This document shows positions 1 through 64,000 of a DNA stretch of 64,000 bases, piece after piece. The translations under genes were made by a program, and so were the position numbers. Each line of letters starts with the position of its first letter. The first letter of the stretch is position 1. The stretch is from Chryseobacterium lacus. GTDB lineage: Bacteria > Bacteroidota > Bacteroidia > Flavobacteriales > Weeksellaceae. The stretch is from assembly GCF_003336205.1 (NCBI RefSeq), contig NZ_QPIE01000005.1:186001-250000 (forward strand), written 5' to 3'. A model generated the notes under the pieces. It was not told the DNA's origin and searched no databases. It was given only the letters and a program-made list of their open reading frames with translations.

Positions 1-92
1 CAGTTGTATTTTCTGGCTTTCAGAACAGCACTGAGTGCAAATATATTTTTGTTGTCATCATCAATGATGAGAATTTCTTTTTCGTTCTTCAT
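1..92 (-). CDS. Response regulator receiver protein (partial, cut by left window edge)
   Basis: Only the first 30 codons are inside the window, reading leftward from an ATG at 90-92. The N-terminus has the beta1 strand and acidic pocket of a receiver domain (ILIIDDDNKNIFALSAVL), so the protein should accept a phosphoryl group from a histidine kinase. It closely resembles the third receiver domain of the hybrid kinase just upstream (LIADDDVRNIFSLTKAL). It starts 11 bp after that kinase ends, so the two are almost certainly co-transcribed and act in one phosphorelay. Its output domain, if any, lies outside the window. Confidence 0.85.
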   Translation of the reverse strand, partial: MKNEKEILIIDDDNKNIFALSAVLKARKYN

Positions 93-103
93 ACACTGTT
101 TTT

Positions 104-3100
104 TTAAATTTTATCGTACAGCCAAACCCTCAGTAAGGAAATGAGTTGGTCAATATCAACAGGTTTTGAAATATAATCTGAAGCTCCTGCGGTGATGCAT
201 TTTTCGCGGTCGCCCATCATCGCTTTGGAAGTAACAGCCAAGATAGGAAGATTTCTGAACTGCGCATTGTTCCGGATTTCCATAATGGTTTCATAACCGT
301 CCATTTCAGGCATCATCATATCCATTAAAACCACATCTATGTCCGGATTTTTATTCAGAATATCGAGTGCTTCTTTACCATCCATTGCCGGTAATATTTT
401 CATACCGTGACCTTCCAGTGCTTTTGTGAGGGAAAATATATTTCGCACATCATCATCGGCAATCAATACCGTTTTATCTTTCAGGATATTCCGCAATTCT
501 CCTCCAAACTCGGAACCTGATTTTCTTTCATTCTTTTTCCTGTTTTTTTCTTCTACGAGATGAAGGAAAAGTCCGGCTTCATCCAGAATTCGCTGATAGG
601 AATAGGCGGTTTTTACAACGATAGAATCCGCATATTTTTTAATTCTGTTTTCTTCACCTTTAGAAAGGTTTTTTCCTGTGAATACGATGATGGGAAGCTG
701 TTCAAGTCCTTCGGTTTGCTTAATAGTTTCCAGGGTTTCATACGCCGTTCGGTCAGGAACGCCCATATCCAAGATTACACAATCAATTTCTTTTTTATGT
801 AAAGAGTCTATACTGTCAGAAATATTCCCGGCAACATCGGTTACGATGTTATTGGCGGATAAAAAATAACTTAAGGCTTTGGCGTGCTGTTCGTTTTCTT
901 CTACAATCAGCACTTTCTTTGGCGAACGCGTCAGAACATCCTCAAGTTTTGTAAATATTTCCTGCATCTGCTCCAAGGCAAAAGGTTTGTCGATAAAATC
1001 TACGGCACCGCGCAGCAGACTTTCCTGTTTGAATTTCATGGAAGACATGATGTGCACGGGAATCGGTTTCGTATCAGGGTCGGATTTTAGTGCTTCCATC
1101 ACCTGCCAACCGTCCATTACGGGCAATTGAATATCGAGCAGAATCGCAAGGGGTTGATATTGCTTAGCCATTTCAATACCGCTGTCGCCGCGTACGGCAA
1201 CGAGTACTTTGTACCCTTTAGTTCTGGAATAATCGAGAAGAATTTTGGCAAAAGCTGTATCGTCTTCTATAATCAGAATCACTTTATCTCCTTGCTGAAT
1301 ATCATCCCGGTCATCCTCCACAGGAGGCGGAATTCTGTCTGAAATAAATCTTTTCGGCTGTTCAGAGGTATCTTGAACAGGAATCTTGGGAAGGGAATTT
1401 TTTGAGTCATCGTGAAAAGCGATTTTTTCAGCATGAGGATTCACCGGAATAATGAGCGTGAATTCGCTTCCTTCGCCAACGGTGCTTTTCAGCTGAATTT
1501 CTCCACCCAGCAATCTTGCCAATTCGCGGCTGATGGAAAGCCCCAATCCGGTGCCTCCATATTTACGCTGTGTAGAACCATCCGCTTGTTGGAACGCTTC
1601 GAAAACCATTCTGATTTTATTCTTAGGAATCCCGATTCCGGTATCGATCACTTTGAAATGTACTTCCTGTTGTTTTTCATCACCGGAAATATGTAGCGTA
1701 ATACTTCCGTGAGAGGTAAACTTGATCGCATTAGACAGGAGGTTTTTCAGAATTTGTTCGATACGGAGTTTATCTGTATGAATTATCGATGCCGTTCCTG
1801 GATCTGTTATTACATGAAAATCTAATTTTTTTTCTTTAGTTAAAGGCAAAAACAGTTGATGCATATCAGAAGTGATCTCTTCTACTGGAATGTCTTCCAT
1901 TTCCAAGGTCATTTTTCCGGCTTCAATCTTAGAAAGATCCAATATTTCGTCGATAAGAGTCAGTAATCCCTGCCCTGAACTTTGCATTACCTCTGCATAT
2001 TCTATATATTGAGGATCGAGATCTTCGCTTTCTGTCATCAGTCTGGATAGCAATAAAATAGAATTCAGAGGCGTACGAAGTTCATGCGACATGTTCGCCA
2101 AAAATTCCGACTTGTATTTGGTACTTTGTTCTAAGTCGAGGGATTTCTGCTGAATCTCAATATTTCGCTGTTCGATAAGCGCGTTTTTTTCTTCGAGAAG
2201 ACTGGTTCTTTCTTCCAATTCCTGATTGCTTTGGAGGAGTTCTTCCTGCTGCACCCGCAATTCTTCTTCCGAAGCCAGAAGTTTCTGCGATTGTACCTCT
2301 AATTCCTCATTGATGTTTTCCAGTTCTGTATGCTGGGTTTGCAGTTCTTCCGATTGCGCCTGTGTTTCTTCCAGTAATTCCTGAAGTTTAATTCTGTTGA
2401 GCGTGCTGTGGAAAGCCAAGCCGATACTTCCGGCTGCTGATGATAAAAATTCCAGCTGTTGTGGAGTATATTCATCTATCGAGCCCAGTTCTAACACACC
2501 GATAGGAATGGAGTGCCGCGTAATAGGAATCGCAAAAATAGTTTTGGGTTTGGTTTGTCCGCTGGCATAACTGATGGTCATTTCATGATCAGGAATCTGC
2601 TGCAACAGAATTTCCTTTCCAGTAAGGAATGCTTCACCAACAATTCCTTCGCCAATTTTCAGAATTTTCTTTTTATCGGATGCTAGCGCATAACTTCCGG
2701 CCAGATGCAGATGGTTGTCTTCCTGCAGCAAATAAATAGCGGCAACCCGGCTTCCGGTATTTTGGGTAACATGATCTAAAATATCGCGGGCAAGGTCTTC
2801 AATGCTTTTTTCGCCCATCATGCGGTCGTTCAGTTTTGCACTGGTGGAACCAAGCCATTCTTTATCCTCAAGAATAGCAAAAGAAGTCTTCAGCGACTGT
2901 GACATCCGAAGAAGAGGATCGGCTACATTGCCAAGGCTTTCATGGATTTTTTGATCTGCTAAGATATCATAATCGCCATTGGAAATTTTCGTGGCTACTT
3001 TTTCTATTGCGACCAGGCGAATTTCTGTTTCTTCGTTTTTCAGTTCCAGTTCTTGGGTAAGTTTGCTTTTTTCATTATAATCCTGAGAAATCCTTCGGAA

Positions 3101-3685
3101 GAAAATAAGGGTAATGGTAATGGCTAGTAAAGCAGAAAGCACGATAAGCATGGGAGTGTAAGAAGCGAAGGTATCCATTTTCTCGGTGCGCTGTTTCAGC
3201 ACTTGTTGCTCTTCGTTCTGCATCGTGGTAATAGTATTCCGGATGTCATCCATGTATTTTTTTCCTTGCAGCAGATTTTCGCTTGTCACCGGAGTTCTAT
3301 TTTTCTTATAGTTCAGGTTTTCATCAAGAATTTTAAGCCTTGTTTCTGCTGCAGCCTGTAACAGTTCCATATTTTTCGACTGGGCGGAAGTTTGGCTCAC
3401 TTCTGAATAAAGTACATCAAGACTTTTGCTTATTTTATCTTTGGTTTGATAATAAGGATCCAAAAATCGTTCATCACCAGTAAGGATGTATCCCCGCTGT
3501 GCCGATTCAGCATCAGCCACCTGAGAGTATATTTCATCCAGATTATTGATTATTTGATTACTATGGCGAACCATCGCAGAACTGTCGATCAGATTATTGA
3601 TGCTGATGAAGGAAGCCAGGGAACTCATAAATAAAAGGAGCAACGATATTCCCAGCCCGTATAACAGATTATTCTTAAAATTCAT
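104..3685 (-). CDS. Hybrid sensor histidine kinase, CHASE3-GAF-HisKA-HATPase with three receiver domains
   Basis: A 1193-residue membrane hybrid kinase. TM1 is at about residues 8-28 and TM2 at about 177-197, enclosing a periplasmic CHASE3-type sensor (motif AESAQRGYILTGD near 60). A HAMP-like stretch near 235, a GAF domain at about 290-430 and a long coiled coil (about 430-525) follow. The dimerisation domain has the phospho-acceptor His534 in MSHELRTPLN; the ATPase domain has its N box near 652 and glycine boxes DTGIGIP and GTGLGLS. Three receiver domains follow with acceptor aspartates near 851, 973 and 1122. The middle one has the less usual acidic pair VEEN and may be degenerate. It is flanked by another kinase gene (11 bp) and a response regulator (11 bp), a multistep phosphorelay cluster. 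The signal cannot be told from sequence. Confidence 0.95.
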   Translation of the reverse strand: MNFKNNLLYGLGISLLLLFMSSLASFISINNLIDSSAMVRHSNQIINNLDEIYSQVADAESAQRGYILTGDERFLDPYYQTKDKISKSLDVLYSEVSQTSAQSKNMELLQAAAETRLKILDENLNYKKNRTPVTSENLLQGKKYMDDIRNTITTMQNEEQQVLKQRTEKMDTFASYTPMLIVLSALLAITITLIFFRRISQDYNEKSKLTQELELKNEETEIRLVAIEKVATKISNGDYDILADQKIHESLGNVADPLLRMSQSLKTSFAILEDKEWLGSTSAKLNDRMMGEKSIEDLARDILDHVTQNTGSRVAAIYLLQEDNHLHLAGSYALASDKKKILKIGEGIVGEAFLTGKEILLQQIPDHEMTISYASGQTKPKTIFAIPITRHSIPIGVLELGSIDEYTPQQLEFLSSAAGSIGLAFHSTLNRIKLQELLEETQAQSEELQTQHTELENINEELEVQSQKLLASEEELRVQQEELLQSNQELEERTSLLEEKNALIEQRNIEIQQKSLDLEQSTKYKSEFLANMSHELRTPLNSILLLSRLMTESEDLDPQYIEYAEVMQSSGQGLLTLIDEILDLSKIEAGKMTLEMEDIPVEEITSDMHQLFLPLTKEKKLDFHVITDPGTASIIHTDKLRIEQILKNLLSNAIKFTSHGSITLHISGDEKQQEVHFKVIDTGIGIPKNKIRMVFEAFQQADGSTQRKYGGTGLGLSISRELARLLGGEIQLKSTVGEGSEFTLIIPVNPHAEKIAFHDDSKNSLPKIPVQDTSEQPKRFISDRIPPPVEDDRDDIQQGDKVILIIEDDTAFAKILLDYSRTKGYKVLVAVRGDSGIEMAKQYQPLAILLDIQLPVMDGWQVMEALKSDPDTKPIPVHIMSSMKFKQESLLRGAVDFIDKPFALEQMQEIFTKLEDVLTRSPKKVLIVEENEQHAKALSYFLSANNIVTDVAGNISDSIDSLHKKEIDCVILDMGVPDRTAYETLETIKQTEGLEQLPIIVFTGKNLSKGEENRIKKYADSIVVKTAYSYQRILDEAGLFLHLVEEKNRKKNERKSGSEFGGELRNILKDKTVLIADDDVRNIFSLTKALEGHGMKILPAMDGKEALDILNKNPDIDVVLMDMMMPEMDGYETIMEIRNNAQFRNLPILAVTSKAMMGDREKCITAGASDYISKPVDIDQLISLLRVWLYDKI

Positions 3686-3696
3686 AGTTGAGTGTG

Positions 3697-4824
3697 TTAA
3701 TTTTGATCCTTTTCAGGAGATGATGTTGGGATATAAAAATAAAACTCGGAACCTTCGCCCAAAGTGCTTTTTACTCCGATTTTCCCATGATGCCTTTCGA
3801 TAATTTCTTTGCAGATATACAACCCTATTCCCAATCCCTGAAAACGTTCGGACGTTTCTTCAATTCTGTAAAATTTATCAAAAATAGATTTCTGATGTTC
3901 TTCCGCCATCCCGATTCCAAAATCTCTTACCGAAAAATATACATCATTTCCACATTTTGTGGATGTTACATGAAGTTCTTCACTGTCCGGAGAATATTTG
4001 ATGGCGTTGGTAATAAAGTTGATGAGCACCTGTTCTATGCGCATTTCATCACCATAAATTTCAGTGCCTACATTTCCTTTCCTGATGATTTTAACCTGAG
4101 GATTTGCCTGTTGCATTTCCTCCAGAAGCTGGTCTAAAAGGGGGTCTACGGAAAAATATTTCATATTAAACTTCAGTTTGCCGCTTTCTATTTTTGAAAT
4201 ATCCAACAAATCCGCAACCAACAGACTCAGTTTTTCTACTTGATTCTGCACCTTTTGCAGACGGATTTTCGCAGTGCTGAGATCATTTTTATCCAAACTG
4301 CGTTCCAAAAGCTGGATGTATCCATTGATGGTTGTCAGCGGAGTTTTCAACTCATGACTGGCGATACTGATAAACTCATCTTTTTTTCGTTCAGCTTCTT
4401 TCCGGAACTCTATTTCTTCGCGCAGCGTGGTTTGCATTTCGTTCAATGCACGGCTTTGTTCATAGATGCGATAAAAGGTTTTCACTTTTAGCAGAAGAAT
4501 GTTCATATCCACAGGCTTGCTGATGTAGTCGAGTCCGCCGGAGGAATATCCTTTGGTAATGAGGTGAACATTAGCGCTGGCTGCGGAAAGAAAAATAATA
4601 GCGGTTTCTTTGGCTCTGCTGTATCCTGAAATGGCTTCAGCTACTTCAAAGCCGTCCATTCCCGGCATTTGAACATCCAAAATAATAAGAACGTAAGATT
4701 TTTTCAGAATTTTTCTTAAGGCTTCCTCTCCGGACGATGCCGTATCTACTTCGAAATCATTTTTCTCTAGTACTTTCTTTAAGGATATAATATTTTCGGG
4801 AGCATCATCTACAATCAGAATCAT
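3697..4824 (-). CDS. Receiver-domain sensor histidine kinase (REC-HisKA-HATPase)
   Basis: A cytoplasmic kinase of about 375 residues with no membrane segment. An N-terminal receiver domain (ILIVDDAPENIISLKK, acceptor Asp in LIILDVQMPGMDG, conserved Lys in ISKPVD) is joined to a HisKA domain (His in IASHELKTPLTTINGY) and a HATPase domain (NFITNAIKYS, FGIGM, GLGIGLYI). An ATG at 4854 is also in frame, but the ATG at 4824 starts directly with the receiver fold as in family members, so I prefer it; the ten extra residues have no clear role. It is the first gene of the cluster and ends 11 bp before the larger hybrid kinase. The architecture suggests it takes phosphate from, or is tuned by, another component of the same relay (inference). 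Confidence 0.9.
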   Translation of the reverse strand: MILIVDDAPENIISLKKVLEKNDFEVDTASSGEEALRKILKKSYVLIILDVQMPGMDGFEVAEAISGYSRAKETAIIFLSAASANVHLITKGYSSGGLDYISKPVDMNILLLKVKTFYRIYEQSRALNEMQTTLREEIEFRKEAERKKDEFISIASHELKTPLTTINGYIQLLERSLDKNDLSTAKIRLQKVQNQVEKLSLLVADLLDISKIESGKLKFNMKYFSVDPLLDQLLEEMQQANPQVKIIRKGNVGTEIYGDEMRIEQVLINFITNAIKYSPDSEELHVTSTKCGNDVYFSVRDFGIGMAEEHQKSIFDKFYRIEETSERFQGLGIGLYICKEIIERHHGKIGVKSTLGEGSEFYFYIPTSSPEKDQN

Positions 4825-4932
4825 AGAAAAACAGTTTATAAATTGAGTGAACAACCAAAGATAAACATTTTGGGTGGAACTGCAAAGGCTATGAACGTGC
4901 TTAGAAAAATAAATTGTTAAAAGTAGATTACT

Positions 4933-6699
4933 TTAAAATAGTTGCATTTGTCCTGTTTTGCTGGGTTGCAATTTTTCTATAAAATCTTCCCATAAATCTA
5001 AAGTCAGATTGAATTTATGAACTTTATTGATGTGGTTAAGCGCAGTTTGTAATTCTGATTTCTTAATATTTTTACCCAACTCCAACAGATCCATTCGCAT
5101 TAAAACGTCTTTTGTAAACATCCTTTTTGCATCTGAAAAAGTGATTGATTGCAGAAATTGAACGTTGATTTCAGAATTAAGTAATAACAAAGTGTAAACA
5201 GCAAACTCCAACTTATCAAATCCAAGAAAATAGCAAGTGTCATCCAACATTAAAGGTTTTTCATTTTGAGGTAATATTAAAGTAAAATGAAAAGTTTTAT
5301 AAAGTCCGGAGATAGCAACTTTGTAAGGTTTAAAAGAATAATCTCCTATTCCAAAAATGGAAAATGGAGGTTTGTTATTGTAGATGGATGATTTTCTACC
5401 ATTAAAAACGTCTTGATGTTCTGTTAAATATTGATATGTTTTTGGATAATCATATTTGATATAATTGGTTTCTTGTCCTACTTTTTTTTGTGTTATGATG
5501 GTGAATTTTCTTGATTCTGAAACAACTGTATTTTTTAGATCTGAGCTTTTTAAAAGCCCATAAACTAAATCATTTTCTAATTTTATTTCTTTTTTAAGGC
5601 CGTTTACAAAATGTCCGTTTATTCTATCCAATTCCATGATGGAGGAACAATCGTGCTTTATGCCTTGTCTCCATTCAAAATTACAAGTTCCATCAATTTG
5701 TTGTGTTTTAAAATACGTATCGATGTTTGAAACAAATTTTCCTTTTATCCAGCCAAATCTTTTTCCTGATTTATCAGAATCATATAAATTCAATTCCTCA
5801 CATTCAAATTCTGGTTCACTTTTCAACTTACAGGTAAAAAGAGAAGCTTCTACCGATACATCAAATTCTTTTTTACAATCAATGTAATATCGTTCGATTT
5901 CGGAAATTTGAAATTTATTGATGTTTTGCTCGTAAACAATATTTTTAATTACAGAATTTTTAATCAATAGCGCTAAATGACCTTTCATTTTCTGGAAAGT
6001 CTCAATGAGGTCTAAGGTAATAAATTCTGCAATGTCAAAGTTTCCTTTTCCTGTTATTGCATCAAGTCCGTTATGATTTTTGAAATTTCGCTTCTTCGGT
6101 AAATTTTTTGAATTTAGACTACCCAATTGTGAGTTGGTAACCCAAGGTGGATTTCCGATTATTAGAATTTCTTTCTCTGCATGTTCTTTCGCTAAGTGCT
6201 TGAAATTATAGTCAAAAACACTACTGTGAATGATGGAAATTACAGGTTTTTTTTCACGAGGATTTTGTAGGTAAAAGTCGATAATATTGAATTTACATTC
6301 CCAAATATAAGGTTTGTAAATCTCTATTCCATAGATGTTTTCTGCACTATTAAACTGTTGGATAGATGCCAAAATGAAATTTCCCTTTCCGCAAGTGGGT
6401 TCAATAATAATTTGTGGCAAACTGTTTTTGCTCCCTAAAATTTTAGCGGCATTCTTTGCTAGATTTAAATTGGTTTGAAAATCTCCGTATTCGGTTCTGT
6501 CAGGCTCAGAAATGCTGTTTTGGTTTTCAAAAATAGCAATGATTAAACTTTTTAATTCCTCCTCTGTTTCAAAAAAATCAATAATGCCAAAAGATTTGAA
6601 AAGCAAATTATTAGCTTCTTTCAAAGACACGCTTTTTTTTAGATTATCCTTTAAATAATCTAAAACAGAATGAGTTATATTTGCTTCAAAGATTTGCAT
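4933..6699 (-). CDS. Type II N6-adenine DNA methyltransferase
   Basis: A 588-residue SAM-dependent DNA methyltransferase. Motif I appears as IIIEPTCGKGNFI (about 98-109) and the catalytic motif IV as NPPW (183-186), which marks an adenine-N6 enzyme with motif order I then IV. The C-terminal half (about 330-588) has the size of a target-recognition region. Its ATG directly abuts the stop codon of the upstream endonuclease gene, so the two are transcribed and probably translated together. It protects host DNA from that endonuclease. Codon use and base composition are more AT-rich than the kinase genes on the left and rpsA on the right, which suggests horizontal acquisition. The recognition sequence cannot be deduced here. 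Confidence 0.9.
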   Translation of the reverse strand: MQIFEANITHSVLDYLKDNLKKSVSLKEANNLLFKSFGIIDFFETEEELKSLIIAIFENQNSISEPDRTEYGDFQTNLNLAKNAAKILGSKNSLPQIIIEPTCGKGNFILASIQQFNSAENIYGIEIYKPYIWECKFNIIDFYLQNPREKKPVISIIHSSVFDYNFKHLAKEHAEKEILIIGNPPWVTNSQLGSLNSKNLPKKRNFKNHNGLDAITGKGNFDIAEFITLDLIETFQKMKGHLALLIKNSVIKNIVYEQNINKFQISEIERYYIDCKKEFDVSVEASLFTCKLKSEPEFECEELNLYDSDKSGKRFGWIKGKFVSNIDTYFKTQQIDGTCNFEWRQGIKHDCSSIMELDRINGHFVNGLKKEIKLENDLVYGLLKSSDLKNTVVSESRKFTIITQKKVGQETNYIKYDYPKTYQYLTEHQDVFNGRKSSIYNNKPPFSIFGIGDYSFKPYKVAISGLYKTFHFTLILPQNEKPLMLDDTCYFLGFDKLEFAVYTLLLLNSEINVQFLQSITFSDAKRMFTKDVLMRMDLLELGKNIKKSELQTALNHINKVHKFNLTLDLWEDFIEKLQPSKTGQMQLF

Positions 6700-7374
6700 T
6701 TATGTTGGTTTATTGTAGCTTATTATTTTATTAATTCCCTGAATATCATCAGTTAAAGCGACGATCCTTTGATATTGTAATCTCCATTGCAAAGCATTGG
6801 AAATGGTCAGGTAACCTTGTTCTGGCGGTGTTTGCAAAATTTGTTCTGCAACTTTAGCTAATGTTATGTCGTCCGCAGGAATATTTTTGTCCTGCAAATA
6901 AGCAATAATGTCCGCTTCGTTTGCTCCGTCTTTTACCATTTCACGTAAGCGATACGTTGTTGTATAATCTGCGGTTCGTTCTTTGTGAACAAAAGAGCAA
7001 CTTACAAAATTTAAAATTGCTGTTTGTGTTGTGGGGTCGTCAGTTTTATCGTAAACAAAAACAAGTAAATTATAACCTAATCCGAAAATTTTTTGCTTCG
7101 CATCTTTGAATGGACAAGATGATTGAGGTTGTCTGATGGAGGTAACTTTAATGTCAGTTTGAATATCATCAGAAGGCAAGTCGATACCTCTTGCAGAAGA
7201 ACCGACTAAAACTTCATATTTATTATTAAGATGCATTTGAAATTGATGTTCAATGAGTGTTCCTACAGCTTTTCCGTCTGTAACTCCATAAAGTTCTTTG
7301 TGTTGAAATTTTGATTGTTCAACACAGAATATTTGAGCTTCTTCAATTAACTTTTCAATCGTTAGTTTTTCCAC
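6700..7374 (-). CDS. Type II restriction endonuclease, PD-(D/E)XK type
   Basis: A 224-residue protein encoded directly before the methyltransferase. Residues about 62-77 (ARGIDLPSDDIQTDIKV) fit the PD-(D/E)XK nuclease core, with Asp65 and the Asp74-x-Lys76 pair as likely metal-binding and catalytic residues. Glu42 in an upstream helix could complete the site. Size, position and the abutting methyltransferase make this the cutting partner of a type II system. I do not recognise the specificity family. No controller (C) protein gene is visible in the 146 bp upstream. Confidence rests more on context and the motif than on full-length recognition. Confidence 0.78.
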   Translation of the reverse strand: MEKLTIEKLIEEAQIFCVEQSKFQHKELYGVTDGKAVGTLIEHQFQMHLNNKYEVLVGSSARGIDLPSDDIQTDIKVTSIRQPQSSCPFKDAKQKIFGLGYNLLVFVYDKTDDPTTQTAILNFVSCSFVHKERTADYTTTYRLREMVKDGANEADIIAYLQDKNIPADDITLAKVAEQILQTPPEQGYLTISNALQWRLQYQRIVALTDDIQGINKIISYNKPT

Positions 7375-7520
7375 ACTATTTTCCTTTAATTTGATCGTGA
7401 TTCTATATGTTTAACATTGCTGTTTTGTTGGGTAAAAATACAATTTAATTCAGGTGGTTTTTTGTAAAACATAATAATTTGCACGAGTAGAATCAAATAA
7501 AAATGGTATGTAACTCATCC

Positions 7521-8171
7521 TCAACGTACCAGCATTTTATCGGTTGCATTTTTACTTAGAATTTCGGTTTTGCCTTTGTGTTCCACCTGCATCGATTGGT
7601 CAAAATTTTCAATTCTCAGAATAGTAAGTTTAGAATCCAGATGAATAGTGCGCTCGTTCAGGTAATTCAGGAGACTGTCATCGGAAAAAGTAACTGCTTT
7701 GAAGGTTACGGTTTCGCCCGTTTTGCAATCGCTGAGTTTTTTTAAATCCTGAGCGATAATGTTGCCGTCCTTATCCGGAATCGGTTCGCCATGAGGATCA
7801 AGTGTTGGAAAATTCAGGATCTCATCCATTTTATCAAAAAACATTTTGGAATGCACATGTTCCAGTTGCTCGGCAATTTCATGGACATTTTCCCAGCCGA
7901 AGTTCATTTTTTCCACCAGAAACATTTCGGTAAGACGGTGTTTCCGCACGATTAAAGCGGCTTCTTTCATTCCTTTTTCAGAGATGATGAGTGGTTTGTA
8001 ATTTTCATAAATTACCCAGTTTTTCTCCGCAAACTTCTTCATCATGTTATTCACGGTGGGCATTTTTACATTTAAAAATTTACTGAGATCGTTCACCGTT
8101 ACCTTGTATTCCGAATCGGCAAGGTGAAAAAGTGCTTTCAGATAATTCTCTTCTGTTAAAGTATTTCTCAA
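7521..8171 (-). CDS. DtxR/MntR-family metal-dependent transcriptional regulator
   Basis: A 216-residue repressor. An N-terminal winged helix (about 1-65; VTVNDLSKFLNVKMPTVNNMMKKF is the recognition helix region) is followed by the metal-binding and dimerisation domain (about 66-140) with the family signature RKHRLTEMFLVEKM...HEIAEQLEHVHS and the later PHGEPIP. A C-terminal FeoA/SH3-like domain spans about 145-216. Such proteins bind DNA when loaded with Mn(II) or Fe(II) and repress metal uptake genes. None of its likely targets is in this window. It is divergent from rpsA and has its own -7 element at 8194-8201, leaving a leader of about 15-20 nt. Mn versus Fe specificity cannot be assigned. 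Confidence 0.93.
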   Translation of the reverse strand: MRNTLTEENYLKALFHLADSEYKVTVNDLSKFLNVKMPTVNNMMKKFAEKNWVIYENYKPLIISEKGMKEAALIVRKHRLTEMFLVEKMNFGWENVHEIAEQLEHVHSKMFFDKMDEILNFPTLDPHGEPIPDKDGNIIAQDLKKLSDCKTGETVTFKAVTFSDDSLLNYLNERTIHLDSKLTILRIENFDQSMQVEHKGKTEILSKNATDKMLVR

Positions 8172-8193
8172 AATGTTAGAAGGTTTAGCAATA

Positions 8194-8201
8194 CAAATCT
8201 A
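8194..8201 (-). promoter_or_regulatory. -7 promoter element of the dtxR-type gene
   Basis: On the minus strand this reads TAGATTTG, matching the Bacteroidota -7 consensus TAnnTTTG. It lies 22 bp before the ATG. No good -33 TTG is seen at the normal distance. Confidence 0.55.
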
Positions 8202-8287
8202 ACAAAAAATAAATGGAGTTTTTGTGAAAACGGGCAATAGACTTAGAACGTTGATTTATTTATATTAAAATTTTCACGTTCAGCGGC

Positions 8288-8316
8288 TTGTATTATAAAT
8301 AAATTGATTATTTTTG
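8288..8316 (+). promoter_or_regulatory. rpsA promoter (TTG-N18-TATTTTTG)
   Basis: TTG at 8288-8290 and TATTTTTG at 8309-8316 match the Bacteroidota housekeeping promoter (-33 TTG, -7 TAnnTTTG) with an 18-nt spacer. Transcription would start near 8322, giving rpsA a leader of about 110 nt. Confidence 0.75.
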
Positions 8317-8325
8317 CACCACTTT

Positions 8326-8394
8326 TTTGTGGACCAGGTTTGGAAAAGTAAAACATTCATATTTAACATCTTCCGTATTTTTTATTTCCACAAA
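8326..8394 (+). promoter_or_regulatory. rpsA mRNA leader with long-range 8-bp pairing (candidate autoregulatory element)
   Basis: TTTGTGGA at 8326-8333, next to the predicted transcript 5' end, is perfectly complementary to TCCACAAA at 8387-8394. The pairing would enclose a 53-nt AU-rich loop and leave about 37 nt before the rpsA ATG. S1 mRNA is autoregulated in enterobacteria, so a similar role here is possible, but this is inference. Confidence 0.35.
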
Positions 8395-8431
8395 TAGACG
8401 ATAGAAAAGAAGGAATACAAATTTAGATTTT

Positions 8432-10210
8432 ATGTCTGAAACTAAAGACACGGTTCTTTTGAACCAAAACGTAGCACCTGAACAATTTGACTGGGATTCT
8501 TTCGAATCCGGGCTAGATGCTGAGGCAAGAAAAGAAAAAAGCGATCTGGAAGAAATTTACAAAGGATCTCTGAACAACCTAGATGACAATGATGTCTTGG
8601 TAGGAAAAGTGGTAAGACTTACCGACAAAGAAGCCATCGTGGACATCAACTTCAAGTCTGAAGGTGTGATTTCTCTGAACGAATTCCGTTACAACAGCGG
8701 CCTGAAAGTAGGCGACGAAGTAGAAGTAATGGTGGACAAAAGAGAAGACAAAACCGGACAACTGCAGCTTTCCCACAGAAAAGCGAGAACGCTGAAAGCT
8801 TGGGACAAGGTAAACGAACTTCACGAAACTGGTGAAATCGTAAACGGTTTTGTAAAATCCAGAACCAAAGGAGGTATGATCGTAGATATCCACGGTATCG
8901 AAGCGTTCCTTCCGGGTTCTCAAATTGATGTGAAACCAATCAAAGATTACGATCAATACGTAGGAAAAACAATGGAATTCAAGGTGGTGAAAATCAATCC
9001 TGAATTTAAAAACGTTGTTGTTTCTCATAAAGCGCTTATTGAAGCAGATCTTGAAGGACAGAAGAGAGAGATCATTGGTCAGTTAGAAAAAGGACAGGTT
9101 CTGGAAGGAACTGTGAAGAATATCACTTCTTATGGTGTATTCGTTGACCTTGGTGGTGTAGACGGATTAGTACACATTACCGACCTTTCCTGGAGCAGAG
9201 TGAACCATCCTTCAGAAGTTCTGGAAGATGGACAAACTGTGAAAGTGGTAATTCTTGATTTCGATGACGAAAAAACAAGAATCCAGTTGGGTATGAAGCA
9301 GCTTGATGCTCATCCTTGGGATGCCCTTTCTGCCGATATGAAAATTGGCGATAAAGTAACCGGAAAGGTAGTGGTTCTTGCAGATTATGGTGCGTTTGTT
9401 GAAATCGCGCCTGGTGTAGAAGGACTTATTCACGTTTCTGAAATGTCTTGGTCTACTCACTTGAGAAGTGCCGGAGATTTCGTAAAAGTAGGCGACGAAG
9501 TAGAAGCTGAAGTACTGACTCTGGACAGAGAAGAAAGAAAAATTTCCTTGGGTATCAAGCAATTGACTAAAGATCCTTGGGAAAATATCGAAGCTAAATA
9601 TCCTGTTGGTTCACAACATTCCGGAATCGTTAGAAACTTCACCAATTTTGGTGTTTTCGTAGAACTGGAAGAAGGTATCGACGGATTAATCTATATTTCT
9701 GATCTTTCCTGGACTAAGAAAATCAAGCATCCTTCAGAGTTCTGCAACGTAGGCGATAAGCTGGATGTTGTAGTATTGGAACTGGATACTGCTGCCAGAA
9801 GACTTTCTTTGGGACACAAGCAACTTCAGGAAAATCCTTGGGATAAATTTGAAACCAAATATGCTGAAGGAACGGTACATGAAGGTAAAGCGACAGACGT
9901 TTTCGATAAAGGAGCTCAGGTTCAGTTCGAAGATGCTGAAGTAGAAGCTTTCTGCCCTTCAAGATTATTGGAAAAAGAAGACGGTTCCAAAATCAAAAAA
10001 GGTGAAGATGCTCAGTTTAAAGTGATTGAATTCAACAAAGAATTCAAGAGAGTAGTAGTTTCCCACACCGGAATTTTCCGCGACGAGGAAAGAAGAAACA
10101 TGAAAGATGCTTCTTCTAAACCATCTGCTTCATCAGGCGAAGAAAAAACCACTCTTGGTGATATGGACGTCTTAGCAGAATTGAAAAAGAAAATGGAAGG
10201 CGGAAACTAA
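8432..10210 (+). CDS. rpsA: 30S ribosomal protein S1
   Basis: A 592-residue RNA-binding protein made of about six OB-fold S1 repeats; typical repeat cores are GTVKNITSYGVFVDLGGVDGLVHITDLSW, GKVVVLADYGAFVEIAPGVEGLIHVSEMSW and GIVRNFTNFGVFVELEEGIDGLIYISDLSW, each ending in a KxxLGxKQL-type strand. It helps mRNAs without strong Shine-Dalgarno sequences bind the 30S subunit, which fits the weak SD signals in this genome. The acidic N-terminus precedes repeat 1 near residue 50; the C-terminal tail (about 565-592) is charged. It has its own promoter at 8288-8316 and a strong terminator at 10234, so it is monocistronic. Confidence 0.98.
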   Translation: MSETKDTVLLNQNVAPEQFDWDSFESGLDAEARKEKSDLEEIYKGSLNNLDDNDVLVGKVVRLTDKEAIVDINFKSEGVISLNEFRYNSGLKVGDEVEVMVDKREDKTGQLQLSHRKARTLKAWDKVNELHETGEIVNGFVKSRTKGGMIVDIHGIEAFLPGSQIDVKPIKDYDQYVGKTMEFKVVKINPEFKNVVVSHKALIEADLEGQKREIIGQLEKGQVLEGTVKNITSYGVFVDLGGVDGLVHITDLSWSRVNHPSEVLEDGQTVKVVILDFDDEKTRIQLGMKQLDAHPWDALSADMKIGDKVTGKVVVLADYGAFVEIAPGVEGLIHVSEMSWSTHLRSAGDFVKVGDEVEAEVLTLDREERKISLGIKQLTKDPWENIEAKYPVGSQHSGIVRNFTNFGVFVELEEGIDGLIYISDLSWTKKIKHPSEFCNVGDKLDVVVLELDTAARRLSLGHKQLQENPWDKFETKYAEGTVHEGKATDVFDKGAQVQFEDAEVEAFCPSRLLEKEDGSKIKKGEDAQFKVIEFNKEFKRVVVSHTGIFRDEERRNMKDASSKPSASSGEEKTTLGDMDVLAELKKKMEGGN

Positions 10211-10233
10211 TCCCGACTTGCATTCATCATAGA

Positions 10234-10259
10234 GCCACTTCGAAAGGAGTGGTTTTTTG
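10234..10259 (+). terminator. Intrinsic terminator of rpsA
   Basis: A perfect hairpin CCACTTC-GAAA-GGAGTGG (10235-10252, one G-U pair, GNRA tetraloop) is followed by a run of T. Confidence 0.9.
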
Positions 10260-10305
10260 TTTTCGTTAAATTAAAAAGTGTAATTTAGATTCACATTTTT
10301 TTATC

Positions 10306-12861
10306 ATGAAGAAAATTGTTCTGTCTATTGCTTTGCTTTTAGTTTCGGGAATAACTACCGCACAAGATTATCATCAACTGTTGAAAGAGTTTCTGAAACA
10401 AAATCAGGAACAGCATTTCAGTAGATCCGGATTGTCGGATTTTACGGTGGATAATGAAGATTATTCTGAATCGATGAAAGCTTCTGTGTTGAAATTACAG
10501 CAAACTTTACATGGAATCCCAGTGTTTAATGGCGTAGCTACAGCGTTGATAAAAGAGGGTAAAGTAAGCTATTTTGCTGATAATTTTGTGAGAGAAATGA
10601 GAACGGTGACTTCTCCTGCGCCTGTTTTAGAGGTAGAATCTGCTTTTCAGAAAGCGCTGAAAATAAAACAAATTTCTGATCACAATCCGTTTGAAATTCT
10701 TCTTTTTCATGAAAAAACATCTTCGCTTCAGCATCCCGTAAAATACCGGCTTACTTATTTTTTAGAAAATCAGGAACTGAAACTGGGCTACGAATTTCAT
10801 TTTCATGAACAGCAATCTTCCAATTACTGGAATATGATTGTGGATGCCAATACGGGAACTTTGCTTCACGAACAGAATCTGACACTCTCTTGTAATTTTC
10901 ATGATCACAACCAGAATATCACAGAAAAAATTACTGCGAATAAAAAAGAAAATAAAAGCAATGTTTTCAAATCTGCTGACCAGGCGGCGTACCGTGTATT
11001 TCCAATTCCTATAGAAAGCCCGAATTTTGGAAACCGCTTTTTGGTGGCCAATCCTTGGTTTGCTGACGCTTCTCCGCAAGGTTGGCATTCCGTGGGGAAT
11101 ACTGTCTTCACGATCACCAGAGGAAATAATGTATATGCTTATGAAGATCAAAATGCTAAAGATATTCCCGGATTTTCGCCCGATGGAGGATCGGCAAGAG
11201 TTTTTGATTTTCCTTTAAATTTGGATCAACCACCAAATAATAACCTGTCAGCTTCAGTAACGCAGCTTTTTTATAGCATTAATAAATCTCATGATATTTT
11301 TTATCGGCTGGGCTTTACGGAAACAGCGAGAAATTTTCAGAACAATAATTTTGGAAAAGGAGGACTGGGAAATGATGAGGTGTTAGCGGAATCTCAGGAT
11401 TTATCGGATCAGAATAACTCTACTTTTTATACACCTCCGGAAGGAACAAATCCACGCATGCAGATGTTTCTCTGGAGTTCGCAACTCATTCAGCGGCTGT
11501 TTTATAATCAGCCCGTTTCTGCTGCGGTTCGTCAGCCGGTTTCAAGGCCTGCAGCTTTCGGAACGGCACTTACTTCAACAGGAATTACGGGCGATGTTGC
11601 GATTGCTCCCGTATTGGACGCCTGTTCTCCTGTCGCTTCCGGAATTTTAGCGGGAAAAATTGGCCTCGCTGAAAGAGGAAATTGCAATTTTACTGAGAAA
11701 GTCAAAAACATCCAGAATGCGGGCGCAGTCGCCGCAGTAATTTATAACGCCGCTTCTTCTACGGATCTCGTCAATATGGGCGGAACAGATTCCAGCATTA
11801 CCATTCCATCTATTTTAATTGAACATTCTGAAGGAGAATTTATTAAAAATACCATCAGTTCAGGACAAAACGTAAATATTACTTTAAAAGAAGATCCTGG
11901 AAATATAAAATGGGTGGACGGCAGTTTTGATAACGGAATTATGATCCACGAATATGGGCATGGTATTACCAATCGCCTCACCGGCAACGGATATTCGTGT
12001 CTGAATAAGAACATTTCGAAAGAACAAATGGGCGAAGGTTGGTCAGATTTTTTTGCGTTAATGCTCACCAATCAACCTGATGCTGCTGCCAGTGTTCCGA
12101 GATCCATCGGATCCTTCGCAGTGAGTCAAAATGCAGACGGCATCGGAATACGCCCGGCAAAATATTCTCCGGATTTCAGTATCAATAATTACACCTATGG
12201 AAAAACCAACGGAATGGAATTTATGGATGAGGGTAAAATGGTGCCCGATGTACATTCTATTGGTTTTGTCTGGGCTACTATTCTCTGGGATTTACACTGG
12301 AAATTTGTTGAAAAATACGGATATTCCGCAGATGTGATGGCGGATAATAAAAACGGAAGTACGAGAGTTCTGCAAACCGTCCTTGATGCGCTGAAACTTC
12401 AGGAATGCAATCCGAATTTTATTTCCGGAAGAGATGCGGTGATTGCTGCTGACATCGCTTCCACCAATGGGGAAAACCGCTGCATGATCTGGGAAACGTT
12501 TGCCAGAAGGGGAGTAGGAGCAAAAGCTTCCGCAGGTTTAAAAGCGGATATTAACGATCAGACAGAAGATTTTTCTGTTCCCTCCGAATGCGAAAATACC
12601 GCACTGCTTTCAGAAACCGAACTGAAACTGTATCCGAATCCTGCCGGAGAACGCTATTACATTCGTTTTCCGCTTAGCATGTTTGGCAAAGTTTTTATCG
12701 AAATTTATGACGCTGCAGGAAGGCGGGTTCAGTCTGAAGAAAGGCTCGTTGTGCAAATGCAGCAGGAATTTTCAACCGGCCAACTCACTAAAGGCTTGTA
12801 TTACCTGAAAATAAAAGCCAATGGAAAAGAGAAAACATTGAAACTTTTGGTAGCGAGATAA
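10306..12861 (+). CDS. Secreted M36 (fungalysin) zinc metallopeptidase with PA domain and T9SS sorting domain
   Basis: An 851-residue extracellular protease. A signal peptide (MKKIVLSIALLLVSGITTAQ, cleavage near 19-20) and a thermolysin/fungalysin propeptide (about 20-190) precede the catalytic region. A protease-associated domain (about 410-530; GILAGKIGLAERGNCNFTEKV) is inserted before the active site. The zinc site is His548-Glu549-Tyr-Gly-His552, with Glu577 in MGEGWSDFF as the likely third ligand. The last 75 residues (LKLYPNPAGERYYIRFP... to LKLLVAR) are a type A C-terminal sorting domain for type IX secretion. It should be exported by T9SS and degrade proteins outside the cell. The gene stands alone between two strong terminators. 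Confidence 0.95.
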   Translation: MKKIVLSIALLLVSGITTAQDYHQLLKEFLKQNQEQHFSRSGLSDFTVDNEDYSESMKASVLKLQQTLHGIPVFNGVATALIKEGKVSYFADNFVREMRTVTSPAPVLEVESAFQKALKIKQISDHNPFEILLFHEKTSSLQHPVKYRLTYFLENQELKLGYEFHFHEQQSSNYWNMIVDANTGTLLHEQNLTLSCNFHDHNQNITEKITANKKENKSNVFKSADQAAYRVFPIPIESPNFGNRFLVANPWFADASPQGWHSVGNTVFTITRGNNVYAYEDQNAKDIPGFSPDGGSARVFDFPLNLDQPPNNNLSASVTQLFYSINKSHDIFYRLGFTETARNFQNNNFGKGGLGNDEVLAESQDLSDQNNSTFYTPPEGTNPRMQMFLWSSQLIQRLFYNQPVSAAVRQPVSRPAAFGTALTSTGITGDVAIAPVLDACSPVASGILAGKIGLAERGNCNFTEKVKNIQNAGAVAAVIYNAASSTDLVNMGGTDSSITIPSILIEHSEGEFIKNTISSGQNVNITLKEDPGNIKWVDGSFDNGIMIHEYGHGITNRLTGNGYSCLNKNISKEQMGEGWSDFFALMLTNQPDAAASVPRSIGSFAVSQNADGIGIRPAKYSPDFSINNYTYGKTNGMEFMDEGKMVPDVHSIGFVWATILWDLHWKFVEKYGYSADVMADNKNGSTRVLQTVLDALKLQECNPNFISGRDAVIAADIASTNGENRCMIWETFARRGVGAKASAGLKADINDQTEDFSVPSECENTALLSETELKLYPNPAGERYYIRFPLSMFGKVFIEIYDAAGRRVQSEERLVVQMQQEFSTGQLTKGLYYLKIKANGKEKTLKLLVAR

Positions 12862-12872
12862 TTATAAAAATG

Positions 12873-12905
12873 AAAAAACCACCTGAAAGTTTCGGGTGGT
12901 TTTTC
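12873..12905. terminator. Bidirectional terminator between the M36 peptidase and rplS
   Basis: The arms CCACCTGAA (12879-12887) and TTCGGGTGG (12891-12899, one G-U pair) form a hairpin with an A run on the left and a T run on the right. It can end both the rightward peptidase transcript and the leftward rplS transcript. Confidence 0.88.
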
Positions 12906-12926
12906 CTATTGTTGTTGTCTGAATTC

Positions 12927-13283
12927 TTATTTCTTTTTGAAAGGAACGTCTTTAATTCTCGCTTTCTTCCCTCTAAGGTCTCTGAAATAGAAGATTCTCG
13001 CTCTTCTTACTTTACCTCTTCTGTCTACTTCGATCTTTTGCAACGCAGGCATATTGATCGGGAATACTCTTTCTACACCAACATCACCACTCATTTTTCT
13101 GATGGTAAACATTTTAGTAGCACCTGTTCCTCTCACCTGAATCACGGTTCCTTTAAAGAACTGAGTTCTGGTTTTGTTACCTTCTCTAATTTCGGTGTAA
13201 ACGGTGATGGTGTCACCGGCTTTAAATTCTGGGAACTCCTTCTTAGCAATGTACTTGTCTTGTACGTACTTTAATAAATCCAT
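12927..13283 (-). CDS. rplS: 50S ribosomal protein L19
   Basis: A 118-residue ribosomal protein at the 30S-50S interface. The sequence shows the family core from FKAGDTITVYTEIREGNKTRTQFFKGTVIQVRG through GVERVFPINMPALQKIEV to the basic C-terminus RRGKVRRARIFYFRDLRGKKARIK. Length is normal for the family. The gene is alone, with its own promoter (13355-13385) and a leader of about 65 nt. In proteobacteria rplS sits with rpsP, rimM and trmD; here it is isolated, as is common in Flavobacteriia. Confidence 0.98.
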   Translation of the reverse strand: MDLLKYVQDKYIAKKEFPEFKAGDTITVYTEIREGNKTRTQFFKGTVIQVRGTGATKMFTIRKMSGDVGVERVFPINMPALQKIEVDRRGKVRRARIFYFRDLRGKKARIKDVPFKKK

Positions 13284-13354
13284 TATTATTAAATAAAAAT
13301 AAATTGAAGCTAAACAACATTCACGGCCTTCGTCAGAGGTTGGTTAACAGGTTG

Positions 13355-13385
13355 CAAAAATAGAACAAAATTTACAAACAGCCAA
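13355..13385 (-). promoter_or_regulatory. rplS promoter
   Basis: On the minus strand, TTG (13383-13385) is separated by 20 nt from TATTTTTG (13355-13362), matching TTG-N-TAnnTTTG. The start of transcription would be near 13348. Confidence 0.72.
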
Positions 13386-13530
13386 CTTTTTATTATAATT
13401 TTAGTGGAATGAAATATAGCTTAAAAATCAGTAGGTGAACTCCATACAGAAACTGCCTGCTTTCCCGAAGTCAAAGTTCGGTATTTCATAAAAATTCAGT
13501 AATTTCATCCCATTAAATTTTAGTTTTAAA

Positions 13531-14235
13531 ATGATAGACAAACGTGTTAAAAATGCTAAGGAAGCTATTCAGGGAATAGAAAACGGAATGACGTTAATGT
13601 TGGGCGGCTTCGGCCTTTGCGGGATTCCAGAGAATTCCATTAATGCATTGGTGGAAAGCAATATTACTGACCTTACCTGTATTTCCAATAATGCCGGAGT
13701 GGACGATTTCGGACTCGGACTGCTGTTACAGAAAAGACAAATTAAGAAAATGATCGCTTCGTATGTAGGTGAAAATGCTGAATTTGAAAGACAAATGCTT
13801 TCCGGTGAACTGGATGTCGAACTGACACCACAGGGAACTTTAGCTGAGAAATGCCGAGCTGCGCAAGCCGGAATTCCTGCTTTTTATACACCAACCGGAT
13901 ATGGAACCGAAGTAGCCGAAGGAAAAGAAGAAAGAGAATTCCATGGTAAAATGCATATTCTGGAACACGCCTATGAAGCAGAATATGCCATTGTGAAAGC
14001 CTGGAAAGGAGACTATACAGGAAACCTGATTTTCAGAGGAACTGCCCGGAATTTTAACCTTCCTATGGCCGGAGCCGCAAAAATTACTATCGCTGAAGTT
14101 GAAGAACTGGTGGAACCGGGAATGCTGGATCCCAATGAAATTCATATTCCCGGAATCATGGTACAGCGCATCTTTCAGGGGGAGAAATATGAAAAAAGAA
14201 TTGAACGGGTAACGACAAGAAAAAGAAAAGACTGA
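13531..14235 (+). CDS. scoA: 3-oxoacid CoA-transferase, subunit A
   Basis: The 234-residue alpha subunit of a succinyl-CoA:3-ketoacid CoA-transferase. It shows the family I CoA-transferase pattern ([65 protein letters not shown]). The complex moves CoA from succinyl-CoA to acetoacetate, in the cytoplasm, for ketone-body use or branched-chain and lysine/tyrosine degradation. Its TGA overlaps the ATG of the next gene by one base (TGATG), which implies translational coupling and 1:1 subunits. The basic tail RVTTRKRKD is slightly long but unremarkable. Confidence 0.95.
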
Positions 14236-14891
14236 TGTTAACAAAAGAACAAATAGCAAAAAGGATTTCGAAAGAAGTAAAGGACGGATATTACGTGAAC
14301 TTAGGCATCGGAATTCCGACGTTGGTCGCCAATTATGTTCCCGAAAACCTTTCGGTAGATTTCCAGAGTGAAAACGGAGTTTTGGGAATGGGCCCTTTTC
14401 CGTATGAAGGCGAGGAGGATGCCGATCTCATTAATGCCGGCAAACAAACGATCACCACGCTTCCGGGTGCTTCTTTTTTCGATTCGGCTTTCAGTTTTGG
14501 GATGATCCGAAGCCAGAAAGTGGATCTCACGATACTTGGAGCCATGGAAGTTACCGAAGAAGGCGATATCGCCAGCTGGAAAATTCCCGGGAAAATGGTG
14601 AAAGGAATGGGCGGTGCTATGGATTTGGTGGCTTCTGCACAGAATATTATTGTCGCTATGATGCACACCAACAAGGCTGGTGAAAGTAAAATACTGAAAA
14701 AATGTACCCTTCCGCTTACGGGAGTAAAATGTGTAAAAAAAATAGTCACCGATATCGCCGTGATGGAAGTTACCGAAAACGGACTGAAACTTCTGGAAAG
14801 AGCGCCCGGTGTTTCCGTGGAAGATATTGTAAAAGCCACAGAAGCTACGCTGATTATTGATGGGGAAATCCCCGAAATGGTGATTGATTAA
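14235..14891 (+). CDS. scoB: 3-oxoacid CoA-transferase, subunit B
   Basis: The 218-residue beta subunit that carries the catalytic glutamate in SENGVLGMGPFP (residue near 47), which forms the glutamyl-CoA thioester. Further family motifs are GIGIPTLVANYVP near the N-terminus and GAMEVTEEGDIASWKIPGKMVKGMGGAMDL in the middle. It is coupled to scoA by a one-base overlap. An 8-bp inverted repeat (14882-14903) spans its stop codon. crcB follows 19 bp downstream on the same strand and may be in the same transcript. Confidence 0.95.
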   Translation: MLTKEQIAKRISKEVKDGYYVNLGIGIPTLVANYVPENLSVDFQSENGVLGMGPFPYEGEEDADLINAGKQTITTLPGASFFDSAFSFGMIRSQKVDLTILGAMEVTEEGDIASWKIPGKMVKGMGGAMDLVASAQNIIVAMMHTNKAGESKILKKCTLPLTGVKCVKKIVTDIAVMEVTENGLKLLERAPGVSVEDIVKATEATLIIDGEIPEMVID

Positions 14892-14910
14892 AACCAATCA
14901 ATCTTCCGAA

Positions 14911-15270
14911 ATGAAAACACTCTTTTATATATTTCTGGGCGGCGGAGCAGGAAGTGTCTTGCGTTTTCTGATTTCCGGCTATACCCAGAAATGGTGGGTG
15001 TATAATAGTTTTCCGATGGGAACTTTTCTGGTCAATGTGCTGGGATGTTTTCTCATCGGAATTTTTTCAACATCTTTTCTGAAAAATGACAGCCTTCGAT
15101 TCTTCTTAATTGCAGGTTTTTGTGGCGGTTTCACTACTTTTTCAGCGTTATCAGCAGAAAGCTTTTCTCTTTGGCAAAGTGCAAATTACACCATTTTGTT
15201 GCTCTACATTTTACTCAGTATTCTGGCCGGAATAGTGGCTGTCATGCTGGGAGCGAAAATAAGCTCCTGA
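14911..15270 (+). CDS. crcB: Fluoride ion exporter CrcB/Fluc
   Basis: A small membrane protein of 119 residues with four predicted helices, of the CrcB/Fluc channel family. Visible hallmarks are GGGAGSVLRFLISGY, the FPMGTFLVNVLGCFLIGIF helix with the conserved Asn, and the pore segment GFCGGFTTFSALSAES with its Phe residues. It works as a dual-topology dimer exporting fluoride. I chose the ATG at 14911; a TTG at 14884 would overlap scoB and add nine non-conserved residues before the first helix. No fluoride riboswitch is seen upstream. Confidence 0.93.
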   Translation: MKTLFYIFLGGGAGSVLRFLISGYTQKWWVYNSFPMGTFLVNVLGCFLIGIFSTSFLKNDSLRFFLIAGFCGGFTTFSALSAESFSLWQSANYTILLLYILLSILAGIVAVMLGAKISS

Positions 15271-15354
15271 TGATGGAATCTGCGTCAGAAATGACAAATT
15301 ATCCGGACAGTTATCTTTTAATTCTGCAAACATTATTTCTACTCTGGTGAATTA

Positions 15355-17040
15355 TCAGTTCAGGTCACCATTTAATTTCTGTTCGAGTTTGCTGTTTTTC
15401 ATCCCGTAAAAGAAATAAATCAGCAGGCCGATGGCAAACCAAATTCCAAACCATAACCAGTTGTTGTGCGTCATTCCGGTCAGAAGATAAAGGCAGGAAG
15501 TTAATCCCAATAACGGAATCAAACTCAGGTTTCTGGTAACTGAAAGATAGCACAGCACTACATTAATCAACAAATAAATACATACGGATAAGCGGAATTC
15601 GCCTTCCAAAGGATCGCTCCAATGAGTAAGTTGATGAAAAAACTCTGGCTGCCAGTAATAAAACCCTGCTGCCACCGTGAAAAATAGCGGTGCGAAAATG
15701 TATTTGGAATTAACATACGGCATGTGAAATCTGCCTTTTAGTTTCTGTTTTCTGGGCATCAGTAAGATTCCGCCGTTTACTAAAACAAAAGCGAAAATGG
15801 TTCCGATACTGGTGAAATCCAGAATAAAAGATTTGTCTGTAAAAAGAATGGGAACTCCCACAGCGATTCCTGTGATAATGGTAGCAAATCCCGGTGTTTT
15901 GTATTTTTGATGTATTGTGGAAAAACGTTTTGGCAAAAGACCATCGCGGCTCATCGCATACCAAATTCGGGGTTGTCCCATTTGAAAAACCAACAATACA
16001 GTCGTAATGGCGAGAATTGCCGTCACGGAAACGATGAATTCCATCCACGGAAGATTACTGTTTTCAGGAGCGAAAATAAATGAAAGCGGATCGCCAATTC
16101 CGTCGAACTTTTTGTAATCTACCATGCCTGTTAATATCAGGGTGAGAGCAATGTAAACCAATGTGCTGATTACCAAAGAAATGATCATTCCTCTCGGTAA
16201 ATTTTTCTTTGGATTTTTGGTTTCTTCCGCAAGTACACTGAGCGCATCAAACCCAATATAAGCGAAGAAAACCCCTGAAACGGCAGCCATGACACCTGAA
16301 AAACCGTTCGGTATAAAAGAAGGAATTCCTTCGCGGTTCAGCGGTGACCAGTTGTCTGTATTGATATAAAACGCACCAATTCCAATGATGAGAAGAATTA
16401 CAGCGATTTTTAAAATGACCAGAATATTGTTGAAATTCTTGCTTTCTTTGATGCCAATATAAACCAATGCGGTAATCAAAATATTGATAATTAATGCCGG
16501 AATATCCGCAATAAATTTCAATCCACCCACGATGGGAGCTGTAGTCCATGCATTGATTAGTTCTCTGTTTTCAGAACCGTTTTCAAAAGCTTTTCTGGCT
16601 TCCGGATAACTGGTAGAAAGATAATCCGGCACGTGCATTCCCAGCCTTTCCAGAAAACTGGTAAAATAATCGCTCCAGGAAAAAGCGACATAAATATTTC
16701 CGAAAGAATATTCCATAATCAGCGCCCAACCGATGATCCAGGCCATCAGTTCTCCGAAACTCGCATAAGCATACGTGTAAGCTGAGCCTGCAACCGGAAT
16801 TCTGCTGGCAAATTCTGCATAAGAAAGTGCAGTAAATCCACATGCAACTCCGCAAATAATATAAAGGGAAATAACACCGGGACCGCCACGGAAAATAGCT
16901 TCTCCCAGACTGCTGAAACTTCCTGCGCCGATGATGGCCGCCAAACCAAAAAAAACAATGTCCCAAACTCCTAACACGCGGTTCAAAGAGGTGGGCTTGT
17001 CGGATTCGCTGTAAATTTTCTTTCTGAAAAGTTGATTCAT
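15355..17040 (-). CDS. APC-superfamily amino acid permease (cationic amino acid transporter type)
   Basis: A 561-residue inner-membrane transporter with about 13-14 hydrophobic segments. The start of TM1 has the substrate-binding unwound motif of the APC fold (GLAAIIGAGSFSSLGEA), and TM2-3 carry the conserved GFTALSYAEFASRIPVAGSAYTYAYASFGELMAWIIGWALIMEY region. The consensus PKKNLPRGMI after TM6 and the extra C-terminal helices fit the CAT subgroup, which moves basic or other amino acids. It is convergent with crcB and its stop lies 85 bp from the crcB stop. Substrate is not predictable from these motifs alone. Confidence 0.9.
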   Translation of the reverse strand: MNQLFRKKIYSESDKPTSLNRVLGVWDIVFFGLAAIIGAGSFSSLGEAIFRGGPGVISLYIICGVACGFTALSYAEFASRIPVAGSAYTYAYASFGELMAWIIGWALIMEYSFGNIYVAFSWSDYFTSFLERLGMHVPDYLSTSYPEARKAFENGSENRELINAWTTAPIVGGLKFIADIPALIINILITALVYIGIKESKNFNNILVILKIAVILLIIGIGAFYINTDNWSPLNREGIPSFIPNGFSGVMAAVSGVFFAYIGFDALSVLAEETKNPKKNLPRGMIISLVISTLVYIALTLILTGMVDYKKFDGIGDPLSFIFAPENSNLPWMEFIVSVTAILAITTVLLVFQMGQPRIWYAMSRDGLLPKRFSTIHQKYKTPGFATIITGIAVGVPILFTDKSFILDFTSIGTIFAFVLVNGGILLMPRKQKLKGRFHMPYVNSKYIFAPLFFTVAAGFYYWQPEFFHQLTHWSDPLEGEFRLSVCIYLLINVVLCYLSVTRNLSLIPLLGLTSCLYLLTGMTHNNWLWFGIWFAIGLLIYFFYGMKNSKLEQKLNGDLN

Positions 17041-17184
17041 ATCTTTAATTGAGGAAAAACAAATGTAATCATTTCAGAAAAATGATGATATTTCCCATCT
17101 GTTTTTTCTTAATTTAAGGTTAAGTTTTAACAAAAAAAAGCACATCGTTTGAAGTTATCCACATTTCCACATGATCAAAAATAC

Positions 17185-17215
17185 TTGTCCACATCATAAG
17201 TTTTCAATATTTTTG
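17185..17215 (+). promoter_or_regulatory. Promoter of the TPR-barrel gene pair
   Basis: TTG at 17185-17187 and TATTTTTG at 17208-17215 are separated by 20 nt. The site lies downstream of an in-frame ATG at 17171, which shows that the upstream ATG cannot be the start and that the ATG at 17249 is used. Confidence 0.75.
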
Positions 17216-17248
17216 TTAATAAATAATCCACTTTCTAAGACTCAGAAA

Positions 17249-20212
17249 ATGAATTCAAAAAAAATCTTGACCACTGCTGTTGTTTTTTATTTTGGTGTTG
17301 CTCATGCCCAGCATTCACACTATTTCAGCGACCGCAGTCCATATACGTTTGAGCTTGCAGAAAACCTTTATCAGACGAAGGTGTACAATGCTTCGCAACA
17401 CGAATATTCTCAGCAATATTTTTATAACAGCCAACTTTCAAAATCGAAAAAAGAAGCGGCGCAGTTTTTTGATAATGTCATCGGCGTTATTCTCCAGAAA
17501 AACCATGCTGAAGACGGCTTGGCAGCTTTCATCAAAGAATATCCCAATTCTGCTTATTTTGCCCAGGCCAATCTTCCGTTGGCAGATTATTATCTTGCCC
17601 AAAAAGATTTTGACAAAGCGTTGGAAACTTTAGAGAAAGTGAATCAGTACCAACTTTCACGACAGGAAAACACGGATTATATCCTGAAACTGGGGTATGC
17701 AAAATTCATGGCCGGCGACAGCAAAGGTGCGATTCGCGCTTTGGAAGAAGCTTATTTGAATGGTGATCCGCAAAATAAAAATGATGTCGCTTATATGTTG
17801 GGGCATCTGTATTATGCTGACAGACAGAATGAAGCAGCTTTTCAGTATTTTGATAGTATTAAAGAAGATCCGAAATTTTCCAGACTCGTCCGTCCGTATT
17901 ACGTGCAAATGTATTATAACGAAAAAGAGTATGATGCAGCGATTCGTGAAGGAAATGCATTATTGAATACTGATATTTCCGAAGCGTATAAAGCGGAAGT
18001 TCACAAAATTATCGGCGAAAGTTATTTCATGAAAGGAAATTATACTGAAGCGTATCCTCATTTAAAATCATTCCTTGAGAGCAGGCCAGATGCAGGCGAA
18101 AGCGACTTATATCAAATGGGTTTTGTCGCGGCGCAGCTGGAAAAGTATGACGAAGCAGTTTCGTATTATAACCAATTGATTAACAGTAGTTCTGAGTTGT
18201 CTCAAAACGCGTATTACCAACTCGGAAATGCTTATTTACAAACCGGGAAAAAACAGGAAGCTCTATCCGCATTTCGTTCAGCTTATCAAATGCAATACGA
18301 TGCCCATGTTCAGAAACTGGCTCATGAACAATATGCCAAAGTGAGTTACGATGTCGGGAATCCTTTTGAAAGTGCTCCGAAAGTAATTCAAGGATTTATT
18401 GACCGATATCCCGCCGATGAAAAAACTCCGGAAATAAGGAAATTGCTGGTAAAATCCTACCTTTATTCAGGGGATTACAGAGAAACACTCGCTGCAATAG
18501 ATAAACTTCAGAATTCTACTGCGGAAACGGATAAAATAGACCAGGAAGTTTCTTTTTTATTAGGAACCGAGGAATTTAATAAAGGAAATTTCGATGCTGC
18601 AGAAAAGTATTTTCTGAGAAGCCTGGAATTTAATCTTAATAAAGAATTTTATAACAGAGCAGTTTATTGGCTTGGACAAACGTATTATCAGAAAGAAAAT
18701 TTCCCTTCGGCAATCGCCCGTTTTGAAAGCCTGATGAATGTTTCAGCTTTTCCTGAAAAACAGCAGCTGCATTATGATTTAGGATACGCCTATTTTAAAT
18801 CGAAGAAGTTCGATAAATCAAAACAACATTTCCAAAGCTATCTTCAGAATCCGAAAGCTGAGTTCAGAAATGACGCCCAATTGAGACTTGCAGATTCCTA
18901 TTATGCCGAAAACCAGCTTGCTGAAGCAATTGCTTTGTACGATACTGCTGAAACCGCAAGTGATTATACAGTTTTTCAAAAGGGAATGGCACTTGGATTT
19001 CAGGGAAATAACAGCGCTAAAATAAACACCCTCAAAAATCTGATTTCTAAATTTCCTGACTCTGAATATGTTGATGATGCTCAATATGAAATTGCCGTTG
19101 CTTATGCTTCAGAAGAAGATTATTCCAATGCCGCAGATTTTTTCTCAAAAGTAATTAAAAACAGCAGAGATCAGGATTTGGTAGCGGATGCTCAAATTTA
19201 TAGAGCACAGTTGTACATCGATCAGAATCAGGACGCTAAAGCTTTGGCAGAACTGCGAACTTTAGGAAATCAGTATAAAAATTCTGCTTATGCCTCAAAA
19301 GTGGTTCAGGCTTCCAGGCCGATATTCGTTAAAAACGGAGATATAGCCGGATATGAAGATTTTGCCCGAAATTTAGGAGTGAAAATTGAAGCTTCTGAAA
19401 TTGATGAGATCAATCTTGCCTCTGCAAAACAATTGTATATCCAGAAAAATTACAATGCAGCGATTCCGCTTTATGAAAAATATCTGAGTCAGAATCCGAC
19501 CGGAGAAGGAATGTATCAGGCGCAATTTGAATTGGGAGAAAGTTATTTTCATAACAAAAATTTCACAAAAGCATTGCTTGTTTTACAGGATGTTGCGGCG
19601 GTTCAAAATGATTATCAACAGGAATCTAAAACCAGAATTGCCCAGATTTACCTGAATCAGAATAATACTGCTGAAGCCAAAAAAATTCTGGAAACCCTCA
19701 CTTCATCTACGCAGGTGAACATCAGGAATTTTGCCAACACAGAACTGATGAAGATTTATGCCGAAGAGAAAAATTTTGCGCAGGCAGAGAAATTTGCTGA
19801 TCTGGTACTTGCCAATTCAAAAAATGCAGCCGCAATCCTGGAAAGTGCGAAATCGATAAAGGCGAGAAGCCTGATGAACAGCGGAAAAGATAAAGAGGCG
19901 CAAACCGCTTATGCAGCACTGGAAAAATCTGCGAATCCTGAAGTTGCCGCCGAAGCGTTGTTTGCAAAAGCTTTTTATCAAAATAAATCCAAATCCTACA
20001 AAGCTTCCAACGAAACTATTTTCAGGCTCGCCAATAATTATGCGTCCGAAGAATATTGGGGTGCAAAAGCGCTCGTAGTAATGGCTAAAAATTACTTGGG
20101 ACTGAAAGACAATTATCAGGCAAGTTATACCGTGGATCAACTGATTGCCAATTATAGTGATTTTCCCGACGTCGTAGCAGAAGCTAGGGAAGTGAAAAAA
20201 CAAATCAAATAA
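17249..20212 (+). CDS. Large secreted tetratricopeptide-repeat protein
   Basis: A protein of 987 residues with a signal peptide (MNSKKILTTAVVFYFGVAHAQ) and then TPR repeats to the end. Clear repeat cores include FDKALETLEKVNQY, YDEAVSYYNQLINSS, FDAAEKYFLRSLEFN, FPSAIARFESLMNV, YSNAADFFSKVIKNS and YNAAIPLYEKYLSQNP. It is probably periplasmic or attached to the outer membrane, where TPR arrays serve as protein scaffolds. The start at 17249 is fixed by the promoter at 17185-17215. An outer-membrane barrel gene follows after 37 bp, so the two may form one envelope complex. The exact function is unknown. Confidence 0.88.
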   Translation: MNSKKILTTAVVFYFGVAHAQHSHYFSDRSPYTFELAENLYQTKVYNASQHEYSQQYFYNSQLSKSKKEAAQFFDNVIGVILQKNHAEDGLAAFIKEYPNSAYFAQANLPLADYYLAQKDFDKALETLEKVNQYQLSRQENTDYILKLGYAKFMAGDSKGAIRALEEAYLNGDPQNKNDVAYMLGHLYYADRQNEAAFQYFDSIKEDPKFSRLVRPYYVQMYYNEKEYDAAIREGNALLNTDISEAYKAEVHKIIGESYFMKGNYTEAYPHLKSFLESRPDAGESDLYQMGFVAAQLEKYDEAVSYYNQLINSSSELSQNAYYQLGNAYLQTGKKQEALSAFRSAYQMQYDAHVQKLAHEQYAKVSYDVGNPFESAPKVIQGFIDRYPADEKTPEIRKLLVKSYLYSGDYRETLAAIDKLQNSTAETDKIDQEVSFLLGTEEFNKGNFDAAEKYFLRSLEFNLNKEFYNRAVYWLGQTYYQKENFPSAIARFESLMNVSAFPEKQQLHYDLGYAYFKSKKFDKSKQHFQSYLQNPKAEFRNDAQLRLADSYYAENQLAEAIALYDTAETASDYTVFQKGMALGFQGNNSAKINTLKNLISKFPDSEYVDDAQYEIAVAYASEEDYSNAADFFSKVIKNSRDQDLVADAQIYRAQLYIDQNQDAKALAELRTLGNQYKNSAYASKVVQASRPIFVKNGDIAGYEDFARNLGVKIEASEIDEINLASAKQLYIQKNYNAAIPLYEKYLSQNPTGEGMYQAQFELGESYFHNKNFTKALLVLQDVAAVQNDYQQESKTRIAQIYLNQNNTAEAKKILETLTSSTQVNIRNFANTELMKIYAEEKNFAQAEKFADLVLANSKNAAAILESAKSIKARSLMNSGKDKEAQTAYAALEKSANPEVAAEALFAKAFYQNKSKSYKASNETIFRLANNYASEEYWGAKALVVMAKNYLGLKDNYQASYTVDQLIANYSDFPDVVAEAREVKKQIK

Positions 20213-20249
20213 AAACAATTCAATTTCGACACAGAAACCTGAACTCGTT

Positions 20250-22019
20250 ATGAGCAAAAATATTCAAAAAATATGGGTACTGGGAATGGTACTTTCTTCA
20301 GCAGCTTTATTTTCTCAGATTAAAGAAGAAAAACTGATCCTGGATAAGAAACGGGAACCCGAAGTAAAGAAAATAGAAAAGAAAAAAACTTCTGTTGAAA
20401 CCATCAAGAATTATCCGCCCGAAGAAAAGTCGCAAAATCCCGTTCAATATCAGATTACCAACGTTCCTGCGCTATCGGATTTTCAAACTTCTACCATTCA
20501 GGGAGAGGATATTACTCCGAAAATAGAGGCCGACCAATACCAGAATTATGCACGGTTCGGGATGGGAAACTACGGGAAAGTGCTTCTGGACGGTTATGCA
20601 ACGTATCAACTGAATCCACAAACGGAAATCGGTTTGGATGCGCATGTTCTTTCCACGCACGGTTTAAAGAATGAATATCCCTGGAACAGCCGGTCTTCAC
20701 AGGCAGATCTTAGCGCATTCATGAACGCTTATACCAATTCCGGAAAAATAAATGTAACGGCAGGTTTTGGGTCTCAGGATTATAACTATTACGGAATTTA
20801 CGCCTTAGAACCCGCTCCGGATGCCGTCTTGAAACAGCAAGTCCAAAATTTTTCCCTGAACGGATTTTATGACCATTATTCCAATAAAATTCTTAACAGT
20901 GCTCAGGTGAAAACGGGTATTCTGAATGATCATTTTAATGCAAAAGAAAGTGTAGCTTCAGTAAAAGTAAATCTGTCGCAACATGAAATGAAATTTCCTT
21001 TGCCGGATGTAACTCTGAATGCGGATTTGGGAGTTGGGTTCGAGTCGGTAAATTCCCGTTTCGATTTATTGGAACAACATGAATCCAATTATTTCGAAGG
21101 AATTCTGGAACCTAAAATAACTTTTTTCCGTGGAAAATCTTATCTGATGATTGGTTCAGGATTCAGCTTCTTGGGTGCAGAGCAAAATAATAATCTGTTG
21201 ACAGACAGATTAAAAGAAAATAAAACATATTGGTTCCCAAAAGCAGAAGTATTGTTTGCCAGTTCACCTTTAGCGAATCTATATTTGGGTGTTGATGGAG
21301 GTTTACAACATAATTCCTATACAGAAATGCTTCAAAGAAATCCGTTTTTGGTTTCGGATCAGGAAGTTTTACCAACAGAAACAAAATACCGTTTGTATTT
21401 CGGAATTAAAGGCGATGTGAATGAGCATGTAAAATACGATGTTTCCGCAGGTTTTTCAGAAGTCAGAAATATTATGTTCTTCAAGGCGAACGGACTTTTT
21501 GATCACATCAATACCCTGAACCGTTCAGCTTACAACTACGCCAATACTTTTTCAGCAGTGTACGACAACGGATCTGTGAATGAAGTGAAAGCTTCTGTTC
21601 AGTATTTTCCTTTGCAAAATCTGTCTCTGAATGCAGCAATGAATTATAATTTTTACCGTCTGGATAATCAAGATAAAATATATAATATTCCGGAGTTCAA
21701 TGCAGAATTTGGCGGACAGTACCGACTTTTGGATCAGAAACTTCTGCTCGGTTTTAAAGCGTTTTTCATCAGCGAAAGAACCACGAATTCATTTTCTTAT
21801 ACCGAAGATCCGATTGCCGGAATTTTTATTCCGGAAGAAAATACAGCAGAACGGCTTTCCGGTTATGCGGATTTTAATCTTTCTGCAGAGTACAAATTTC
21901 ATAAAAATTTCAGTGTTTTTGCCATTGGAAATAATCTTACCAATGCACAATACCAAAGTTATAAAGGATATAAAGTTCTCGGCGCGCAGGTTTTAGCCGG
22001 AGTAAAAGTATCTTTCTAA
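20250..22019 (+). CDS. Outer-membrane beta-barrel protein (TonB-dependent receptor-like)
   Basis: A 589-residue protein with a signal peptide (about 1-22) and a charged, Lys/Glu-rich linker (about 23-60). Then come many alternating aromatic strands typical of a porin or TonB-receptor barrel, ending in the outer-membrane signature LAGVKVSF with a C-terminal Phe. No plug domain or TonB box is recognisable, and it is shorter than typical TonB-dependent receptors (650-1000). It may be a plug-less barrel. It follows the TPR gene at 37 bp and is closed by a terminator at 22042-22076, so the pair is a two-gene operon. The substrate is unknown. Confidence 0.85.
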   Translation: MSKNIQKIWVLGMVLSSAALFSQIKEEKLILDKKREPEVKKIEKKKTSVETIKNYPPEEKSQNPVQYQITNVPALSDFQTSTIQGEDITPKIEADQYQNYARFGMGNYGKVLLDGYATYQLNPQTEIGLDAHVLSTHGLKNEYPWNSRSSQADLSAFMNAYTNSGKINVTAGFGSQDYNYYGIYALEPAPDAVLKQQVQNFSLNGFYDHYSNKILNSAQVKTGILNDHFNAKESVASVKVNLSQHEMKFPLPDVTLNADLGVGFESVNSRFDLLEQHESNYFEGILEPKITFFRGKSYLMIGSGFSFLGAEQNNNLLTDRLKENKTYWFPKAEVLFASSPLANLYLGVDGGLQHNSYTEMLQRNPFLVSDQEVLPTETKYRLYFGIKGDVNEHVKYDVSAGFSEVRNIMFFKANGLFDHINTLNRSAYNYANTFSAVYDNGSVNEVKASVQYFPLQNLSLNAAMNYNFYRLDNQDKIYNIPEFNAEFGGQYRLLDQKLLLGFKAFFISERTTNSFSYTEDPIAGIFIPEENTAERLSGYADFNLSAEYKFHKNFSVFAIGNNLTNAQYQSYKGYKVLGAQVLAGVKVSF

Positions 22020-22041
22020 TTTAAAATTTATTCTTTCAAAT

Positions 22042-22076
22042 AAAGACATTTCGGAATCCTGAGATGTCTTTTTTTT
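22042..22076 (+). terminator. Terminator after the barrel gene
   Basis: AAAGACAT (22042-22049) pairs with ATGTCTTT (22064-22071), with a further inner TCGG/CTGA stem, followed by a T run. Confidence 0.85.
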
Positions 22077-22091
22077 GAAGTGGAAATAGCG

Positions 22092-22099
22092 TATTTTTG
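22092..22099 (+). promoter_or_regulatory. -7 promoter element of the DUF1569 gene
   Basis: TATTTTTG matches TAnnTTTG. It overlaps an in-frame TTG at 22097, which argues for the downstream ATG at 22118 as start. Confidence 0.55.
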
Positions 22100-22117
22100 T
22101 CAATAAAACTCAGCATA

Positions 22118-22573
22118 ATGGAAAATATTTTTGATGCTAAAGTTGCACAGAATTATATTGACAGGATCAACCAACTAACAGCGGAAACCCAGCGAAAATG
22201 GGGATCTATGAGCGTTGATCAGATGTTGGCGCATTGCAATGTGGCATACGAAACCATTTATGAACCTCAGAGGCATCAGAAGCCAAAACCGTTTACAGCT
22301 TTATTATTAAAATGGTTTGTAAAACCCGGAGTTGTCAGCGAAAAAGCGTATAGACAAAGTATTCCCACACCACCGATGTTCGTCATCAGATCCGGGAAAA
22401 ATTTTGAAGACGAAAAAAAGAGGCTGATTGGTTATATTCAGAAAACGCAGCAATTGGGAAGTGAAGCTTTCGATGGAAAACCATCTCATTCATTCGGGAA
22501 ACTCAGTGCAAAACAATGGAATAATATGCTGGCAAAACACCTGAATCATCATCTGGCGCAGTTTGGAGTTTAA
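22118..22573 (+). CDS. DUF1569 / DinB-like domain protein
   Basis: A 151-residue soluble protein of the DUF1569 family, which has the four-helix DinB fold. Possible metal-binding histidines are in SVDQMLAHCNVAYE near residue 40 and HLNHHLAQFGV at the C-terminus, as expected for that fold. No biochemical role is established for the family. The start at 22118 is chosen over an in-frame TTG at 22097 because the -7 promoter element overlaps the latter. The gene is single, between the terminator of the barrel gene and the pirin promoter. Confidence 0.82.
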   Translation: MENIFDAKVAQNYIDRINQLTAETQRKWGSMSVDQMLAHCNVAYETIYEPQRHQKPKPFTALLLKWFVKPGVVSEKAYRQSIPTPPMFVIRSGKNFEDEKKRLIGYIQKTQQLGSEAFDGKPSHSFGKLSAKQWNNMLAKHLNHHLAQFGV

Positions 22574-22689
22574 TTTTAATTTTTCTGAATTAATTCTTTC
22601 TCATAAAAATAGTTTTTATTTCAGTCGAAACGGTTTTCCATAAACTTTTGATCTTAACCTATATCAATGTGTGTTTTCGTTCAGAGCTG

Positions 22690-22697
22690 TACCTTTG
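22690..22697 (+). promoter_or_regulatory. -7 promoter element of the pirin gene
   Basis: TACCTTTG fits TAnnTTTG. It lies downstream of the first in-frame ATG (22671), supporting the ATG at 22716 as the true start with a leader of about 12 nt. Confidence 0.55.
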
Positions 22698-22715
22698 TCC
22701 TTAAAATCACACGAT

Positions 22716-23429
22716 ATGAAAACAACACTTCATAAATCCCAAACCAGAGGTTACGCCGATCACGGTTGGCTGAAAAGCCATCACACCTTCAGTTTTGCCA
22801 ATTATTACAACCCGGAACGAATGAATTTTGGCGTTCTCCGCGTATTGAATGATGATACCGTCGCTTCCGGAATGGGTTTCGGAACGCATCCACACCGGGA
22901 TATGGAAATTATTTCTATTCCACTGGAAGGCGATTTGGAACACAAAGATTCACTCGGAACTTCGGCTGTGATTCGCAAAGGAGAAATTCAGGTAATGAGT
23001 GCCGGAACCGGTGTTATGCACAGCGAATACAACAAAAATAAAGATGAGAAGGTGAAATTTCTTCAAATCTGGATTGTTCCTAACAAGAAAAATGTAACGC
23101 CTCGCTATGATCAGATTGACATTGAAAAAGAGAAGAAAATTAATGATTTTCAGCAAATCCTTTCACCCAATCCTGAGGATGAAGGCGTTTGGATTCATCA
23201 GGATGCTTGGTTTCATATGGCCCGTTTTGAAAAAGAATTCAGTAAAACCTATTCGTTGAAGAAAAACGGAAACGGTGTCTATGTTTTTGTCCTTTCCGGA
23301 AGAGTCAGAGTTGGAGATATCGAACTTTCCGCCAGAGATGGATTAGGCATAGAAGAGGTCAACAGTTTTACGCTGGAAGCTTTGGAAAAATCCGAAATAC
23401 TTTTGATGGAAGTACCGATGGAATTGTAA
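22716..23429 (+). CDS. Pirin family protein (bicupin, YhaK/YhhW-like)
   Basis: A 237-residue cupin protein. The N-terminal cupin has all four metal ligands of pirin: His58 and His60 in GTHPHRDMEI, and His102 and Glu104 in GVMHSEYN. The start of the protein (RGYADHGWLKSHHTFSFANYYNPERMNFGVLRVLNDD) is the strongest family signature. Members bind Fe or other metals; some have quercetin 2,3-dioxygenase activity and others act as redox-sensing cofactors, so the physiological role is open. The ATG at 22716 is preferred because the promoter element at 22690 excludes the ATG at 22671. A flavin reductase gene follows after a 12-bp inverted repeat. Confidence 0.92.
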   Translation: MKTTLHKSQTRGYADHGWLKSHHTFSFANYYNPERMNFGVLRVLNDDTVASGMGFGTHPHRDMEIISIPLEGDLEHKDSLGTSAVIRKGEIQVMSAGTGVMHSEYNKNKDEKVKFLQIWIVPNKKNVTPRYDQIDIEKEKKINDFQQILSPNPEDEGVWIHQDAWFHMARFEKEFSKTYSLKKNGNGVYVFVLSGRVRVGDIELSARDGLGIEEVNSFTLEALEKSEILLMEVPMEL

Positions 23430-23454
23430 AAAATATACACTACATTTAATTTTA

Positions 23455-23487
23455 AACTTTGCCAAAACCCCAAACTTTGGCAAAGTT
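23455..23487. repeat. Perfect 12-bp inverted repeat between pirin and flavin reductase genes
   Basis: AACTTTGCCAAA (23455-23466) and TTTGGCAAAGTT (23476-23487) are exact reverse complements around a 9-nt loop. There is no clean T run after it. It could be a terminator for the pirin gene or an operator for the reductase gene, whose ATG is 18 bp on. Confidence 0.7.
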
Positions 23488-23504
23488 GTATTTAATTTTA
23501 TTTT

Positions 23505-24041
23505 ATGAAAATATTGGCTTTTGCGGGAAGCAACTCGGAGGTTTCCATCAATAAAAAATTAGTCACTTTTGCGGCTTCTTTTTTTTCGGAATATGAAGTA
23601 GAAATCATTGATTTGAACCATTTCGAAATGCCCATTTACAAAAATGAAAGAGAAATAGAGAGCGGAATTCCGCAGTTGGCATTTGATTTTGCAGAAAAAA
23701 TAGACGAATCAGATCTTCTTTTGATTTCCTTGGCCGAACACAACGGAAGTTATTCTACAGCTTTTAAGAATATTTACGATTGGGTTTCCAGAATAAAAGG
23801 CAGAAAAGCATACGGCGGAAAACCTGTATTTCTTATGGCTGCTGCGCCGGGAAGAAGAGGCGGGGCGAGTGTTCTGGCTGCAGCTACAGCACGCTTTCCT
23901 TTTGATGGTGCCACGATTTTGGAAACATTTTCGTTGCCTTTTTTTAATGAAAATTTCAGTGAAAAAGATGGAATTTTAAACGAAGAAAAACGCGCCGAAT
24001 TACAAGCAAAGTCTGCAACAGTACTCCAACATTTTCAGTGA
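23505..24041 (+). CDS. NADPH-dependent FMN reductase family protein
   Basis: A 178-residue flavodoxin-fold oxidoreductase of the NAD(P)H-dependent FMN reductase/azoreductase group. The FMN phosphate loop is at the N-terminus (FAGSNSEVSINKKLV), and the second signature is ISLAEHNGSYSTAFKNIYDWVSR (about 84-107). The loop AAPGRRGGASVLAAATARFPF contacts flavin in relatives. It probably reduces flavins or quinones in the cytoplasm. It lies 75 bp behind the pirin gene, a pairing that suggests a shared redox or stress role (inference). It is convergent with the DUF808 gene, with only 18 bp between the stop codons. Confidence 0.9.
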   Translation: MKILAFAGSNSEVSINKKLVTFAASFFSEYEVEIIDLNHFEMPIYKNEREIESGIPQLAFDFAEKIDESDLLLISLAEHNGSYSTAFKNIYDWVSRIKGRKAYGGKPVFLMAAAPGRRGGASVLAAATARFPFDGATILETFSLPFFNENFSEKDGILNEEKRAELQAKSATVLQHFQ

Positions 24042-24059
24042 TTAAGCGAGAATTCTAAG

Positions 24060-24923
24060 TCAGTTTCTAATAGCTGCGATCAGTTTTTTTCCACCTAAAA
24101 AAACAGGAACCATCAACAATCCTGCGATCGTTCCGAACAGAAGTTGTTTTATCATTTCATTCCAATTCGGTAGAAGGTCATGCAGGAATTTGATATTATG
24201 GTCAAAAATACCGCCGGAAACCAACAATAAAGCAATGGTTCCGATAACGGCTAAAGATTTGATAACGATAGGCAGGGCTTTCACAAGGATTTCACCCAGC
24301 GTGTTCAGAAATCCTTTATTACCGGATTTCTGCATTAGTCTATATCCCGCATCATCCATACGCACAATCAGCGCAACAATTCCGTAAACCCCAACGGTAG
24401 CAATAATGGCAACAATAGAAACCGTGATGATTTGAATGGTCAACGGTTGATTTAAAACAGCTCCCAAAGCGATAATAACGATTTCAATTGAAAGAATAAA
24501 ATCGGTGAGTACCGCAGATTTTATTTTCGCTTTTTCAGCAGCTTCATCATTTTTTATTTCGGCAACAACTTCTTGCCCTTTTTTGTCGCGGTGAAAAAGA
24601 AATTCAATAATTTTTTCCACACCTTCAAAAGCCAGATAAAAACCACCCAAAACCAGAATAATCGTGATGGCAGGAGGATACAAAGCCTGAAGCAGAAACG
24701 CTACAGGAACGATGATGAGTTTGTTGATAAATGAACCTTTCATAATGGCTATCAATACAGGGATTTCCCTCGACGATAAAAAACCGGTAGCTTTTTCTGC
24801 ATTCACAGCCAGATCATCACCCAAAATTCCCGCTGTTTTTCGGGTTGCCAGTTTAGCAGTAACTGCTACATCATCCATCAACGCAGCAATATCATCTAGT
24901 ACAGCAAAAATTCCTGAGGCCAT
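24060..24923 (-). CDS. DUF808 family inner-membrane protein (YedI-like)
   Basis: A 287-residue membrane protein of the DUF808 family. The conserved N-terminus MASGIFAVLDDIAALMDDVAVTAKLATRKTAGILGDDLAVNAEKA is diagnostic. About six hydrophobic helices follow, with a cytoplasmic charged loop (HRDKKGQEVVAEIKNDEAAEKAKIKSAVLTDFILSIEIV). The function of the family is not known. The gene stands alone, convergent with the flavin reductase gene and divergent from the purine operon. Confidence 0.9.
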   Translation of the reverse strand: MASGIFAVLDDIAALMDDVAVTAKLATRKTAGILGDDLAVNAEKATGFLSSREIPVLIAIMKGSFINKLIIVPVAFLLQALYPPAITIILVLGGFYLAFEGVEKIIEFLFHRDKKGQEVVAEIKNDEAAEKAKIKSAVLTDFILSIEIVIIALGAVLNQPLTIQIITVSIVAIIATVGVYGIVALIVRMDDAGYRLMQKSGNKGFLNTLGEILVKALPIVIKSLAVIGTIALLLVSGGIFDHNIKFLHDLLPNWNEMIKQLLFGTIAGLLMVPVFLGGKKLIAAIRN

Positions 24924-25059
24924 ATCAATTTATTTTTATGGGACAAAAGTAATTATTTCACAATTGATTTTCTAAAAAACCTACAGCTATCGTGATATTG
25001 ATTTTTAAGTATGTTAAAAATGTTGTAATTTCGCAGAACAAATTTTGTGAAAGTTGAAA

Positions 25060-25128
25060 ATGCAGAAATTACATTCTCCCAAAGCGTTTTTCCAACCAAA
25101 TGGAAACGTAATTTACGCTGAAAAATAA
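25060..25128 (+). CDS. Candidate 22-residue leader peptide or small protein upstream of purM
   Basis: An ATG-started frame of 22 codons (begins MQKLHSPKAFF, ends GNVIYAEK) closes with TAATGA just two bases before the stem of a strong terminator at 25131. It lies about 20-25 nt after a predicted transcription start. The order promoter, short frame, terminator, biosynthetic operon is that of an attenuator. However, the peptide has no run of one amino acid, so classical amino-acid attenuation is unlikely. It could instead be an independent small protein or small RNA gene. Confidence 0.4.
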   Translation: MQKLHSPKAFFQPNGNVIYAEK

Positions 25129-25130
25129 TG

Positions 25131-25168
25131 AAAAAGCCGACGGTTAGAAATACTGTCGGCTTTTTTCT
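25131..25168. terminator. Strong hairpin terminator in the purM leader
   Basis: AAAAAGCCGAC (25131-25141) pairs with GTCGGCTTTTT (25155-25165), extendable by three pairs including one G-U, followed by more T. The A run on the left makes it bidirectional. No annotated rightward gene lies between it and the divergent DUF808 gene, apart from the 22-codon frame. Confidence 0.85.
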
Positions 25169-25237
25169 TTCCGTTAGGAATCAAATTCTTTCCTGAACGA
25201 AAAAGAATAAAAAAATTTGAAATAAATCTGAAAGAAA

Positions 25238-26227
25238 ATGAGCAATACGTACAAATCCGCCGGCGTGGATAAGCAAGAAGGATACAAAACGGTGGACAAA
25301 ATAAAATCTGCCGTAGCGGAAACCCATAATAGAAATGTTCTGAATAACCTGGGAAGTTTTGGCGCATTCTATGAAATTGCCGGTTATAAAAATCCGGTTT
25401 TGGTGTCCGGAACCGATGGAGTAGGAACCAAACTGAAAGTGGCTTTGGATACCAAAAATTACGATTCTATCGGGATCGACTGTTTCGCCATGTGTGCCAA
25501 CGATATCGTTTGTCACGGTGCAAAACCTCTTTTCTTTTTAGATTATCTGGCTTGCGGAAAACTGGATGCCGATATTGCTGCAGAAATTGTCATGGGAATG
25601 GTGAAGGCCTGCAAAGACAACGAATGTGCGCTTATTGGTGGTGAAACTGCCGAAATGCCGGGAATGTACCAGCCCGGAGATTATGATGTAGCAGGTTTCT
25701 GCGTTGGAATTGTGGAAAAAGATGAAGTGATTGACGGTTCTAAAATTAAAAAAGGCGATAAAATTATTGCTTTGCCCAGCTCAGGCTTCCACAGCAACGG
25801 ATTTTCTTTGGTGAGAAAAATTTTCCCCAATTTTAATGAAGAGTTTGAAGGAAAACCGATTCACGAAACGCTTTTAATTCCTACCAAACTGTATTATCAG
25901 GACATCAAAAAACTGATGGAAAACATTGAAGTCAGCGGAATCGCCCACATTACAGGCGGCGGGCTGATCGAAAATGTTCCGCGAATTATTCCGGAAGGAC
26001 TTTCTGCAAAGATCACAGAATATGATATTAAAGTTCCGAATATTATGCTTGAATTGGAAAAACGCGGAAATATCGACCGTATGGAAATGTACGGCACGTT
26101 CAATATGGGCGTTGGAATGACGGTGGTAATCGATGCAAAATTCGTTGATCAGGTTCGTAAGTTAATTCCTGACGCGTATCTCATCGGAGAAATCGTGGAA
26201 GGTGATGAAAAAATTCAGTTAGTTTAA
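25238..26227 (+). CDS. purM: Phosphoribosylformylglycinamidine cyclo-ligase
   Basis: A 329-residue AIR synthetase, the fifth step of de novo purine synthesis: FGAM plus ATP gives AIR. It has the PurM/SelD fold with the ATP and Mg signature VLVSGTDGVGTKLKVA near 60-75, the CANDIVCHGAKPLFFLDYLACGKLD segment, GGETAEMPGMY, SSGFHSNGFSLVRK and the glycine-rich HITGGGLIENVPR. Length is normal for Bacteroidota. It is the first gene of the run purM-purN-(DUF559)-purH. Control may involve the leader terminator at 25131-25168. Confidence 0.97.
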   Translation: MSNTYKSAGVDKQEGYKTVDKIKSAVAETHNRNVLNNLGSFGAFYEIAGYKNPVLVSGTDGVGTKLKVALDTKNYDSIGIDCFAMCANDIVCHGAKPLFFLDYLACGKLDADIAAEIVMGMVKACKDNECALIGGETAEMPGMYQPGDYDVAGFCVGIVEKDEVIDGSKIKKGDKIIALPSSGFHSNGFSLVRKIFPNFNEEFEGKPIHETLLIPTKLYYQDIKKLMENIEVSGIAHITGGGLIENVPRIIPEGLSAKITEYDIKVPNIMLELEKRGNIDRMEMYGTFNMGVGMTVVIDAKFVDQVRKLIPDAYLIGEIVEGDEKIQLV

Positions 26228-26260
26228 TTCTAAAACTATTGGGATTTCCATCGGTTTAAT

Positions 26261-26830
26261 ATGAAGAAAATTGTTGTTTTGATTAGTGGTTCGGGAACCA
26301 ATCTTCAGCGGATTATCGACTGTATCCAAAGCGGTGAAATTACGGATGCCCAGATATCCCTCGTTGTTGCAGATCGCGAATGTTACGGGCTTCAGCGTGC
26401 GAAAGATGCAGGAATTCCAAACCGGATGATCAAGCGTGGATCTTCGTTTTCTGAAAATCTAGAAAAATTAATTCCCGAAAATACAGATCTCATTGTTCTT
26501 GCGGGATTTTTGTCCATTTTAAGTGACCGGTTTTGTGAAAAATTTCAGGGAAAAATCATCAATATTCATCCGGCATTGCTGCCAAAATTTGGTGGTTTCG
26601 GTATGTGGGGAATGAATGTTCATCAGGCTGTTCTGGAAGCGGGAGAGAAGGAAAGTGGCGCCTCAGTTCATTATGTGACGTCTGGAATAGATGAAGGCGA
26701 AATTATTCTTCAGGGAAAAGTACATGTTGATGAAAATGATACCGCGGAAACTCTCGCTGCCAGAGTTCATCAGGTGGAATATGAGATTTTTCCGAAAGCG
26801 ATAATTAAAGTGTTGGGAATTCCCCTCTAA
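26261..26830 (+). CDS. purN: Phosphoribosylglycinamide formyltransferase (GART)
   Basis: A 189-residue enzyme that formylates GAR using 10-formyl-tetrahydrofolate, step three of purine synthesis. The N-terminus MKKIVVLISGSGTNLQRIID is the nucleotide-sugar binding loop. The catalytic Asn101 and His103 are in INIHPALLPKFGG and the catalytic Asp144 in SGIDEGEIIL. It starts 33 bp after purM. Unusually, the last three residues (Ile-Pro-Leu) and the stop codon (26819-26830) are encoded by the outer left repeat of the DUF559 cassette, so the natural C-terminus was replaced or trimmed by the insertion. The catalytic core is complete. Confidence 0.97.
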   Translation: MKKIVVLISGSGTNLQRIIDCIQSGEITDAQISLVVADRECYGLQRAKDAGIPNRMIKRGSSFSENLEKLIPENTDLIVLAGFLSILSDRFCEKFQGKIINIHPALLPKFGGFGMWGMNVHQAVLEAGEKESGASVHYVTSGIDEGEIILQGKVHVDENDTAETLAARVHQVEYEIFPKAIIKVLGIPL

Positions 26831-26866
26831 AAAGAGGGGTGTCCGCCTTAGCGGACGGGGTGTGTA
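26819..26866 (+). repeat. Left terminal repeat of the DUF559 cassette (two hairpins)
   Basis: Outer hairpin CCCCTCT (26822-26828) / AGAGGGG (26833-26839); inner hairpin GTCCGC (26841-26846) / GCGGAC (26851-26856); then GGGGTGTGTA. The first 12 bases also encode the purN terminus and stop. Confidence 0.85.
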
Positions 26867-26897
26867 CTCAGAAATAATATGGATAAACATCGACATA

Positions 26898-27323
26898 ATG
26901 AAAAAGCTACCATTAACTCATATCGATGGAATTGAAATATTTCGAAGAAAGATTGATGTATTACCCAAAAATAAAGATCTTTTGTCAAAAGCAAGAAGTC
27001 TGCGCAAAGGATATGTGTTGTCAGAAGTGATTTTTTGGAAACAAGTAAGAAACGGATCATTCCATCAAATAGATTTTGATAGGCAGCGAATTATTGGAAA
27101 TTATATAGTAGATTTTTACATAAAATCATTAGGTGTCATCATTGAAATAGATGGATCAAGCCACGATTTTAAGGAAAATTATGATGATGGAAGAGAACAA
27201 TATTTAGAATCTCTGAATTTAGTGGTTTATAAAATTTCAGATTACAGAGTTAAACATGATTTATTAAATGTGATGAAAGAACTTAAAGAGTTTATCATGA
27301 AGAATTTTTCATCATCAGTCTAA
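26898..27323 (+). CDS. DUF559 endonuclease-domain protein (Vsr-like PD-(D/E)XK fold)
   Basis: A 141-residue protein of the DUF559 family, related to very-short-patch repair (Vsr) endonucleases. Family landmarks are the helix LSEVIFWKQVRNG (Glu43), RQRIIGNYIVDFYIKSLGVIIEIDGSSHD (catalytic Asp72 and Glu83-x-Asp85) and the end strand VVYKISDYRV. It probably cuts or nicks DNA, but no target is known for the family. An in-frame ATG at 26862 lies inside the left repeat; I prefer the ATG at 26898 because the conserved N-terminus follows it. The stop codon TAA lies in the right repeat. It is much more AT-rich than the flanking pur genes. Confidence 0.88.
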   Translation: MKKLPLTHIDGIEIFRRKIDVLPKNKDLLSKARSLRKGYVLSEVIFWKQVRNGSFHQIDFDRQRIIGNYIVDFYIKSLGVIIEIDGSSHDFKENYDDGREQYLESLNLVVYKISDYRVKHDLLNVMKELKEFIMKNFSSSV

Positions 27324-27362
27324 CACCCCGCCTGCGGCACCCCTCTTTCAAAAGAGGGGAAT
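27321..27362 (-). repeat. Right terminal repeat of the DUF559 cassette (two hairpins)
   Basis: TAACACCCC (27321-27329), inner hairpin CCG-CCTG-CGG (27328-27337), outer hairpin CCCCTCTTT (27340-27348) / AAAGAGGGG (27351-27359), then AAT. It is the inverse of the left repeat, with different bases in the inner stem. Confidence 0.85.
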
Positions 27363-27397
27363 CACACAAACAATAATTTATAAAAAGTAAAAATAAA

Positions 27398-28915
27398 ATG
27401 TCGAAGAAAAGAGCATTGATCAGTGTTTCCGATAAAAACGGATTAACTGATTTCGCTAAGTTTTTAGAAAGAAACAATTACGAACTTATCTCTACGGGAG
27501 GAACTTTTAAACATCTGAAAGAAGCCGGACTGCATCCAATCCAGATTGACGAAGTAACCAACTTTCCGGAAATGCTGGACGGAAGAGTAAAAACGCTTCA
27601 TCCGAAAGTTCACGGAGGCCTTTTGGCAGTGCGTTCCAATGAAGAACACATGAAAACCGTTCAGGAGCATGAAATTGGTTTGATCGATATGGTGATCGTG
27701 AATCTGTACCCATTTTTTGAAAATGTTAATAAAGATATCTCGTTGGAAGAAAAAGTAGAGTTTATCGATATTGGCGGGCCTTCCATATTGCGTTCAGCAG
27801 CTAAAAACTTTGACAGCGTTACAGTAATTACCGACGTGGAAGATTACGAAAAAGTGCAAAAAGAAATGGCTGAAAATGGCGATACTGTTTTAGAAACCAG
27901 AAAAAAGCTGGCCGGAAAAGTGTTCAACCTTACTTCAGCTTACGATGCTGCGATTTCGAGAATGCTTTTAGACGAAGAATTCCCAACCTATCTGAATGCA
28001 TCCTATAAAAAAGTTGCTGATCTGAGATATGGGGAAAACCCTCATCAAAAGGCAGCGTATTACGTTTCGACTTTTGAAAACGGAGCGATGAAGGATTTTG
28101 AACAGTTGGGCGGTAAAGAATTGTCTTTCAATAATCTCCGAGATATGGATTTATGTTGGAAAGTTGTTCAGGAATTTAAAAGTGAAATGGCTTGTTGCGC
28201 TGTGAAGCATTCGACACCTTGTGGCGTTGCCATCGGAACAACAGCTTTGGAAACTTACAAAAAGACTTTTGAATGCGATCCGGTTTCCATTTTTGGCGGA
28301 ATCGTCGCCATGAATTATAAAGTGGATGCGGGAACAGCAGAAGAATTGAACAAATCATTTCTGGAGATCGTTATGGCGCCGGATTTCGACGAGGACTCAT
28401 TAGAAATTCTGAACCAAAAGAAAAATTTAAGAGTTATTAAAATCAAAAATTCCGTTTCAGACCAACATACCTGGGTAAAAACGGATGGTGGAATGCTGGT
28501 TCAGGACAATGATTCACAATTTTCAGAAGATATAAAAGTGGTAACGGAAATAAAACCTACTACTGAACAGGAAAAAGCACTACTTTTTGCGCAGAGAGTA
28601 GTAAAATATGTAAAATCCAATGCCATCGTGGTTTCCAACGGAATTCAGGCTTTGGGAATCGGTGGCGGTCAGGTCAACAGGATTTGGGCTACACAACAGG
28701 CGATAGAGCGAGCAAAGCAGAAATTCAGCGGTGATCTGGTTTTGGCTTCCGATGCGTTTTTCCCTTTCCGGGATGTCGTAGATTTCTGCGCACAGCAAGG
28801 AATTAAAGCCATCATACAACCAGGCGGCAGCATGAAAGATCAGGATTCGGTGGATGCAGCCAATGAACATCAGATTCCGATGCTGATGACCGGAATGCGC
28901 CATTTTCTGCATTGA
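27398..28915 (+). CDS. purH: Bifunctional AICAR formyltransferase / IMP cyclohydrolase
   Basis: A 505-residue enzyme for the last two steps of IMP synthesis. The N-terminal MGS-like cyclohydrolase domain (about 1-195) begins [37 protein letters not shown] and holds the TLHPKVHGG motif. The C-terminal formyltransferase domain starts near 198 with [14 protein letters not shown] and includes the catalytic Lys-His pair in [13 protein letters not shown] and the loop [12 protein letters not shown]. Length and motifs are normal. It follows the DUF559 cassette by 35 bp, so it depends either on read-through from purM or on a promoter at the cassette edge. Confidence 0.97.
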
Positions 28916-28952
28916 TTTTGCTGAAAAGGCCATGTTGAGAAACAAACTCTTC

Positions 28953-28983
28953 TTGTTATTCGCTTCATAAATCATTAAATTTG
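28953..28983 (+). promoter_or_regulatory. purD promoter
   Basis: TTG at 28953-28955, a 20-nt spacer and TAAATTTG at 28976-28983 match TTG-N-TAnnTTTG. It overlaps an in-frame TTG at 28981, excluding that codon as a start. Confidence 0.72.
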
Positions 28984-29007
28984 TACATTAAATATCAAAA
29001 GAACATC

Positions 29008-30246
29008 ATGAGAATATTGATCATAGGAAATGGTGGCAGGGAAGCCGCTTTCGGGAAAAAACTCGCAGAAGACAGCAGAGTTACCCAACTGTATTTTGCC
29101 AAAGGCAATGCCACTACGGAGAAATTGGGAAGAAATATTTCACTTACAGACAACCAGGAACTGGTAAATTTTGCCATTGATGAAGCAATAGATCTTACCA
29201 TTGTAGGGCCAGAAGCATTTCTGGTAAGTGGAATTGTGGACGATTTCCGAAAAGCTGGTTTAAGGATTTTTGGTCCTGAAAAGAAAGTAGCGAAACTGGA
29301 AGGAAGTAAAGCGTATTCAAAAAAATTCATGCAGGAATACGGAGTGAAAACTGCCGAAGCCAATATTTTCACCTCTTACGTGGAAGCCAGAAATTTCCTT
29401 GAAAAACAGAAATTTCCTTTGATTATCAAAGCTTCCGGGCTTGCACAAGGAAAAGGAGTGGTTCTCGCCAATAATAAAGATGAGGCCATGAAAACCATTC
29501 ATGATTTCATGATTGCCAAAATTTACGGAGATGCCGGAATAGAAGTGGTTATCGAAGAATATTTGAGAGGATTTGAAGCATCCATTATTTGTTTTTCCAA
29601 TGGGAAAGAACTCTATCCTTGCATTGCTGCAAAAGATTATAAAAAAGCTGGAAATGGCAACAAAGGTTCCAATACCGGCGGAATGGGAAGTGTGGCACCG
29701 AGCCCGGAATTCTCGGAAAAACATTTTGAGGATTTCAGAACCAATATTCTTGAACCAACGGTCAACGGGTTGAAAGATCAGTATTTAATGTTCAGAGGAT
29801 TTATCTTTTTCGGACTGATGGTGACGGACAAAGGCTGCCATTTGCTGGAATATAATATGCGTTCCGGCGATCCTGAAACGCAGGTGATTCTTCCGCTTCT
29901 GGAAAACAATCTCTTAGATACAATCAATAATTGTATTGACGGTAATGATATTGAATTGAAATTTAAAGATGAAAAAGCGGTTTGTTTGGTAATGGCTTCT
30001 GGTGGTTATCCCGGAAAATATGATACCGGTTTTGAAATTCGAAATCTAGACAAAACAGAAGATGTAACCGTTTATTTGTCAGGAGCTTCCACTAAGGCGG
30101 GCACGGTTTATACAACTGGTGGGCGAGTAGTGAATCTTGTGGCAACAGCTTCAACTTTCGGTGAAGCCCGTGAAAAGGTGTATGCTGCCGCTAATATTAT
30201 CCATTTCGACTACGCATTTTACAGAGAAGATATCGCAGATTTTTAA
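29008..30246 (+). CDS. purD: Phosphoribosylamine-glycine ligase (GARS)
   Basis: A 412-residue ATP-grasp enzyme that joins phosphoribosylamine and glycine, step two of purine synthesis. The N-terminus MRILIIGNGGREAAFGKKL is the family signature, followed by LTIVGPEAFLVSGIVD, the ATP-grasp loop IIKASGLAQGKGVVLAN, AAKDYKKAGNGNKGSNTGGMGSVAP and the metal site LLEYNMRSGDPETQVILPLL. The ATG at 29008 is used because the promoter lies at 28953-28983; a TTG at 28981 would fall inside the -7 element. It therefore has its own promoter 38 bp after purH, and a terminator follows it. Confidence 0.97.
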   Translation: MRILIIGNGGREAAFGKKLAEDSRVTQLYFAKGNATTEKLGRNISLTDNQELVNFAIDEAIDLTIVGPEAFLVSGIVDDFRKAGLRIFGPEKKVAKLEGSKAYSKKFMQEYGVKTAEANIFTSYVEARNFLEKQKFPLIIKASGLAQGKGVVLANNKDEAMKTIHDFMIAKIYGDAGIEVVIEEYLRGFEASIICFSNGKELYPCIAAKDYKKAGNGNKGSNTGGMGSVAPSPEFSEKHFEDFRTNILEPTVNGLKDQYLMFRGFIFFGLMVTDKGCHLLEYNMRSGDPETQVILPLLENNLLDTINNCIDGNDIELKFKDEKAVCLVMASGGYPGKYDTGFEIRNLDKTEDVTVYLSGASTKAGTVYTTGGRVVNLVATASTFGEAREKVYAAANIIHFDYAFYREDIADF

Positions 30247-30253
30247 ATCGATG

Positions 30254-30282
30254 AAAGCGTGTATCATGCACGCTTTTATTTT
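30254..30282 (+). terminator. Terminator after purD
   Basis: AAAGCGTG (30254-30261) pairs with CACGCTTT (30269-30276), followed by TATTTTTTT. Confidence 0.83.
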
Positions 30283-30355
30283 TTTCAATGCTGTTTTACA
30301 TCTGACGGCAATTTTCAGCAATAGTATTTATTTAACTTATAATTTATAAAAAAGT

Positions 30356-31885
30356 ATGACCAATGGTATAGTGATATTGGATTTTGGTTCGCAATACAAT
30401 CAGCTCATCGGGCGCAGAATTCGGGAAATGGAAGTGTATTCCGAAATTGTCCCGTACAATACTCCTTTGGAAGAAATTCTCTCCAAAAAACCTGCAGGAA
30501 TTATTTTATCCGGAGGACCCAGTTCTGTGAATGCAGCGGATGCCCATCTTGTGGATCGGAAACTTTTTGATGCCGGAATTCCTATTTTAGGCATTTGTTA
30601 CGGAATGCAGCTCACCGCACATCTTCTTGGCGGAAAAGTAACCAAAGGACACAAAGGCGAGTATGGGAAATCCGAGCTTGAAATCTTGCGAAGTAATCCT
30701 TTGCTGACTGGGGTTTCCAGAAAATCTAAAGTATGGATGAGCCATTTCGATGAAGTTGAAGAAGTTCCGGAAGGATTTGAGGTTTCTGCAAAAAGCGGTG
30801 TTATCGCAGCCATGGCCAATGAGAAAAAAAATATTTTCACCCTCCAGTTTCACCCTGAAGTAACGCATACGGAAGAAGGAATAAAGATTCTTGAAAACTT
30901 TGTCCATAACATTTGTAAGGCTGAAAAAAACTGGAAACTTGCTGGCTATATAGAAAGAACTATTGCAGAAATACGCGAAAAAGTGGGTGATGAGAAAGTG
31001 ATTTTGGGCCTTTCAGGCGGTGTGGATTCTTCGGTTGCAGCCGTGCTTATTCATAAAGCTATTGGCGATCAACTAACCTGTATTTTCGTAGACACCGGAC
31101 TTCTGAGAAAGGATGAAGGCCGGAAAGTAATGGAAAACTACGGCGAACATTTCCACATGAAAATTGATATGGTGGACGCATCCGAAAGATTCCTCAGCAA
31201 ATTGAAAGGAATTTCTGATCCTGAGGAAAAAAGAAAGGCCATCGGAAATGAATTTATTGCTGTTTTTGATGAAGAATCCCACAAGTTTGAGGGTGCTAAA
31301 TTTCTGGCTCAGGGAACCATTTATCCGGATGTTATCGAAAGCCAGTCCGTGAAAGGACCTTCTGCAGTAATTAAATCCCATCACAACGTAGGCGGACTTC
31401 CGGAAAACATGAAAATGAAACTGCTGGAACCGTTGCGTGAACTTTTTAAAGATGAAGTGAGAAAAGTAGGAGAGGAACTGGGTATTCCGCATCATTTAGT
31501 GTACCGTCATCCTTTTCCGGGTCCTGGTTTAGGAATCAGGATATTAGGCGAAGTGGATGCTGAGAAAGTCAAAATTCTCCAAGAAGCAGATGATATTTTC
31601 ATAGAAGAACTCTATAAAAATAATTTATACGAAAAGGTTTCTCAGGCTTTTGTGGTGTTGCTTCCCGTGAAATCGGTAGGAGTGATGGGCGATGAAAGAA
31701 CGTATGAATATACAGCGGTGGTGCGTTCCGCAAATACTATCGATTTTATGACAGCAGAATTCAGTAAGCTGCCTTGGGAATTTCTGGAGCATGTTTCCAG
31801 CAGAATTATCAATGAAGTACGCGGTATCAACAGGGTTGCCTATGATATTTCCAGCAAACCACCTGCAACGATAGAATGGGAATAA
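30356..31885 (+). CDS. guaA: GMP synthase (glutamine-hydrolysing)
   Basis: A 509-residue enzyme converting XMP to GMP. The N-terminal class I glutamine amidotransferase domain has the catalytic Cys in LGICYGMQLTAHLLGG and the His-Glu pair in LQFHPEVTHTEEG. The ATP-pyrophosphatase domain has the P-loop VILGLSGGVDSSVAAVL near 215, and the C-terminal dimerisation domain ends in the conserved KPPATIEWE. It follows purD on the same strand, after a terminator, so it is probably transcribed from its own promoter in the AT-rich 30283-30355 gap. It completes a block for guanine nucleotide synthesis. Confidence 0.98.
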   Translation: MTNGIVILDFGSQYNQLIGRRIREMEVYSEIVPYNTPLEEILSKKPAGIILSGGPSSVNAADAHLVDRKLFDAGIPILGICYGMQLTAHLLGGKVTKGHKGEYGKSELEILRSNPLLTGVSRKSKVWMSHFDEVEEVPEGFEVSAKSGVIAAMANEKKNIFTLQFHPEVTHTEEGIKILENFVHNICKAEKNWKLAGYIERTIAEIREKVGDEKVILGLSGGVDSSVAAVLIHKAIGDQLTCIFVDTGLLRKDEGRKVMENYGEHFHMKIDMVDASERFLSKLKGISDPEEKRKAIGNEFIAVFDEESHKFEGAKFLAQGTIYPDVIESQSVKGPSAVIKSHHNVGGLPENMKMKLLEPLRELFKDEVRKVGEELGIPHHLVYRHPFPGPGLGIRILGEVDAEKVKILQEADDIFIEELYKNNLYEKVSQAFVVLLPVKSVGVMGDERTYEYTAVVRSANTIDFMTAEFSKLPWEFLEHVSSRIINEVRGINRVAYDISSKPPATIEWE

Positions 31886-31912
31886 AGATAACAGAGAGAT
31901 CTAATTAAAAAT

Positions 31913-31947
31913 AAAGCCGCTTCATTCGTGAAACGGCTTTTATTTTT
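31913..31947. terminator. Bidirectional terminator between guaA and the acyl-CoA dehydrogenase gene
   Basis: AAAGCCG (31913-31919) pairs with CGGCTTT (31934-31940), and the inner TTCA pairs with TGAA around a TTCG loop. T-rich sequence lies on the right; the minus-strand transcript gets a shorter U run. Confidence 0.87.
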
Positions 31948-31960
31948 ATTGAAAATAAAA

Positions 31961-33088
31961 TTATTGGGTAATGGCTCTGCCGATCACCAGTCTCTGGATT
32001 TCAGAGGTGCCTTCTCCGATAGTACACAATTTACTGTCGCGGTAATATTTCTCTGCAGGAAAATCCTTGGTATATCCATAACCACCGAAGATCTGCACTG
32101 CATTATTGGCAATTCTCACACAAGCTTCCGAAGCATATAGTTTGGCCATAGCACCTTCTTTTGTCATTTTTTCTTTCGCATTTTTCAGCGTAGAAGCTCT
32201 TTGAATCAGAAGTTCAGCAGCGTCAATTTCTGTTGCCATATCCGCCAGCATAAAGTTAATCGCCTGAAAACTGGAAATTGATTTTCCAAACTGATGTCTT
32301 TCCTGAGCATATTTCAAAGCAGCCTTGTAGGCACCACGAGCAATTCCCAGAGAAAGTGCCGCGATGGAGATTCTACCTCCGTCCAGAATTTTCATGGCTT
32401 GTTTAAAACCTTCCCCTACTTCGCCGAGTCGGTGGCTGTCCGGAACCCTCACCTGATCAAAAATAAGTTCAGCTGTTTCCGAAGCTCTCATCCCCAGTTT
32501 ATTCTCCTTTTTTCCGGATGTAAAACCAGGCATTCCTTTTTCGAGGACAAATGCTGTAGAATTATTTTTTGCGCCTTTCTCTGCTGTGCGGGTCATTACC
32601 ACAGCAATATCACCGGAAATAGCATGAGTAATGAAGTTTTTTGCTCCGTTGATGATCCAATCATTTCCTTCTCTCACCGCGGTGGTACTCATACCTCCGG
32701 AATCTGAACCGGTATTATGTTCTGTAAGTCCCCATGCTCCGATCACCTGACCGGATGCTAGTTTTGGAAGCCACTTCTTTCTTTGCTCTTCATTTCCGAA
32801 CTCATAGATGTGGTTGGTACACAGGGAATTGTGTGCTGCGAGGGAAAGACCGATAGAAGGATCTACCTGAGAAATTTCGTCTAATATCGCAACATATTCG
32901 TGATATCCAAGTCCGGAACCTCCATACTTTTCTGGTATCACTATGCCCATAAAGCCCATTTCACCCAGTTTATGAAAAAGTTCGACAGGAAAAGTTTGGC
33001 TTTCATCCCAATCCATAATGTGAGGACGGATATTTTTCTCGGCAAAATCTTTTGCCGTATCGGCAATCATCTTAATATCGTGGTTCAT
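31961..33088 (-). CDS. Acyl-CoA dehydrogenase (short/branched-chain type)
   Basis: A 375-residue FAD enzyme for the first, alpha-beta dehydrogenation step of acyl-CoA breakdown. The N-terminal helical domain is followed by the FAD-binding beta domain (WGLTEHNTGSDSGGMSTTAV near 130, and FITHAIS). The C-terminal domain has RHQFGKSISSFQAINFMLADMATEIDAAE and QIFGGYGYTKDFPAEKYYRDSK. The catalytic Glu is in IGEGTSEIQRLVIGR close to the C-terminus. Length matches SCAD, isovaleryl- or glutaryl-type enzymes; I cannot fix the chain specificity. It is single, with a -7 element at 33103-33110 giving a very short leader, and is distinct from the larger homologue at 56910-58676. Confidence 0.94.
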   Translation of the reverse strand: MNHDIKMIADTAKDFAEKNIRPHIMDWDESQTFPVELFHKLGEMGFMGIVIPEKYGGSGLGYHEYVAILDEISQVDPSIGLSLAAHNSLCTNHIYEFGNEEQRKKWLPKLASGQVIGAWGLTEHNTGSDSGGMSTTAVREGNDWIINGAKNFITHAISGDIAVVMTRTAEKGAKNNSTAFVLEKGMPGFTSGKKENKLGMRASETAELIFDQVRVPDSHRLGEVGEGFKQAMKILDGGRISIAALSLGIARGAYKAALKYAQERHQFGKSISSFQAINFMLADMATEIDAAELLIQRASTLKNAKEKMTKEGAMAKLYASEACVRIANNAVQIFGGYGYTKDFPAEKYYRDSKLCTIGEGTSEIQRLVIGRAITQ

Positions 33089-33419
33089 AAATTTTGTTTG
33101 CCCAAAGATAGAGAAAATGAAAAGATTATGAAAAAGGAATTTGATCAGTATGGAGATTATAATGAATGCAAAATATTATCTCGGCTGTAATTATGTTTCA
33201 CAAAAACAAGCTATTTTTTGTTCGACAAATGAATAGTAATTGTTAAATCAGTTTTATTGTCGTCTTTATTTTCGTTGTCATTATCGTCTTCTTTATTTCG
33301 GGAACAGAGATATATCTAAACCACTCAATAATAAACCGATTATACCCAGACAACATCCTGTCGTGAGGAATATGCCAAAGATGTCCTGAAGGATTTCTAT
33401 AATTTTTAAAAATTTTAAA
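33089..33419. other. 331-bp interval without a confident gene; start-less membrane reading frame on minus strand
   Basis: The left part holds the acyl-CoA dehydrogenase promoter. From 33433 down to 33293 the minus strand has a 46-codon open frame encoding a convincing membrane segment (GIFLTTGCCLGIIGLLLSGL) with no ATG, GTG or TTG start. It overlaps the end of the gene at 33420-33698. An ATG there, in another frame, stops after two codons. It may be a small gene broken by a frameshift in an A/T-run-rich stretch. Confidence 0.35.
33103..33110 (-). promoter_or_regulatory. -7 promoter element of the acyl-CoA dehydrogenase gene
   Basis: Reads TATCTTTG on the minus strand, matching TAnnTTTG, 15 bp before the ATG. 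No clear -33 TTG is seen. Confidence 0.5.
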
Positions 33420-33698
33420 TCATTTAAATATTCCTAAAATAAATACTGAAATGCATCCTACTGCGGAAAGTACACAGAATCCGAGCGGAATATGCAACAG
33501 CAAATGAAGCCAAAAATTCCATTCCCTTGCTGCTGTTGCGAGATAAAAGAAACCAATGGTAAGAAAAACCAAAACGAGAAAAGTAATGAACAATCCTTTT
33601 ACTTCTGATCTTTTCAACCTGAAAGGCTCCTTCTCATCAGCAGGTTTTTTTTTGCCTTGCAAACTGAAATAAATTGCCAAAAGTAATGTGTCGTTCAT
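33420..33698 (-). CDS. Small hypothetical membrane protein
   Basis: A 92-residue protein I do not recognise. The first 34 residues are partly polar with a basic stretch (GKKKPADEKEPFRLKRSEVKG). Two hydrophobic helices follow at about 36-54 and 63-90, with WNFWLHLLLHIP between them. The topology is likely two-pass with a cytoplasmic basic N-terminus. A start-less membrane reading frame overlaps its 3' end. Neighbours (an acyl-CoA dehydrogenase and an aminotransferase) give no functional hint. Confidence 0.6.
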   Translation of the reverse strand: MNDTLLLAIYFSLQGKKKPADEKEPFRLKRSEVKGLFITFLVLVFLTIGFFYLATAAREWNFWLHLLLHIPLGFCVLSAVGCISVFILGIFK

Positions 33699-33788
33699 CG
33701 TTCGAATATAAAAATAATCTCTTAGTCAATCCAAAATAATACGATCTGACGGAATTTTCTTACTTATTTGTTCCAATATTTTTTAAAC

Positions 33789-34991
33789 TCAGTTGCTCAC
33801 CTTTACATTTTCCAAACACGCTTTGATTCTTTTCATTGCTTCCCGAAGTTCTTTTTCAGATGCCGCATAAGAAAAACGGATGCATTCCGGGCTTCCGAAT
33901 GACACGCCTCCTACGCTCCCAACGTGCGCCTGATCCAGCAGAAACATGGCGAAATCATCGGAGTCATTGATTTTCACTCCGTTCAATGTTTTTCCAAGAT
34001 AAAAGGAAATGTCCGGGAAAAAATAAAAAGCAGATTTGGGCAAAAGAACTTTGAAACCGGGAATTTCACGGATCAGTTCATAAACTATATCTCTTCTTTT
34101 TTTAAATTCGTCAATCATATAACGAAATTCAGAAGGATCTGTTTTCAATCCGGTCACCGAAGCTTTTTGAGCCACAGTATTGGCACCGCTCGTCATTTGA
34201 CCCTGAATTTTTTCGCACGCTTTGGCCAGCCATTCAGGGCATGCTGAGTAACCAATTCTCCATCCTGTCATCGCAAAACCTTTAGACATTCCATTGATGA
34301 CGGCCACTTGCTCGTAAATTTCCGGAAAAGCGGCGATGGATTTTGTCGTCGTTTCATAATTGATAAATTCATAAATCTCGTCTGAAATCACTGTAATCTG
34401 CGGATGTTTCGCTATCACTTCAGCCAAAGATTTTAGTTCGTTGTAAGTATAATAACTTCCGGACGGATTGCAGGGTGAACTGTAAAGCAGCGCTTTGGTT
34501 CGGGGCGTGATGGCTTCTTCCAGCTGTTCGGCAGTCATTTTAAAATCATTATAGAAAGAAGTTTTTACAAAAACTGAAGTGCCGCCCATCATTTTCACCA
34601 TTTCATCGTAACTCACCCAATAGGGAACAGGAAGAATTACCTCATCACCATCGTTGATAATCGCAGCCAAAACATTCAGTATGGCTTGTTTGGCACCGTT
34701 GGAAACGCAAATCTGATTGGGCTGATAACGAAGTCCGTTGTCTCTTTTCAGTTTCTCACAGATGGCTTCTCTCAGTTCTAAAAAACCTGACACCGGAGAA
34801 TAATGGCTAAAGTTCTGATGAATGGCTTCTATCGCGGAAGTTTTGATGGGTTCCGGAACATCGAAATCCGGTTCGCCCAAGGTTAGGCTGATAACATCAA
34901 GTCCCTGTGAGCGCATTTCGCGCGCTTTATTGCTCATAACGAAAGTCTGCGAATATCCTAAGCGTTGGAGGCGGTCTGATAATTTGTTCAT
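33789..34991 (-). CDS. Aspartate aminotransferase, class I PLP-dependent
   Basis: A 400-residue aminotransferase of the AAT Ib (Thermus-like) subgroup. The N-terminus has SNKAREMRSQGLDVISLTLGEPDFDVPEPI. The PLP site includes SNGAKQAILNVLAA (phosphate contact), SSPCNPSGSYY, the Asp in VISDEIYEFINY and the Schiff-base Lys in INGMSKGFAMTGWRIGYSACP. The C-terminal substrate Arg lies in ECIRFSYAAS. It transfers amino groups between aspartate and 2-oxoglutarate; some relatives also accept prephenate. It is divergent from rsmG and has its own -7 element at 35011-35018. Confidence 0.94.
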   Translation of the reverse strand: MNKLSDRLQRLGYSQTFVMSNKAREMRSQGLDVISLTLGEPDFDVPEPIKTSAIEAIHQNFSHYSPVSGFLELREAICEKLKRDNGLRYQPNQICVSNGAKQAILNVLAAIINDGDEVILPVPYWVSYDEMVKMMGGTSVFVKTSFYNDFKMTAEQLEEAITPRTKALLYSSPCNPSGSYYTYNELKSLAEVIAKHPQITVISDEIYEFINYETTTKSIAAFPEIYEQVAVINGMSKGFAMTGWRIGYSACPEWLAKACEKIQGQMTSGANTVAQKASVTGLKTDPSEFRYMIDEFKKRRDIVYELIREIPGFKVLLPKSAFYFFPDISFYLGKTLNGVKINDSDDFAMFLLDQAHVGSVGGVSFGSPECIRFSYAASEKELREAMKRIKACLENVKVSN

Positions 34992-35010
34992 AACATTCTT
35001 GGTAAACGAA

Positions 35011-35018
35011 CAAAGATA
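35011..35018 (-). promoter_or_regulatory. -7 promoter element of the aspartate aminotransferase gene
   Basis: Reads TATCTTTG on the minus strand, 20 bp before the ATG. It lies within 20 bp of the divergent rsmG promoter, so the two promoters overlap. Confidence 0.5.
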
Positions 35019-35035
35019 CTATTTTGATCAAAATA

Positions 35036-35067
35036 TTTGGGATTCCACCTTAGGAAAAGTACTTTTG
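35036..35067 (+). promoter_or_regulatory. rsmG promoter
   Basis: TTTG at 35036-35039, a 20-nt spacer and TACTTTTG at 35060-35067 fit the Bacteroidota consensus well. The leader to the ATG at 35083 is about 10 nt. Confidence 0.75.
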
Positions 35068-35082
35068 CAATAATATATTACG

Positions 35083-35718
35083 ATGTCAACAGCACTTATT
35101 TTAAAATATTTTCCTGAACTTTCAGATCTTCAAAAAGAACAATTTGCCCGATTAGAAAACGTCTATCGGGAATGGAATGAGAAGATCAATGTTATCTCCC
35201 GCAAGGATATGGATTCTTTATATGAAAAGCATATTCTTCATTCGTTGGGAATTGCCAAAGTAATGGCATTCGAACCAGGCACGAAGGTTCTGGATGTGGG
35301 AACAGGAGGTGGTTTTCCCGGAATTCCGCTGGCCATTTTATTTCCGGAAGCTCATTTTACCCTGATTGACTCAATTGGTAAAAAAATCACTGTGGTAAAA
35401 GCCGTTTCAGAAGAAATTGGACTTCAGAATATAGAAGCCGTTCATGGCAGAGCTGAACAGTTGAAACAGAAGTTTCATTTTGTGGTAAGCCGCGCAGTCA
35501 CACAAATGCCGGAGTTTCTGCGTTGGATGAAAGGAAAGTTTGAAAAGGAACAATTTAATTCCCGACACAATGGCGTTCTGTATTTGAAAGGCGGAGATCT
35601 TGCTGCCGAACTCGCGGGATTACGGTGTGAGATCTTTCAGTTGAAACATTTCTTCGAGGAGGAATTTTTTGAAACCAAAAAAGTAGTATATTTATCAAAA
35701 GGAAATTTTCATTCTTAG
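35083..35718 (+). CDS. rsmG: 16S rRNA (guanine-N7)-methyltransferase RsmG (GidB)
   Basis: A 211-residue Rossmann-fold methyltransferase that makes m7G527 in 16S rRNA. Family motifs are YREWNEKINVISRKDMDSLYEKHILHSLGIAK near 30-60, the SAM loop KVLDVGTGGGFPGIPLAILFPEAHFTLIDSIGKK near 70-100, and VVSRAVTQMPEFLRW near 130. It is first in a rightward pair with the AddB-like nuclease gene (24 bp gap), with its own promoter. Loss of RsmG is known to cause low-level streptomycin resistance in other bacteria. Confidence 0.97.
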   Translation: MSTALILKYFPELSDLQKEQFARLENVYREWNEKINVISRKDMDSLYEKHILHSLGIAKVMAFEPGTKVLDVGTGGGFPGIPLAILFPEAHFTLIDSIGKKITVVKAVSEEIGLQNIEAVHGRAEQLKQKFHFVVSRAVTQMPEFLRWMKGKFEKEQFNSRHNGVLYLKGGDLAAELAGLRCEIFQLKHFFEEEFFETKKVVYLSKGNFHS

Positions 35719-35742
35719 TTTTTCAGCACAGCCGTTTCATCA

Positions 35743-38457
35743 ATGAAGTTTTTAAATAAAATCATTACCGAACTATTAGCTGAACACCCTGATTTATCAG
35801 GGTTTACTATTGTTATTCCCGGTAAAAGGCCTGCGGTTTTTATTAAAAAAATACTGGCTGAAAAACAATATTCCGGTTTTCTGCCCACCTTTTGTACGAT
35901 TGAAGAATTGATCGCCGAAATCTCCGGAAAGCAACCTGTTCAGGGCATTGCACTTTGGCTAATGGCTTATGATTCCTATCAGCAGCTTGATTTATCGCCA
36001 AAAGATGATTTTGCTTCTTTTCTGAAATGGTTTCCCACAGTACAGAAGGATTGGGATGATATGCTGAAATTCTCAGACGATGATCGGGCGATCTTGGAAT
36101 TTATGTTTGATGAAGAACGGATCAAAAACTGGGCGCAAAATCTGGGCGAGGAAACGGAAGAGGTTCCCCGGAAAAAATTCCTGAATTTTTGGAAGAATAT
36201 GAATGTTTTTCTTCCATTTTTAAAAAAACAATTGCAGGCCAAAAATCTCGCTACCGCAGGAATGATTCATGAAGCGGCAAGAAATCAGATAAATTCCTTC
36301 GCTGATCAATATAAGAACCGGCTCGTGTTCTGTGGTTTTAATGCTTTTACTCCCGTGGAAGAGCAGTTGGTTCGGCAGTTTCTGCAACGGGACAAAGCTC
36401 AGATTTATTTTCACGGAGACCGTTATTATACCGAAGACGAACGGCAGGAAGCCGGAATATTTTTGAGAAAATACCAAACCTGGAAAGAGTTCAATAAAAG
36501 CAGAAAATTCCGATGGATTGAAGATGATTTTTCGAAACCGAAACAAATTAAAGTGTATGAAGTTTCCGGAAATGTGAGCCAAGCGCAGTTACTCCCGAAT
36601 ATTCTGAATTCTATGCAGAATGTTTCAGGAACCGAACTTTCGGATACCGCCGTGGTTTTGTTGGACGAACATCTGCTGCCTGCCGCGCTGGATTCATTGA
36701 GCACCGTGGAACAGCTGAATATCACTATGGGTTTCCCACTGAAAAACATGGCATTCAGCAATGCGGTAAAGCATTTTTTCCATCTGCAGAAACAACTTGC
36801 AAAAAGACCAAATTCATATTATTATAACGATGTGCTGCCGATTCTGGAAGAGCTTCCTAATACTTCGGAAGAGCTAAAAACGGTGGCGAGATTCAAATCA
36901 TTAATTGAAGAACGCAATATTGTCTATTTTTCTGAAGCATTTTTAAGGTCTGCGTTGGATTCACTTTCTTATTTTCCTTTACTCATCAAGGCTGAGAGCA
37001 GTGATCTTTTTTTGAAGCAGATTTATAATTTCTGTTACGAATTGAAGTTCAGAGAACTGGATGATCTTCAATTTGAAAATATCGCTCATTTTGAAAAGAC
37101 TTTTAAAATCATCAAAAATCAGACGGCATCCTATCAGTTTGATATCACCATTGAAACCTTAGAAGTATTGGTGAATCAGGTTATTTCATCTGAAACTATA
37201 GATTTTCAGGGCGAACCTTTGCAAGGATTACAGTTGATGGGACTTTTGGAAACCCGACTTTTGAATTTTAAAAATGTGATTATGCTTTCCGTAAATGAAG
37301 GAAAACTGCCGCTCGGAAATACCCAAAATACTTATCTTCCTTATGATGTCCGGCAGCATTTCGGTCTGCACACTTTTCTTGAAAACGACAGCATTTATGC
37401 TTATCATTTTTACCGTTTGATTCAGGAATCGGATTCGGTACATCTGCTCTTCAATGCGCTGAGTTCCGGAGTGAATACAGGCGAAAAAAGCCGCTTCATT
37501 ACGCAACTGGAATTTGAAGTCCAGTTTCATAGCATTGAACATACAATAATTGAAAATTTATCTGCTTCTGTTGAAGCGCAGCCAATAGAAATAGAAAAAA
37601 CAGCAAAAGTAATGGAGCGCCTTCGCGAATGGAAAAAACGCGTTTCCGCTACCCATCTCACCAGTTATCTTTACAATCCGATTGATTTTTATCTAAATAA
37701 AGTATTGGAAACCCGAGCTGTGAATGAAATTGAGGAGCAGCTTTCGGTTAAAAATTATGGTAATTTAGTTCATTATGCGCTACAGATTATTTATGACACC
37801 ATAACAGAAAAAGTGCTGACATCCGAAGATTTGAATATTTCTGATGATAGAATAAACGAAGCGATGAATCAGTCCATTGCTCAGCTCAAACATCAACCGG
37901 AATTTTATGAAAGAGGGATTAATTTTATTCATAAATCCATTGCCGAAAGAGTTGTGAAAAATATTATTTCCTACGACCGGAATCTTCTGCTGGAAGGACA
38001 TTCGCTGAAAATTATCGCCTTGGAAAGAAAGTTTGAAGAGGTAGATTTTTATCTGGATGAAGCGCGATTGGAAAAAGTTTCGTTTTATGGATTCATCGAT
38101 AGGATTGATGAACTGGACGGAGTTCTGAGAGTCATTGATTATAAAACAGCGAAAACCAAAGACCTGACGCTTAGCATTGATGAGAAAAATATCGATGAAT
38201 ATCTGATGAATGATTTAAAAAAACAAGCACTTCAGCTTTGCATTTATCAGTATGTGTTGGGACAGCTTCCTGAATTTGCCGGTAAATATACAGAAACCGC
38301 AATCTGGAGTCTCACGGAAGTGAACAAAGGTGCTGTTAGCCTTCAATTTACGAAAGGAAACTTGGAGGATGCGATGGTGAGTATCAGGAATCTTATTCTG
38401 GAAATTCTAAATCCTGAAGTTCCGTTTACAGAGAAAATAAGGCCGGTTTTCGACTAA
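35743..38457 (+). CDS. AddB-like PD-(D/E)XK nuclease family protein
   Basis: A 904-residue protein that looks like the AddB half of an AddAB/RecBCD-type recombination nuclease. The N-terminal part (about 1-600) resembles an inactivated helicase fold without a normal Walker A; LQLMGLLETRLLNFKNVIMLSVNEGKLPLG near 495-525 is typical of AddB. The C-terminal RecB-like nuclease domain (about 630-904) has LVHYALQIIY, then GFIDRIDELDGVLRVIDYKTAKTKD with the catalytic Asp and Asp-Tyr-Lys motif. It would resect double-strand breaks with an AddA-like helicase, which is not in this window. It follows rsmG by 24 bp. Confidence 0.88.
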   Translation: MKFLNKIITELLAEHPDLSGFTIVIPGKRPAVFIKKILAEKQYSGFLPTFCTIEELIAEISGKQPVQGIALWLMAYDSYQQLDLSPKDDFASFLKWFPTVQKDWDDMLKFSDDDRAILEFMFDEERIKNWAQNLGEETEEVPRKKFLNFWKNMNVFLPFLKKQLQAKNLATAGMIHEAARNQINSFADQYKNRLVFCGFNAFTPVEEQLVRQFLQRDKAQIYFHGDRYYTEDERQEAGIFLRKYQTWKEFNKSRKFRWIEDDFSKPKQIKVYEVSGNVSQAQLLPNILNSMQNVSGTELSDTAVVLLDEHLLPAALDSLSTVEQLNITMGFPLKNMAFSNAVKHFFHLQKQLAKRPNSYYYNDVLPILEELPNTSEELKTVARFKSLIEERNIVYFSEAFLRSALDSLSYFPLLIKAESSDLFLKQIYNFCYELKFRELDDLQFENIAHFEKTFKIIKNQTASYQFDITIETLEVLVNQVISSETIDFQGEPLQGLQLMGLLETRLLNFKNVIMLSVNEGKLPLGNTQNTYLPYDVRQHFGLHTFLENDSIYAYHFYRLIQESDSVHLLFNALSSGVNTGEKSRFITQLEFEVQFHSIEHTIIENLSASVEAQPIEIEKTAKVMERLREWKKRVSATHLTSYLYNPIDFYLNKVLETRAVNEIEEQLSVKNYGNLVHYALQIIYDTITEKVLTSEDLNISDDRINEAMNQSIAQLKHQPEFYERGINFIHKSIAERVVKNIISYDRNLLLEGHSLKIIALERKFEEVDFYLDEARLEKVSFYGFIDRIDELDGVLRVIDYKTAKTKDLTLSIDEKNIDEYLMNDLKKQALQLCIYQYVLGQLPEFAGKYTETAIWSLTEVNKGAVSLQFTKGNLEDAMVSIRNLILEILNPEVPFTEKIRPVFD

Positions 38458-38537
38458 TCTAAAAAATACAAACAGGAATTAACAGCATTTTTATATCAAT
38501 ATTAATTAACGTAAATTTACAGCATAATAGATTTTGT

Positions 38538-39671
38538 ATGAAGAAAATTCAGATGGTTGATTTGCAGAGTCAGTACTATAAAATAAAGCCAGATGTGGAT
38601 AATGCAATGCTGAGTGTGATGCAATCTGCGGCTTTTATCAACGGCCCGGAAGTTAAAAGTTTTCAGCAGGAATTGGAAACTTATCTTGATGTACCCCATA
38701 TCATTCCGTGCGGAAACGGAACCGATGCACTTCAAATCGCCCTGATGGCGCTAGACCTGAAAGAAGGAGATGAAGTGATCACAGCGGATTTTACATTCGC
38801 TGCTACCGTAGAAGTCATTCATTTGTTAAAATTAAAAGCCGTTTTAGTAGATGTTGATTATGACACTTTCACGATCGATACTGAGAAACTGAAAGCAGCT
38901 ATTACACCGAAAACCAAAGCCATCATTCCCGTTCATCTTTTCGGTCAGTGTGCGCCAATGGAAGAAATTCTGAAAATCGCAAAAACCCATAATTTATACG
39001 TAATAGAAGACAACGCTCAGGCAATAGGTGCCGATTATACGTTCTCTGACGGTTCTGTGAAAAAATCCGGAACCATGGGAACCATCGGAACAACTTCTTT
39101 TTTTCCCTCGAAAAACTTGGGCTGTTACGGAGACGGCGGCGCAATTTTCACTCATGATGATCACTTGGCGCATAAAATCCGCGGTATTGTAAATCATGGA
39201 ATGTATGAACGCTATTATCACGATGAAGTCGGAGTGAACTCTCGCTTGGACAGTCTTCAGGCGACGGTCTTGAGAAAAAAACTTCCGCTTTTGGATTCGT
39301 ATAATGAAGCTCGAAGAAAAGCTGCAGACTTTTACGATGAAGCACTTTCAGGGCATCCTCAGATTTTAATTCCTAAAAGAGCTGAAAACTCTACTCATGT
39401 ATTTCATCAGTATACACTCAGGATTTTGAACGGAAAAAGAAATGCTCTTCGTGATTTTCTGGCAGAAAAAGAAATTCCAGCCATGATTTATTATCCTGTG
39501 GCACTTCGCAAGCAGAAAGCCTATTATCAGGAAAGCAACGACGAAGATTTCAAAAATACGGACCAGCTTCTGGAAGAGGTTATTTCTCTTCCGATGCACA
39601 CTGAACTGGATGATGAACAACTGAAGTACATCAGCGATGCAGTTCTCGAATTTATGAATATGGAATCTTAA
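38538..39671 (+). CDS. DegT/DnrJ/EryC1/StrS family sugar aminotransferase
   Basis: A 377-residue PLP enzyme. The N-terminus KIQMVDLQSQYYKIKPDVDNAML is typical of the family. The PLP-binding parts are PCGNGTDALQIALMAL, EDNAQAIGADY and the Schiff-base Lys in TTSFFPSKNLGCYGDGGAIFT near 190; HGMYERYYHDEVGVNSRLDSLQA also fits. Such enzymes aminate keto-sugar nucleotides for surface polysaccharides, similar to WbpE or FdtB. galE follows 257 bp on, behind a terminator, so this may be a small region for cell-surface sugars. The specific sugar cannot be told from sequence. Confidence 0.93.
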   Translation: MKKIQMVDLQSQYYKIKPDVDNAMLSVMQSAAFINGPEVKSFQQELETYLDVPHIIPCGNGTDALQIALMALDLKEGDEVITADFTFAATVEVIHLLKLKAVLVDVDYDTFTIDTEKLKAAITPKTKAIIPVHLFGQCAPMEEILKIAKTHNLYVIEDNAQAIGADYTFSDGSVKKSGTMGTIGTTSFFPSKNLGCYGDGGAIFTHDDHLAHKIRGIVNHGMYERYYHDEVGVNSRLDSLQATVLRKKLPLLDSYNEARRKAADFYDEALSGHPQILIPKRAENSTHVFHQYTLRILNGKRNALRDFLAEKEIPAMIYYPVALRKQKAYYQESNDEDFKNTDQLLEEVISLPMHTELDDEQLKYISDAVLEFMNMES

Positions 39672-39871
39672 ACAAATAAATCTTCGATAAGAAATATTTC
39701 AATTATTATTTAAAACGATAATAAATTTCAAACAATTTATCATAAATTTTGTGTTGATTGTTGTTTAATCCACAAATTATTATTAGTTTTGAATATGTGT
39801 CTTCTTAGACTTTTCCAAATGGCGATAAAATAGAAGTACATTTTTTTTTCAATTTTTTTTATTTTTTTTGG

Positions 39872-39904
39872 AGTGCCTGACCCCGTTTAGGCACTGCTTT
39901 TTTT
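39872..39904 (+). terminator. Terminator after the DegT aminotransferase gene
   Basis: AGTGCCT (39872-39878) pairs with AGGCACT (39889-39895) over a 10-nt loop, followed by GCTTTTTTT. The 200 bp before it are extremely AT-rich with long T runs and hold no gene I can see. Confidence 0.8.
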
Positions 39905-39905
39905 G

Positions 39906-39913
39906 TAGATTTG
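39906..39913 (+). promoter_or_regulatory. -7 promoter element of galE
   Basis: TAGATTTG matches TAnnTTTG and lies 15 bp before the galE ATG, directly after the preceding terminator. No clear -33 element is present because the terminator occupies that place. Confidence 0.5.
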
Positions 39914-39928
39914 TGAAAATTAATTTCT

Positions 39929-40951
39929 ATGGCAATATTGGTAACCGGAGGATTGGGCTACATAGGTTCTCACACCGTAGTGGAACTTTTGAATAATGGA
40001 TTTGAAGTCGTTATCGTGGATGATCTTTCCAATTCTGAACGGTTTATTCTGGACAATATCAAGGAGATTTCCGGAAAATCACCGGTTTTTTACCCTTTTG
40101 ATTTGAAAAGAAGAGCACTCCTGAACCAGGTTTTGGATGCACATTCCATAGAAGGATGTATCAATTTTGCGGCTTTCAAAGCCGTAGGAGAGAGTCAGGA
40201 GAAACCTGTAGATTATTACGAAAACAATCTTTTTACCCTAATCAATCTGCTTCAGGAATTTAAAGAAAGAAATATTTCCAACTTTATTTTCAGTTCATCT
40301 TGCACCGTTTACGGACAGGCAGATGAGATGCCCATTGATGAAAACACCCCGATGAAACGTCCCGAAAGCAGCTATGGGAAAACCAAACAAATGGGAGAGG
40401 AAATGCTGATGGACTTTGCTAATGCTCATCAGAAAAGAGTTTCTTTGCTCCGGTATTTTAATCCCATTGGCGCACATTCATCCGCGAAATTGGGAGAACT
40501 TCCCATTGGAGTTCCCAATAATCTGGTGCCGTATGTAACGCAAACTGGTGCCGGAATCAGGGAAAAACTTTCCATTTGGGGCGCAGATTATCCCACGCCC
40601 GACGGAACAGCAATCCGAGATTATATTTATGTAGTGGATCTGGCCAAAGCTCATGTTGCTGCATTAAAAAAACTGCTTTCCGAAAAAAACGAAATGGTAA
40701 TTGATATTTATAATCTTGGAACAGGAAAAGGATCATCGGTTCTGGAAGTGGTGCATGCTTTTGAAAAAGCCAATAATGTAAAAGTTCCTTACCAGATTTG
40801 TGGTAGAAGAGCAGGCGATATTACCATTGCTTATGCCAATGCGGACAAAGCAGAACGGGAATTGAACTGGAAAGCAAATACTTCGCTGGAAGAAGCACTG
40901 AGAACCACTTGGGAATGGCAGAAATATCTGGAATCCCGGAAAGTTCACTAA
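39929..40951 (+). CDS. galE: UDP-glucose 4-epimerase
   Basis: A 340-residue short-chain dehydrogenase-type epimerase interconverting UDP-glucose and UDP-galactose. The NAD loop is MAILVTGGLGYIGSHTVVELL, FAAFKAVGESQEKP is the conserved GalE segment, the catalytic Ser region is FIFSSSCTVYGQADEMP, and Tyr-x3-Lys is in SSYGKTKQMGE near 150. NPIGAHSSAKLGE and the C-terminal AYANADKAERELNWKA are also typical. Length equals that of characterised GalE. It supplies sugars for envelope polysaccharides. Confidence 0.96.
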   Translation: MAILVTGGLGYIGSHTVVELLNNGFEVVIVDDLSNSERFILDNIKEISGKSPVFYPFDLKRRALLNQVLDAHSIEGCINFAAFKAVGESQEKPVDYYENNLFTLINLLQEFKERNISNFIFSSSCTVYGQADEMPIDENTPMKRPESSYGKTKQMGEEMLMDFANAHQKRVSLLRYFNPIGAHSSAKLGELPIGVPNNLVPYVTQTGAGIREKLSIWGADYPTPDGTAIRDYIYVVDLAKAHVAALKKLLSEKNEMVIDIYNLGTGKGSSVLEVVHAFEKANNVKVPYQICGRRAGDITIAYANADKAERELNWKANTSLEEALRTTWEWQKYLESRKVH

Positions 40952-41004
40952 AATGGATAAACCGATTTAAATCAAAAATAACTAAACTTTTAAATTTATT
41001 TTCT

Positions 41005-41631
41005 ATGAAAAAACTTTTATTCATGAGTGCGGTAGTTGCTTTCAGCACCGCTCATGCACAATCTGCAGGATTGGAAGGAACCACTTACATTACAGGACAA
41101 GCCATGGTTTCTACCTCTAAAGACAACAATACCGGAGCTACAGCTACTGAGTTTTCGGTGGTGCCGATGATGGGACATTTTATTACACCGACTATCGTTA
41201 TTGGTGCAGGTCTGGGTTACCAGGGAAGCACAATGTCTATTGATACGGATATGTTAGGATTTCCTGCTTCTGCAAAACTGACCAGTTCTGCTTTTGTGGT
41301 GATGCCTTTTGTGAGAAAATATTGGGATCTTGGAACAAAATTGTACATCTTCGGACAACTGGACGTTCCTTTGGAATTCGGAACAGTGAAAACTGAAGCG
41401 AATGCTGCTCCTCTTGGTTCATTTTCTTCGGAAGATAACTATACTGCCTATGGCATCAACATCAGGCCGGGATTGGATTATATGATCAACAATAACTGGA
41501 CTGTAGAAGCGACTATCGGAGCAATTGGGTACAACAGCGTAAATCCTAAAGATGGCGAAAGCATGGATAATTTCACTTTCGGTGTCAACCTGAATCAGGT
41601 GACTTTCGGAGTAAAATATCTTTTTAAATAA
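41005..41631 (+). CDS. Small outer-membrane beta-barrel protein (OmpA/OmpW-like barrel)
   Basis: A 208-residue protein with a signal peptide (MKKLLFMSAVVAFSTAHAQ) and eight or so amphipathic strands ending in FGVNLNQVTFGVKYLFK, a typical porin-like terminus with aromatic last residues. It has no peptidoglycan-binding domain. An in-frame ATG at 40909 overlaps galE; the ATG at 41005 is preferred because the signal peptide starts there. It is 53 bp after galE and closed by a terminator at 41652. Function is unknown; such small barrels are abundant surface proteins in Flavobacteriia. Confidence 0.88.
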   Translation: MKKLLFMSAVVAFSTAHAQSAGLEGTTYITGQAMVSTSKDNNTGATATEFSVVPMMGHFITPTIVIGAGLGYQGSTMSIDTDMLGFPASAKLTSSAFVVMPFVRKYWDLGTKLYIFGQLDVPLEFGTVKTEANAAPLGSFSSEDNYTAYGINIRPGLDYMINNNWTVEATIGAIGYNSVNPKDGESMDNFTFGVNLNQVTFGVKYLFK

Positions 41632-41651
41632 TTGAATATCTTACAAAACAG

Positions 41652-41690
41652 AGCCGTTTCATAATTTATGAGCGGCTTTCTTTTTGTTTT
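41652..41690 (+). terminator. Terminator after the small barrel gene
   Basis: AGCCG (41652-41656) pairs with CGGCT (41673-41677) and an inner TCATAA/TTATGA stem, followed by TTCTTTTTGTTTTT. Confidence 0.83.
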
Positions 41691-41756
41691 TACTCAGATG
41701 ACTTTGCAATAAATAAATTGAAAGACTTAACTCAATGCAACTAGAACGAGTGTTTA

Positions 41757-43682
41757 TTATATGGATTTTTTGAATATTTTCTGGTACCATTTCGTTTCTT
41801 CTAATCTGATTTTTTCTTCATTACATTCATTAAGTAAAATATTTAGACTGTCGATTTCTTTTTGAAGATCTTCCTTGTCTCTTATAGTTGTTTTTACTTT
41901 CTGGCTTATTTTCTTATTTTTATTTTCGAGATCCTGTTTGAATTTTTTCAAAACTTCGTTTTCATTTTTATATTCATTCGTTCTTTCGTATAGTAGTTTT
42001 ATAGCATCATTTTGTCTTATTTTTTCTTCATTTAACTGTTTATTGTTTTCAATAAGCAAATCCAATTCGAACTGGAAATTATTAGTAGAATTCAGATTGG
42101 AATTAATCTTTGTTTTAATTGTTTGTTTACTTATTCTCTTAGCAATCCGAATTAAATTTTCCTTAAATGCATCAGTTTCTATATCATTTCTTAGTCTAAT
42201 ACCTTGAAGTAAGTCATCGAAGCCTTCTTCAAAATCATGGTTTCTAAAATTAATTTTTGCTAATCTATAAAAATAGTCAGCTTTTCCATTCCTTAATTCT
42301 GTCTGCAATATCTCGGAAGGAGTTTCATTTTTAGAATAGTCTAATGCTAGTGGATTAGTTATAATGGCCTTTTTCTCAATTTTTGATTTTAAGATTAAAC
42401 CTTCGAATGATGTACACCTACTTAATGCCACATAAACTTGACCCGCTGCAAATGATTGAGATAAATCAGCTATAACATTTTCGAATGTTAACCCCTGACT
42501 TTTGTGAACAGTAATAGCCCAAGCAAGTCTTAGAGGATATTGAGTAAAAGATCCGAGAATTTCTTCTTCTATTTTTTTTTCGTTTTCATTCCATTTATAT
42601 TTTATATTGTTCCAAACATTTCTTTCAATTAAAATCTCATCTTCATTGCTCAATTTAATTAGAATTCCTTCTTCATTAATTCTCTGGATCACTGCAATTT
42701 TCCCGTTGTAGTATTTTTTTCCTCTGTCATTCTTAAGAAACATTATTTGAGCACCTTCTTTTAACTTCAACTCCTTTTCCGTGGGAAATAAGTGTTCAGG
42801 GAAGTCTCTTTCAATTACAGCTTCATAATTATATTGTTTTGTTTCGAGTTCCGATAATTTTATATCATTAGTGTTTTGCACAAATTTGTTATGCGTTGAT
42901 AAAGTAATATAATTAGAATTGTTTTCTGGTATAAAAAGAGGATTATATTTTGAATTTAACAATTTAAAATCGCTGTCCGACAGTTGGTTTTTCCTAACTT
43001 TGTTTAGTAAATCTATAAAACTAAGGTCATTCTGTCTATAAATTTTCTTAAGTTCAATGTAAAGAGGTTTATTTATCTCCAATATTTTTGAGCTGAAGAA
43101 AAAGGGGCTGCTATATACTGTTTTTAAAATCTCCCATTCATCAGGTTTCGTTATTGGTGACAATTGAAACACATCTCCAATTAGAATGACTTGTACCCCA
43201 CCAAAAGGCTCGAATTTTCTTCTACGAAAGGTTCGTAATAATTTATCTACTACATCCAATAGATCACAACGTACCATTGAAATTTCATCTATAATCAATA
43301 ACTCAAGATTTTTAATGATCTCAATCTTTTCCTTAAAATATTTAAAATGATCATATATTGTACTTCGATCGACATCTCCTATAGCAGCGGTGGCTTGAAG
43401 TCTTCTATCATTAGGAAGATAAATGCTAGGTTTTATTTGAAAAAAAGAGTGAATAGTTTGCCCGCCTGCATTTACAGCAGCAACACCTGTCGGAGCCAAG
43501 ATTATTGTGTTTTTTTGCGTATTTTGCTTTAAATATTTTAGAAATGTAGTCTTTCCTGTGCCTGCTTTACCTGTAAGAAAAACTAATTTATTTGTATGCG
43601 AGATAATTTCTAAGGCCATATTAAACTCAACATTTGCTTCATCTAACGGGACTCCCTCTACGATTTTCTTTGTATTCACCAT
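41757..43682 (-). CDS. Pif1-like superfamily 1B DNA helicase with C-terminal coiled coil
   Basis: A 641-residue ATP-dependent 5'-3' helicase. Walker A is LVFLTGKAGTGKTTFL (38-45 core), motif Ia APTGVAAVNAGGQTIHSFF, Walker B LLIIDEISMVRCDLL, and motif III GVQVILIGDVFQLSPI. The C-terminal RecA domain has the UvrD-type SH3 insertion and VHKSQGLTFENVIADLSQSFAAGQVYVALSRCTSFEGL near 395-435. The helicase ends near 450; a TPR-like helical linker and a long coiled coil (about 535-630; NKQLNEEKIRQ to EKIRLEE) follow, an unusual addition. The gene is AT-rich compared with neighbours and alone on its strand before barstar, which suggests an acquired repair, transfer or defence gene. Confidence 0.9.
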   Translation of the reverse strand: MVNTKKIVEGVPLDEANVEFNMALEIISHTNKLVFLTGKAGTGKTTFLKYLKQNTQKNTIILAPTGVAAVNAGGQTIHSFFQIKPSIYLPNDRRLQATAAIGDVDRSTIYDHFKYFKEKIEIIKNLELLIIDEISMVRCDLLDVVDKLLRTFRRRKFEPFGGVQVILIGDVFQLSPITKPDEWEILKTVYSSPFFFSSKILEINKPLYIELKKIYRQNDLSFIDLLNKVRKNQLSDSDFKLLNSKYNPLFIPENNSNYITLSTHNKFVQNTNDIKLSELETKQYNYEAVIERDFPEHLFPTEKELKLKEGAQIMFLKNDRGKKYYNGKIAVIQRINEEGILIKLSNEDEILIERNVWNNIKYKWNENEKKIEEEILGSFTQYPLRLAWAITVHKSQGLTFENVIADLSQSFAAGQVYVALSRCTSFEGLILKSKIEKKAIITNPLALDYSKNETPSEILQTELRNGKADYFYRLAKINFRNHDFEEGFDDLLQGIRLRNDIETDAFKENLIRIAKRISKQTIKTKINSNLNSTNNFQFELDLLIENNKQLNEEKIRQNDAIKLLYERTNEYKNENEVLKKFKQDLENKNKKISQKVKTTIRDKEDLQKEIDSLNILLNECNEEKIRLEETKWYQKIFKKSI

Positions 43683-43753
43683 CTTGTAATTTTTTTGAAG
43701 AAACCTTAAACTCTAAAATATAATATAACTTGAGAATCAAATTGTCATCCAAT

Positions 43754-44035
43754 TTAATCCTCATACTGTTCCAGATAATAGCTGAAACTGAAACCTTCCA
43801 CTTCGTCTTCTGCTTCTTCCAAAGTGATAAGTACTTCTTCAAAATCTTCCAGTTGATCCACTCTCATGTTGACAAATTCTAAATGAAGCGGCAACTCCAA
43901 GTGTCCTGAAATAACGTCGTACAGCGCATCCAGATTGTTCCCGAAATGTTCAGGAAGTTGTATTTTTTCTTTCAACTGAAGGTAAAAATCCTCAACGTCG
44001 CCAATATCTGTAAAATCGATATATATTGTTTTCAT
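43754..44035 (-). CDS. Barstar-family ribonuclease inhibitor (immunity protein)
   Basis: A 93-residue acidic protein of the barstar family. It has the beta strand KTIYIDFTDI, the helix-loop LPEHFGNNLDALYDVISGHLELPLHLEFVN with the barnase-contact acidic residues Asp36 and Asp40 (equivalent to barstar Asp35 and Asp39), and a very acidic C-terminus. It should bind and block the nuclease encoded 20 bp upstream while that enzyme is in the cytoplasm. The order toxin then inhibitor on one transcript is usual for this pair. Confidence 0.92.
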   Translation of the reverse strand: MKTIYIDFTDIGDVEDFYLQLKEKIQLPEHFGNNLDALYDVISGHLELPLHLEFVNMRVDQLEDFEEVLITLEEAEDEVEGFSFSYYLEQYED

Positions 44036-44055
44036 AAGATGAAAGTGATTTTCTG

Positions 44056-44547
44056 TTATTGTTTATCAAAACTTTTGTAATGATCATTAGTGAGCCATAT
44101 TTCGCCGGAATCCGTGTATACGATACGGTCAGCATTCCGCTTCCCGCAACGGTAATTTACATCTGCTTCGTAATATATTTTTTCGGCAGGAAGTTTTTTT
44201 TCTCTGTTTCCAAAACGGTCGCCACCAATCGCTTTTCTCGGAAGAACATCGCAGAGATTGCCTTTTTCAGGAATCCATCCCTGAGTTCTTGCTTCAGCTT
44301 TTGTGAGGTAATAATCGGGCAGTTGATGATGTTTTTTCACATAATTGATAACCGTCGAATCTTTGGTAAGTTCATCAATAGCAGCATGAGAAATGGAAGG
44401 TTCCGAAATTTCAATGGGTTTTGCAGAGAGTGCAGTTGCTGTTTCTTTCGGTTCCGATTGATACTGTGAGTAGGCAAACATCAGCAAAATTCCGATAAGT
44501 CCGCCGATCAGAAAGAAAAAGAAAATTTTAATTTTTTCAGAATTCAT
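44056..44547 (-). CDS. Barnase-family ribonuclease with N-terminal membrane anchor/signal
   Basis: A 163-residue guanyl-type RNase. An N-terminal hydrophobic helix (IFFFFLIGGLIGILLMFAY, about 8-26) should export or anchor it. The nuclease domain matches barnase closely: GWIPEKGNLCDVLPRKAIGGDRFGNREKKLP (91-120) carries the counterparts of Lys27 (Lys95) and Arg59 (Arg115), and the catalytic triad is Glu127, Arg141 and His156 (YYEADVNY, DRIVYTDSGEIWLTNDH). All active residues are present, so it should be active. Its gene lies 11 bp after nadE and 20 bp before barstar, so the toxin pair is in the nadE transcript. Confidence 0.93.
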   Translation of the reverse strand: MNSEKIKIFFFFLIGGLIGILLMFAYSQYQSEPKETATALSAKPIEISEPSISHAAIDELTKDSTVINYVKKHHQLPDYYLTKAEARTQGWIPEKGNLCDVLPRKAIGGDRFGNREKKLPAEKIYYEADVNYRCGKRNADRIVYTDSGEIWLTNDHYKSFDKQ

Positions 44548-44558
44548 ACGAAATGGTT

Positions 44559-45359
44559 TCAGGACTCAGTGTTTTTCCATTCTTCAGGAATTTCACACAC
44601 CGGAATCGGGGTAATTTTATGCTGAGTAGCCTTGTGCATTTTAGAGAATATTCTGTATACCTCAAGATCACGACCAGTATAGTTGGCTGCAGTTTTCGTT
44701 CCCCATTCTTTTTGAATTTTTTCCAGTTCAGGATAACTTGCTCCGATCTGCTGTTCATCTGTTCTTGCCGTATCCCAAAGTCCGTCTGCGGGTATCGCAT
44801 TGCGAATACTTTCAACCAGATTTAAAGCATTGGCCAAAGCGTAAACTTCAGTTTTATAAAGATCCGCAATGGGAGAAATGTCAACGCCACCGTCACCGTA
44901 TTTGGTGAAAAATCCAATTCCAAAATCCTCTACTTTATTCCCCGTTCCGCATACCAACAGGTCATTGGTTTGCGCATAATAATATAAAGAAAGCATCCGA
45001 AGCCGGCTTCTGGTGTTCGCCAAAGCAAGCTGTTGATTGGAATTTTGATTTTCAGGAACATCAAACGTATTTTCAAGTTCCTCAAATGTTGCTGTGAGAT
45101 CTACCCGCTGCGCTTTTGCATTGGGAAAACGCTGAGTAATGAAATTCATATGTTCCCATGCTCTGCTGATTTCGTCCTGTGTTTGTCGGATGGGCAATTC
45201 CAACATGAGAAGTTCGAGATCTGTCATCGCACAAAGTGTCGAAACCACAGCCGAATCTACGCCTCCCGATACTCCGATGATATATCCTTTCGCTCCCGCA
45301 TTGTTAGCATAATCGCGGAGCCATTGCACAATATGATGAATGATTTTTTCTGACTGCAT
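44559..45359 (-). CDS. nadE: NH3-dependent NAD synthetase
   Basis: A 266-residue N-type ATP-pyrophosphatase that converts nicotinic acid adenine dinucleotide to NAD. The P-loop is IIGVSGGVDSAVVSTLC (29-44), with further family motifs LALANTRSRLRMLSLYYYAQTNDLLVCGTGNKVEDFGIGFFTKYGDGGVDISPIADLYKTEV and PADGLWDTARTDEQQIGASYPELE. The glutaminase domain is absent, so it uses ammonia. It is divergent from gldB, a neighbour in other flavobacteria too. The barnase/barstar genes follow it on the same strand. Confidence 0.96.
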   Translation of the reverse strand: MQSEKIIHHIVQWLRDYANNAGAKGYIIGVSGGVDSAVVSTLCAMTDLELLMLELPIRQTQDEISRAWEHMNFITQRFPNAKAQRVDLTATFEELENTFDVPENQNSNQQLALANTRSRLRMLSLYYYAQTNDLLVCGTGNKVEDFGIGFFTKYGDGGVDISPIADLYKTEVYALANALNLVESIRNAIPADGLWDTARTDEQQIGASYPELEKIQKEWGTKTAANYTGRDLEVYRIFSKMHKATQHKITPIPVCEIPEEWKNTES

Positions 45360-45405
45360 ACTATTTTCTTAAGGTGAGGAAGCAAAGGCTTCATTTAATT
45401 TTCCT

Positions 45406-45413
45406 TATTTTTG
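45406..45413 (+). promoter_or_regulatory. -7 promoter element of gldB
   Basis: TATTTTTG matches TAnnTTTG, 25 bp before the gldB ATG. A good -33 TTG is not evident. Confidence 0.55.
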
Positions 45414-45438
45414 TCCCTCTAAACAGGATGTAAAAATA

Positions 45439-46419
45439 ATGAAGTTTTTTAAATTATTCATGCTTGCAGTTGCCGTAGCTTTCGCCATCACTTCATGCCA
45501 GAAAGAAAAAGAAAATATCTGGGATATAAAGGTGGAAACTCCCGCTGAAAAAGTGCCGATTACCGATATTTCCAAAGAATTTTTTGATGCCAATGTTCCT
45601 ATTGAGCAGTTTAAAGAAAAATATCCGTGGTTTCAGGGTTCTGTAAAAGATGAAGATTTTATTAAAAGAAAAAATAATCCCGAAGAAATAAAGCTTTACA
45701 AAGAAGCTGCTTCCAAAACAGATCTTAATAAATTGGCCACGGATCTTACTGAGCTTTTTGCCAGAATAAGACATTATTTCCCAAATTTTAAAGATCCTAA
45801 AGTGTACACTTTTTCTTCCAGCACACAGATGTATGAAGAACCCGTGATTTACGATCCGCAACAGGGATATTTGTTTATAGATATTTCGGGATTTATGGGT
45901 GAAAAAAACGAATACTATAAAGGAATTGAAGAATATTTCAAAGTCTCGATGAATCAGGAAAATATACTTCCTAAAATCTCAGAAGCCATTGCGTTTTCTG
46001 CAGTTTCCTATGACCGGAATTCTCAGAAGTTCATTGATTTAATGGTTTTTTACGGAAAAGTAATGATGCTTCAGGATGCTTTTATTCCGCAACTTCCGGA
46101 TCATCTCAAAATGAATATCAGTGAAAAACAAATGACCTGGAACAAAGCTAATGAGCAAAATATTTGGGATTATTTCGTGGAGAATGATTATCTCTTTAGT
46201 GCAGATCCGCGTCTTTCGGAGCGATTTATTGCGCCAGGGCCGTTTTCTAAATTTTATACCGAAGCCGATAAAGAATCGTCGCCACAAGTTGGCATTTTCA
46301 CAGGGTGGCAGATTTGCAGAAATTTTTTCGATAAAAATAAAGAAACCTCATTACAGGAATTTCTAAACATGAGTGCAGGAGATATTTTTAATCAGTCTGC
46401 CTATAAACCTACTCTTTAA
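45439..46419 (+). CDS. gldB: Gliding motility lipoprotein GldB
   Basis: A 326-residue lipoprotein: the signal sequence MKFFKLFMLAVAVAFAITSC ends in a lipobox with Cys20, followed by the charged QKEKEN. The body shows the GldB pattern (PWFQGSVKDEDFIKRKNN, FPNFKDPKVYTFSS, YEEPVIYDPQQGYLFIDISGFMG and the C-terminal QVGIFTGWQICRNFFDKN). GldB is needed for gliding in Flavobacterium johnsoniae and is part of the wider T9SS and motility gene set. The fold is a DUF2268-like protease relative, but its HExxH motif is not seen here. It is followed by gldC after 9 bp. Confidence 0.93.
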   Translation: MKFFKLFMLAVAVAFAITSCQKEKENIWDIKVETPAEKVPITDISKEFFDANVPIEQFKEKYPWFQGSVKDEDFIKRKNNPEEIKLYKEAASKTDLNKLATDLTELFARIRHYFPNFKDPKVYTFSSSTQMYEEPVIYDPQQGYLFIDISGFMGEKNEYYKGIEEYFKVSMNQENILPKISEAIAFSAVSYDRNSQKFIDLMVFYGKVMMLQDAFIPQLPDHLKMNISEKQMTWNKANEQNIWDYFVENDYLFSADPRLSERFIAPGPFSKFYTEADKESSPQVGIFTGWQICRNFFDKNKETSLQEFLNMSAGDIFNQSAYKPTL

Positions 46420-46428
46420 AATAAAAAT

Positions 46429-46755
46429 ATGCGTACAACAAAGATACAACTGGATGTGGAACTAGATGATAATCACGTTCCTGAAACGATGACCTGGCAT
46501 GCCGAAGACGGCGGAATAGAAAATCAACCTACCAAAGCTACTGTGATGGCAGTTTGGGATGATGCTGCAAAAGAAGCACTCCGCATTGATTTATGGACGA
46601 AAGATATGCCTGTCGATCACATGAAAATGTTTCTGCATCAGATCTTGCTTTCGCTCAGTAATACCTATGAAAAAGCGACCGGAGAGGAAGATGTAGCCGA
46701 CTGGATGGAAATGATGGCCGAAGAATTTGCGGTAAAAGCAGCCATTAAAATGTAA
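46429..46755 (+). CDS. gldC: Gliding motility protein GldC
   Basis: A 108-residue acidic protein of the GldC family: TTKIQLDVELDDNHVPETMTWHAEDGG at the start and KAMVMA-like core KATVMAVWDDAAKEALRIDLWTKDMPVDHMKMFLHQILLSLSNTYEKATGEED. It has no signal peptide, so it is cytoplasmic. GldC enhances but is not essential for gliding in F. johnsoniae. It lies 9 bp behind gldB, as in other flavobacteria. Confidence 0.95.
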   Translation: MRTTKIQLDVELDDNHVPETMTWHAEDGGIENQPTKATVMAVWDDAAKEALRIDLWTKDMPVDHMKMFLHQILLSLSNTYEKATGEEDVADWMEMMAEEFAVKAAIKM

Positions 46756-46802
46756 AATTAAACCTCCTTTGTTCTTTATCATTAATTAGAAAATTACACA
46801 TT

Positions 46803-47951
46803 ATGAAATTTAATACGAAAGTGATCCATGGCGGACAACAACATGAGCCTCATACGGGTTCTGTTAATGTTCCTGTTTTTCTTACTTCTACCTTCGCACA
46901 GCGCACTCCCGGTGAACTGAAAGCGGGTTATGAATATTCGAGAGCAGCCAATCCTACGCGACAAGCCTTGGAAGATGCCCTTGCAAGCATAGAAAACGGA
47001 GCTACAGGTTTGGCGTTCGGATCAGGTTTGGCAGCTATGGATGCTGTTTTAAAATTCCTGAATCCCGGCGATGAAGTGATTGCAGTAGACGATCTTTACG
47101 GCGGATCCTACAGGCTTTTCACCAGATTATATGAAAAATATGACCTTAAATTTACGTTTGTCAGTTTTCATGATGTTTCCAAAATTGCTGATATTATTAC
47201 GGATAAAACAAAATTGATATGGCTGGAAACGCCAACCAATCCTTTGATGAAACTGGTAGACATCAAAGCAGTGGCTGATCTTATAAAAGGAAAAGATATT
47301 CTGTTGGCAGTAGATAATACTTTTGCTTCCCCATATATTCAGCGGCCTATAGATTTGGGTGCGGATATTGTGATGCATTCGGCAACGAAATATTTGGGCG
47401 GTCATTCCGACGTTATTGCCGGAGCTTTAATCACCAAAACCAAAGAACTCGGCGACGCTTTGCATTTTATTCAGTTTGCCAGCGGTGGTATTTTAGGACC
47501 TCACGATTCGTATCTCGTGCTGAGAGGAATTAAAACTTTATCGCTCAGAATGCAAAGGCATTCAGAAAACGGAATCGAAGTCGCAAAATATCTTGAGCAG
47601 CATCCTGCCGTGCAAAATGTTTTTTATCCCGGATTGCCTTCCCATCCTCAGTATGAATTGGCTAAAAAACAAATGAAAGAAAATGGCGGAATGGTTTCCT
47701 TTACTTTTAAATCTGGAAAGAAAGAAGATGCTGTAAAGTTGCTTGAAAACCTTAAAGTATTTACCCTTGCTGAAAGCCTGGGAGGTGTAGAATCGCTTGC
47801 CAATCATCCGGCTAGCATGACGCATGCTTCTATTCCGGCGGAAAAACGTGCTGAACTCGGTATTACTGATGATCTCGTCCGTTTAAGTGTAGGAATAGAA
47901 GATTTGGAAGACCTCATTTCTGATTTGGAAATAGCTTTTTCATCTATTTAA
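46803..47951 (+). CDS. Cystathionine gamma-synthase/lyase family PLP enzyme
   Basis: A 382-residue Cys/Met metabolism PLP enzyme. FNTKVIHGGQQHEPHTGSVNVPVFLTSTFAQ is the N-terminal signature, GYEYSRAANPTRQALEDALASIENG and GSGLAAMDAVLKFL bind PLP phosphate, WLETPTNPLMKLVDI follows, and the Schiff-base Lys lies in VMHSATKYLGGHSDVIAGAL near 200. The C-terminal segment SLGGVESLANHPASMTHASIP is typical. It makes or breaks cystathionine, in methionine synthesis or transsulfuration; gamma-synthase and gamma-lyase cannot be separated by these motifs. It has no operon partner. Confidence 0.93.
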   Translation: MKFNTKVIHGGQQHEPHTGSVNVPVFLTSTFAQRTPGELKAGYEYSRAANPTRQALEDALASIENGATGLAFGSGLAAMDAVLKFLNPGDEVIAVDDLYGGSYRLFTRLYEKYDLKFTFVSFHDVSKIADIITDKTKLIWLETPTNPLMKLVDIKAVADLIKGKDILLAVDNTFASPYIQRPIDLGADIVMHSATKYLGGHSDVIAGALITKTKELGDALHFIQFASGGILGPHDSYLVLRGIKTLSLRMQRHSENGIEVAKYLEQHPAVQNVFYPGLPSHPQYELAKKQMKENGGMVSFTFKSGKKEDAVKLLENLKVFTLAESLGGVESLANHPASMTHASIPAEKRAELGITDDLVRLSVGIEDLEDLISDLEIAFSSI

Positions 47952-48017
47952 TAATAGTAGGATTATCCACTTTATTGAGAGGTTTTAAGTCAAAACACAG
48001 TATATTTTTCTCCGAAT

Positions 48018-48566
48018 ATGGATCATATTGTTGAAATTCTGAAATCCGGCGGAACCTTGTTGTATCCTACCGATACCATTTGGGGAATAGGCTGCGATGC
48101 AACGAATGTGGAAGCTATTAAAAAAATTTTTGAAATAAAAAAACGGGATGCCTCCAAATCAATGATTGTTCTGGTAGAAAGCGAGCAGCGTCTTCAGAAT
48201 ATTGTGGATGTGCCAGAAATGGCTTGGCAAATCATGGATCTTTCGGATAAACCCGTAACCATCGTTTATGATCTTCCTAAAGGAATTCCTGATGAACTTC
48301 TGGCGGAAGATGGCAGTATTGGAATACGGTTGGTGAAGGATAATTTTTGCAAAAAATTGATTTCAAAACTTAATAAACCTTTGGTATCTACATCGGCAAA
48401 TTTCAGCGGAGAAAAAAGTCCGATGAAATTTTCCGACATCAATCCTGAAATTATTCAGGAAGTGGATTACGCTGTGGAAGAACAGCGCAACCGAATCTCT
48501 AAGTTTTCGGGTTCTTCTGTCATCAGAATCTGGCCGGACAACCGCATAAAAATTTTAAGAGAATAA
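48018..48566 (+). CDS. L-threonylcarbamoyladenylate synthase (TsaC/YrdC/Sua5 family)
   Basis: A 182-residue protein with the YrdC fold that makes threonylcarbamoyl-AMP for the t6A37 tRNA modification. Family motifs are GGTLLYPTDTIWGIGCDATNVEAIKKIFEIKKRDASKSMIVLV at the start, PVTIVYDLPKG, and SIGIRLVKDNFCKKLISKLNKPLVSTSANFSGE. It lacks the C-terminal Sua5 domain, so it is the short TsaC type. It lies 75 bp before the CCA-adding enzyme, another tRNA gene. Confidence 0.94.
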   Translation: MDHIVEILKSGGTLLYPTDTIWGIGCDATNVEAIKKIFEIKKRDASKSMIVLVESEQRLQNIVDVPEMAWQIMDLSDKPVTIVYDLPKGIPDELLAEDGSIGIRLVKDNFCKKLISKLNKPLVSTSANFSGEKSPMKFSDINPEIIQEVDYAVEEQRNRISKFSGSSVIRIWPDNRIKILRE

Positions 48567-48641
48567 GAGAGTGATCCGATTCGTATCTTTACACACCACA
48601 ACACTTACAACAACGCTTGTTGGTGACGTTTATTTTAGCCC

Positions 48642-50063
48642 ATGCACATCAATTTAATTCAAAATAAAAATTACAGACTTTTCAAAATTATTTCTGAAAC
48701 AGCCTTCCTGCATGGACAGTCCGTCTATATCATCGGCGGCTATGTTCGGGATTTATTAATGAAAAGAGCCACACCTTCAGATATTGATTTTGTGACCGAA
48801 GGTTCAGGAATTGAACTCGCCCAAAATATTGCCAAAACTCTCAGTCCAACACTGAAAGTTTCCATTTTCAAAACCTATGGCACAGCGATGTTTCGTTACC
48901 ATGATCTGGAACTGGAATTTGTCGGAGCGCGAAAAGAAAGTTATTCCGAAGAAAGCAGAAATCCTGAAGTAGAATCGGGAACATTGCGAGAAGATCAACT
49001 TCGTCGGGATTTCACCATAAATGCGATGGCCATTTCTTTGAATAAAGAAAATTTCGGAATGTTGGTAGATCCTTTTGAAGGAAAACAAGATCTCGAAAAT
49101 AAAATCCTCAGAACTCCATTGGAACCTCATCAAACGTATTCCGACGATCCGTTGCGAATGATGCGCGCCATCCGGTTTGCCACTACATTGAATTTTCGTG
49201 TTGATGAACCTTCGCTGGCTGCCATTCGACAGGAAGCCGGCCGTATTAAAATTGTTTCCATGGAGCGGATTATGGTGGAATTTAACAAAATAATGCTTTC
49301 GCAAAAACCATCATCAGGTTTAAAACTGATGGAACAAACCGGCCTTTTAAAACTGATTATTCCTGAACTTACTGCATTGAAAGGCATTGAAGAAGTGGAA
49401 GGGCAAACGCATAAAGACAATTTTTATCACACCTTGGAAGTGGTGGATAATATTTCTCTTCATACGGAAAACCTCTGGCTTCGCTGGGCTGCATTGCTTC
49501 ACGACATTGGAAAAGCTCCAACCAAGAAATTTGCAGAAGGAACAGGCTGGACTTTTCACGGGCACGAATTTTTAGGTTCCAAAATGGTAAAAAATCTCTT
49601 TCAACGGCTGAAACTTCCTTTGGGCCAGGATATGAAATATGTACAGAAATTGGTGAAACTTTCTTCACGGCCAATTGCGCTCGTTACAGATGATGCATCA
49701 GATTCCGCATTGAGACGTTTGCTGTATGATGCCGGAGAAGATCTGGAAGATTTGTTTACACTTTGTAAAGCAGATATTACCACGAAAAACGCGAAAAAAC
49801 AGCAACATTTTAAGAAGAATTTTGATTATGTGGCTGCCAAAATTAAAGAAGTAGAAGCCAAAGATCATATCCGTAATTTTCAACCGCCTATTTCCGGTGA
49901 AGAATTGATGGAACTTTTCGGACTGAAACCTGGACGTGAAATTGGTGTTTTGAAAGAAAGTGTAAAAGAAGCAATTTTGGAAGGAAAGATTTCTAATAGC
50001 AAGGAAGAAGCTTTGCATTTTGTCCTTTCCGAAGCTAGAAAATTGGGCCTTTCTCCCGCTTGA
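48642..50063 (+). CDS. cca: CCA tRNA nucleotidyltransferase with HD domain
   Basis: A 473-residue class II nucleotidyltransferase that adds or repairs the 3' CCA end of tRNAs. The head domain has VYIIGGYVRDLLMKRATPSDIDFVTEG (GGxVRD and the catalytic Asp-x-Asp), FVGARKESYSE, and LREDQLRRDFTINAMAISL. The neck has DDPLRMMRAIRFATTL. An HD domain follows (ALLHDIGKAPTKKF near 290), and the end holds a tail helix region. It needs a template-free CTP/ATP mechanism. It could alternatively be an A-adding enzyme, but with no second homologue in this window the full CCA role is likelier. Confidence 0.93.
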   Translation: MHINLIQNKNYRLFKIISETAFLHGQSVYIIGGYVRDLLMKRATPSDIDFVTEGSGIELAQNIAKTLSPTLKVSIFKTYGTAMFRYHDLELEFVGARKESYSEESRNPEVESGTLREDQLRRDFTINAMAISLNKENFGMLVDPFEGKQDLENKILRTPLEPHQTYSDDPLRMMRAIRFATTLNFRVDEPSLAAIRQEAGRIKIVSMERIMVEFNKIMLSQKPSSGLKLMEQTGLLKLIIPELTALKGIEEVEGQTHKDNFYHTLEVVDNISLHTENLWLRWAALLHDIGKAPTKKFAEGTGWTFHGHEFLGSKMVKNLFQRLKLPLGQDMKYVQKLVKLSSRPIALVTDDASDSALRRLLYDAGEDLEDLFTLCKADITTKNAKKQQHFKKNFDYVAAKIKEVEAKDHIRNFQPPISGEELMELFGLKPGREIGVLKESVKEAILEGKISNSKEEALHFVLSEARKLGLSPA

Positions 50064-50124
50064 TCTGTTTTTATTTTAAGAATTATTTAACCTTTATCTT
50101 AGGAAGATTCTGTCATAATTTGCT

Positions 50125-50132
50125 TATTTTTG
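50125..50132 (+). promoter_or_regulatory. -7 promoter element of tpx
   Basis: TATTTTTG matches TAnnTTTG, 16 bp before the ATG. No clear -33 TTG is seen at 18-20 nt. Confidence 0.55.
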
Positions 50133-50148
50133 ATAAAAATAAAATAGT

Positions 50149-50646
50149 ATGGCACATATTAAATTACACGGTAATGACGTTCAAACCGTAGGAAATCTTC
50201 CTGAAGTAGGAAGCTCGATCAAAGATTTTGCATTGGTAGACACCGATCTGAATGTGAAAACAAAAGACGATTTTAAAGGGAAAAAGAAAATATTCAGCAT
50301 TTTCCCAAGCGTAGATACCGGCGTTTGTGCTGCTGCAGCCAGAAAGTTTAATGAAAAAGCGGCGGATCTGCCGGATACAGTAGTGATTAATGTTTCCAAA
50401 GATCTTCCGTTTGCACTCAAGAGATTTTGTGCTGCCGAAGGTTTGGATCATGTGGAAACACTTTCCGATTTCAGAGGAACTTTTGGAGATGATTTCGGTG
50501 TCGGCATCAGCGACAGCCCGATGAAAGGGCTTCTCAGCCGTGCGATTATTGTAACAGATGAGGAAGGAAAAGTGCTTTACACAGAGCAGGTTCCGGAAAT
50601 TACTGAAGAACCCGATTACGATGCTGCTTTACAAGCTTTGAAATAA
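50149..50646 (+). CDS. tpx: Thiol peroxidase (atypical 2-Cys peroxiredoxin)
   Basis: A 165-residue peroxiredoxin that reduces hydrogen peroxide and alkyl peroxides with thioredoxin. The peroxidatic Cys60 is in SIFPSVDTGVCAAAARKFNEKA and the resolving Cys94 in FALKRFCAAEGLDHVETLSDFR, the exact spacing of Tpx. The start MAHIKLHGNDVQTVGNLPEVG is typical. It is monocistronic, with a promoter just upstream and a terminator at 50671. Confidence 0.97.
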   Translation: MAHIKLHGNDVQTVGNLPEVGSSIKDFALVDTDLNVKTKDDFKGKKKIFSIFPSVDTGVCAAAARKFNEKAADLPDTVVINVSKDLPFALKRFCAAEGLDHVETLSDFRGTFGDDFGVGISDSPMKGLLSRAIIVTDEEGKVLYTEQVPEITEEPDYDAALQALK

Positions 50647-50670
50647 TAAAACTAGAAATTTATAAATTAA

Positions 50671-50698
50671 AAAAGCGCAATTGAGTTTGCGTTTTTTT
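50671..50698 (+). terminator. Terminator after tpx
   Basis: AAAAGCGCAA (50671-50680) pairs with TTGCGTTTT (50687-50695) over a 6-nt loop, with a wobble near the base and a long T run. Confidence 0.82.
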
Positions 50699-50709
50699 GA
50701 TTTTGAAAA

Positions 50710-51927
50710 ATGAAACGCTCAGGATCTGCAAACCTACCGCTCCATTATGGATATGTTCCACAATGGTTGTACGAACGGATGTCCAAACTCGGAATTTCCA
50801 TTGTCGAGGTAATTCTGGCAGATTATGGTAAAAATGAAATCATCAGAAGGATGAGTGATCCTTTCTGGTTTCAGAGTCTGGGTGCAGTGATGGGAATGGA
50901 TTGGCATTCTTCGGGGGTCACCACTTCGGTGATGGGTGCGTTAAAACGAGCCATCAATCCGCATTCGCGTGAACTCGGAATTTATATTGCCGGTGGAAAA
51001 GGAAAATTTTCCCTGGAAACGCCTTCCGAACTTTTAAAAATTGCAGAAACAACCGGCCTCAACGGATCAGAATTGGTTCGCGCCAGTAAATTATCAGCAA
51101 AAGTGGATAATACGGCCATTCAGGATGGTTATCAATTGTACACCCACAATTTTATGGTGAACGATGAAGGAAATTGGGCAGTGATCCAACAGGGGATGAA
51201 TGTTAAAAGTAAAACAGCGCGTCGGTACCATTGGCATTCTGAAAATATTAAAAGTTTTGTCGAAGAGCCTCACACAGGGATTTGTGGAATTCATCAGGGA
51301 ATTATTCTGGATCTTACTGCAAAATCTGCCAGCCAAAACAGAAACGGCATTCTGAATATTTCCCATGAAAGTCCGGAAGCAATGATGAAGGAAGTTTCAC
51401 TCATTCTCCCTGCTCATCATGATATCCGTGCATCTGATTTGAACTTGAAAAGACTGGGCGCCACTTTGGCTATGACTCGCGAAATGCAGCCGGAAAATTT
51501 TGAAGAACTGCTGTTGTTAAAAGGGGTCGGGCCACGAACGATGCAAAGTCTGGCGTTGGTTTCGGAAGTGATTCACGGTGCACCGTCAAGATTTCAGGAT
51601 CCTGCGAGATTTTCCTTTGCTCATGGCGGAAAAGACGGGCATCCGTTTCCCGTTCCTACCAAAATATATGATGAAACGATCGAAATTCTGAGATCAGGAA
51701 TTCAAAAATCTAAATTGGAACATTCTGAGAAACTGCTGGCCATCAAGAAACTTCATGAAATCAATGTACGATTAGAGGAAAATTTTGAACCCGATTTTGA
51801 TGTTCAGGATGTCATTGAAGAAGAACGAAAAAACTCGTGGAAGTACGGAGGAAAAACAGTTTTCGGAGATGCAAAACCACCGAGAAATCTTCCCCGGAAC
51901 GGCGGTATTCAGCTGTCTCTTTTCTGA
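50710..51927 (+). CDS. DUF763 domain protein
   Basis: A 405-residue member of the DUF763 family. The N-terminus KRSGSANLPLHYGYVPQWLYERMSKLGISIVEVILADYGKNEIIRRMSDPFWFQSLGAVMGMDWHSSGVTTSVMGALKRAINP is very characteristic. RRYHWHSENIKSFVEEPHTGICG holds conserved His and Glu residues. A helix-hairpin-helix-like segment LLLLKGVGPRTMQSLALVSEVIHG near 275 suggests DNA contact. The family is uncharacterised; nuclease or DNA-repair roles are guesses from this motif. It is preceded by the tpx terminator, so it must have its own promoter. Confidence 0.9.
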   Translation: MKRSGSANLPLHYGYVPQWLYERMSKLGISIVEVILADYGKNEIIRRMSDPFWFQSLGAVMGMDWHSSGVTTSVMGALKRAINPHSRELGIYIAGGKGKFSLETPSELLKIAETTGLNGSELVRASKLSAKVDNTAIQDGYQLYTHNFMVNDEGNWAVIQQGMNVKSKTARRYHWHSENIKSFVEEPHTGICGIHQGIILDLTAKSASQNRNGILNISHESPEAMMKEVSLILPAHHDIRASDLNLKRLGATLAMTREMQPENFEELLLLKGVGPRTMQSLALVSEVIHGAPSRFQDPARFSFAHGGKDGHPFPVPTKIYDETIEILRSGIQKSKLEHSEKLLAIKKLHEINVRLEENFEPDFDVQDVIEEERKNSWKYGGKTVFGDAKPPRNLPRNGGIQLSLF

Positions 51928-52010
51928 ATCGTAAAAAACAGAGCCTTAGATTGATATATTTTTTTTAAATTTAATCGCCGAATTATCATTCAACAACCAA
52001 ATTATAAACT

Positions 52011-52439
52011 ATGAAACTAAACCCTTACCTTAATTTTAACGGTAACGCCGAAGAAGCCATGACTTTTTATAAAAAAGTTTTCGGGGTAGATTTTGCCGGC
52101 AATGGCATGATGAAAATGGGCGATTTACCTGATGCGGATAAAATTCCTGCTGAGCTTCACGACCGTGTGATGCATGTTTCGTTGCCTTTGGGCGATGAAT
52201 TTCTGATGGCGTCGGATACCATGCCGGGAATGGGTTTTGCTTACCAACAAGGAAATAACAGCTATATTTGCATTTCCCCGGACACCAAAGATGAAGCAGA
52301 CCGCCTTTTTCAGGAACTCTCTGAAGGTGGAAAGGTAGAAATGCCGATGTCACAGGAATTTTACGGTTACTTCGGAAGTTTTACAGATCGGTTTGGCACA
52401 CCTTGGATGATTCATTTTGAAGAAAATTCAACGTTTTAA
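52011..52439 (+). CDS. VOC-superfamily protein (PhnB-like)
   Basis: A 142-residue protein with the vicinal oxygen chelate fold of the PhnB/3-demethylubiquinone type. The start LNPYLNFNGNAEEAMTFYKKVFGVDFAGNGMMKMGD and the end FGSFTDRFGTPWMIHFEENS are typical. Its enzymatic role is unknown in this group. It leads a four-gene run with three SRPBCC genes, the first only 6 bp downstream. Confidence 0.9.
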   Translation: MKLNPYLNFNGNAEEAMTFYKKVFGVDFAGNGMMKMGDLPDADKIPAELHDRVMHVSLPLGDEFLMASDTMPGMGFAYQQGNNSYICISPDTKDEADRLFQELSEGGKVEMPMSQEFYGYFGSFTDRFGTPWMIHFEENSTF

Positions 52440-52445
52440 ACAATT

Positions 52446-52868
52446 ATGGAAAATATTATACTCAATACCACCATTTTGAAACCTGTACACGAAGTATGGG
52501 AATATTATACGCAACCTGAACATATTAAAAAGTGGAATATTACCAATGAAAATTGGGTTTGTCCGAGAGCAGAAAATGACCTTCGGACCGGAGGAAGATT
52601 TAATTACAGAATGGAAACAAAAGACGGTAGTTATGGGTTCGATTATGCAGGAACTTTTGATGAAGTCATTCCTCAGCAAAAACTCAGTTATACGCTTGAT
52701 GACGGCAGAAAAGCAGAAGTAATTTTCAATAAAGTGGATGAAACAACTACCGAAGTTTTTCTGGATATAGAAGCGGAAACCAAAAATCCTGTGGAAATGC
52801 AGAAAAATGGTCTCGATAAAATTCTTCATAGTTTCGAATTGTATTCTGAAAATCAAAACAGTAAATAA
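52446..52868 (+). CDS. SRPBCC (AHSA1-type) domain protein 1
   Basis: A 140-residue START/Bet v1-fold protein of the AHSA1 (activator of Hsp90 ATPase homologue) group. It opens with the family phrase ILKPVHEVWEYYTQPEHIKKWNITNENWVCPRAENDLRTGGRFNYRMETKDGSYGFDYAGTFDEVIPQQKLSYTLDDGR. These small proteins hold a hydrophobic ligand pocket; the ligand is unknown. It is followed 35 bp later by a clear paralogue, so the two come from a tandem duplication. Confidence 0.92.
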   Translation: MENIILNTTILKPVHEVWEYYTQPEHIKKWNITNENWVCPRAENDLRTGGRFNYRMETKDGSYGFDYAGTFDEVIPQQKLSYTLDDGRKAEVIFNKVDETTTEVFLDIEAETKNPVEMQKNGLDKILHSFELYSENQNSK

Positions 52869-52903
52869 TTATTTGATTTTCAGGTAGTCTAAAAATATAT
52901 AAA

Positions 52904-53320
52904 ATGGAAACAGTAAAATCAGAAATACGGCTGCTCGCACCTGTAGAAAAAGTATGGACTTATTTCTCGGAACCTCACCACGTTCAGAAATGGTTTTTTG
53001 CTATCAAAGATTGGCGGTGTGCCAGAGCATTGAATGAACTCCGAGCAGGAGGGAATTTCAGCTACCGAATGGAAAACAAAGATGGCAGTCATGGTTATGA
53101 TTTTGTAGGCACCATCGATTCGGTAATTCCCATGGAAAAAATCTTATCAACTTTGGATGACGGCAGAAACTTGGAATTTCATTTCGAAAAAAAAGACGAT
53201 ACCACCACACATTTCATCATGTTTTTTGATCCGGAAACGAAAAATACCCGCGAATCGCAGAAACGTTTCTGGGATATTGTGCTTTCCAATTTTGAAAAAT
53301 ATGTAGAAAACTCACGATAA
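52904..53320 (+). CDS. SRPBCC (AHSA1-type) domain protein 2
   Basis: A 138-residue paralogue of the preceding gene. The shared pattern is LAPVEKVWTYFSEPHHVQKWFFAIKDWRCARALNELRAGGNFSYRMENKDGSHGYDFVGTIDSVIPMEKILSTLDDGR. It differs in the ligand-pocket region, so the copies may have different ligands. It is 37 bp before a third, more distant SRPBCC gene, and all three probably share a transcript. Confidence 0.92.
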   Translation: METVKSEIRLLAPVEKVWTYFSEPHHVQKWFFAIKDWRCARALNELRAGGNFSYRMENKDGSHGYDFVGTIDSVIPMEKILSTLDDGRNLEFHFEKKDDTTTHFIMFFDPETKNTRESQKRFWDIVLSNFEKYVENSR

Positions 53321-53357
53321 TGTCAATTTATCAATCTTAACTTAAAACTTATTTAAA

Positions 53358-53801
53358 ATGGCTACCATATCATACGAAATAGAAATTGCTGCTCCGGCAG
53401 AAAAAATATGGAACATTCTATGGGATAAAAGTTCATATAGCCAGTGGACGCGTTTTTTTTCCGAAGGTTCGCAGTACACGTCTGATTGGAAAGTTGGAGG
53501 CAGAACTCTTTTCTTAGATAGCAGCGGAAAAAATGGAATGATTTCCACCATCGATAGCTTGAATGAACCCTACGAAGTAGTCTTTCAGCATATTGGATTT
53601 CTTGAGAATGGCGAAGAAGTTTTCAATACCCGGGAGATTGCAGAGTGGAGCGGCGCTCATGAGAAATATTTTCTCACAGAATTTCACGGATATACCAAGT
53701 TGGCAGGTGAATTACAAACCACTCCGGAATATGAGGAACCTATGTTAGAAGGTTTCGAAAAAGGTTTTGCAGTTGTAAAAGAACTTGCGGAACAGGCATA
53801 A
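53358..53801 (+). CDS. SRPBCC domain protein 3
   Basis: A 147-residue SRPBCC protein, more divergent than the two before it: ISYEIEIAAPAEKIWNILWDKSSYSQWTRFFSEGSQYTSDWKVGGRTLFLDSSGKNGMISTIDSLNEPYEVVFQH. The WKVGG core matches the family, but the MENKDG stretch of the other two is missing. It ends the run and is followed by a terminator. The function is unknown. Confidence 0.9.
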   Translation: MATISYEIEIAAPAEKIWNILWDKSSYSQWTRFFSEGSQYTSDWKVGGRTLFLDSSGKNGMISTIDSLNEPYEVVFQHIGFLENGEEVFNTREIAEWSGAHEKYFLTEFHGYTKLAGELQTTPEYEEPMLEGFEKGFAVVKELAEQA

Positions 53802-53825
53802 GCATTTCAACCAAAAAAGACTACA

Positions 53826-53853
53826 GGAAGGCAAGCGCTTTCCTTTTTTTTGT
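53826..53853 (+). terminator. Terminator after the SRPBCC gene run
   Basis: GGAAGGC (53826-53832) pairs with GCTTTCC (53837-53843, one G-U) over an AAGC loop, followed by TTTTTTTTTG. Confidence 0.85.
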
Positions 53854-53963
53854 CGTTGAAATCCCCGATTTTTAGAAAGAAAATGTGAAAAATTCCCGAT
53901 ATTTGCAAATGATGAATCACCCAAAGGAGATAGTTCCCCTTTTTTAAATTTCAAAATTAAAGA

Positions 53964-56366
53964 ATGAAAATTTCAAACAGCTGGCTGAAAGATTATCTGA
54001 AAACTGACCTGAAATCCGAAAAAATCGGAGAATACCTTACCGATATCGGACTGGAAGTAGAAGGTATTGAAAAATATGAAACCATAAAAGGCGGGCTGGA
54101 AGGCATCATTGTAGGAAAAATTCTTACTTGTGAACAGCATCCCAATGCGGATAAACTAAAAAAAACCACCGTAGATACAGGAAACGGAATCATTCTGAAC
54201 ATCATTTGCGGCGCACCCAATGTAGCTGCAGGACAAACGGTACCTGTGGCGACAGTCGGCACGAAAATCTACAGCAAGGACGGAAGTTTTTTCGAAATAA
54301 AAGAAGCAAAAATTCGTGGTGAGCAATCTCAGGGAATGATTTGTTCCGAAGATGAACTCGGGCTGAGCGATCATGCAGACGGTATTATGGTTTTGGAAGA
54401 AAGTATTTTTACAGTCGGAACTCCTTTGTTAGATTATTTTGAAATCGTTCAGGATGATGTTTTTGAAATCGGGCTCACTCCCAATAGAACCGATGCGATG
54501 TCCCATTACGGTGTAGCACGAGACCTGAATGCCTTCATGTCAACCCATGGAATTTCCTGTGATTTTGAGAAAATTAAAGCTAAAGACTTGCGTTTTGAAG
54601 GAAATTCAGAATTTACTATTGAAGTAGAAGACAGTGGATTGTGTCCCCGATATGTGGGAGCTGTCATTCAGGATGTTCAGATAAAAGAATCGCCTGCCTG
54701 GCTACAGAATCGTCTGAAAGCGATTGGTTTGGCACCCGTGAACAATGTGGTTGATATTACCAATTTTATTCTTCATGGATTAGGGCAACCATTGCATGCT
54801 TTTGATGCGGATAAAATATCAGGAAATAAAGTTAAAATCGGACTCAGCAAAGCCGGAGAAAAATTTAAAACACTCGACGGGACAGAACGTACCTTGAATG
54901 GTTCTGAACTGATGATAAAAGACGGAGATAATTCACCGCTCTGTATTGCAGGCGTTTTCGGTGGTGCACATTCCGGAGTTTCAGAAACTACAAAAAATAT
55001 TTTTCTGGAAAGCGCTTATTTCAATCCTGTTTCAGTACGTAAAACAGCTAAACTTCACGGATTAAGTACCGATGCTTCATTCCGTTTTGAAAGAGGGGTT
55101 GATCCAAATATCGCCAAAACAGCCATCACGCATGCCATTGAACTGATCACTAAAATCACCGGCGGAAAGCTGGCTGAACCATTGCTGGAACATTATCCTA
55201 ATAAAATAGAAGATCATTACATTATTCTTCGTTTTTCAAAAATAGAACAGATTCTTGGAACAAAAATTCATATTGAAACTGTCAAAAGCATTCTGAAATC
55301 GCTAGAAATTACTGTATTAAATACGATTGCGAACGGACTTGAAATTTCGGTTCCGGCATATCGAGCAGATGTCACCCGCGAAATTGATGTCATTGAGGAA
55401 ATCCTGAGAATTTATGGATATAATAAAATTGAATCTCAGCACAAAATGGCTTTTACTCCTGTGAAATTAACGCCTGAAGATCAGGATGAACTTGAAAATT
55501 CATGGGCGAGAACGCTTCAGGGAAATGGTTTTTTTGAAGTGATGAATAATTCACTGACCTCATTGGCGGATCCTACCGATGCTGTGAAACTTCTGAATCC
55601 GCTGAGCAGCGATCTTGCTTTTATGAGAACTTCAATGCTGGAAGGCCTCTTGGAAAATGCGGCTTATAATATCAATCGGAAATCACCGGATTTGAAGTTT
55701 TTTGAACTGGGTAAAATTTATCATAAAAAGGAAAATTATCTGGAGAGAAAACAATTGGCATTGCTGATTACCGGTAGAGAAAAAGCGGAAAACTGGCTTC
55801 AGCCAAAATCTTCTACAGATTTCTATTATCTGAAAGGTTATGTAAAACTGCTTCTGGACAGATTGGGAATTAAAATTGAAGAAAATGCGCTTGAAGATTC
55901 CCGATTTTCAGATGCGCTTGAAATGTCTTCTGAAGGCAAAACCATTGCAAAAATGGGTAAAGTTTCAAAGAAACTGGCACAGCATTTCGATGTGGATCAG
56001 GATTGTTTCTATGCAGAAATCGAGCTGGAAACGGCACAGAAACTTCGTGCAAAAGGAAATTTTAAATTCAAAGAGATTCCGAAATTCAACAAACTCAGGA
56101 GAGATCTGGCGTTGTTGGTGGATAAGGAAATCAGTTATTCGGCTTTGCGAAGTGCAGCCCGAAAGAACCCGTCGCCATATCTGAAATCAGTTCAGCTTTT
56201 CGATGTGTATGAAGGCGAAAAACTTCCTGTAGGAAAGAAATCGTATGCCATGAGTTTTGAACTACTGAATGAAGAAAAGACCCTTGGGGAAAAAGAAATT
56301 TCTGAAGTAATGAATTCGCTTATTCACCAGTTCCAAAAGGAATTTGGTGCAGAACTTCGCGGATAA
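53964..56366 (+). CDS. pheT: Phenylalanyl-tRNA synthetase beta subunit
   Basis: An 800-residue subunit of the alpha2-beta2 enzyme that charges tRNA-Phe. In order: an N-terminal core (MKISNSWLKDYLKTDL), an EMAP-like tRNA-binding domain (about 40-150; VGKILTCEQHPNADKLKKTTVDTG), the B3/B4 editing region (about 210-385; SDLE-like LENAAYN later, APVNNVVDITNFILHGLGQPLHAFDADKI), B5 (about 400-480), the catalytic-like core, and a C-terminal ferredoxin-like anticodon domain (about 705-800; FKEIPKFNKLRRDLALLVDKEISYSALRSAARKNP). Length is normal. pheS is not in the window, as in many Bacteroidota. Confidence 0.97.
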   Translation: MKISNSWLKDYLKTDLKSEKIGEYLTDIGLEVEGIEKYETIKGGLEGIIVGKILTCEQHPNADKLKKTTVDTGNGIILNIICGAPNVAAGQTVPVATVGTKIYSKDGSFFEIKEAKIRGEQSQGMICSEDELGLSDHADGIMVLEESIFTVGTPLLDYFEIVQDDVFEIGLTPNRTDAMSHYGVARDLNAFMSTHGISCDFEKIKAKDLRFEGNSEFTIEVEDSGLCPRYVGAVIQDVQIKESPAWLQNRLKAIGLAPVNNVVDITNFILHGLGQPLHAFDADKISGNKVKIGLSKAGEKFKTLDGTERTLNGSELMIKDGDNSPLCIAGVFGGAHSGVSETTKNIFLESAYFNPVSVRKTAKLHGLSTDASFRFERGVDPNIAKTAITHAIELITKITGGKLAEPLLEHYPNKIEDHYIILRFSKIEQILGTKIHIETVKSILKSLEITVLNTIANGLEISVPAYRADVTREIDVIEEILRIYGYNKIESQHKMAFTPVKLTPEDQDELENSWARTLQGNGFFEVMNNSLTSLADPTDAVKLLNPLSSDLAFMRTSMLEGLLENAAYNINRKSPDLKFFELGKIYHKKENYLERKQLALLITGREKAENWLQPKSSTDFYYLKGYVKLLLDRLGIKIEENALEDSRFSDALEMSSEGKTIAKMGKVSKKLAQHFDVDQDCFYAEIELETAQKLRAKGNFKFKEIPKFNKLRRDLALLVDKEISYSALRSAARKNPSPYLKSVQLFDVYEGEKLPVGKKSYAMSFELLNEEKTLGEKEISEVMNSLIHQFQKEFGAELRG

Positions 56367-56432
56367 AGTTGCGATGATCGAAATATTGTCTTCAGTTCAT
56401 CGTTTTTAAACAAAGTTTAAATTATTAAAAAA

Positions 56433-56822
56433 ATGAAAAAATATATTTTTGCCGCTATGGCTTCTGCCGTTTTGTATTCCTGTGGAGCAGTAAGCACTCA
56501 AAATCAACCTGTTCTGGCTAATACACAATGGCAACTTTCGGATCAGGTAAAAGGAAATCAGCCAACTCTTGTTTTTGAAAACACAAGGGTGAGCGGTAAC
56601 GGTGGTTGCAACAATTATTTCGGTGATCTTCAGGCAGATCCCGCAACGGGGAGTTTTTCTGTTAAAGGCATCGGAGCAACCAAAAAAATGTGTGAAAATA
56701 TAGCAGGAGAAACCACTTATTTCAATATGCTTCCTAAAGCAAACCGTTATAGAATCTCAGGATCTACACTCGAATTGTATCAGAATGATCTCTTGCTGCT
56801 GAAATTCAGTAAAATAAAATAA
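56433..56822 (+). CDS. META/HslJ-domain lipoprotein
   Basis: A 129-residue lipoprotein with a signal ending in VLYSCG (Cys17) and one META domain: NTQWQLSDQVKGNQPTLVFENTRVSGNGGCNNYFGDLQADPATGSFSVKGIGATKKMCENIAGETTYFNMLPKANRYRISGSTLELY. The paired cysteines in GGCNNY and KMCEN are typical. The domain occurs in heat-shock-associated HslJ of E. coli, where its function is poorly known. It sits alone between pheT and a bidirectional terminator. Confidence 0.9.
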   Translation: MKKYIFAAMASAVLYSCGAVSTQNQPVLANTQWQLSDQVKGNQPTLVFENTRVSGNGGCNNYFGDLQADPATGSFSVKGIGATKKMCENIAGETTYFNMLPKANRYRISGSTLELYQNDLLLLKFSKIK

Positions 56823-56861
56823 TGTCTAAAAGGTTTTTCCTTCTTTTAACCTAAACAAAAA

Positions 56862-56901
56862 CGCTCCAATTCATTTTGGAGCGCCATTTTTTCTATTTTT
56901 T
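56862..56901. terminator. Bidirectional terminator between META-domain and acyl-CoA dehydrogenase genes
   Basis: CGCTCCAA (56862-56869) pairs with TTGGAGCG (56876-56883), perfect 8-bp stem with an A run before and T runs after. Confidence 0.88.
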
Positions 56902-56909
56902 TTGGTTGC

Positions 56910-58676
56910 TTAATACGATCCTTTTTCTACAAAATGTGCGGCAATTCTTTCAGTAAGAGCTACCACATTTGGAGTATTGGTATATTTTGTAAATCTTCTC
57001 AGCCCGGAAAGCATCATTCGTTGCTCATCTCCTTCGGCAAACGAAACAATTCCTTCTTTTGCTGCTTTAATAATGGCTTCGGTCGCCTTATAAAGGTTCA
57101 GTTGCGCCATCTCAGCTTCTACAGAATCTGCAGAAAAATGTTTTTCCGCTCTTAGAATTGCGGATTCAGCCATAAAGATCTGATTCAGAATTTCCGAAGC
57201 GTTCAGCAAAAGATGCTGCTGTTTTTCGATTTCGGTCATATATTTTTGAAGTGCAGCTCCGGAAACCATCAGAAACACTTTTTTCAGATTGGCAATCAGG
57301 GCTTTTTCTTCTGACATAAATTCAGAATAATCCGGAATTTCGAAAGAGGGGATTCCCATCAGTTCTTTTGAAATGGCCATCGCAGGAGTCAGAAGATCCA
57401 ATTGTCCTTTCATCGCACGTTTGATGAGCATTCCGACTGCTAAAAGACGGTTGATTTCATTGGTTCCTTCATAAATACGTCCGATTCGGGCATCTCTCCA
57501 GGCAGCTTCCATTGGCGTATCTTCGCTGAATCCCATCCCACCATAAATCTGAATTCCTTCATCGGCAGTATGCTGTGTTAAGTCTGAAACAAAAACCTTC
57601 AGAATAGATGCTTCCACGGCATATTCTTCAACACCTTTCAGTTCTGCCTGCTGATGATTCATACCAGCGGCAACCAGTTCTGAAATTTTATCTTCTACAT
57701 CTTTAGCCACACGATAGGAACCGGCTTCAGAAACAAAAATTCCGGTCGCCATTTCTGCTATTTTTTTGCGGATAGCGCCAAAAGTAGAAATGGAAACACC
57801 GAACTGTTTTCTTTCGTTTGCGTACTGTACAGAATGATTGAAAATTCTACGCTGTCCGTCCAGATTTGCCGCAGCAAGTTTAATTCGTCCGACGTTTAAT
57901 GCGTTCAAGGCGATTTTGAAACCATTGTTTCTTTCTCCCAGAAGATTCTCTACCGGTACTTTCATGTCATTGAAGAAAACCTGTCGGGTAGAAGAGGAGC
58001 GGATTCCCAGCTTGTGTTCTTCTTCGCCGAAAGAAAGCCCTTCAGTTCCTGTTTTTTCTACAATAAAAGCTGTGATGTTTTTATCGTCATCAATTTTGGC
58101 AAAAACGATGAAAATCTCTGCAAAACCTGCATTTGAAATCCACATTTTCTGTCCGTTGATAATGTAATGTTGGCCGTCTTCGGAAAGTTTTGCTCGAGTT
58201 TTTCCTGAATTGGCATCTGAGCCAGCATCAGGTTCAGTAAGGCAATACGCACCAAATTTAGCTCCTGTAGCCAGATCCGGAAGGTATTTTTTCTTTTGAT
58301 CTTCGGTTCCGTACAGCAAAATCGGTAGTGTTCCGATTCCGGTGTGTGCACCATAAGCGGTCGCAAGAGATCCGTTGGCACCGGAAACAATATCGCAGGC
58401 CAGCATGGTGGAAACGAAGCCCATTCCCAAACCACCGTATTCTTCAGGAACGGCTACACCCAGCAGTCCGAGTTCGCCAAGCTGGCGCATTTTTTCCTCG
58501 GTCAGTTGGTAATCTTTTTTTTCAAATCTCTCGTGGTGAGGGATTACTTCTCTGTCGATAAATTCTTTGGCCGAATCACGAAGCATTTTTTGTTCTTCGG
58601 AAAAGTCTTCTACCGTGAAGATGTCTTTGGCTGGAGTTTCGGTAATTAAGAAATCACCTCCAATTAATGTGCTCAT
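56910..58676 (-). CDS. Long acyl-CoA dehydrogenase of the beta-oxidation operon
   Basis: A 588-residue FAD enzyme, longer than the standard 380 residues because of a C-terminal helical extension (about 440-588), like VLCAD-type proteins. Its N-terminus is preceded by about 35 extra residues (LIGGDFLITETPAKDIFTVEDFSEEQKMLRDSAKEFI). Motifs include CLTEPDAGSDANSGKTRA, the FAD contact region around WISNAGF, ERKQFGVSISTFGAIRKKIAEMATGIF, QIYGGMGFSEDTPME and the catalytic Glu in RIYEGTNEINRLLAVGML. It should oxidise long-chain acyl-CoA. It is the last gene of the MarR-fadN-thiolase-dehydrogenase operon, 36 bp after the thiolase gene. Confidence 0.95.
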   Translation of the reverse strand: MSTLIGGDFLITETPAKDIFTVEDFSEEQKMLRDSAKEFIDREVIPHHERFEKKDYQLTEEKMRQLGELGLLGVAVPEEYGGLGMGFVSTMLACDIVSGANGSLATAYGAHTGIGTLPILLYGTEDQKKKYLPDLATGAKFGAYCLTEPDAGSDANSGKTRAKLSEDGQHYIINGQKMWISNAGFAEIFIVFAKIDDDKNITAFIVEKTGTEGLSFGEEEHKLGIRSSSTRQVFFNDMKVPVENLLGERNNGFKIALNALNVGRIKLAAANLDGQRRIFNHSVQYANERKQFGVSISTFGAIRKKIAEMATGIFVSEAGSYRVAKDVEDKISELVAAGMNHQQAELKGVEEYAVEASILKVFVSDLTQHTADEGIQIYGGMGFSEDTPMEAAWRDARIGRIYEGTNEINRLLAVGMLIKRAMKGQLDLLTPAMAISKELMGIPSFEIPDYSEFMSEEKALIANLKKVFLMVSGAALQKYMTEIEKQQHLLLNASEILNQIFMAESAILRAEKHFSADSVEAEMAQLNLYKATEAIIKAAKEGIVSFAEGDEQRMMLSGLRRFTKYTNTPNVVALTERIAAHFVEKGSY

Positions 58677-58712
58677 ATATTTATTCGTTTATTTTAAGTG
58701 TTATCTTACCTT

Positions 58713-59891
58713 TTAAAGCAATTCAAAAATACTCGCAGCTCCCTGTCCCGTTCCTACGCACATGGTCACCATTCCGTATTTGTTGCCGCGTTTTTTCATT
58801 TCATCCAGAAGCTGAACGGTCAGTTTGGTTCCGGTGCAGCCTAATGGGTGTCCCAGTGCAATCGCTCCTCCGTTCACGTTCAGAATTTCTTTATTCAGAT
58901 CCAGTTCTTTTTGGATAGCAACTGATTGTGACGCAAATGCTTCATTCATTTCAATAAGTTCGATATCTTTCAGTTGCATTCCCGCCTGTTTCAATGCTTT
59001 CGGAATGGCATACACTGGGCCCATTCCCATGATGCGGGGTTCCAATCCTGCAGCAGCGTAAGAAACGAGTCGCGCTTCAGGTTCTAGACCTAATTCTTTT
59101 ACCATTTCTTCGCTCATCACGATAACGAAAGCGGCACCATCAGACATTTGTGAAGAATTTCCTGCTGTAACCGAACCTCCATTGGCAAAAACTGGGCGAA
59201 GTTTGGCCAAACCTTCTAAACTGGTATCTTTTCTTGGGCCTTCATCCACAGAAAAATCGAATTTCTTCGTCTGCATTTTCTGGTTTTCGTCCAGGAAATT
59301 ATATTCTACTGGAATCGGTACAATTTGATTTTTAAATCTTCCTTCTTCATTGGCTTTCAGGGCCTTCATGTGAGAATCAAATGCAAACTGATCCTGCTCT
59401 TCTCTGGAAATTTTATACTTATTGGCCACCGCTTCAGCAGTGTAACCCATTCCCCAATAATAATCGGGATTGGACTTTGCAATTTCCGTTTCGGGAACGG
59501 GTTTGTAACCACCCATCGGGATATAACTCATGGATTCGGTACCGCCTGCAATAATACAGTCGGCCATTCCCGCCTGAATTTTTGCGGATGCAATGGCTAT
59601 CGCTTCAGAACCTGAAGCACAATAACGGTTCACCGTAACGCCCGGAACTTTATCGGTATGCAATCCCATTAATGAGATCAATCGGGCAACATTGAGTCCC
59701 TGTTCTGCTTCGGGCATTGCGTTTCCAACGATCAAATCGTCAATTCTGTTTTTATCGAGCTGTGGAACATCTGTGATTAGTTTTTCAATAACAGTTGCCG
59801 CCATTACATCGGGACGTGTAAAACGGAGTGAGCCTTTCGGTGCTTTTCCGACTGCTGTTCTGTATCCTTTTATGATATATGCTTGTCTCAT
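58713..59891 (-). CDS. fadA: Acetyl-CoA C-acyltransferase (3-ketoacyl-CoA thiolase)
   Basis: A 392-residue thiolase that cleaves 3-ketoacyl-CoA in the last step of beta-oxidation. The nucleophilic Cys91 is in VNRYCASGSEAIAIA, the catalytic His lies in NVNGGAIALGHPLGCTGTKL near 345, and the second Cys in GMVTMCVGTGQGAASIFELL at the C-terminus. Length is normal. It lies 36 bp before the dehydrogenase gene. Between it and the fadN-like gene there is now a RAYT transposase with REP hairpins, which separates genes that belong to one operon. Confidence 0.95.
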   Translation of the reverse strand: MRQAYIIKGYRTAVGKAPKGSLRFTRPDVMAATVIEKLITDVPQLDKNRIDDLIVGNAMPEAEQGLNVARLISLMGLHTDKVPGVTVNRYCASGSEAIAIASAKIQAGMADCIIAGGTESMSYIPMGGYKPVPETEIAKSNPDYYWGMGYTAEAVANKYKISREEQDQFAFDSHMKALKANEEGRFKNQIVPIPVEYNFLDENQKMQTKKFDFSVDEGPRKDTSLEGLAKLRPVFANGGSVTAGNSSQMSDGAAFVIVMSEEMVKELGLEPEARLVSYAAAGLEPRIMGMGPVYAIPKALKQAGMQLKDIELIEMNEAFASQSVAIQKELDLNKEILNVNGGAIALGHPLGCTGTKLTVQLLDEMKKRGNKYGMVTMCVGTGQGAASIFELL

Positions 59892-59927
59892 ATTTTTTGT
59901 ATTATTTAAAATTAATTTTTGGTTTCG

Positions 59928-59951
59928 GCCTCGTAGAGGGCGGCTGTTAAT
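59928..59951 (+). repeat. REP hairpin, left distal
   Basis: GCCTC-GTA-GAGGG followed by CGGCTGTTAAT. The tail is diverged and the outer stem pair is imperfect, so it is probably an older copy. Confidence 0.7.
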
Positions 59952-59976
59952 AATCTTTGTGGGATTTTAAAGGGGA

Positions 59977-60000
59977 GCTCCGTAGGAGCGACCTGTTAAT
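59977..60000 (+). repeat. REP hairpin, left proximal
   Basis: GCTCC-GTA-GGAGC followed by GACCTGTTAAT. The TTA in the tail (59996-59998) is the stop codon of the transposase on the minus strand. Confidence 0.88.
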
Positions 60001-60460
60001 TATCTTCAATCCATTCAAACAAATATTCGGAATTATAATTAATATTAAATTTTTCCAGAAAATCCAGGTATTCAGTTTTGAACGATTTAGTTTTATGATG
60101 TTCTTCCTGATTTAAAATATATTTCACTACCAAATCTACACTACTCTTAGAATAGGAAAATGCCCCATAACCTTCCTGCCAGTTGAATTTGTTGTTCATC
60201 CATTTTTTATCATTGATGAATTTTGAAGATCCAGCTTTTATATCTCTGACTAAATCTGAAATTAAGATAGTAGGTTTCACACTTACCAGCATATGTATAT
60301 GATCAGGCATAGTAAATACAGCAAATAATTTTTGACCTCTATGTTGAACCATTCCTGTAATAAATTTATGTAACTCTCTGTTTTCTACCGGAATAAGGTT
60401 TTGCCTTCCTTTCACTGCGAAAACAATTTGGATAAAAATCTGTGTATAGGTGTTGGCCAT
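59996..60460 (-). CDS. REP-associated tyrosine transposase (RAYT, IS200/Y1 family)
   Basis: A 154-residue Y1 HUH single-strand transposase. The metal-binding His-x-His is in FTMPDHIHMLVSVKP (His54, His56), FNWQEGYGAFSYSKSSVD is a family motif, and the catalytic Tyr is Tyr114 in KYILNQEEHH. Length is normal and all key residues are present, so it should be active. These proteins recognise REP hairpins and are domesticated IS200 relatives. Two REPs flank the gene on each side. The nearest right REP ends 4 bp upstream of the ATG and the nearest left one covers the stop codon. Confidence 0.92.
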   Translation of the reverse strand: MANTYTQIFIQIVFAVKGRQNLIPVENRELHKFITGMVQHRGQKLFAVFTMPDHIHMLVSVKPTILISDLVRDIKAGSSKFINDKKWMNNKFNWQEGYGAFSYSKSSVDLVVKYILNQEEHHKTKSFKTEYLDFLEKFNINYNSEYLFEWIEDN

Positions 60461-60463
60461 AAA

Positions 60464-60487
60464 ATTAACAGGTCGCCACTACGTGGC
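60464..60487 (-). repeat. REP hairpin, right proximal
   Basis: On the minus strand: GCCAC-GTA-GTGGC followed by GACCTGTTAAT. The stem differs from the left proximal copy at two pairs, yet stays complementary. Confidence 0.88.
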
Positions 60488-60515
60488 TCATAAAAGGAGT
60501 TTTTATTACATTGCT

Positions 60516-60539
60516 ATTAACAGGTCGCTCCTCCGGAGC
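60516..60539 (-). repeat. REP hairpin, right distal
   Basis: On the minus strand: GCTCC-GGA-GGAGC followed by GACCTGTTAAT. It ends 4 bp before the fadN-like stop codon. Confidence 0.88.
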
Positions 60540-60543
60540 TTTT

Positions 60544-62937
60544 CTAATTTCTCAATGGTTTTCCTTTTTGCAACATGTATTGAATTCTCTCCAAAGTTTT
60601 TCTCTCGCCCGTAAGGGAAAGGAACGTTTCTCTTTCTAAGTTCAATAAATATTGTTCAGATACTAATGTGGGTTCGGATAGATTTCCGCCCACCATAACA
60701 TAACCGAGTTTGTCGGCAATTTTTTTGTCATGTTCAGAAATGTAATTTCCGGCAAGCATTTGATCGGTTCCCACATAGAACATTCCTAAAGCATCTTTGC
60801 CAAGCACGGTAACTTTCTGTTCAATAGGTTGGGTGTATCCTTGCTCCGCGAGCAGTTTTGCGACTTTCTTAGCTTCCGCAATCTGACGGTTCTTATCAAC
60901 CACCACGATATCTTTGTGCTGTTCTAAAATTCCCATATCGTAAGCTTCATAGGCAGAAGTGGCTACTTTACCCATGGCGATATTCATGAAAGCATCCCGC
61001 AGACGGTTGGTTTTCACGTCGTCTTTTTCAAATTCTCTAGAAGTTCTTAAGGTCATTTCCTTTGTTCCGCCACCGCCGGGAATTACGCCAACACCGGTTT
61101 CTACCAATCCGATATAAGTTTCTGCAGCAGCTACAACACGGTCGGCATGCATCGTCATTTCACAACCGCCGCCCAAGGTCATGCCAAAAGGCGCAACGAC
61201 AACAGGAATGGAAGAGTAGCGAACCCGCATCATGGATTTCTGGAAATAGCCGATCGCCATGTTAAGGTCATCCCAATCCTGGTCAATCGCCATCATTAGA
61301 ATCATTGCTAAATTCGCTCCCACAGAAAAATTACTTCCCTGGTTTCCAACAACCAGCCCGTCGTATTCCTTTTCTGCAAGATCGATGGCTCGGTTTAAAC
61401 CATCCAAAACACCTCCGCCCATAGAGTTCATTTTGGAACGGATTTCAAAGTTGATAATTCCGTCGCCCAGATACTGAATAGCAGATTCCGAATTGTTCCA
61501 AAGGGTTTTATCTTTTCTGATATTGTCGAGAATAATGAAAGCATCCTGTCCGGGAATATCTGAGTACTCAGACTTGGTTTGATCAAAGAAAATTCTGTGT
61601 CCTTTTTCGTTCACTTTGTAGAAAGATTCCACATTTCTCACCCAATCTGAAACCTCGTATCCTGCATCTTTTGCGAGCTCAATTCCTTTTTGAATACCGA
61701 TGGCATCCCAGATTTCGAACGGGCCGTTATCCCAGCCAAAACCTGCACGCATAGCGTCATCTATTTTGTATACTTCGTCGGAAATTTCCGGAACTTTATG
61801 CGATACGTAGGCGAAAAGTGCTCCCAATGACTTTCTGTACAATTCTCCCGCCTTATCTTTTCCGCCAATTAACACCTTAAACCTGTCGATAGGTTTATCG
61901 ATATTTTTTGTCAGTTCAAGAGTTGGAAAACTGGATTTACCCTGAAGTTCATACTCCATGGTATCCAAGTTAAGGCCATGAATTTCTGATTTTCCTTCAG
62001 CGTTTTTTATTTTTTTATAAAAGCCTTGTTCTGTTTTTGAACCAAGCCATTTGTTGTCCACCATTTTTTGGATGTAGTCCGGCAATTCGAAAACATTATT
62101 AAAATTATTGGCTTCCACACCGCTTCCGTGAACGCCTTTTGCCACCATCACCAAAGTATCCAAGCCCACAACATCTGCGGTTCTGAAAGTGGCAGATTTC
62201 GGACGGCCAATGACGGGACCGGTTAATTTATCAATATCTGTGACACTCAGGCCTAATTCTTTTACTTCGTGAAGCAGATTCATCATCGAAAAAACACCGA
62301 TTCTATTGGCGATAAATGCAGGAGTATCTTTTGCAAGAACCGTGGTTTTTCCTAAGAATTTAGCACCATAATCAATATAGAACTGTGAGATTTCAGGGTC
62401 TGTATCTTTTGTTGGAATCACTTCCAAAAGAGGTAAATATCTTACCGGATTGAAGAAGTGTGTTCCGGCGAAATGTTTTTTGAAATCTTCGCTTCGCCCT
62501 TCTACAAGCATATTAATCGGAATACCGGAAGTATTGGAGGTAACCAGGGTTCCCGGAGTTCTGAACTGTTCAATTTTCTCATACACCTGTTTTTTGATGT
62601 CGAGTCTTTCAACAACGACTTCAATAATCCAGTCAGTATTTTTGATTTTTGGTAAGTCATCATCAAAATTCCCTATGCTGATTCTGTCGGCAAATTTCGG
62701 AGTGTAAAGCAAAGCCGGGCTCGCTTTTTTCAGTTTTGCAAAGTTTTCGGAAGCAATTCTGTTTCGTACGGCTTTGTCGTCTTTGGTAAGATTTTTTTTC
62801 TGCTCCGCTTCGGTGAGTTCAAAAGGAACAATATCTAGCAAAAGCACTTCTACACCAATATTGGCAAAATGCGCTGCGATACCTGAACCCATGATCCCGG
62901 AACCGAGAACGGTAACGTGTTTGATCCGTCTTTTCAT
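60544..62937 (-). CDS. 3-hydroxyacyl-CoA dehydrogenase / enoyl-CoA hydratase fusion (FadN-type)
   Basis: A 797-residue bifunctional beta-oxidation enzyme. The N-terminal 3-hydroxyacyl-CoA dehydrogenase part has the NAD loop HVTVLGSGIMGSGIAAHFANIGVEVLLLD (GxGxxG 12-17), ASENFAKLKKASP, VTSNTSGIPI, and HFFNPVRYLPLLEVIPT. Its C-terminal helical domains follow (to about 430). A crotonase domain occupies about 480-680 (GLVVGNQGSNFSVGANLAMIL, PFGMTLGGGCEMTMHADRVVAA, VGVIPGGGGTKEMTLR). The domain order, dehydrogenase first, is that of Bacillus FadN and opposite to E. coli FadB. It follows the MarR gene by 5 bp and converts enoyl-CoA to 3-ketoacyl-CoA for the thiolase. Confidence 0.95.
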   Translation of the reverse strand: MKRRIKHVTVLGSGIMGSGIAAHFANIGVEVLLLDIVPFELTEAEQKKNLTKDDKAVRNRIASENFAKLKKASPALLYTPKFADRISIGNFDDDLPKIKNTDWIIEVVVERLDIKKQVYEKIEQFRTPGTLVTSNTSGIPINMLVEGRSEDFKKHFAGTHFFNPVRYLPLLEVIPTKDTDPEISQFYIDYGAKFLGKTTVLAKDTPAFIANRIGVFSMMNLLHEVKELGLSVTDIDKLTGPVIGRPKSATFRTADVVGLDTLVMVAKGVHGSGVEANNFNNVFELPDYIQKMVDNKWLGSKTEQGFYKKIKNAEGKSEIHGLNLDTMEYELQGKSSFPTLELTKNIDKPIDRFKVLIGGKDKAGELYRKSLGALFAYVSHKVPEISDEVYKIDDAMRAGFGWDNGPFEIWDAIGIQKGIELAKDAGYEVSDWVRNVESFYKVNEKGHRIFFDQTKSEYSDIPGQDAFIILDNIRKDKTLWNNSESAIQYLGDGIINFEIRSKMNSMGGGVLDGLNRAIDLAEKEYDGLVVGNQGSNFSVGANLAMILMMAIDQDWDDLNMAIGYFQKSMMRVRYSSIPVVVAPFGMTLGGGCEMTMHADRVVAAAETYIGLVETGVGVIPGGGGTKEMTLRTSREFEKDDVKTNRLRDAFMNIAMGKVATSAYEAYDMGILEQHKDIVVVDKNRQIAEAKKVAKLLAEQGYTQPIEQKVTVLGKDALGMFYVGTDQMLAGNYISEHDKKIADKLGYVMVGGNLSEPTLVSEQYLLNLERETFLSLTGERKTLERIQYMLQKGKPLRN

Positions 62938-62942
62938 ATTAC

Positions 62943-63395
62943 TTATTTTTTCTTGTTGAGTTCATTAGCGGTTTTTAGGATGATATCCATTACTTCCTTG
63001 AAAATTTCGAGTTTTTCAGGAGATACTTTATCGATCACGGCTTTATTAAAATTCACCACGACATCCTTTGAAATATTCCTGTGTTTCAATCCTTTTTCAG
63101 TCAGCTTTATGATCACTTCACGCTTGTCTGAAGTTGTTTTTTCTTTATAGATATACCCATTATCCTCAAGAATTTTAATAATCCTAGTGAGGGAAGTTGG
63201 TTCGATGGCCATCTTCGGACCAAGATTGGTACTTCGGGTACCTTCTTTGGGGTCAATTTTTAATAAAGTTAAGGCCTGAACTGCAGTGCTGTCGTATTCA
63301 GAAGCCATTTCAGAATACATCTTTGAAACTGATATCCAGGTTGATTTTAAGAGTAAATCAATGTTATCCACCTTTTCTGTATTATTCTTTTCCAT
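62943..63395 (-). CDS. MarR-family transcriptional regulator of the beta-oxidation operon
   Basis: A 150-residue winged-helix dimer protein. The recognition region is RSTNLGPKMAIEPTSLTRIIKILEDNGYIYKEKTTSDKREVIIKLTEKGLK (about 57-105), including the wing motif SDKREVIIKLT. It is the first gene of the operon (MarR, fadN-like, thiolase, acyl-CoA dehydrogenase). Its promoter has a -7 box at 63421-63428 inside an inverted repeat (63410-63442), so autorepression is likely. Acyl-CoA or fatty acid may be the ligand, by analogy with other MarR regulators of degradation operons; this is inference. Confidence 0.94.
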   Translation of the reverse strand: MEKNNTEKVDNIDLLLKSTWISVSKMYSEMASEYDSTAVQALTLLKIDPKEGTRSTNLGPKMAIEPTSLTRIIKILEDNGYIYKEKTTSDKREVIIKLTEKGLKHRNISKDVVVNFNKAVIDKVSPEKLEIFKEVMDIILKTANELNKKK

Positions 63396-63409
63396 TATCT
63401 AAATTAGTT

Positions 63410-63442
63410 TGCATAATCATCAAAGATAGAAATTATTATGCA
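63410..63442 (-). promoter_or_regulatory. MarR promoter and candidate operator
   Basis: TATCTTTG on the minus strand (63421-63428) matches TAnnTTTG. It is framed by TGCATAAT (63410-63417) and ATTATGCA (63435-63442), an exact 8-bp inverted repeat, and the right arm is part of the palindrome ATGCATGCAT (63438-63447). A dimeric regulator bound here would block RNA polymerase. Confidence 0.6.
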
Positions 63443-63554
63443 TGCATAGTATGTTTATTTTGTTAATCTTTTGTTAATTGTTGTACATCAGCATGATTAA
63501 CGGTATGAATAGCATACTGTCAGGGTATATAAAGAGAAAAGATTTAGATAGACT

Positions 63555-64000
63555 TTAAGACCTTTTCCGAAGGAAGTGAATGATTTCTTCAAATGAATGG
63601 CACTGGTGTACAAATTCAGAAGTGGAAATTTCCCAGAAAGGGTTTTTGTAGGAAAACTGGAAACTGGAAAGGTCTTTTTTAAAATTTTTCTGAAGTGCGG
63701 AATAAAGAAACTCTTTTTCCAAAAGAGGTGCTGAAATAACGGGCGGAATGAAATATTGATCCATATTGAACAAAAAAGGAGCCGCTAAATCCTGATGGGA
63801 AATCAATATATCTTCTGCAACTCCGGCGTGAAGGGTTTGATCTTTTATAAACCATATTTTGTCTGCAAATTCCTTTGCCAATCGCCAGTCATGAGAAGAA
63901 AACAGGACAAGTTTGTTATATTTCTCTGCAAAATCTCTCAGCAGTTTTAGGATGATAATTTTATTTTCTTCGTCCAAATGCGTGGTAGGTTCGTCCAGAA
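63555..64000 (-). CDS. ABC transporter ATP-binding protein (partial, cut by right window edge)
   Basis: The C-terminal 148 codons of an ATPase, read leftward. The window starts inside Walker B/D-loop: LDEPTTHLDEENK, then the H-loop in VLFSSHDWRLAKEFADKIWFIKDQTLHAG. The pattern and the 100-residue C-terminal tail match iron-siderophore/cobalamin FecE/BtuD-like ATPases. The tail (VAEDILISHQDLAAPFLFNMDQYF) is longer than the usual core. Permease partners would be upstream, outside the window. It precedes the MarR operon on the same strand with a 159-bp gap. Confidence 0.88.
   Translation of the reverse strand, partial: LDEPTTHLDEENKIIILKLLRDFAEKYNKLVLFSSHDWRLAKEFADKIWFIKDQTLHAGVAEDILISHQDLAAPFLFNMDQYFIPPVISAPLLEKEFLYSALQKNFKKDLSSFQFSYKNPFWEISTSEFVHQCHSFEEIIHFLRKRS

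Follow-up and report, generated by a model that had tools for sequence, protein, structure and literature searches.

A 544-bp unit between purN and purH of Chryseobacterium lacus is probably a minimal mobile element that uses a Vsr-like DUF559 nuclease instead of a transposase; judging from sequence comparison, we place the probability of this reading at roughly 0.6. It would then be one member of a wider superfamily. Comparison of related genomes demonstrates that the gene and its ends occur together and at many sites, with hairpin pairing kept, and that there are gene-less copies, scars and some spread. In the mechanism proposed, the nuclease would bind the ends once these are folded, and would cut near the outer hairpins. 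The break could then be repaired by joining the outer arms, leaving a one-hairpin scar (the route of loss), or the cassette could be copied into another break in the fashion of a homing endonuclease (the route of spread). Such a model would need no transposase.

The unit lies in the window, the whole 64,000-nucleotide stretch of DNA analysed here, and has the following features, numbered from the first letter of the window:

26261 to 26830, plus strand: purN, whose last codons and stop come from the element (open reading frame; comparison with relatives)
26819 to 27362, plus strand: the whole unit with its ATT...AAT boundaries (direct reading; ATT/AAT outer boundaries are also present at the majority of 21 loci)
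26822 to 26839, plus strand: left outer hairpin, CCCCTCT-AAAA-AGAGGGG, which holds the purN stop codon (reading and DNA folding)
26841 to 26856, plus strand: left second hairpin, GTCCGC-CTTA-GCGGAC (reading and DNA folding)
26857 to 26863, plus strand: left GGGGTGT motif, facing the gene (reading; GGGGTG is recurrent in the family)
26898 to 27323, plus strand: DUF559 Vsr-like nuclease gene, 141 aa from the ATG, with Asp72, Glu83 and Asp85 (Pfam, alignment, structure model)
27323 to 27329, minus strand: right GGGGTGT motif, facing the gene and overlapping the final base of its stop codon (reading)
27330 to 27338, minus strand: right second hairpin, GCC-GCA-GGC (reading and DNA folding)
27340 to 27359, minus strand: right outer hairpin, CCCCTCTTTTGAAAGAGGGG (reading and DNA folding)
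27398 to 28915, plus strand: purH, the right-hand neighbour (open reading frame)

Read directly, the unit starts with ATTCCCC and ends with GGGGAAT. The left end runs ATT, outer hairpin, T, second hairpin, GGGGTGT, and the right end, on the minus strand, runs ATT, the hairpin CCCCTCTTTTGAAAGAGGGG, T, the second hairpin GCC-GCA-GGC, GGGGTGT. DNA folding of the two ends, each against 200 shuffles, gave z-scores of -5.35 and -3.48, with 0 of 200 as good at either end, and together with the direct reading this bears out the mirrored, paired-hairpin ends that had been proposed from the sequence alone. As the purN stop codon lies inside the left outer hairpin, PurN owes its end to the element: in unit-free relatives where PurN was found the match ends at residues 181–187, versus 189 with the unit. 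The expression CCCCTCTN{3,8}AGAGGGG occurs at only two places in the 2.4-Mb genome, the two ends of the unit, and the genome has two DUF559 genes, both between inverted twin-hairpin ends. The nuclease gene is the sole gene of the unit, with no transposase gene beside it, and 60 of 62 loci of its class have the same layout, as expected of the self-contained cassette that the sequence-only reading had described.

The protein is a member of Pfam DUF559 (PF04480; E 1.4e-23, 83.2 bits against a gathering threshold of 20.6). An alignment of 22 relatives has Asp72 and Glu83 in every row and Asp85 in nearly every one (numbering from the ATG at 26898). A structure model of the 141-aa protein (pLDDT 85.2, pTM 0.80) has its best solved-structure matches in NGO0050 (3hrl, Z 13.9) and the catalytic domain of I-Bth0305I (3r3p, Z 11.6), and also matches the Vsr structures 1cw0 (Z 9.3) and 1vsr (Z 8.8) at 14–15% identity. 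The structural match and the acidic residues place the modelled protein in the Vsr-like PD-(D/E)XK fold, with catalysis predicted, in agreement with the original assignment of a Vsr-like DUF559 nuclease with intact Asp72, Glu83 and Asp85. It is like the Vsr very-short-patch-repair endonuclease in fold, but unlike it in that low identity, in its mobile context and in a unit without a methylase gene. The median dN/dS is 0.097, from 178 usable pairs out of 666, every one below 0.5, with four of 41 sequences left out for stops; by this sequence measure the gene is under strong purifying selection. A role in a defence system was considered and rejected, the nuclease having no PADLOC match at E 0.1; the NCBIfam match is far below the cut-off. 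A phage origin was likewise rejected, with just two weak relatives in viral_contigs and, at E 1e-3, three phage records.

The ends go with this class of nuclease. They were sought with the pattern CCCCT..AGGGG[TC]G..GGGGTG, allowing up to 2 substitutions, within about 1.5 kb of each side of the gene. In the family, a plus-orientation end upstream and a minus-orientation end downstream are present at 60 of 62 DUF559 genes of the window class, and the remaining two have a downstream end only. These 62 loci comprise the genome's own two genes and 60 fetched down the family score list from 93.5 bits; G169 and G163 were skipped for internal stops, and the last four (G128, G012, G040, G004) are lower or other rows. 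Among 80 named relatives, which are the best of 293 and include some loci identical with those of the unnamed set, 71 have both ends, three upstream only, two downstream only (in both, the contig ends shortly beyond the opposite side) and four none, while the reversed pattern has three matches in total. The named loci span Chryseobacterium, Kaistella, Flavobacterium, Epilithonimonas, Polaribacter and others, to Bacteroidales and one Melioribacteraceae. The ends are therefore not random relative to DUF559 genes, an association on which the cassette idea depended.

The four loci without standard ends carry ATTCTCCTCC..GGAGGAGTG..GAGGTG on at least one side; the variant CTCCTCC/GGAGGAG/GAGGTG ends lie on both sides at L161, L172 and L184 and on the right at L164. 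CTCC/GGAG arms pair with GAGGTG in all 4 distinct sequences, and CCCC/GGGG arms with GGGGTG in 233 of 236, so that, at sequence level, the inner motif varies jointly with the two arms of the outer hairpin, in lineages that are non-independent. Six further distinct end sequences have unmatched outer arms with GGGGTG, which counts against a mobile element. For the second hairpin, the linker that separates AGGGGTG from GGGGTG was compared in 233 of 262 ends; its 126 distinct sequences have a mean inner stem of 6.06, versus 2.58 when the 3' halves are swapped between elements (sd 0.16, maximum 3.11 of 500); the earlier observation that its bases change and its pairing is kept is thereby borne out. 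In more distant lineages there are, by eye, related but different G/C hairpins. Two loci of the same phylum (L260 and L265, f37) have a related DUF559 gene with twin hairpins in opposite orientation by eye (GGGGGATGT outwards), and other genomes of their group have up to eight relatives of the gene.

The exact end pattern occurs in 186 of 296 family genomes (reversed control 0); such scattered copies support the REP-like character that had been proposed. Across the phylum it occurs in 48 of 296 genomes (reversed control six matches in four genomes), and gene relatives in 129 of 296; 34 genomes have both ends and gene (Fisher 5e-5, uncorrected for kinship). Fourteen of the 48 have ends but no gene relative at E 1e-3, a point against a mobile element of this kind.

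Both ends are present at 131 of 142 loci, which form 34 clusters of common flanks; the 142 include some duplicates under two names, and at least two of the 34 clusters are one locus. Two of the largest clusters, both mainly from Chryseobacterium, represent a single intergenic locus at which the cassette may point either way, and the members of a third cluster match part of it. As far as the sequences go, the element has inverted ends at unrelated sites, as a transposon with terminal inverted repeats has. Gene-less copies are represented by 37 inward end pairs of 98–196 bp, versus 166 of 440–720 bp (the loci overlap between the sets), and at L249 a 170-bp gene-less copy adjoins a full cassette and has ends and inner sequence in common with it.

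Cassettes of three families (L143, L179, L204) have similar flanks on both sides, reflecting a conserved neighbourhood or transfer. At L123 (G040:C32:107061-110366) a cassette lies in frame inside a DNA methylase-like open reading frame; this frame was rejected as a clean empty site, its relatives being too different there. In the C. lacus genome, twenty left-type ends (L337–L344, L002; contigs C4, C12, C21, C27, C28) have some 20–30 nt in common upstream (GTACAAAAGAGGTTGAAATA-like) and are surrounded by TTAATCGG-like simple repeats, a few of them close to the edge of a contig; these solitary copies were rejected as young insertions, since they are located in arrays and have longer common flanks.

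At purN–purH, 30 loci were read from 36 genomes of one genus: five are occupied, two have a decayed single hairpin (G154, G117), two have other inserts and 21 have no trace of the unit. Relatives without the unit at this junction, which the sequence-only reading had proposed to look for, thus exist, and it is not the case that all relatives carry the gene here with no repeats. Since most unoccupied purN–purH sites are without a hairpin, the scar is taken to mark a loss. In G020 (L210) the same gap holds a lone twin-hairpin end of another type. A tree built from 41 flanks does not unite the 12 rows of carriers and scars in one clade (p-AU 3.8e-10) and has nine changes. For ten carriers, the flank tree is rejected by the cassette data (p-AU 0.012) and the cassette tree by the flank data (1.7e-5). 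At synonymous sites the cassette has diverged less than purN plus purH in G125-G165 (0.36 versus 0.60, P 1e-4) and G125-G181 (0.38 versus 0.67, P 3e-6); for G165-G181 the same comparison gives P 0.02. By this comparison the cassette is younger than its flanks for two purN–purH pairs, and there has been some horizontal spread. Against mobility, 43 of 45 pairs fail the younger-cassette test, many of them saturated, and in some pairs the cassette is more diverged than the flanks (for example G012-G019, 0.81 versus 0.54).

The association of DUF559 with hairpin repeats extends to other classes. Thirty genes of another DUF559 class, with a higher Pfam score and 11 of 30 in open reading frames of more than 1000 aa, were intended as a negative control; the window-type end layout was found at 0 of 30, and any match at six (three loci being shorter), so the end type is, at sequence level, particular to the nuclease class. 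A motif-free score for inverted repeats, which compares the 330 nt to the left of the gene with the 330 nt to its right and takes controls 920–1250 nt away, exceeds every control value at 56 of 62 loci of the window class and 14 of 30 from the phylum. The same holds at 16 of 27 loci of the other DUF559 class and at eight of 14 plasmid loci (from other phyla, taken from 30 records with a match). As a clean negative control the other class therefore holds for the window's end sequences only, and was otherwise rejected, 16 of 27 having inverted repeats of their own; these are of TCCTCACCCCAACCCTCTCC-NNN-GGAGAGGG or CCCTTTAGGGTTGGGG types. On plasmids of other phyla, the DUF559 genes at L409–L413, L420 and L421 are accompanied by strong inverted hairpin repeats that differ in sequence, and DUF559 genes of Sphingobium, Sphingomonas, Novosphingobium and Pseudanabaena have, by eye, hairpin ends of other sequence; three of those in Sphingomonas lie between same-strand neighbours (pntA side, sufB–sufC, and GatB/YqeY–dnaG).

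In all three large open reading frames scanned from the other class, the DUF559 domain lies in frame within leucyl-tRNA synthetase, before the editing domain and 322–347 residues in. In these leuS genes (L019, L021 and L023, from family genomes) the in-frame domain adjoins translated hairpin repeats (LTPDPSPKERG-like). A fourth, from the phylum set (L246), has DUF559 in a type I restriction HsdR-like protein, and at L243, L244 and L247 it lies in open frames of 699–994 codons with ends nearby.

The strongest competitor, which we regard as possible but improbable, is a free-standing homing endonuclease gene with secondary hairpins: its product would cut alleles that lack the cassette at a single fixed position, and repair would then copy the gene in. 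It draws on the fold match with the I-Bth0305I catalytic domain, on the scattered position of purN–purH carriers and scars in the flank tree, on the mutual rejection of cassette and flank trees, on the two of 45 pairs in which the cassette is clearly the less diverged at synonymous sites, and on the similar position of the leucyl-tRNA synthetase insertions in three of three frames. To our knowledge homing genes lack terminal repeats, whereas here both ends are present at 60 of 62 and 71 of 80 loci, and we know of none with twin-hairpin terminal repeats, gene-less copies or hairpin scars; the many unrelated sites (34 flank clusters) and the numerous scattered ends per genome also argue against homing. 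The cassette resembles I-Bth0305I and the EDxHD (Vsr-like) homing endonucleases in the fold of the catalytic domain and in its patchy, site-constant purN–purH carriers. I-Bth0305I is reported to have several domains and to recognise a target of about 60 bp (PMC3943268); the cassette differs in its 141-aa protein, its hairpin terminal repeats and its gene-less copies.

A second possibility is a transposase acting in trans, of the Y1 (REP-type, RAYT) or another family, that mobilises both the ends and the cassette, with DUF559 a passenger or regulator. The layout is indeed like that of REP/RAYT (TnpA-REP) elements, REPtrons and REPINs, which are reported to combine one small enzyme gene in inverted hairpin repeats with scattered copies (PMC3733652, PMC6006769); a Y1 gene is present in 226 of 296 family genomes, and Bacteroidetes Y1 genes of subclass 2.6 are reported to have atypical structures at their flanks (PMC6006769). 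The cassette's enzyme is, however, a Vsr-like DUF559 protein as opposed to an HUH Y1 transposase, and each end has two hairpins. In place of the Y1/HUH gene that lies between the repeats of a REPtron, DUF559 is the only gene, and 0 of 20 Y1 genes from end-rich Chryseobacterium genomes are flanked by ends, one end lying 1.25 kb off; the expectation of a REP-RAYT-like layout with another enzyme family has held up. The GTAG tag of REP-RAYT occurs anywhere in only 14 of 188 distinct end strings. Moreover, there is no Y1 match in G081, G128, G186, G198, G202, G256, G266, G284 and G293, each with DUF559 and at least 11 exact ends. On the sequence comparison, which among transposase families covers Y1, a Y1 helper is unlikely, and movement in trans as a whole seems distinctly remote.

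Two further groups of repeats are comparable. CGTC-tagged REPs, as described in a 2013 survey (PMC3733652), are orphan repeats with a CCA tail and no dedicated transposase, with Bacteroidetes among their phyla. Of 188 distinct end strings, scored for the tag, 118 end in GACGGGGTG, which is CGTC on the other strand, a lead only; the tag is not on all cassette ends, and no canonical CGTC-hairpin-CCA was found beside 14 DUF559 genes of other phyla. IS200/IS605 elements and MITEs are similarly compact, with hairpin ends and gene-less copies with common ends. Relative to IS200/IS605, the cassette differs in being without an HUH transposase and in having inverted-repeat ends and a scar.

The scar is best seen at the Chryseobacterium intergenic locus, whose joined flanks have a match in 128 of 128 genomes and where 34 loci, picked for short or odd spacing, were read (two without one flank). 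Cassette-free sites there have often retained a single outer hairpin, which is perfect in G602, G251 and G614 and near-perfect or decayed in others, and G200 has an internally deleted copy of the cassette. A flank tree of 55 rows, from which five of the 34 loci were left out (L311, L324, L325, L333, L334), has 31 occupied sites (22 forward, 9 reverse), nine scars, seven partial, six with none, one deleted and one decayed (scar labels by eye), with no fewer than 13 changes of state. Scarred and occupied sites are neighbours in G245/G265 (SH-aLRT 100), G275/G607 (99), G191 (partial)/G615 (98) and G224/L189 (95). The exact form ATTCCCCTCCN{2,6}GGAGGGGAAT occurs in eight of 128 Chryseobacterium genomes, one copy each (control 0), at the locus in G602, G614, G251 and G185, seemingly so from the flank text in G215 and G186, and seemingly elsewhere in G150 and G261. 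Counting against a mobile element, there is no scar at six of 24 unoccupied sites of this locus (by eye, in a non-random choice), nor at 21 of the 30 purN–purH loci.

The outer-hairpin loops agree as inverted repeats at 14 of 62 loci (permuted mean 4.4, maximum 12) and as direct repeats at 0 of 62; on this sequence evidence the outer hairpin is an inverted terminal repeat, and its interpretation as a target-site duplication was rejected. No target-site duplication was found, with no young unoccupied site among those compared. The main weakness of the mobile-element interpretation is that the outer hairpins can equally be read as a pair of direct repeats, near-identical to each other, such that host slippage alone could make the same scar.

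Descent at the Chryseobacterium locus appears mainly vertical from the sequences: cassette and flank distances correlate at 0.85 and the cassette is clearly younger in one of 465 pairs (lowest P 7e-5), which counts against mobility. Tree conflict gave no support for re-invasion of this locus (AU p 0.37, 0.52 and 0.27). An old, vertically kept module of repeat and gene, lost through host deletion between the outer hairpins and with a nuclease for repair or defence, would fit the correlation of distances, the scar as a recombination product of direct repeats and the strong purifying selection, but seems remote in view of the many sites, the gene-less copies, the lack of a PADLOC match and the patchy cassettes at purN–purH, in two pairs younger than their flanks.

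The reading that we favour is a mobile element built around the nuclease. On that reading the sequence-only interpretation is borne out in part; it had not anticipated the single-hairpin scar, the two orientations at one locus, purN–purH cassettes younger than their flanks, the joint change of outer hairpin and GGGGTG motif, or the inverted repeats that other DUF559 classes have, some of them within leuS. In its broadest form, the proposal is that DUF559/Vsr-like nucleases mobilise a bacteria-wide, hairpin-ended superfamily with class-specific ends, inserted between operon genes or in frame (leuS); the folded ends would be read, excision would leave one outer hairpin, spread would be homing-like, and gene-less repeats, perhaps including orphan CGTC REPs, would be moved in trans. 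The superfamily would then be an analogue of REP-RAYT grown from a DNA-repair nuclease. As one joint claim, we consider the chances of this evenly balanced. No description of a published DUF559 mobile element was found in open-access PMC text (titles and abstract starts; leuS and plasmid DUF559 lie outside this scope), in line with the initial statement that no element of this kind was known. The element would be undescribed in kind on condition that the nuclease is the mobiliser, and less so were it only a homing gene with odd ends. If the proposal is true, a nuclease family that Pfam lists as of unknown function would be the mobiliser of an entire class of elements, and an owner would be at hand for the CCCCTCC..GGAGGGG repeats of 186 of 296 family and 48 of 296 phylum genomes. 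Homing endonucleases would also be linked with REP-like repeats, and hairpin-ended mobility would be possible without an HUH enzyme.
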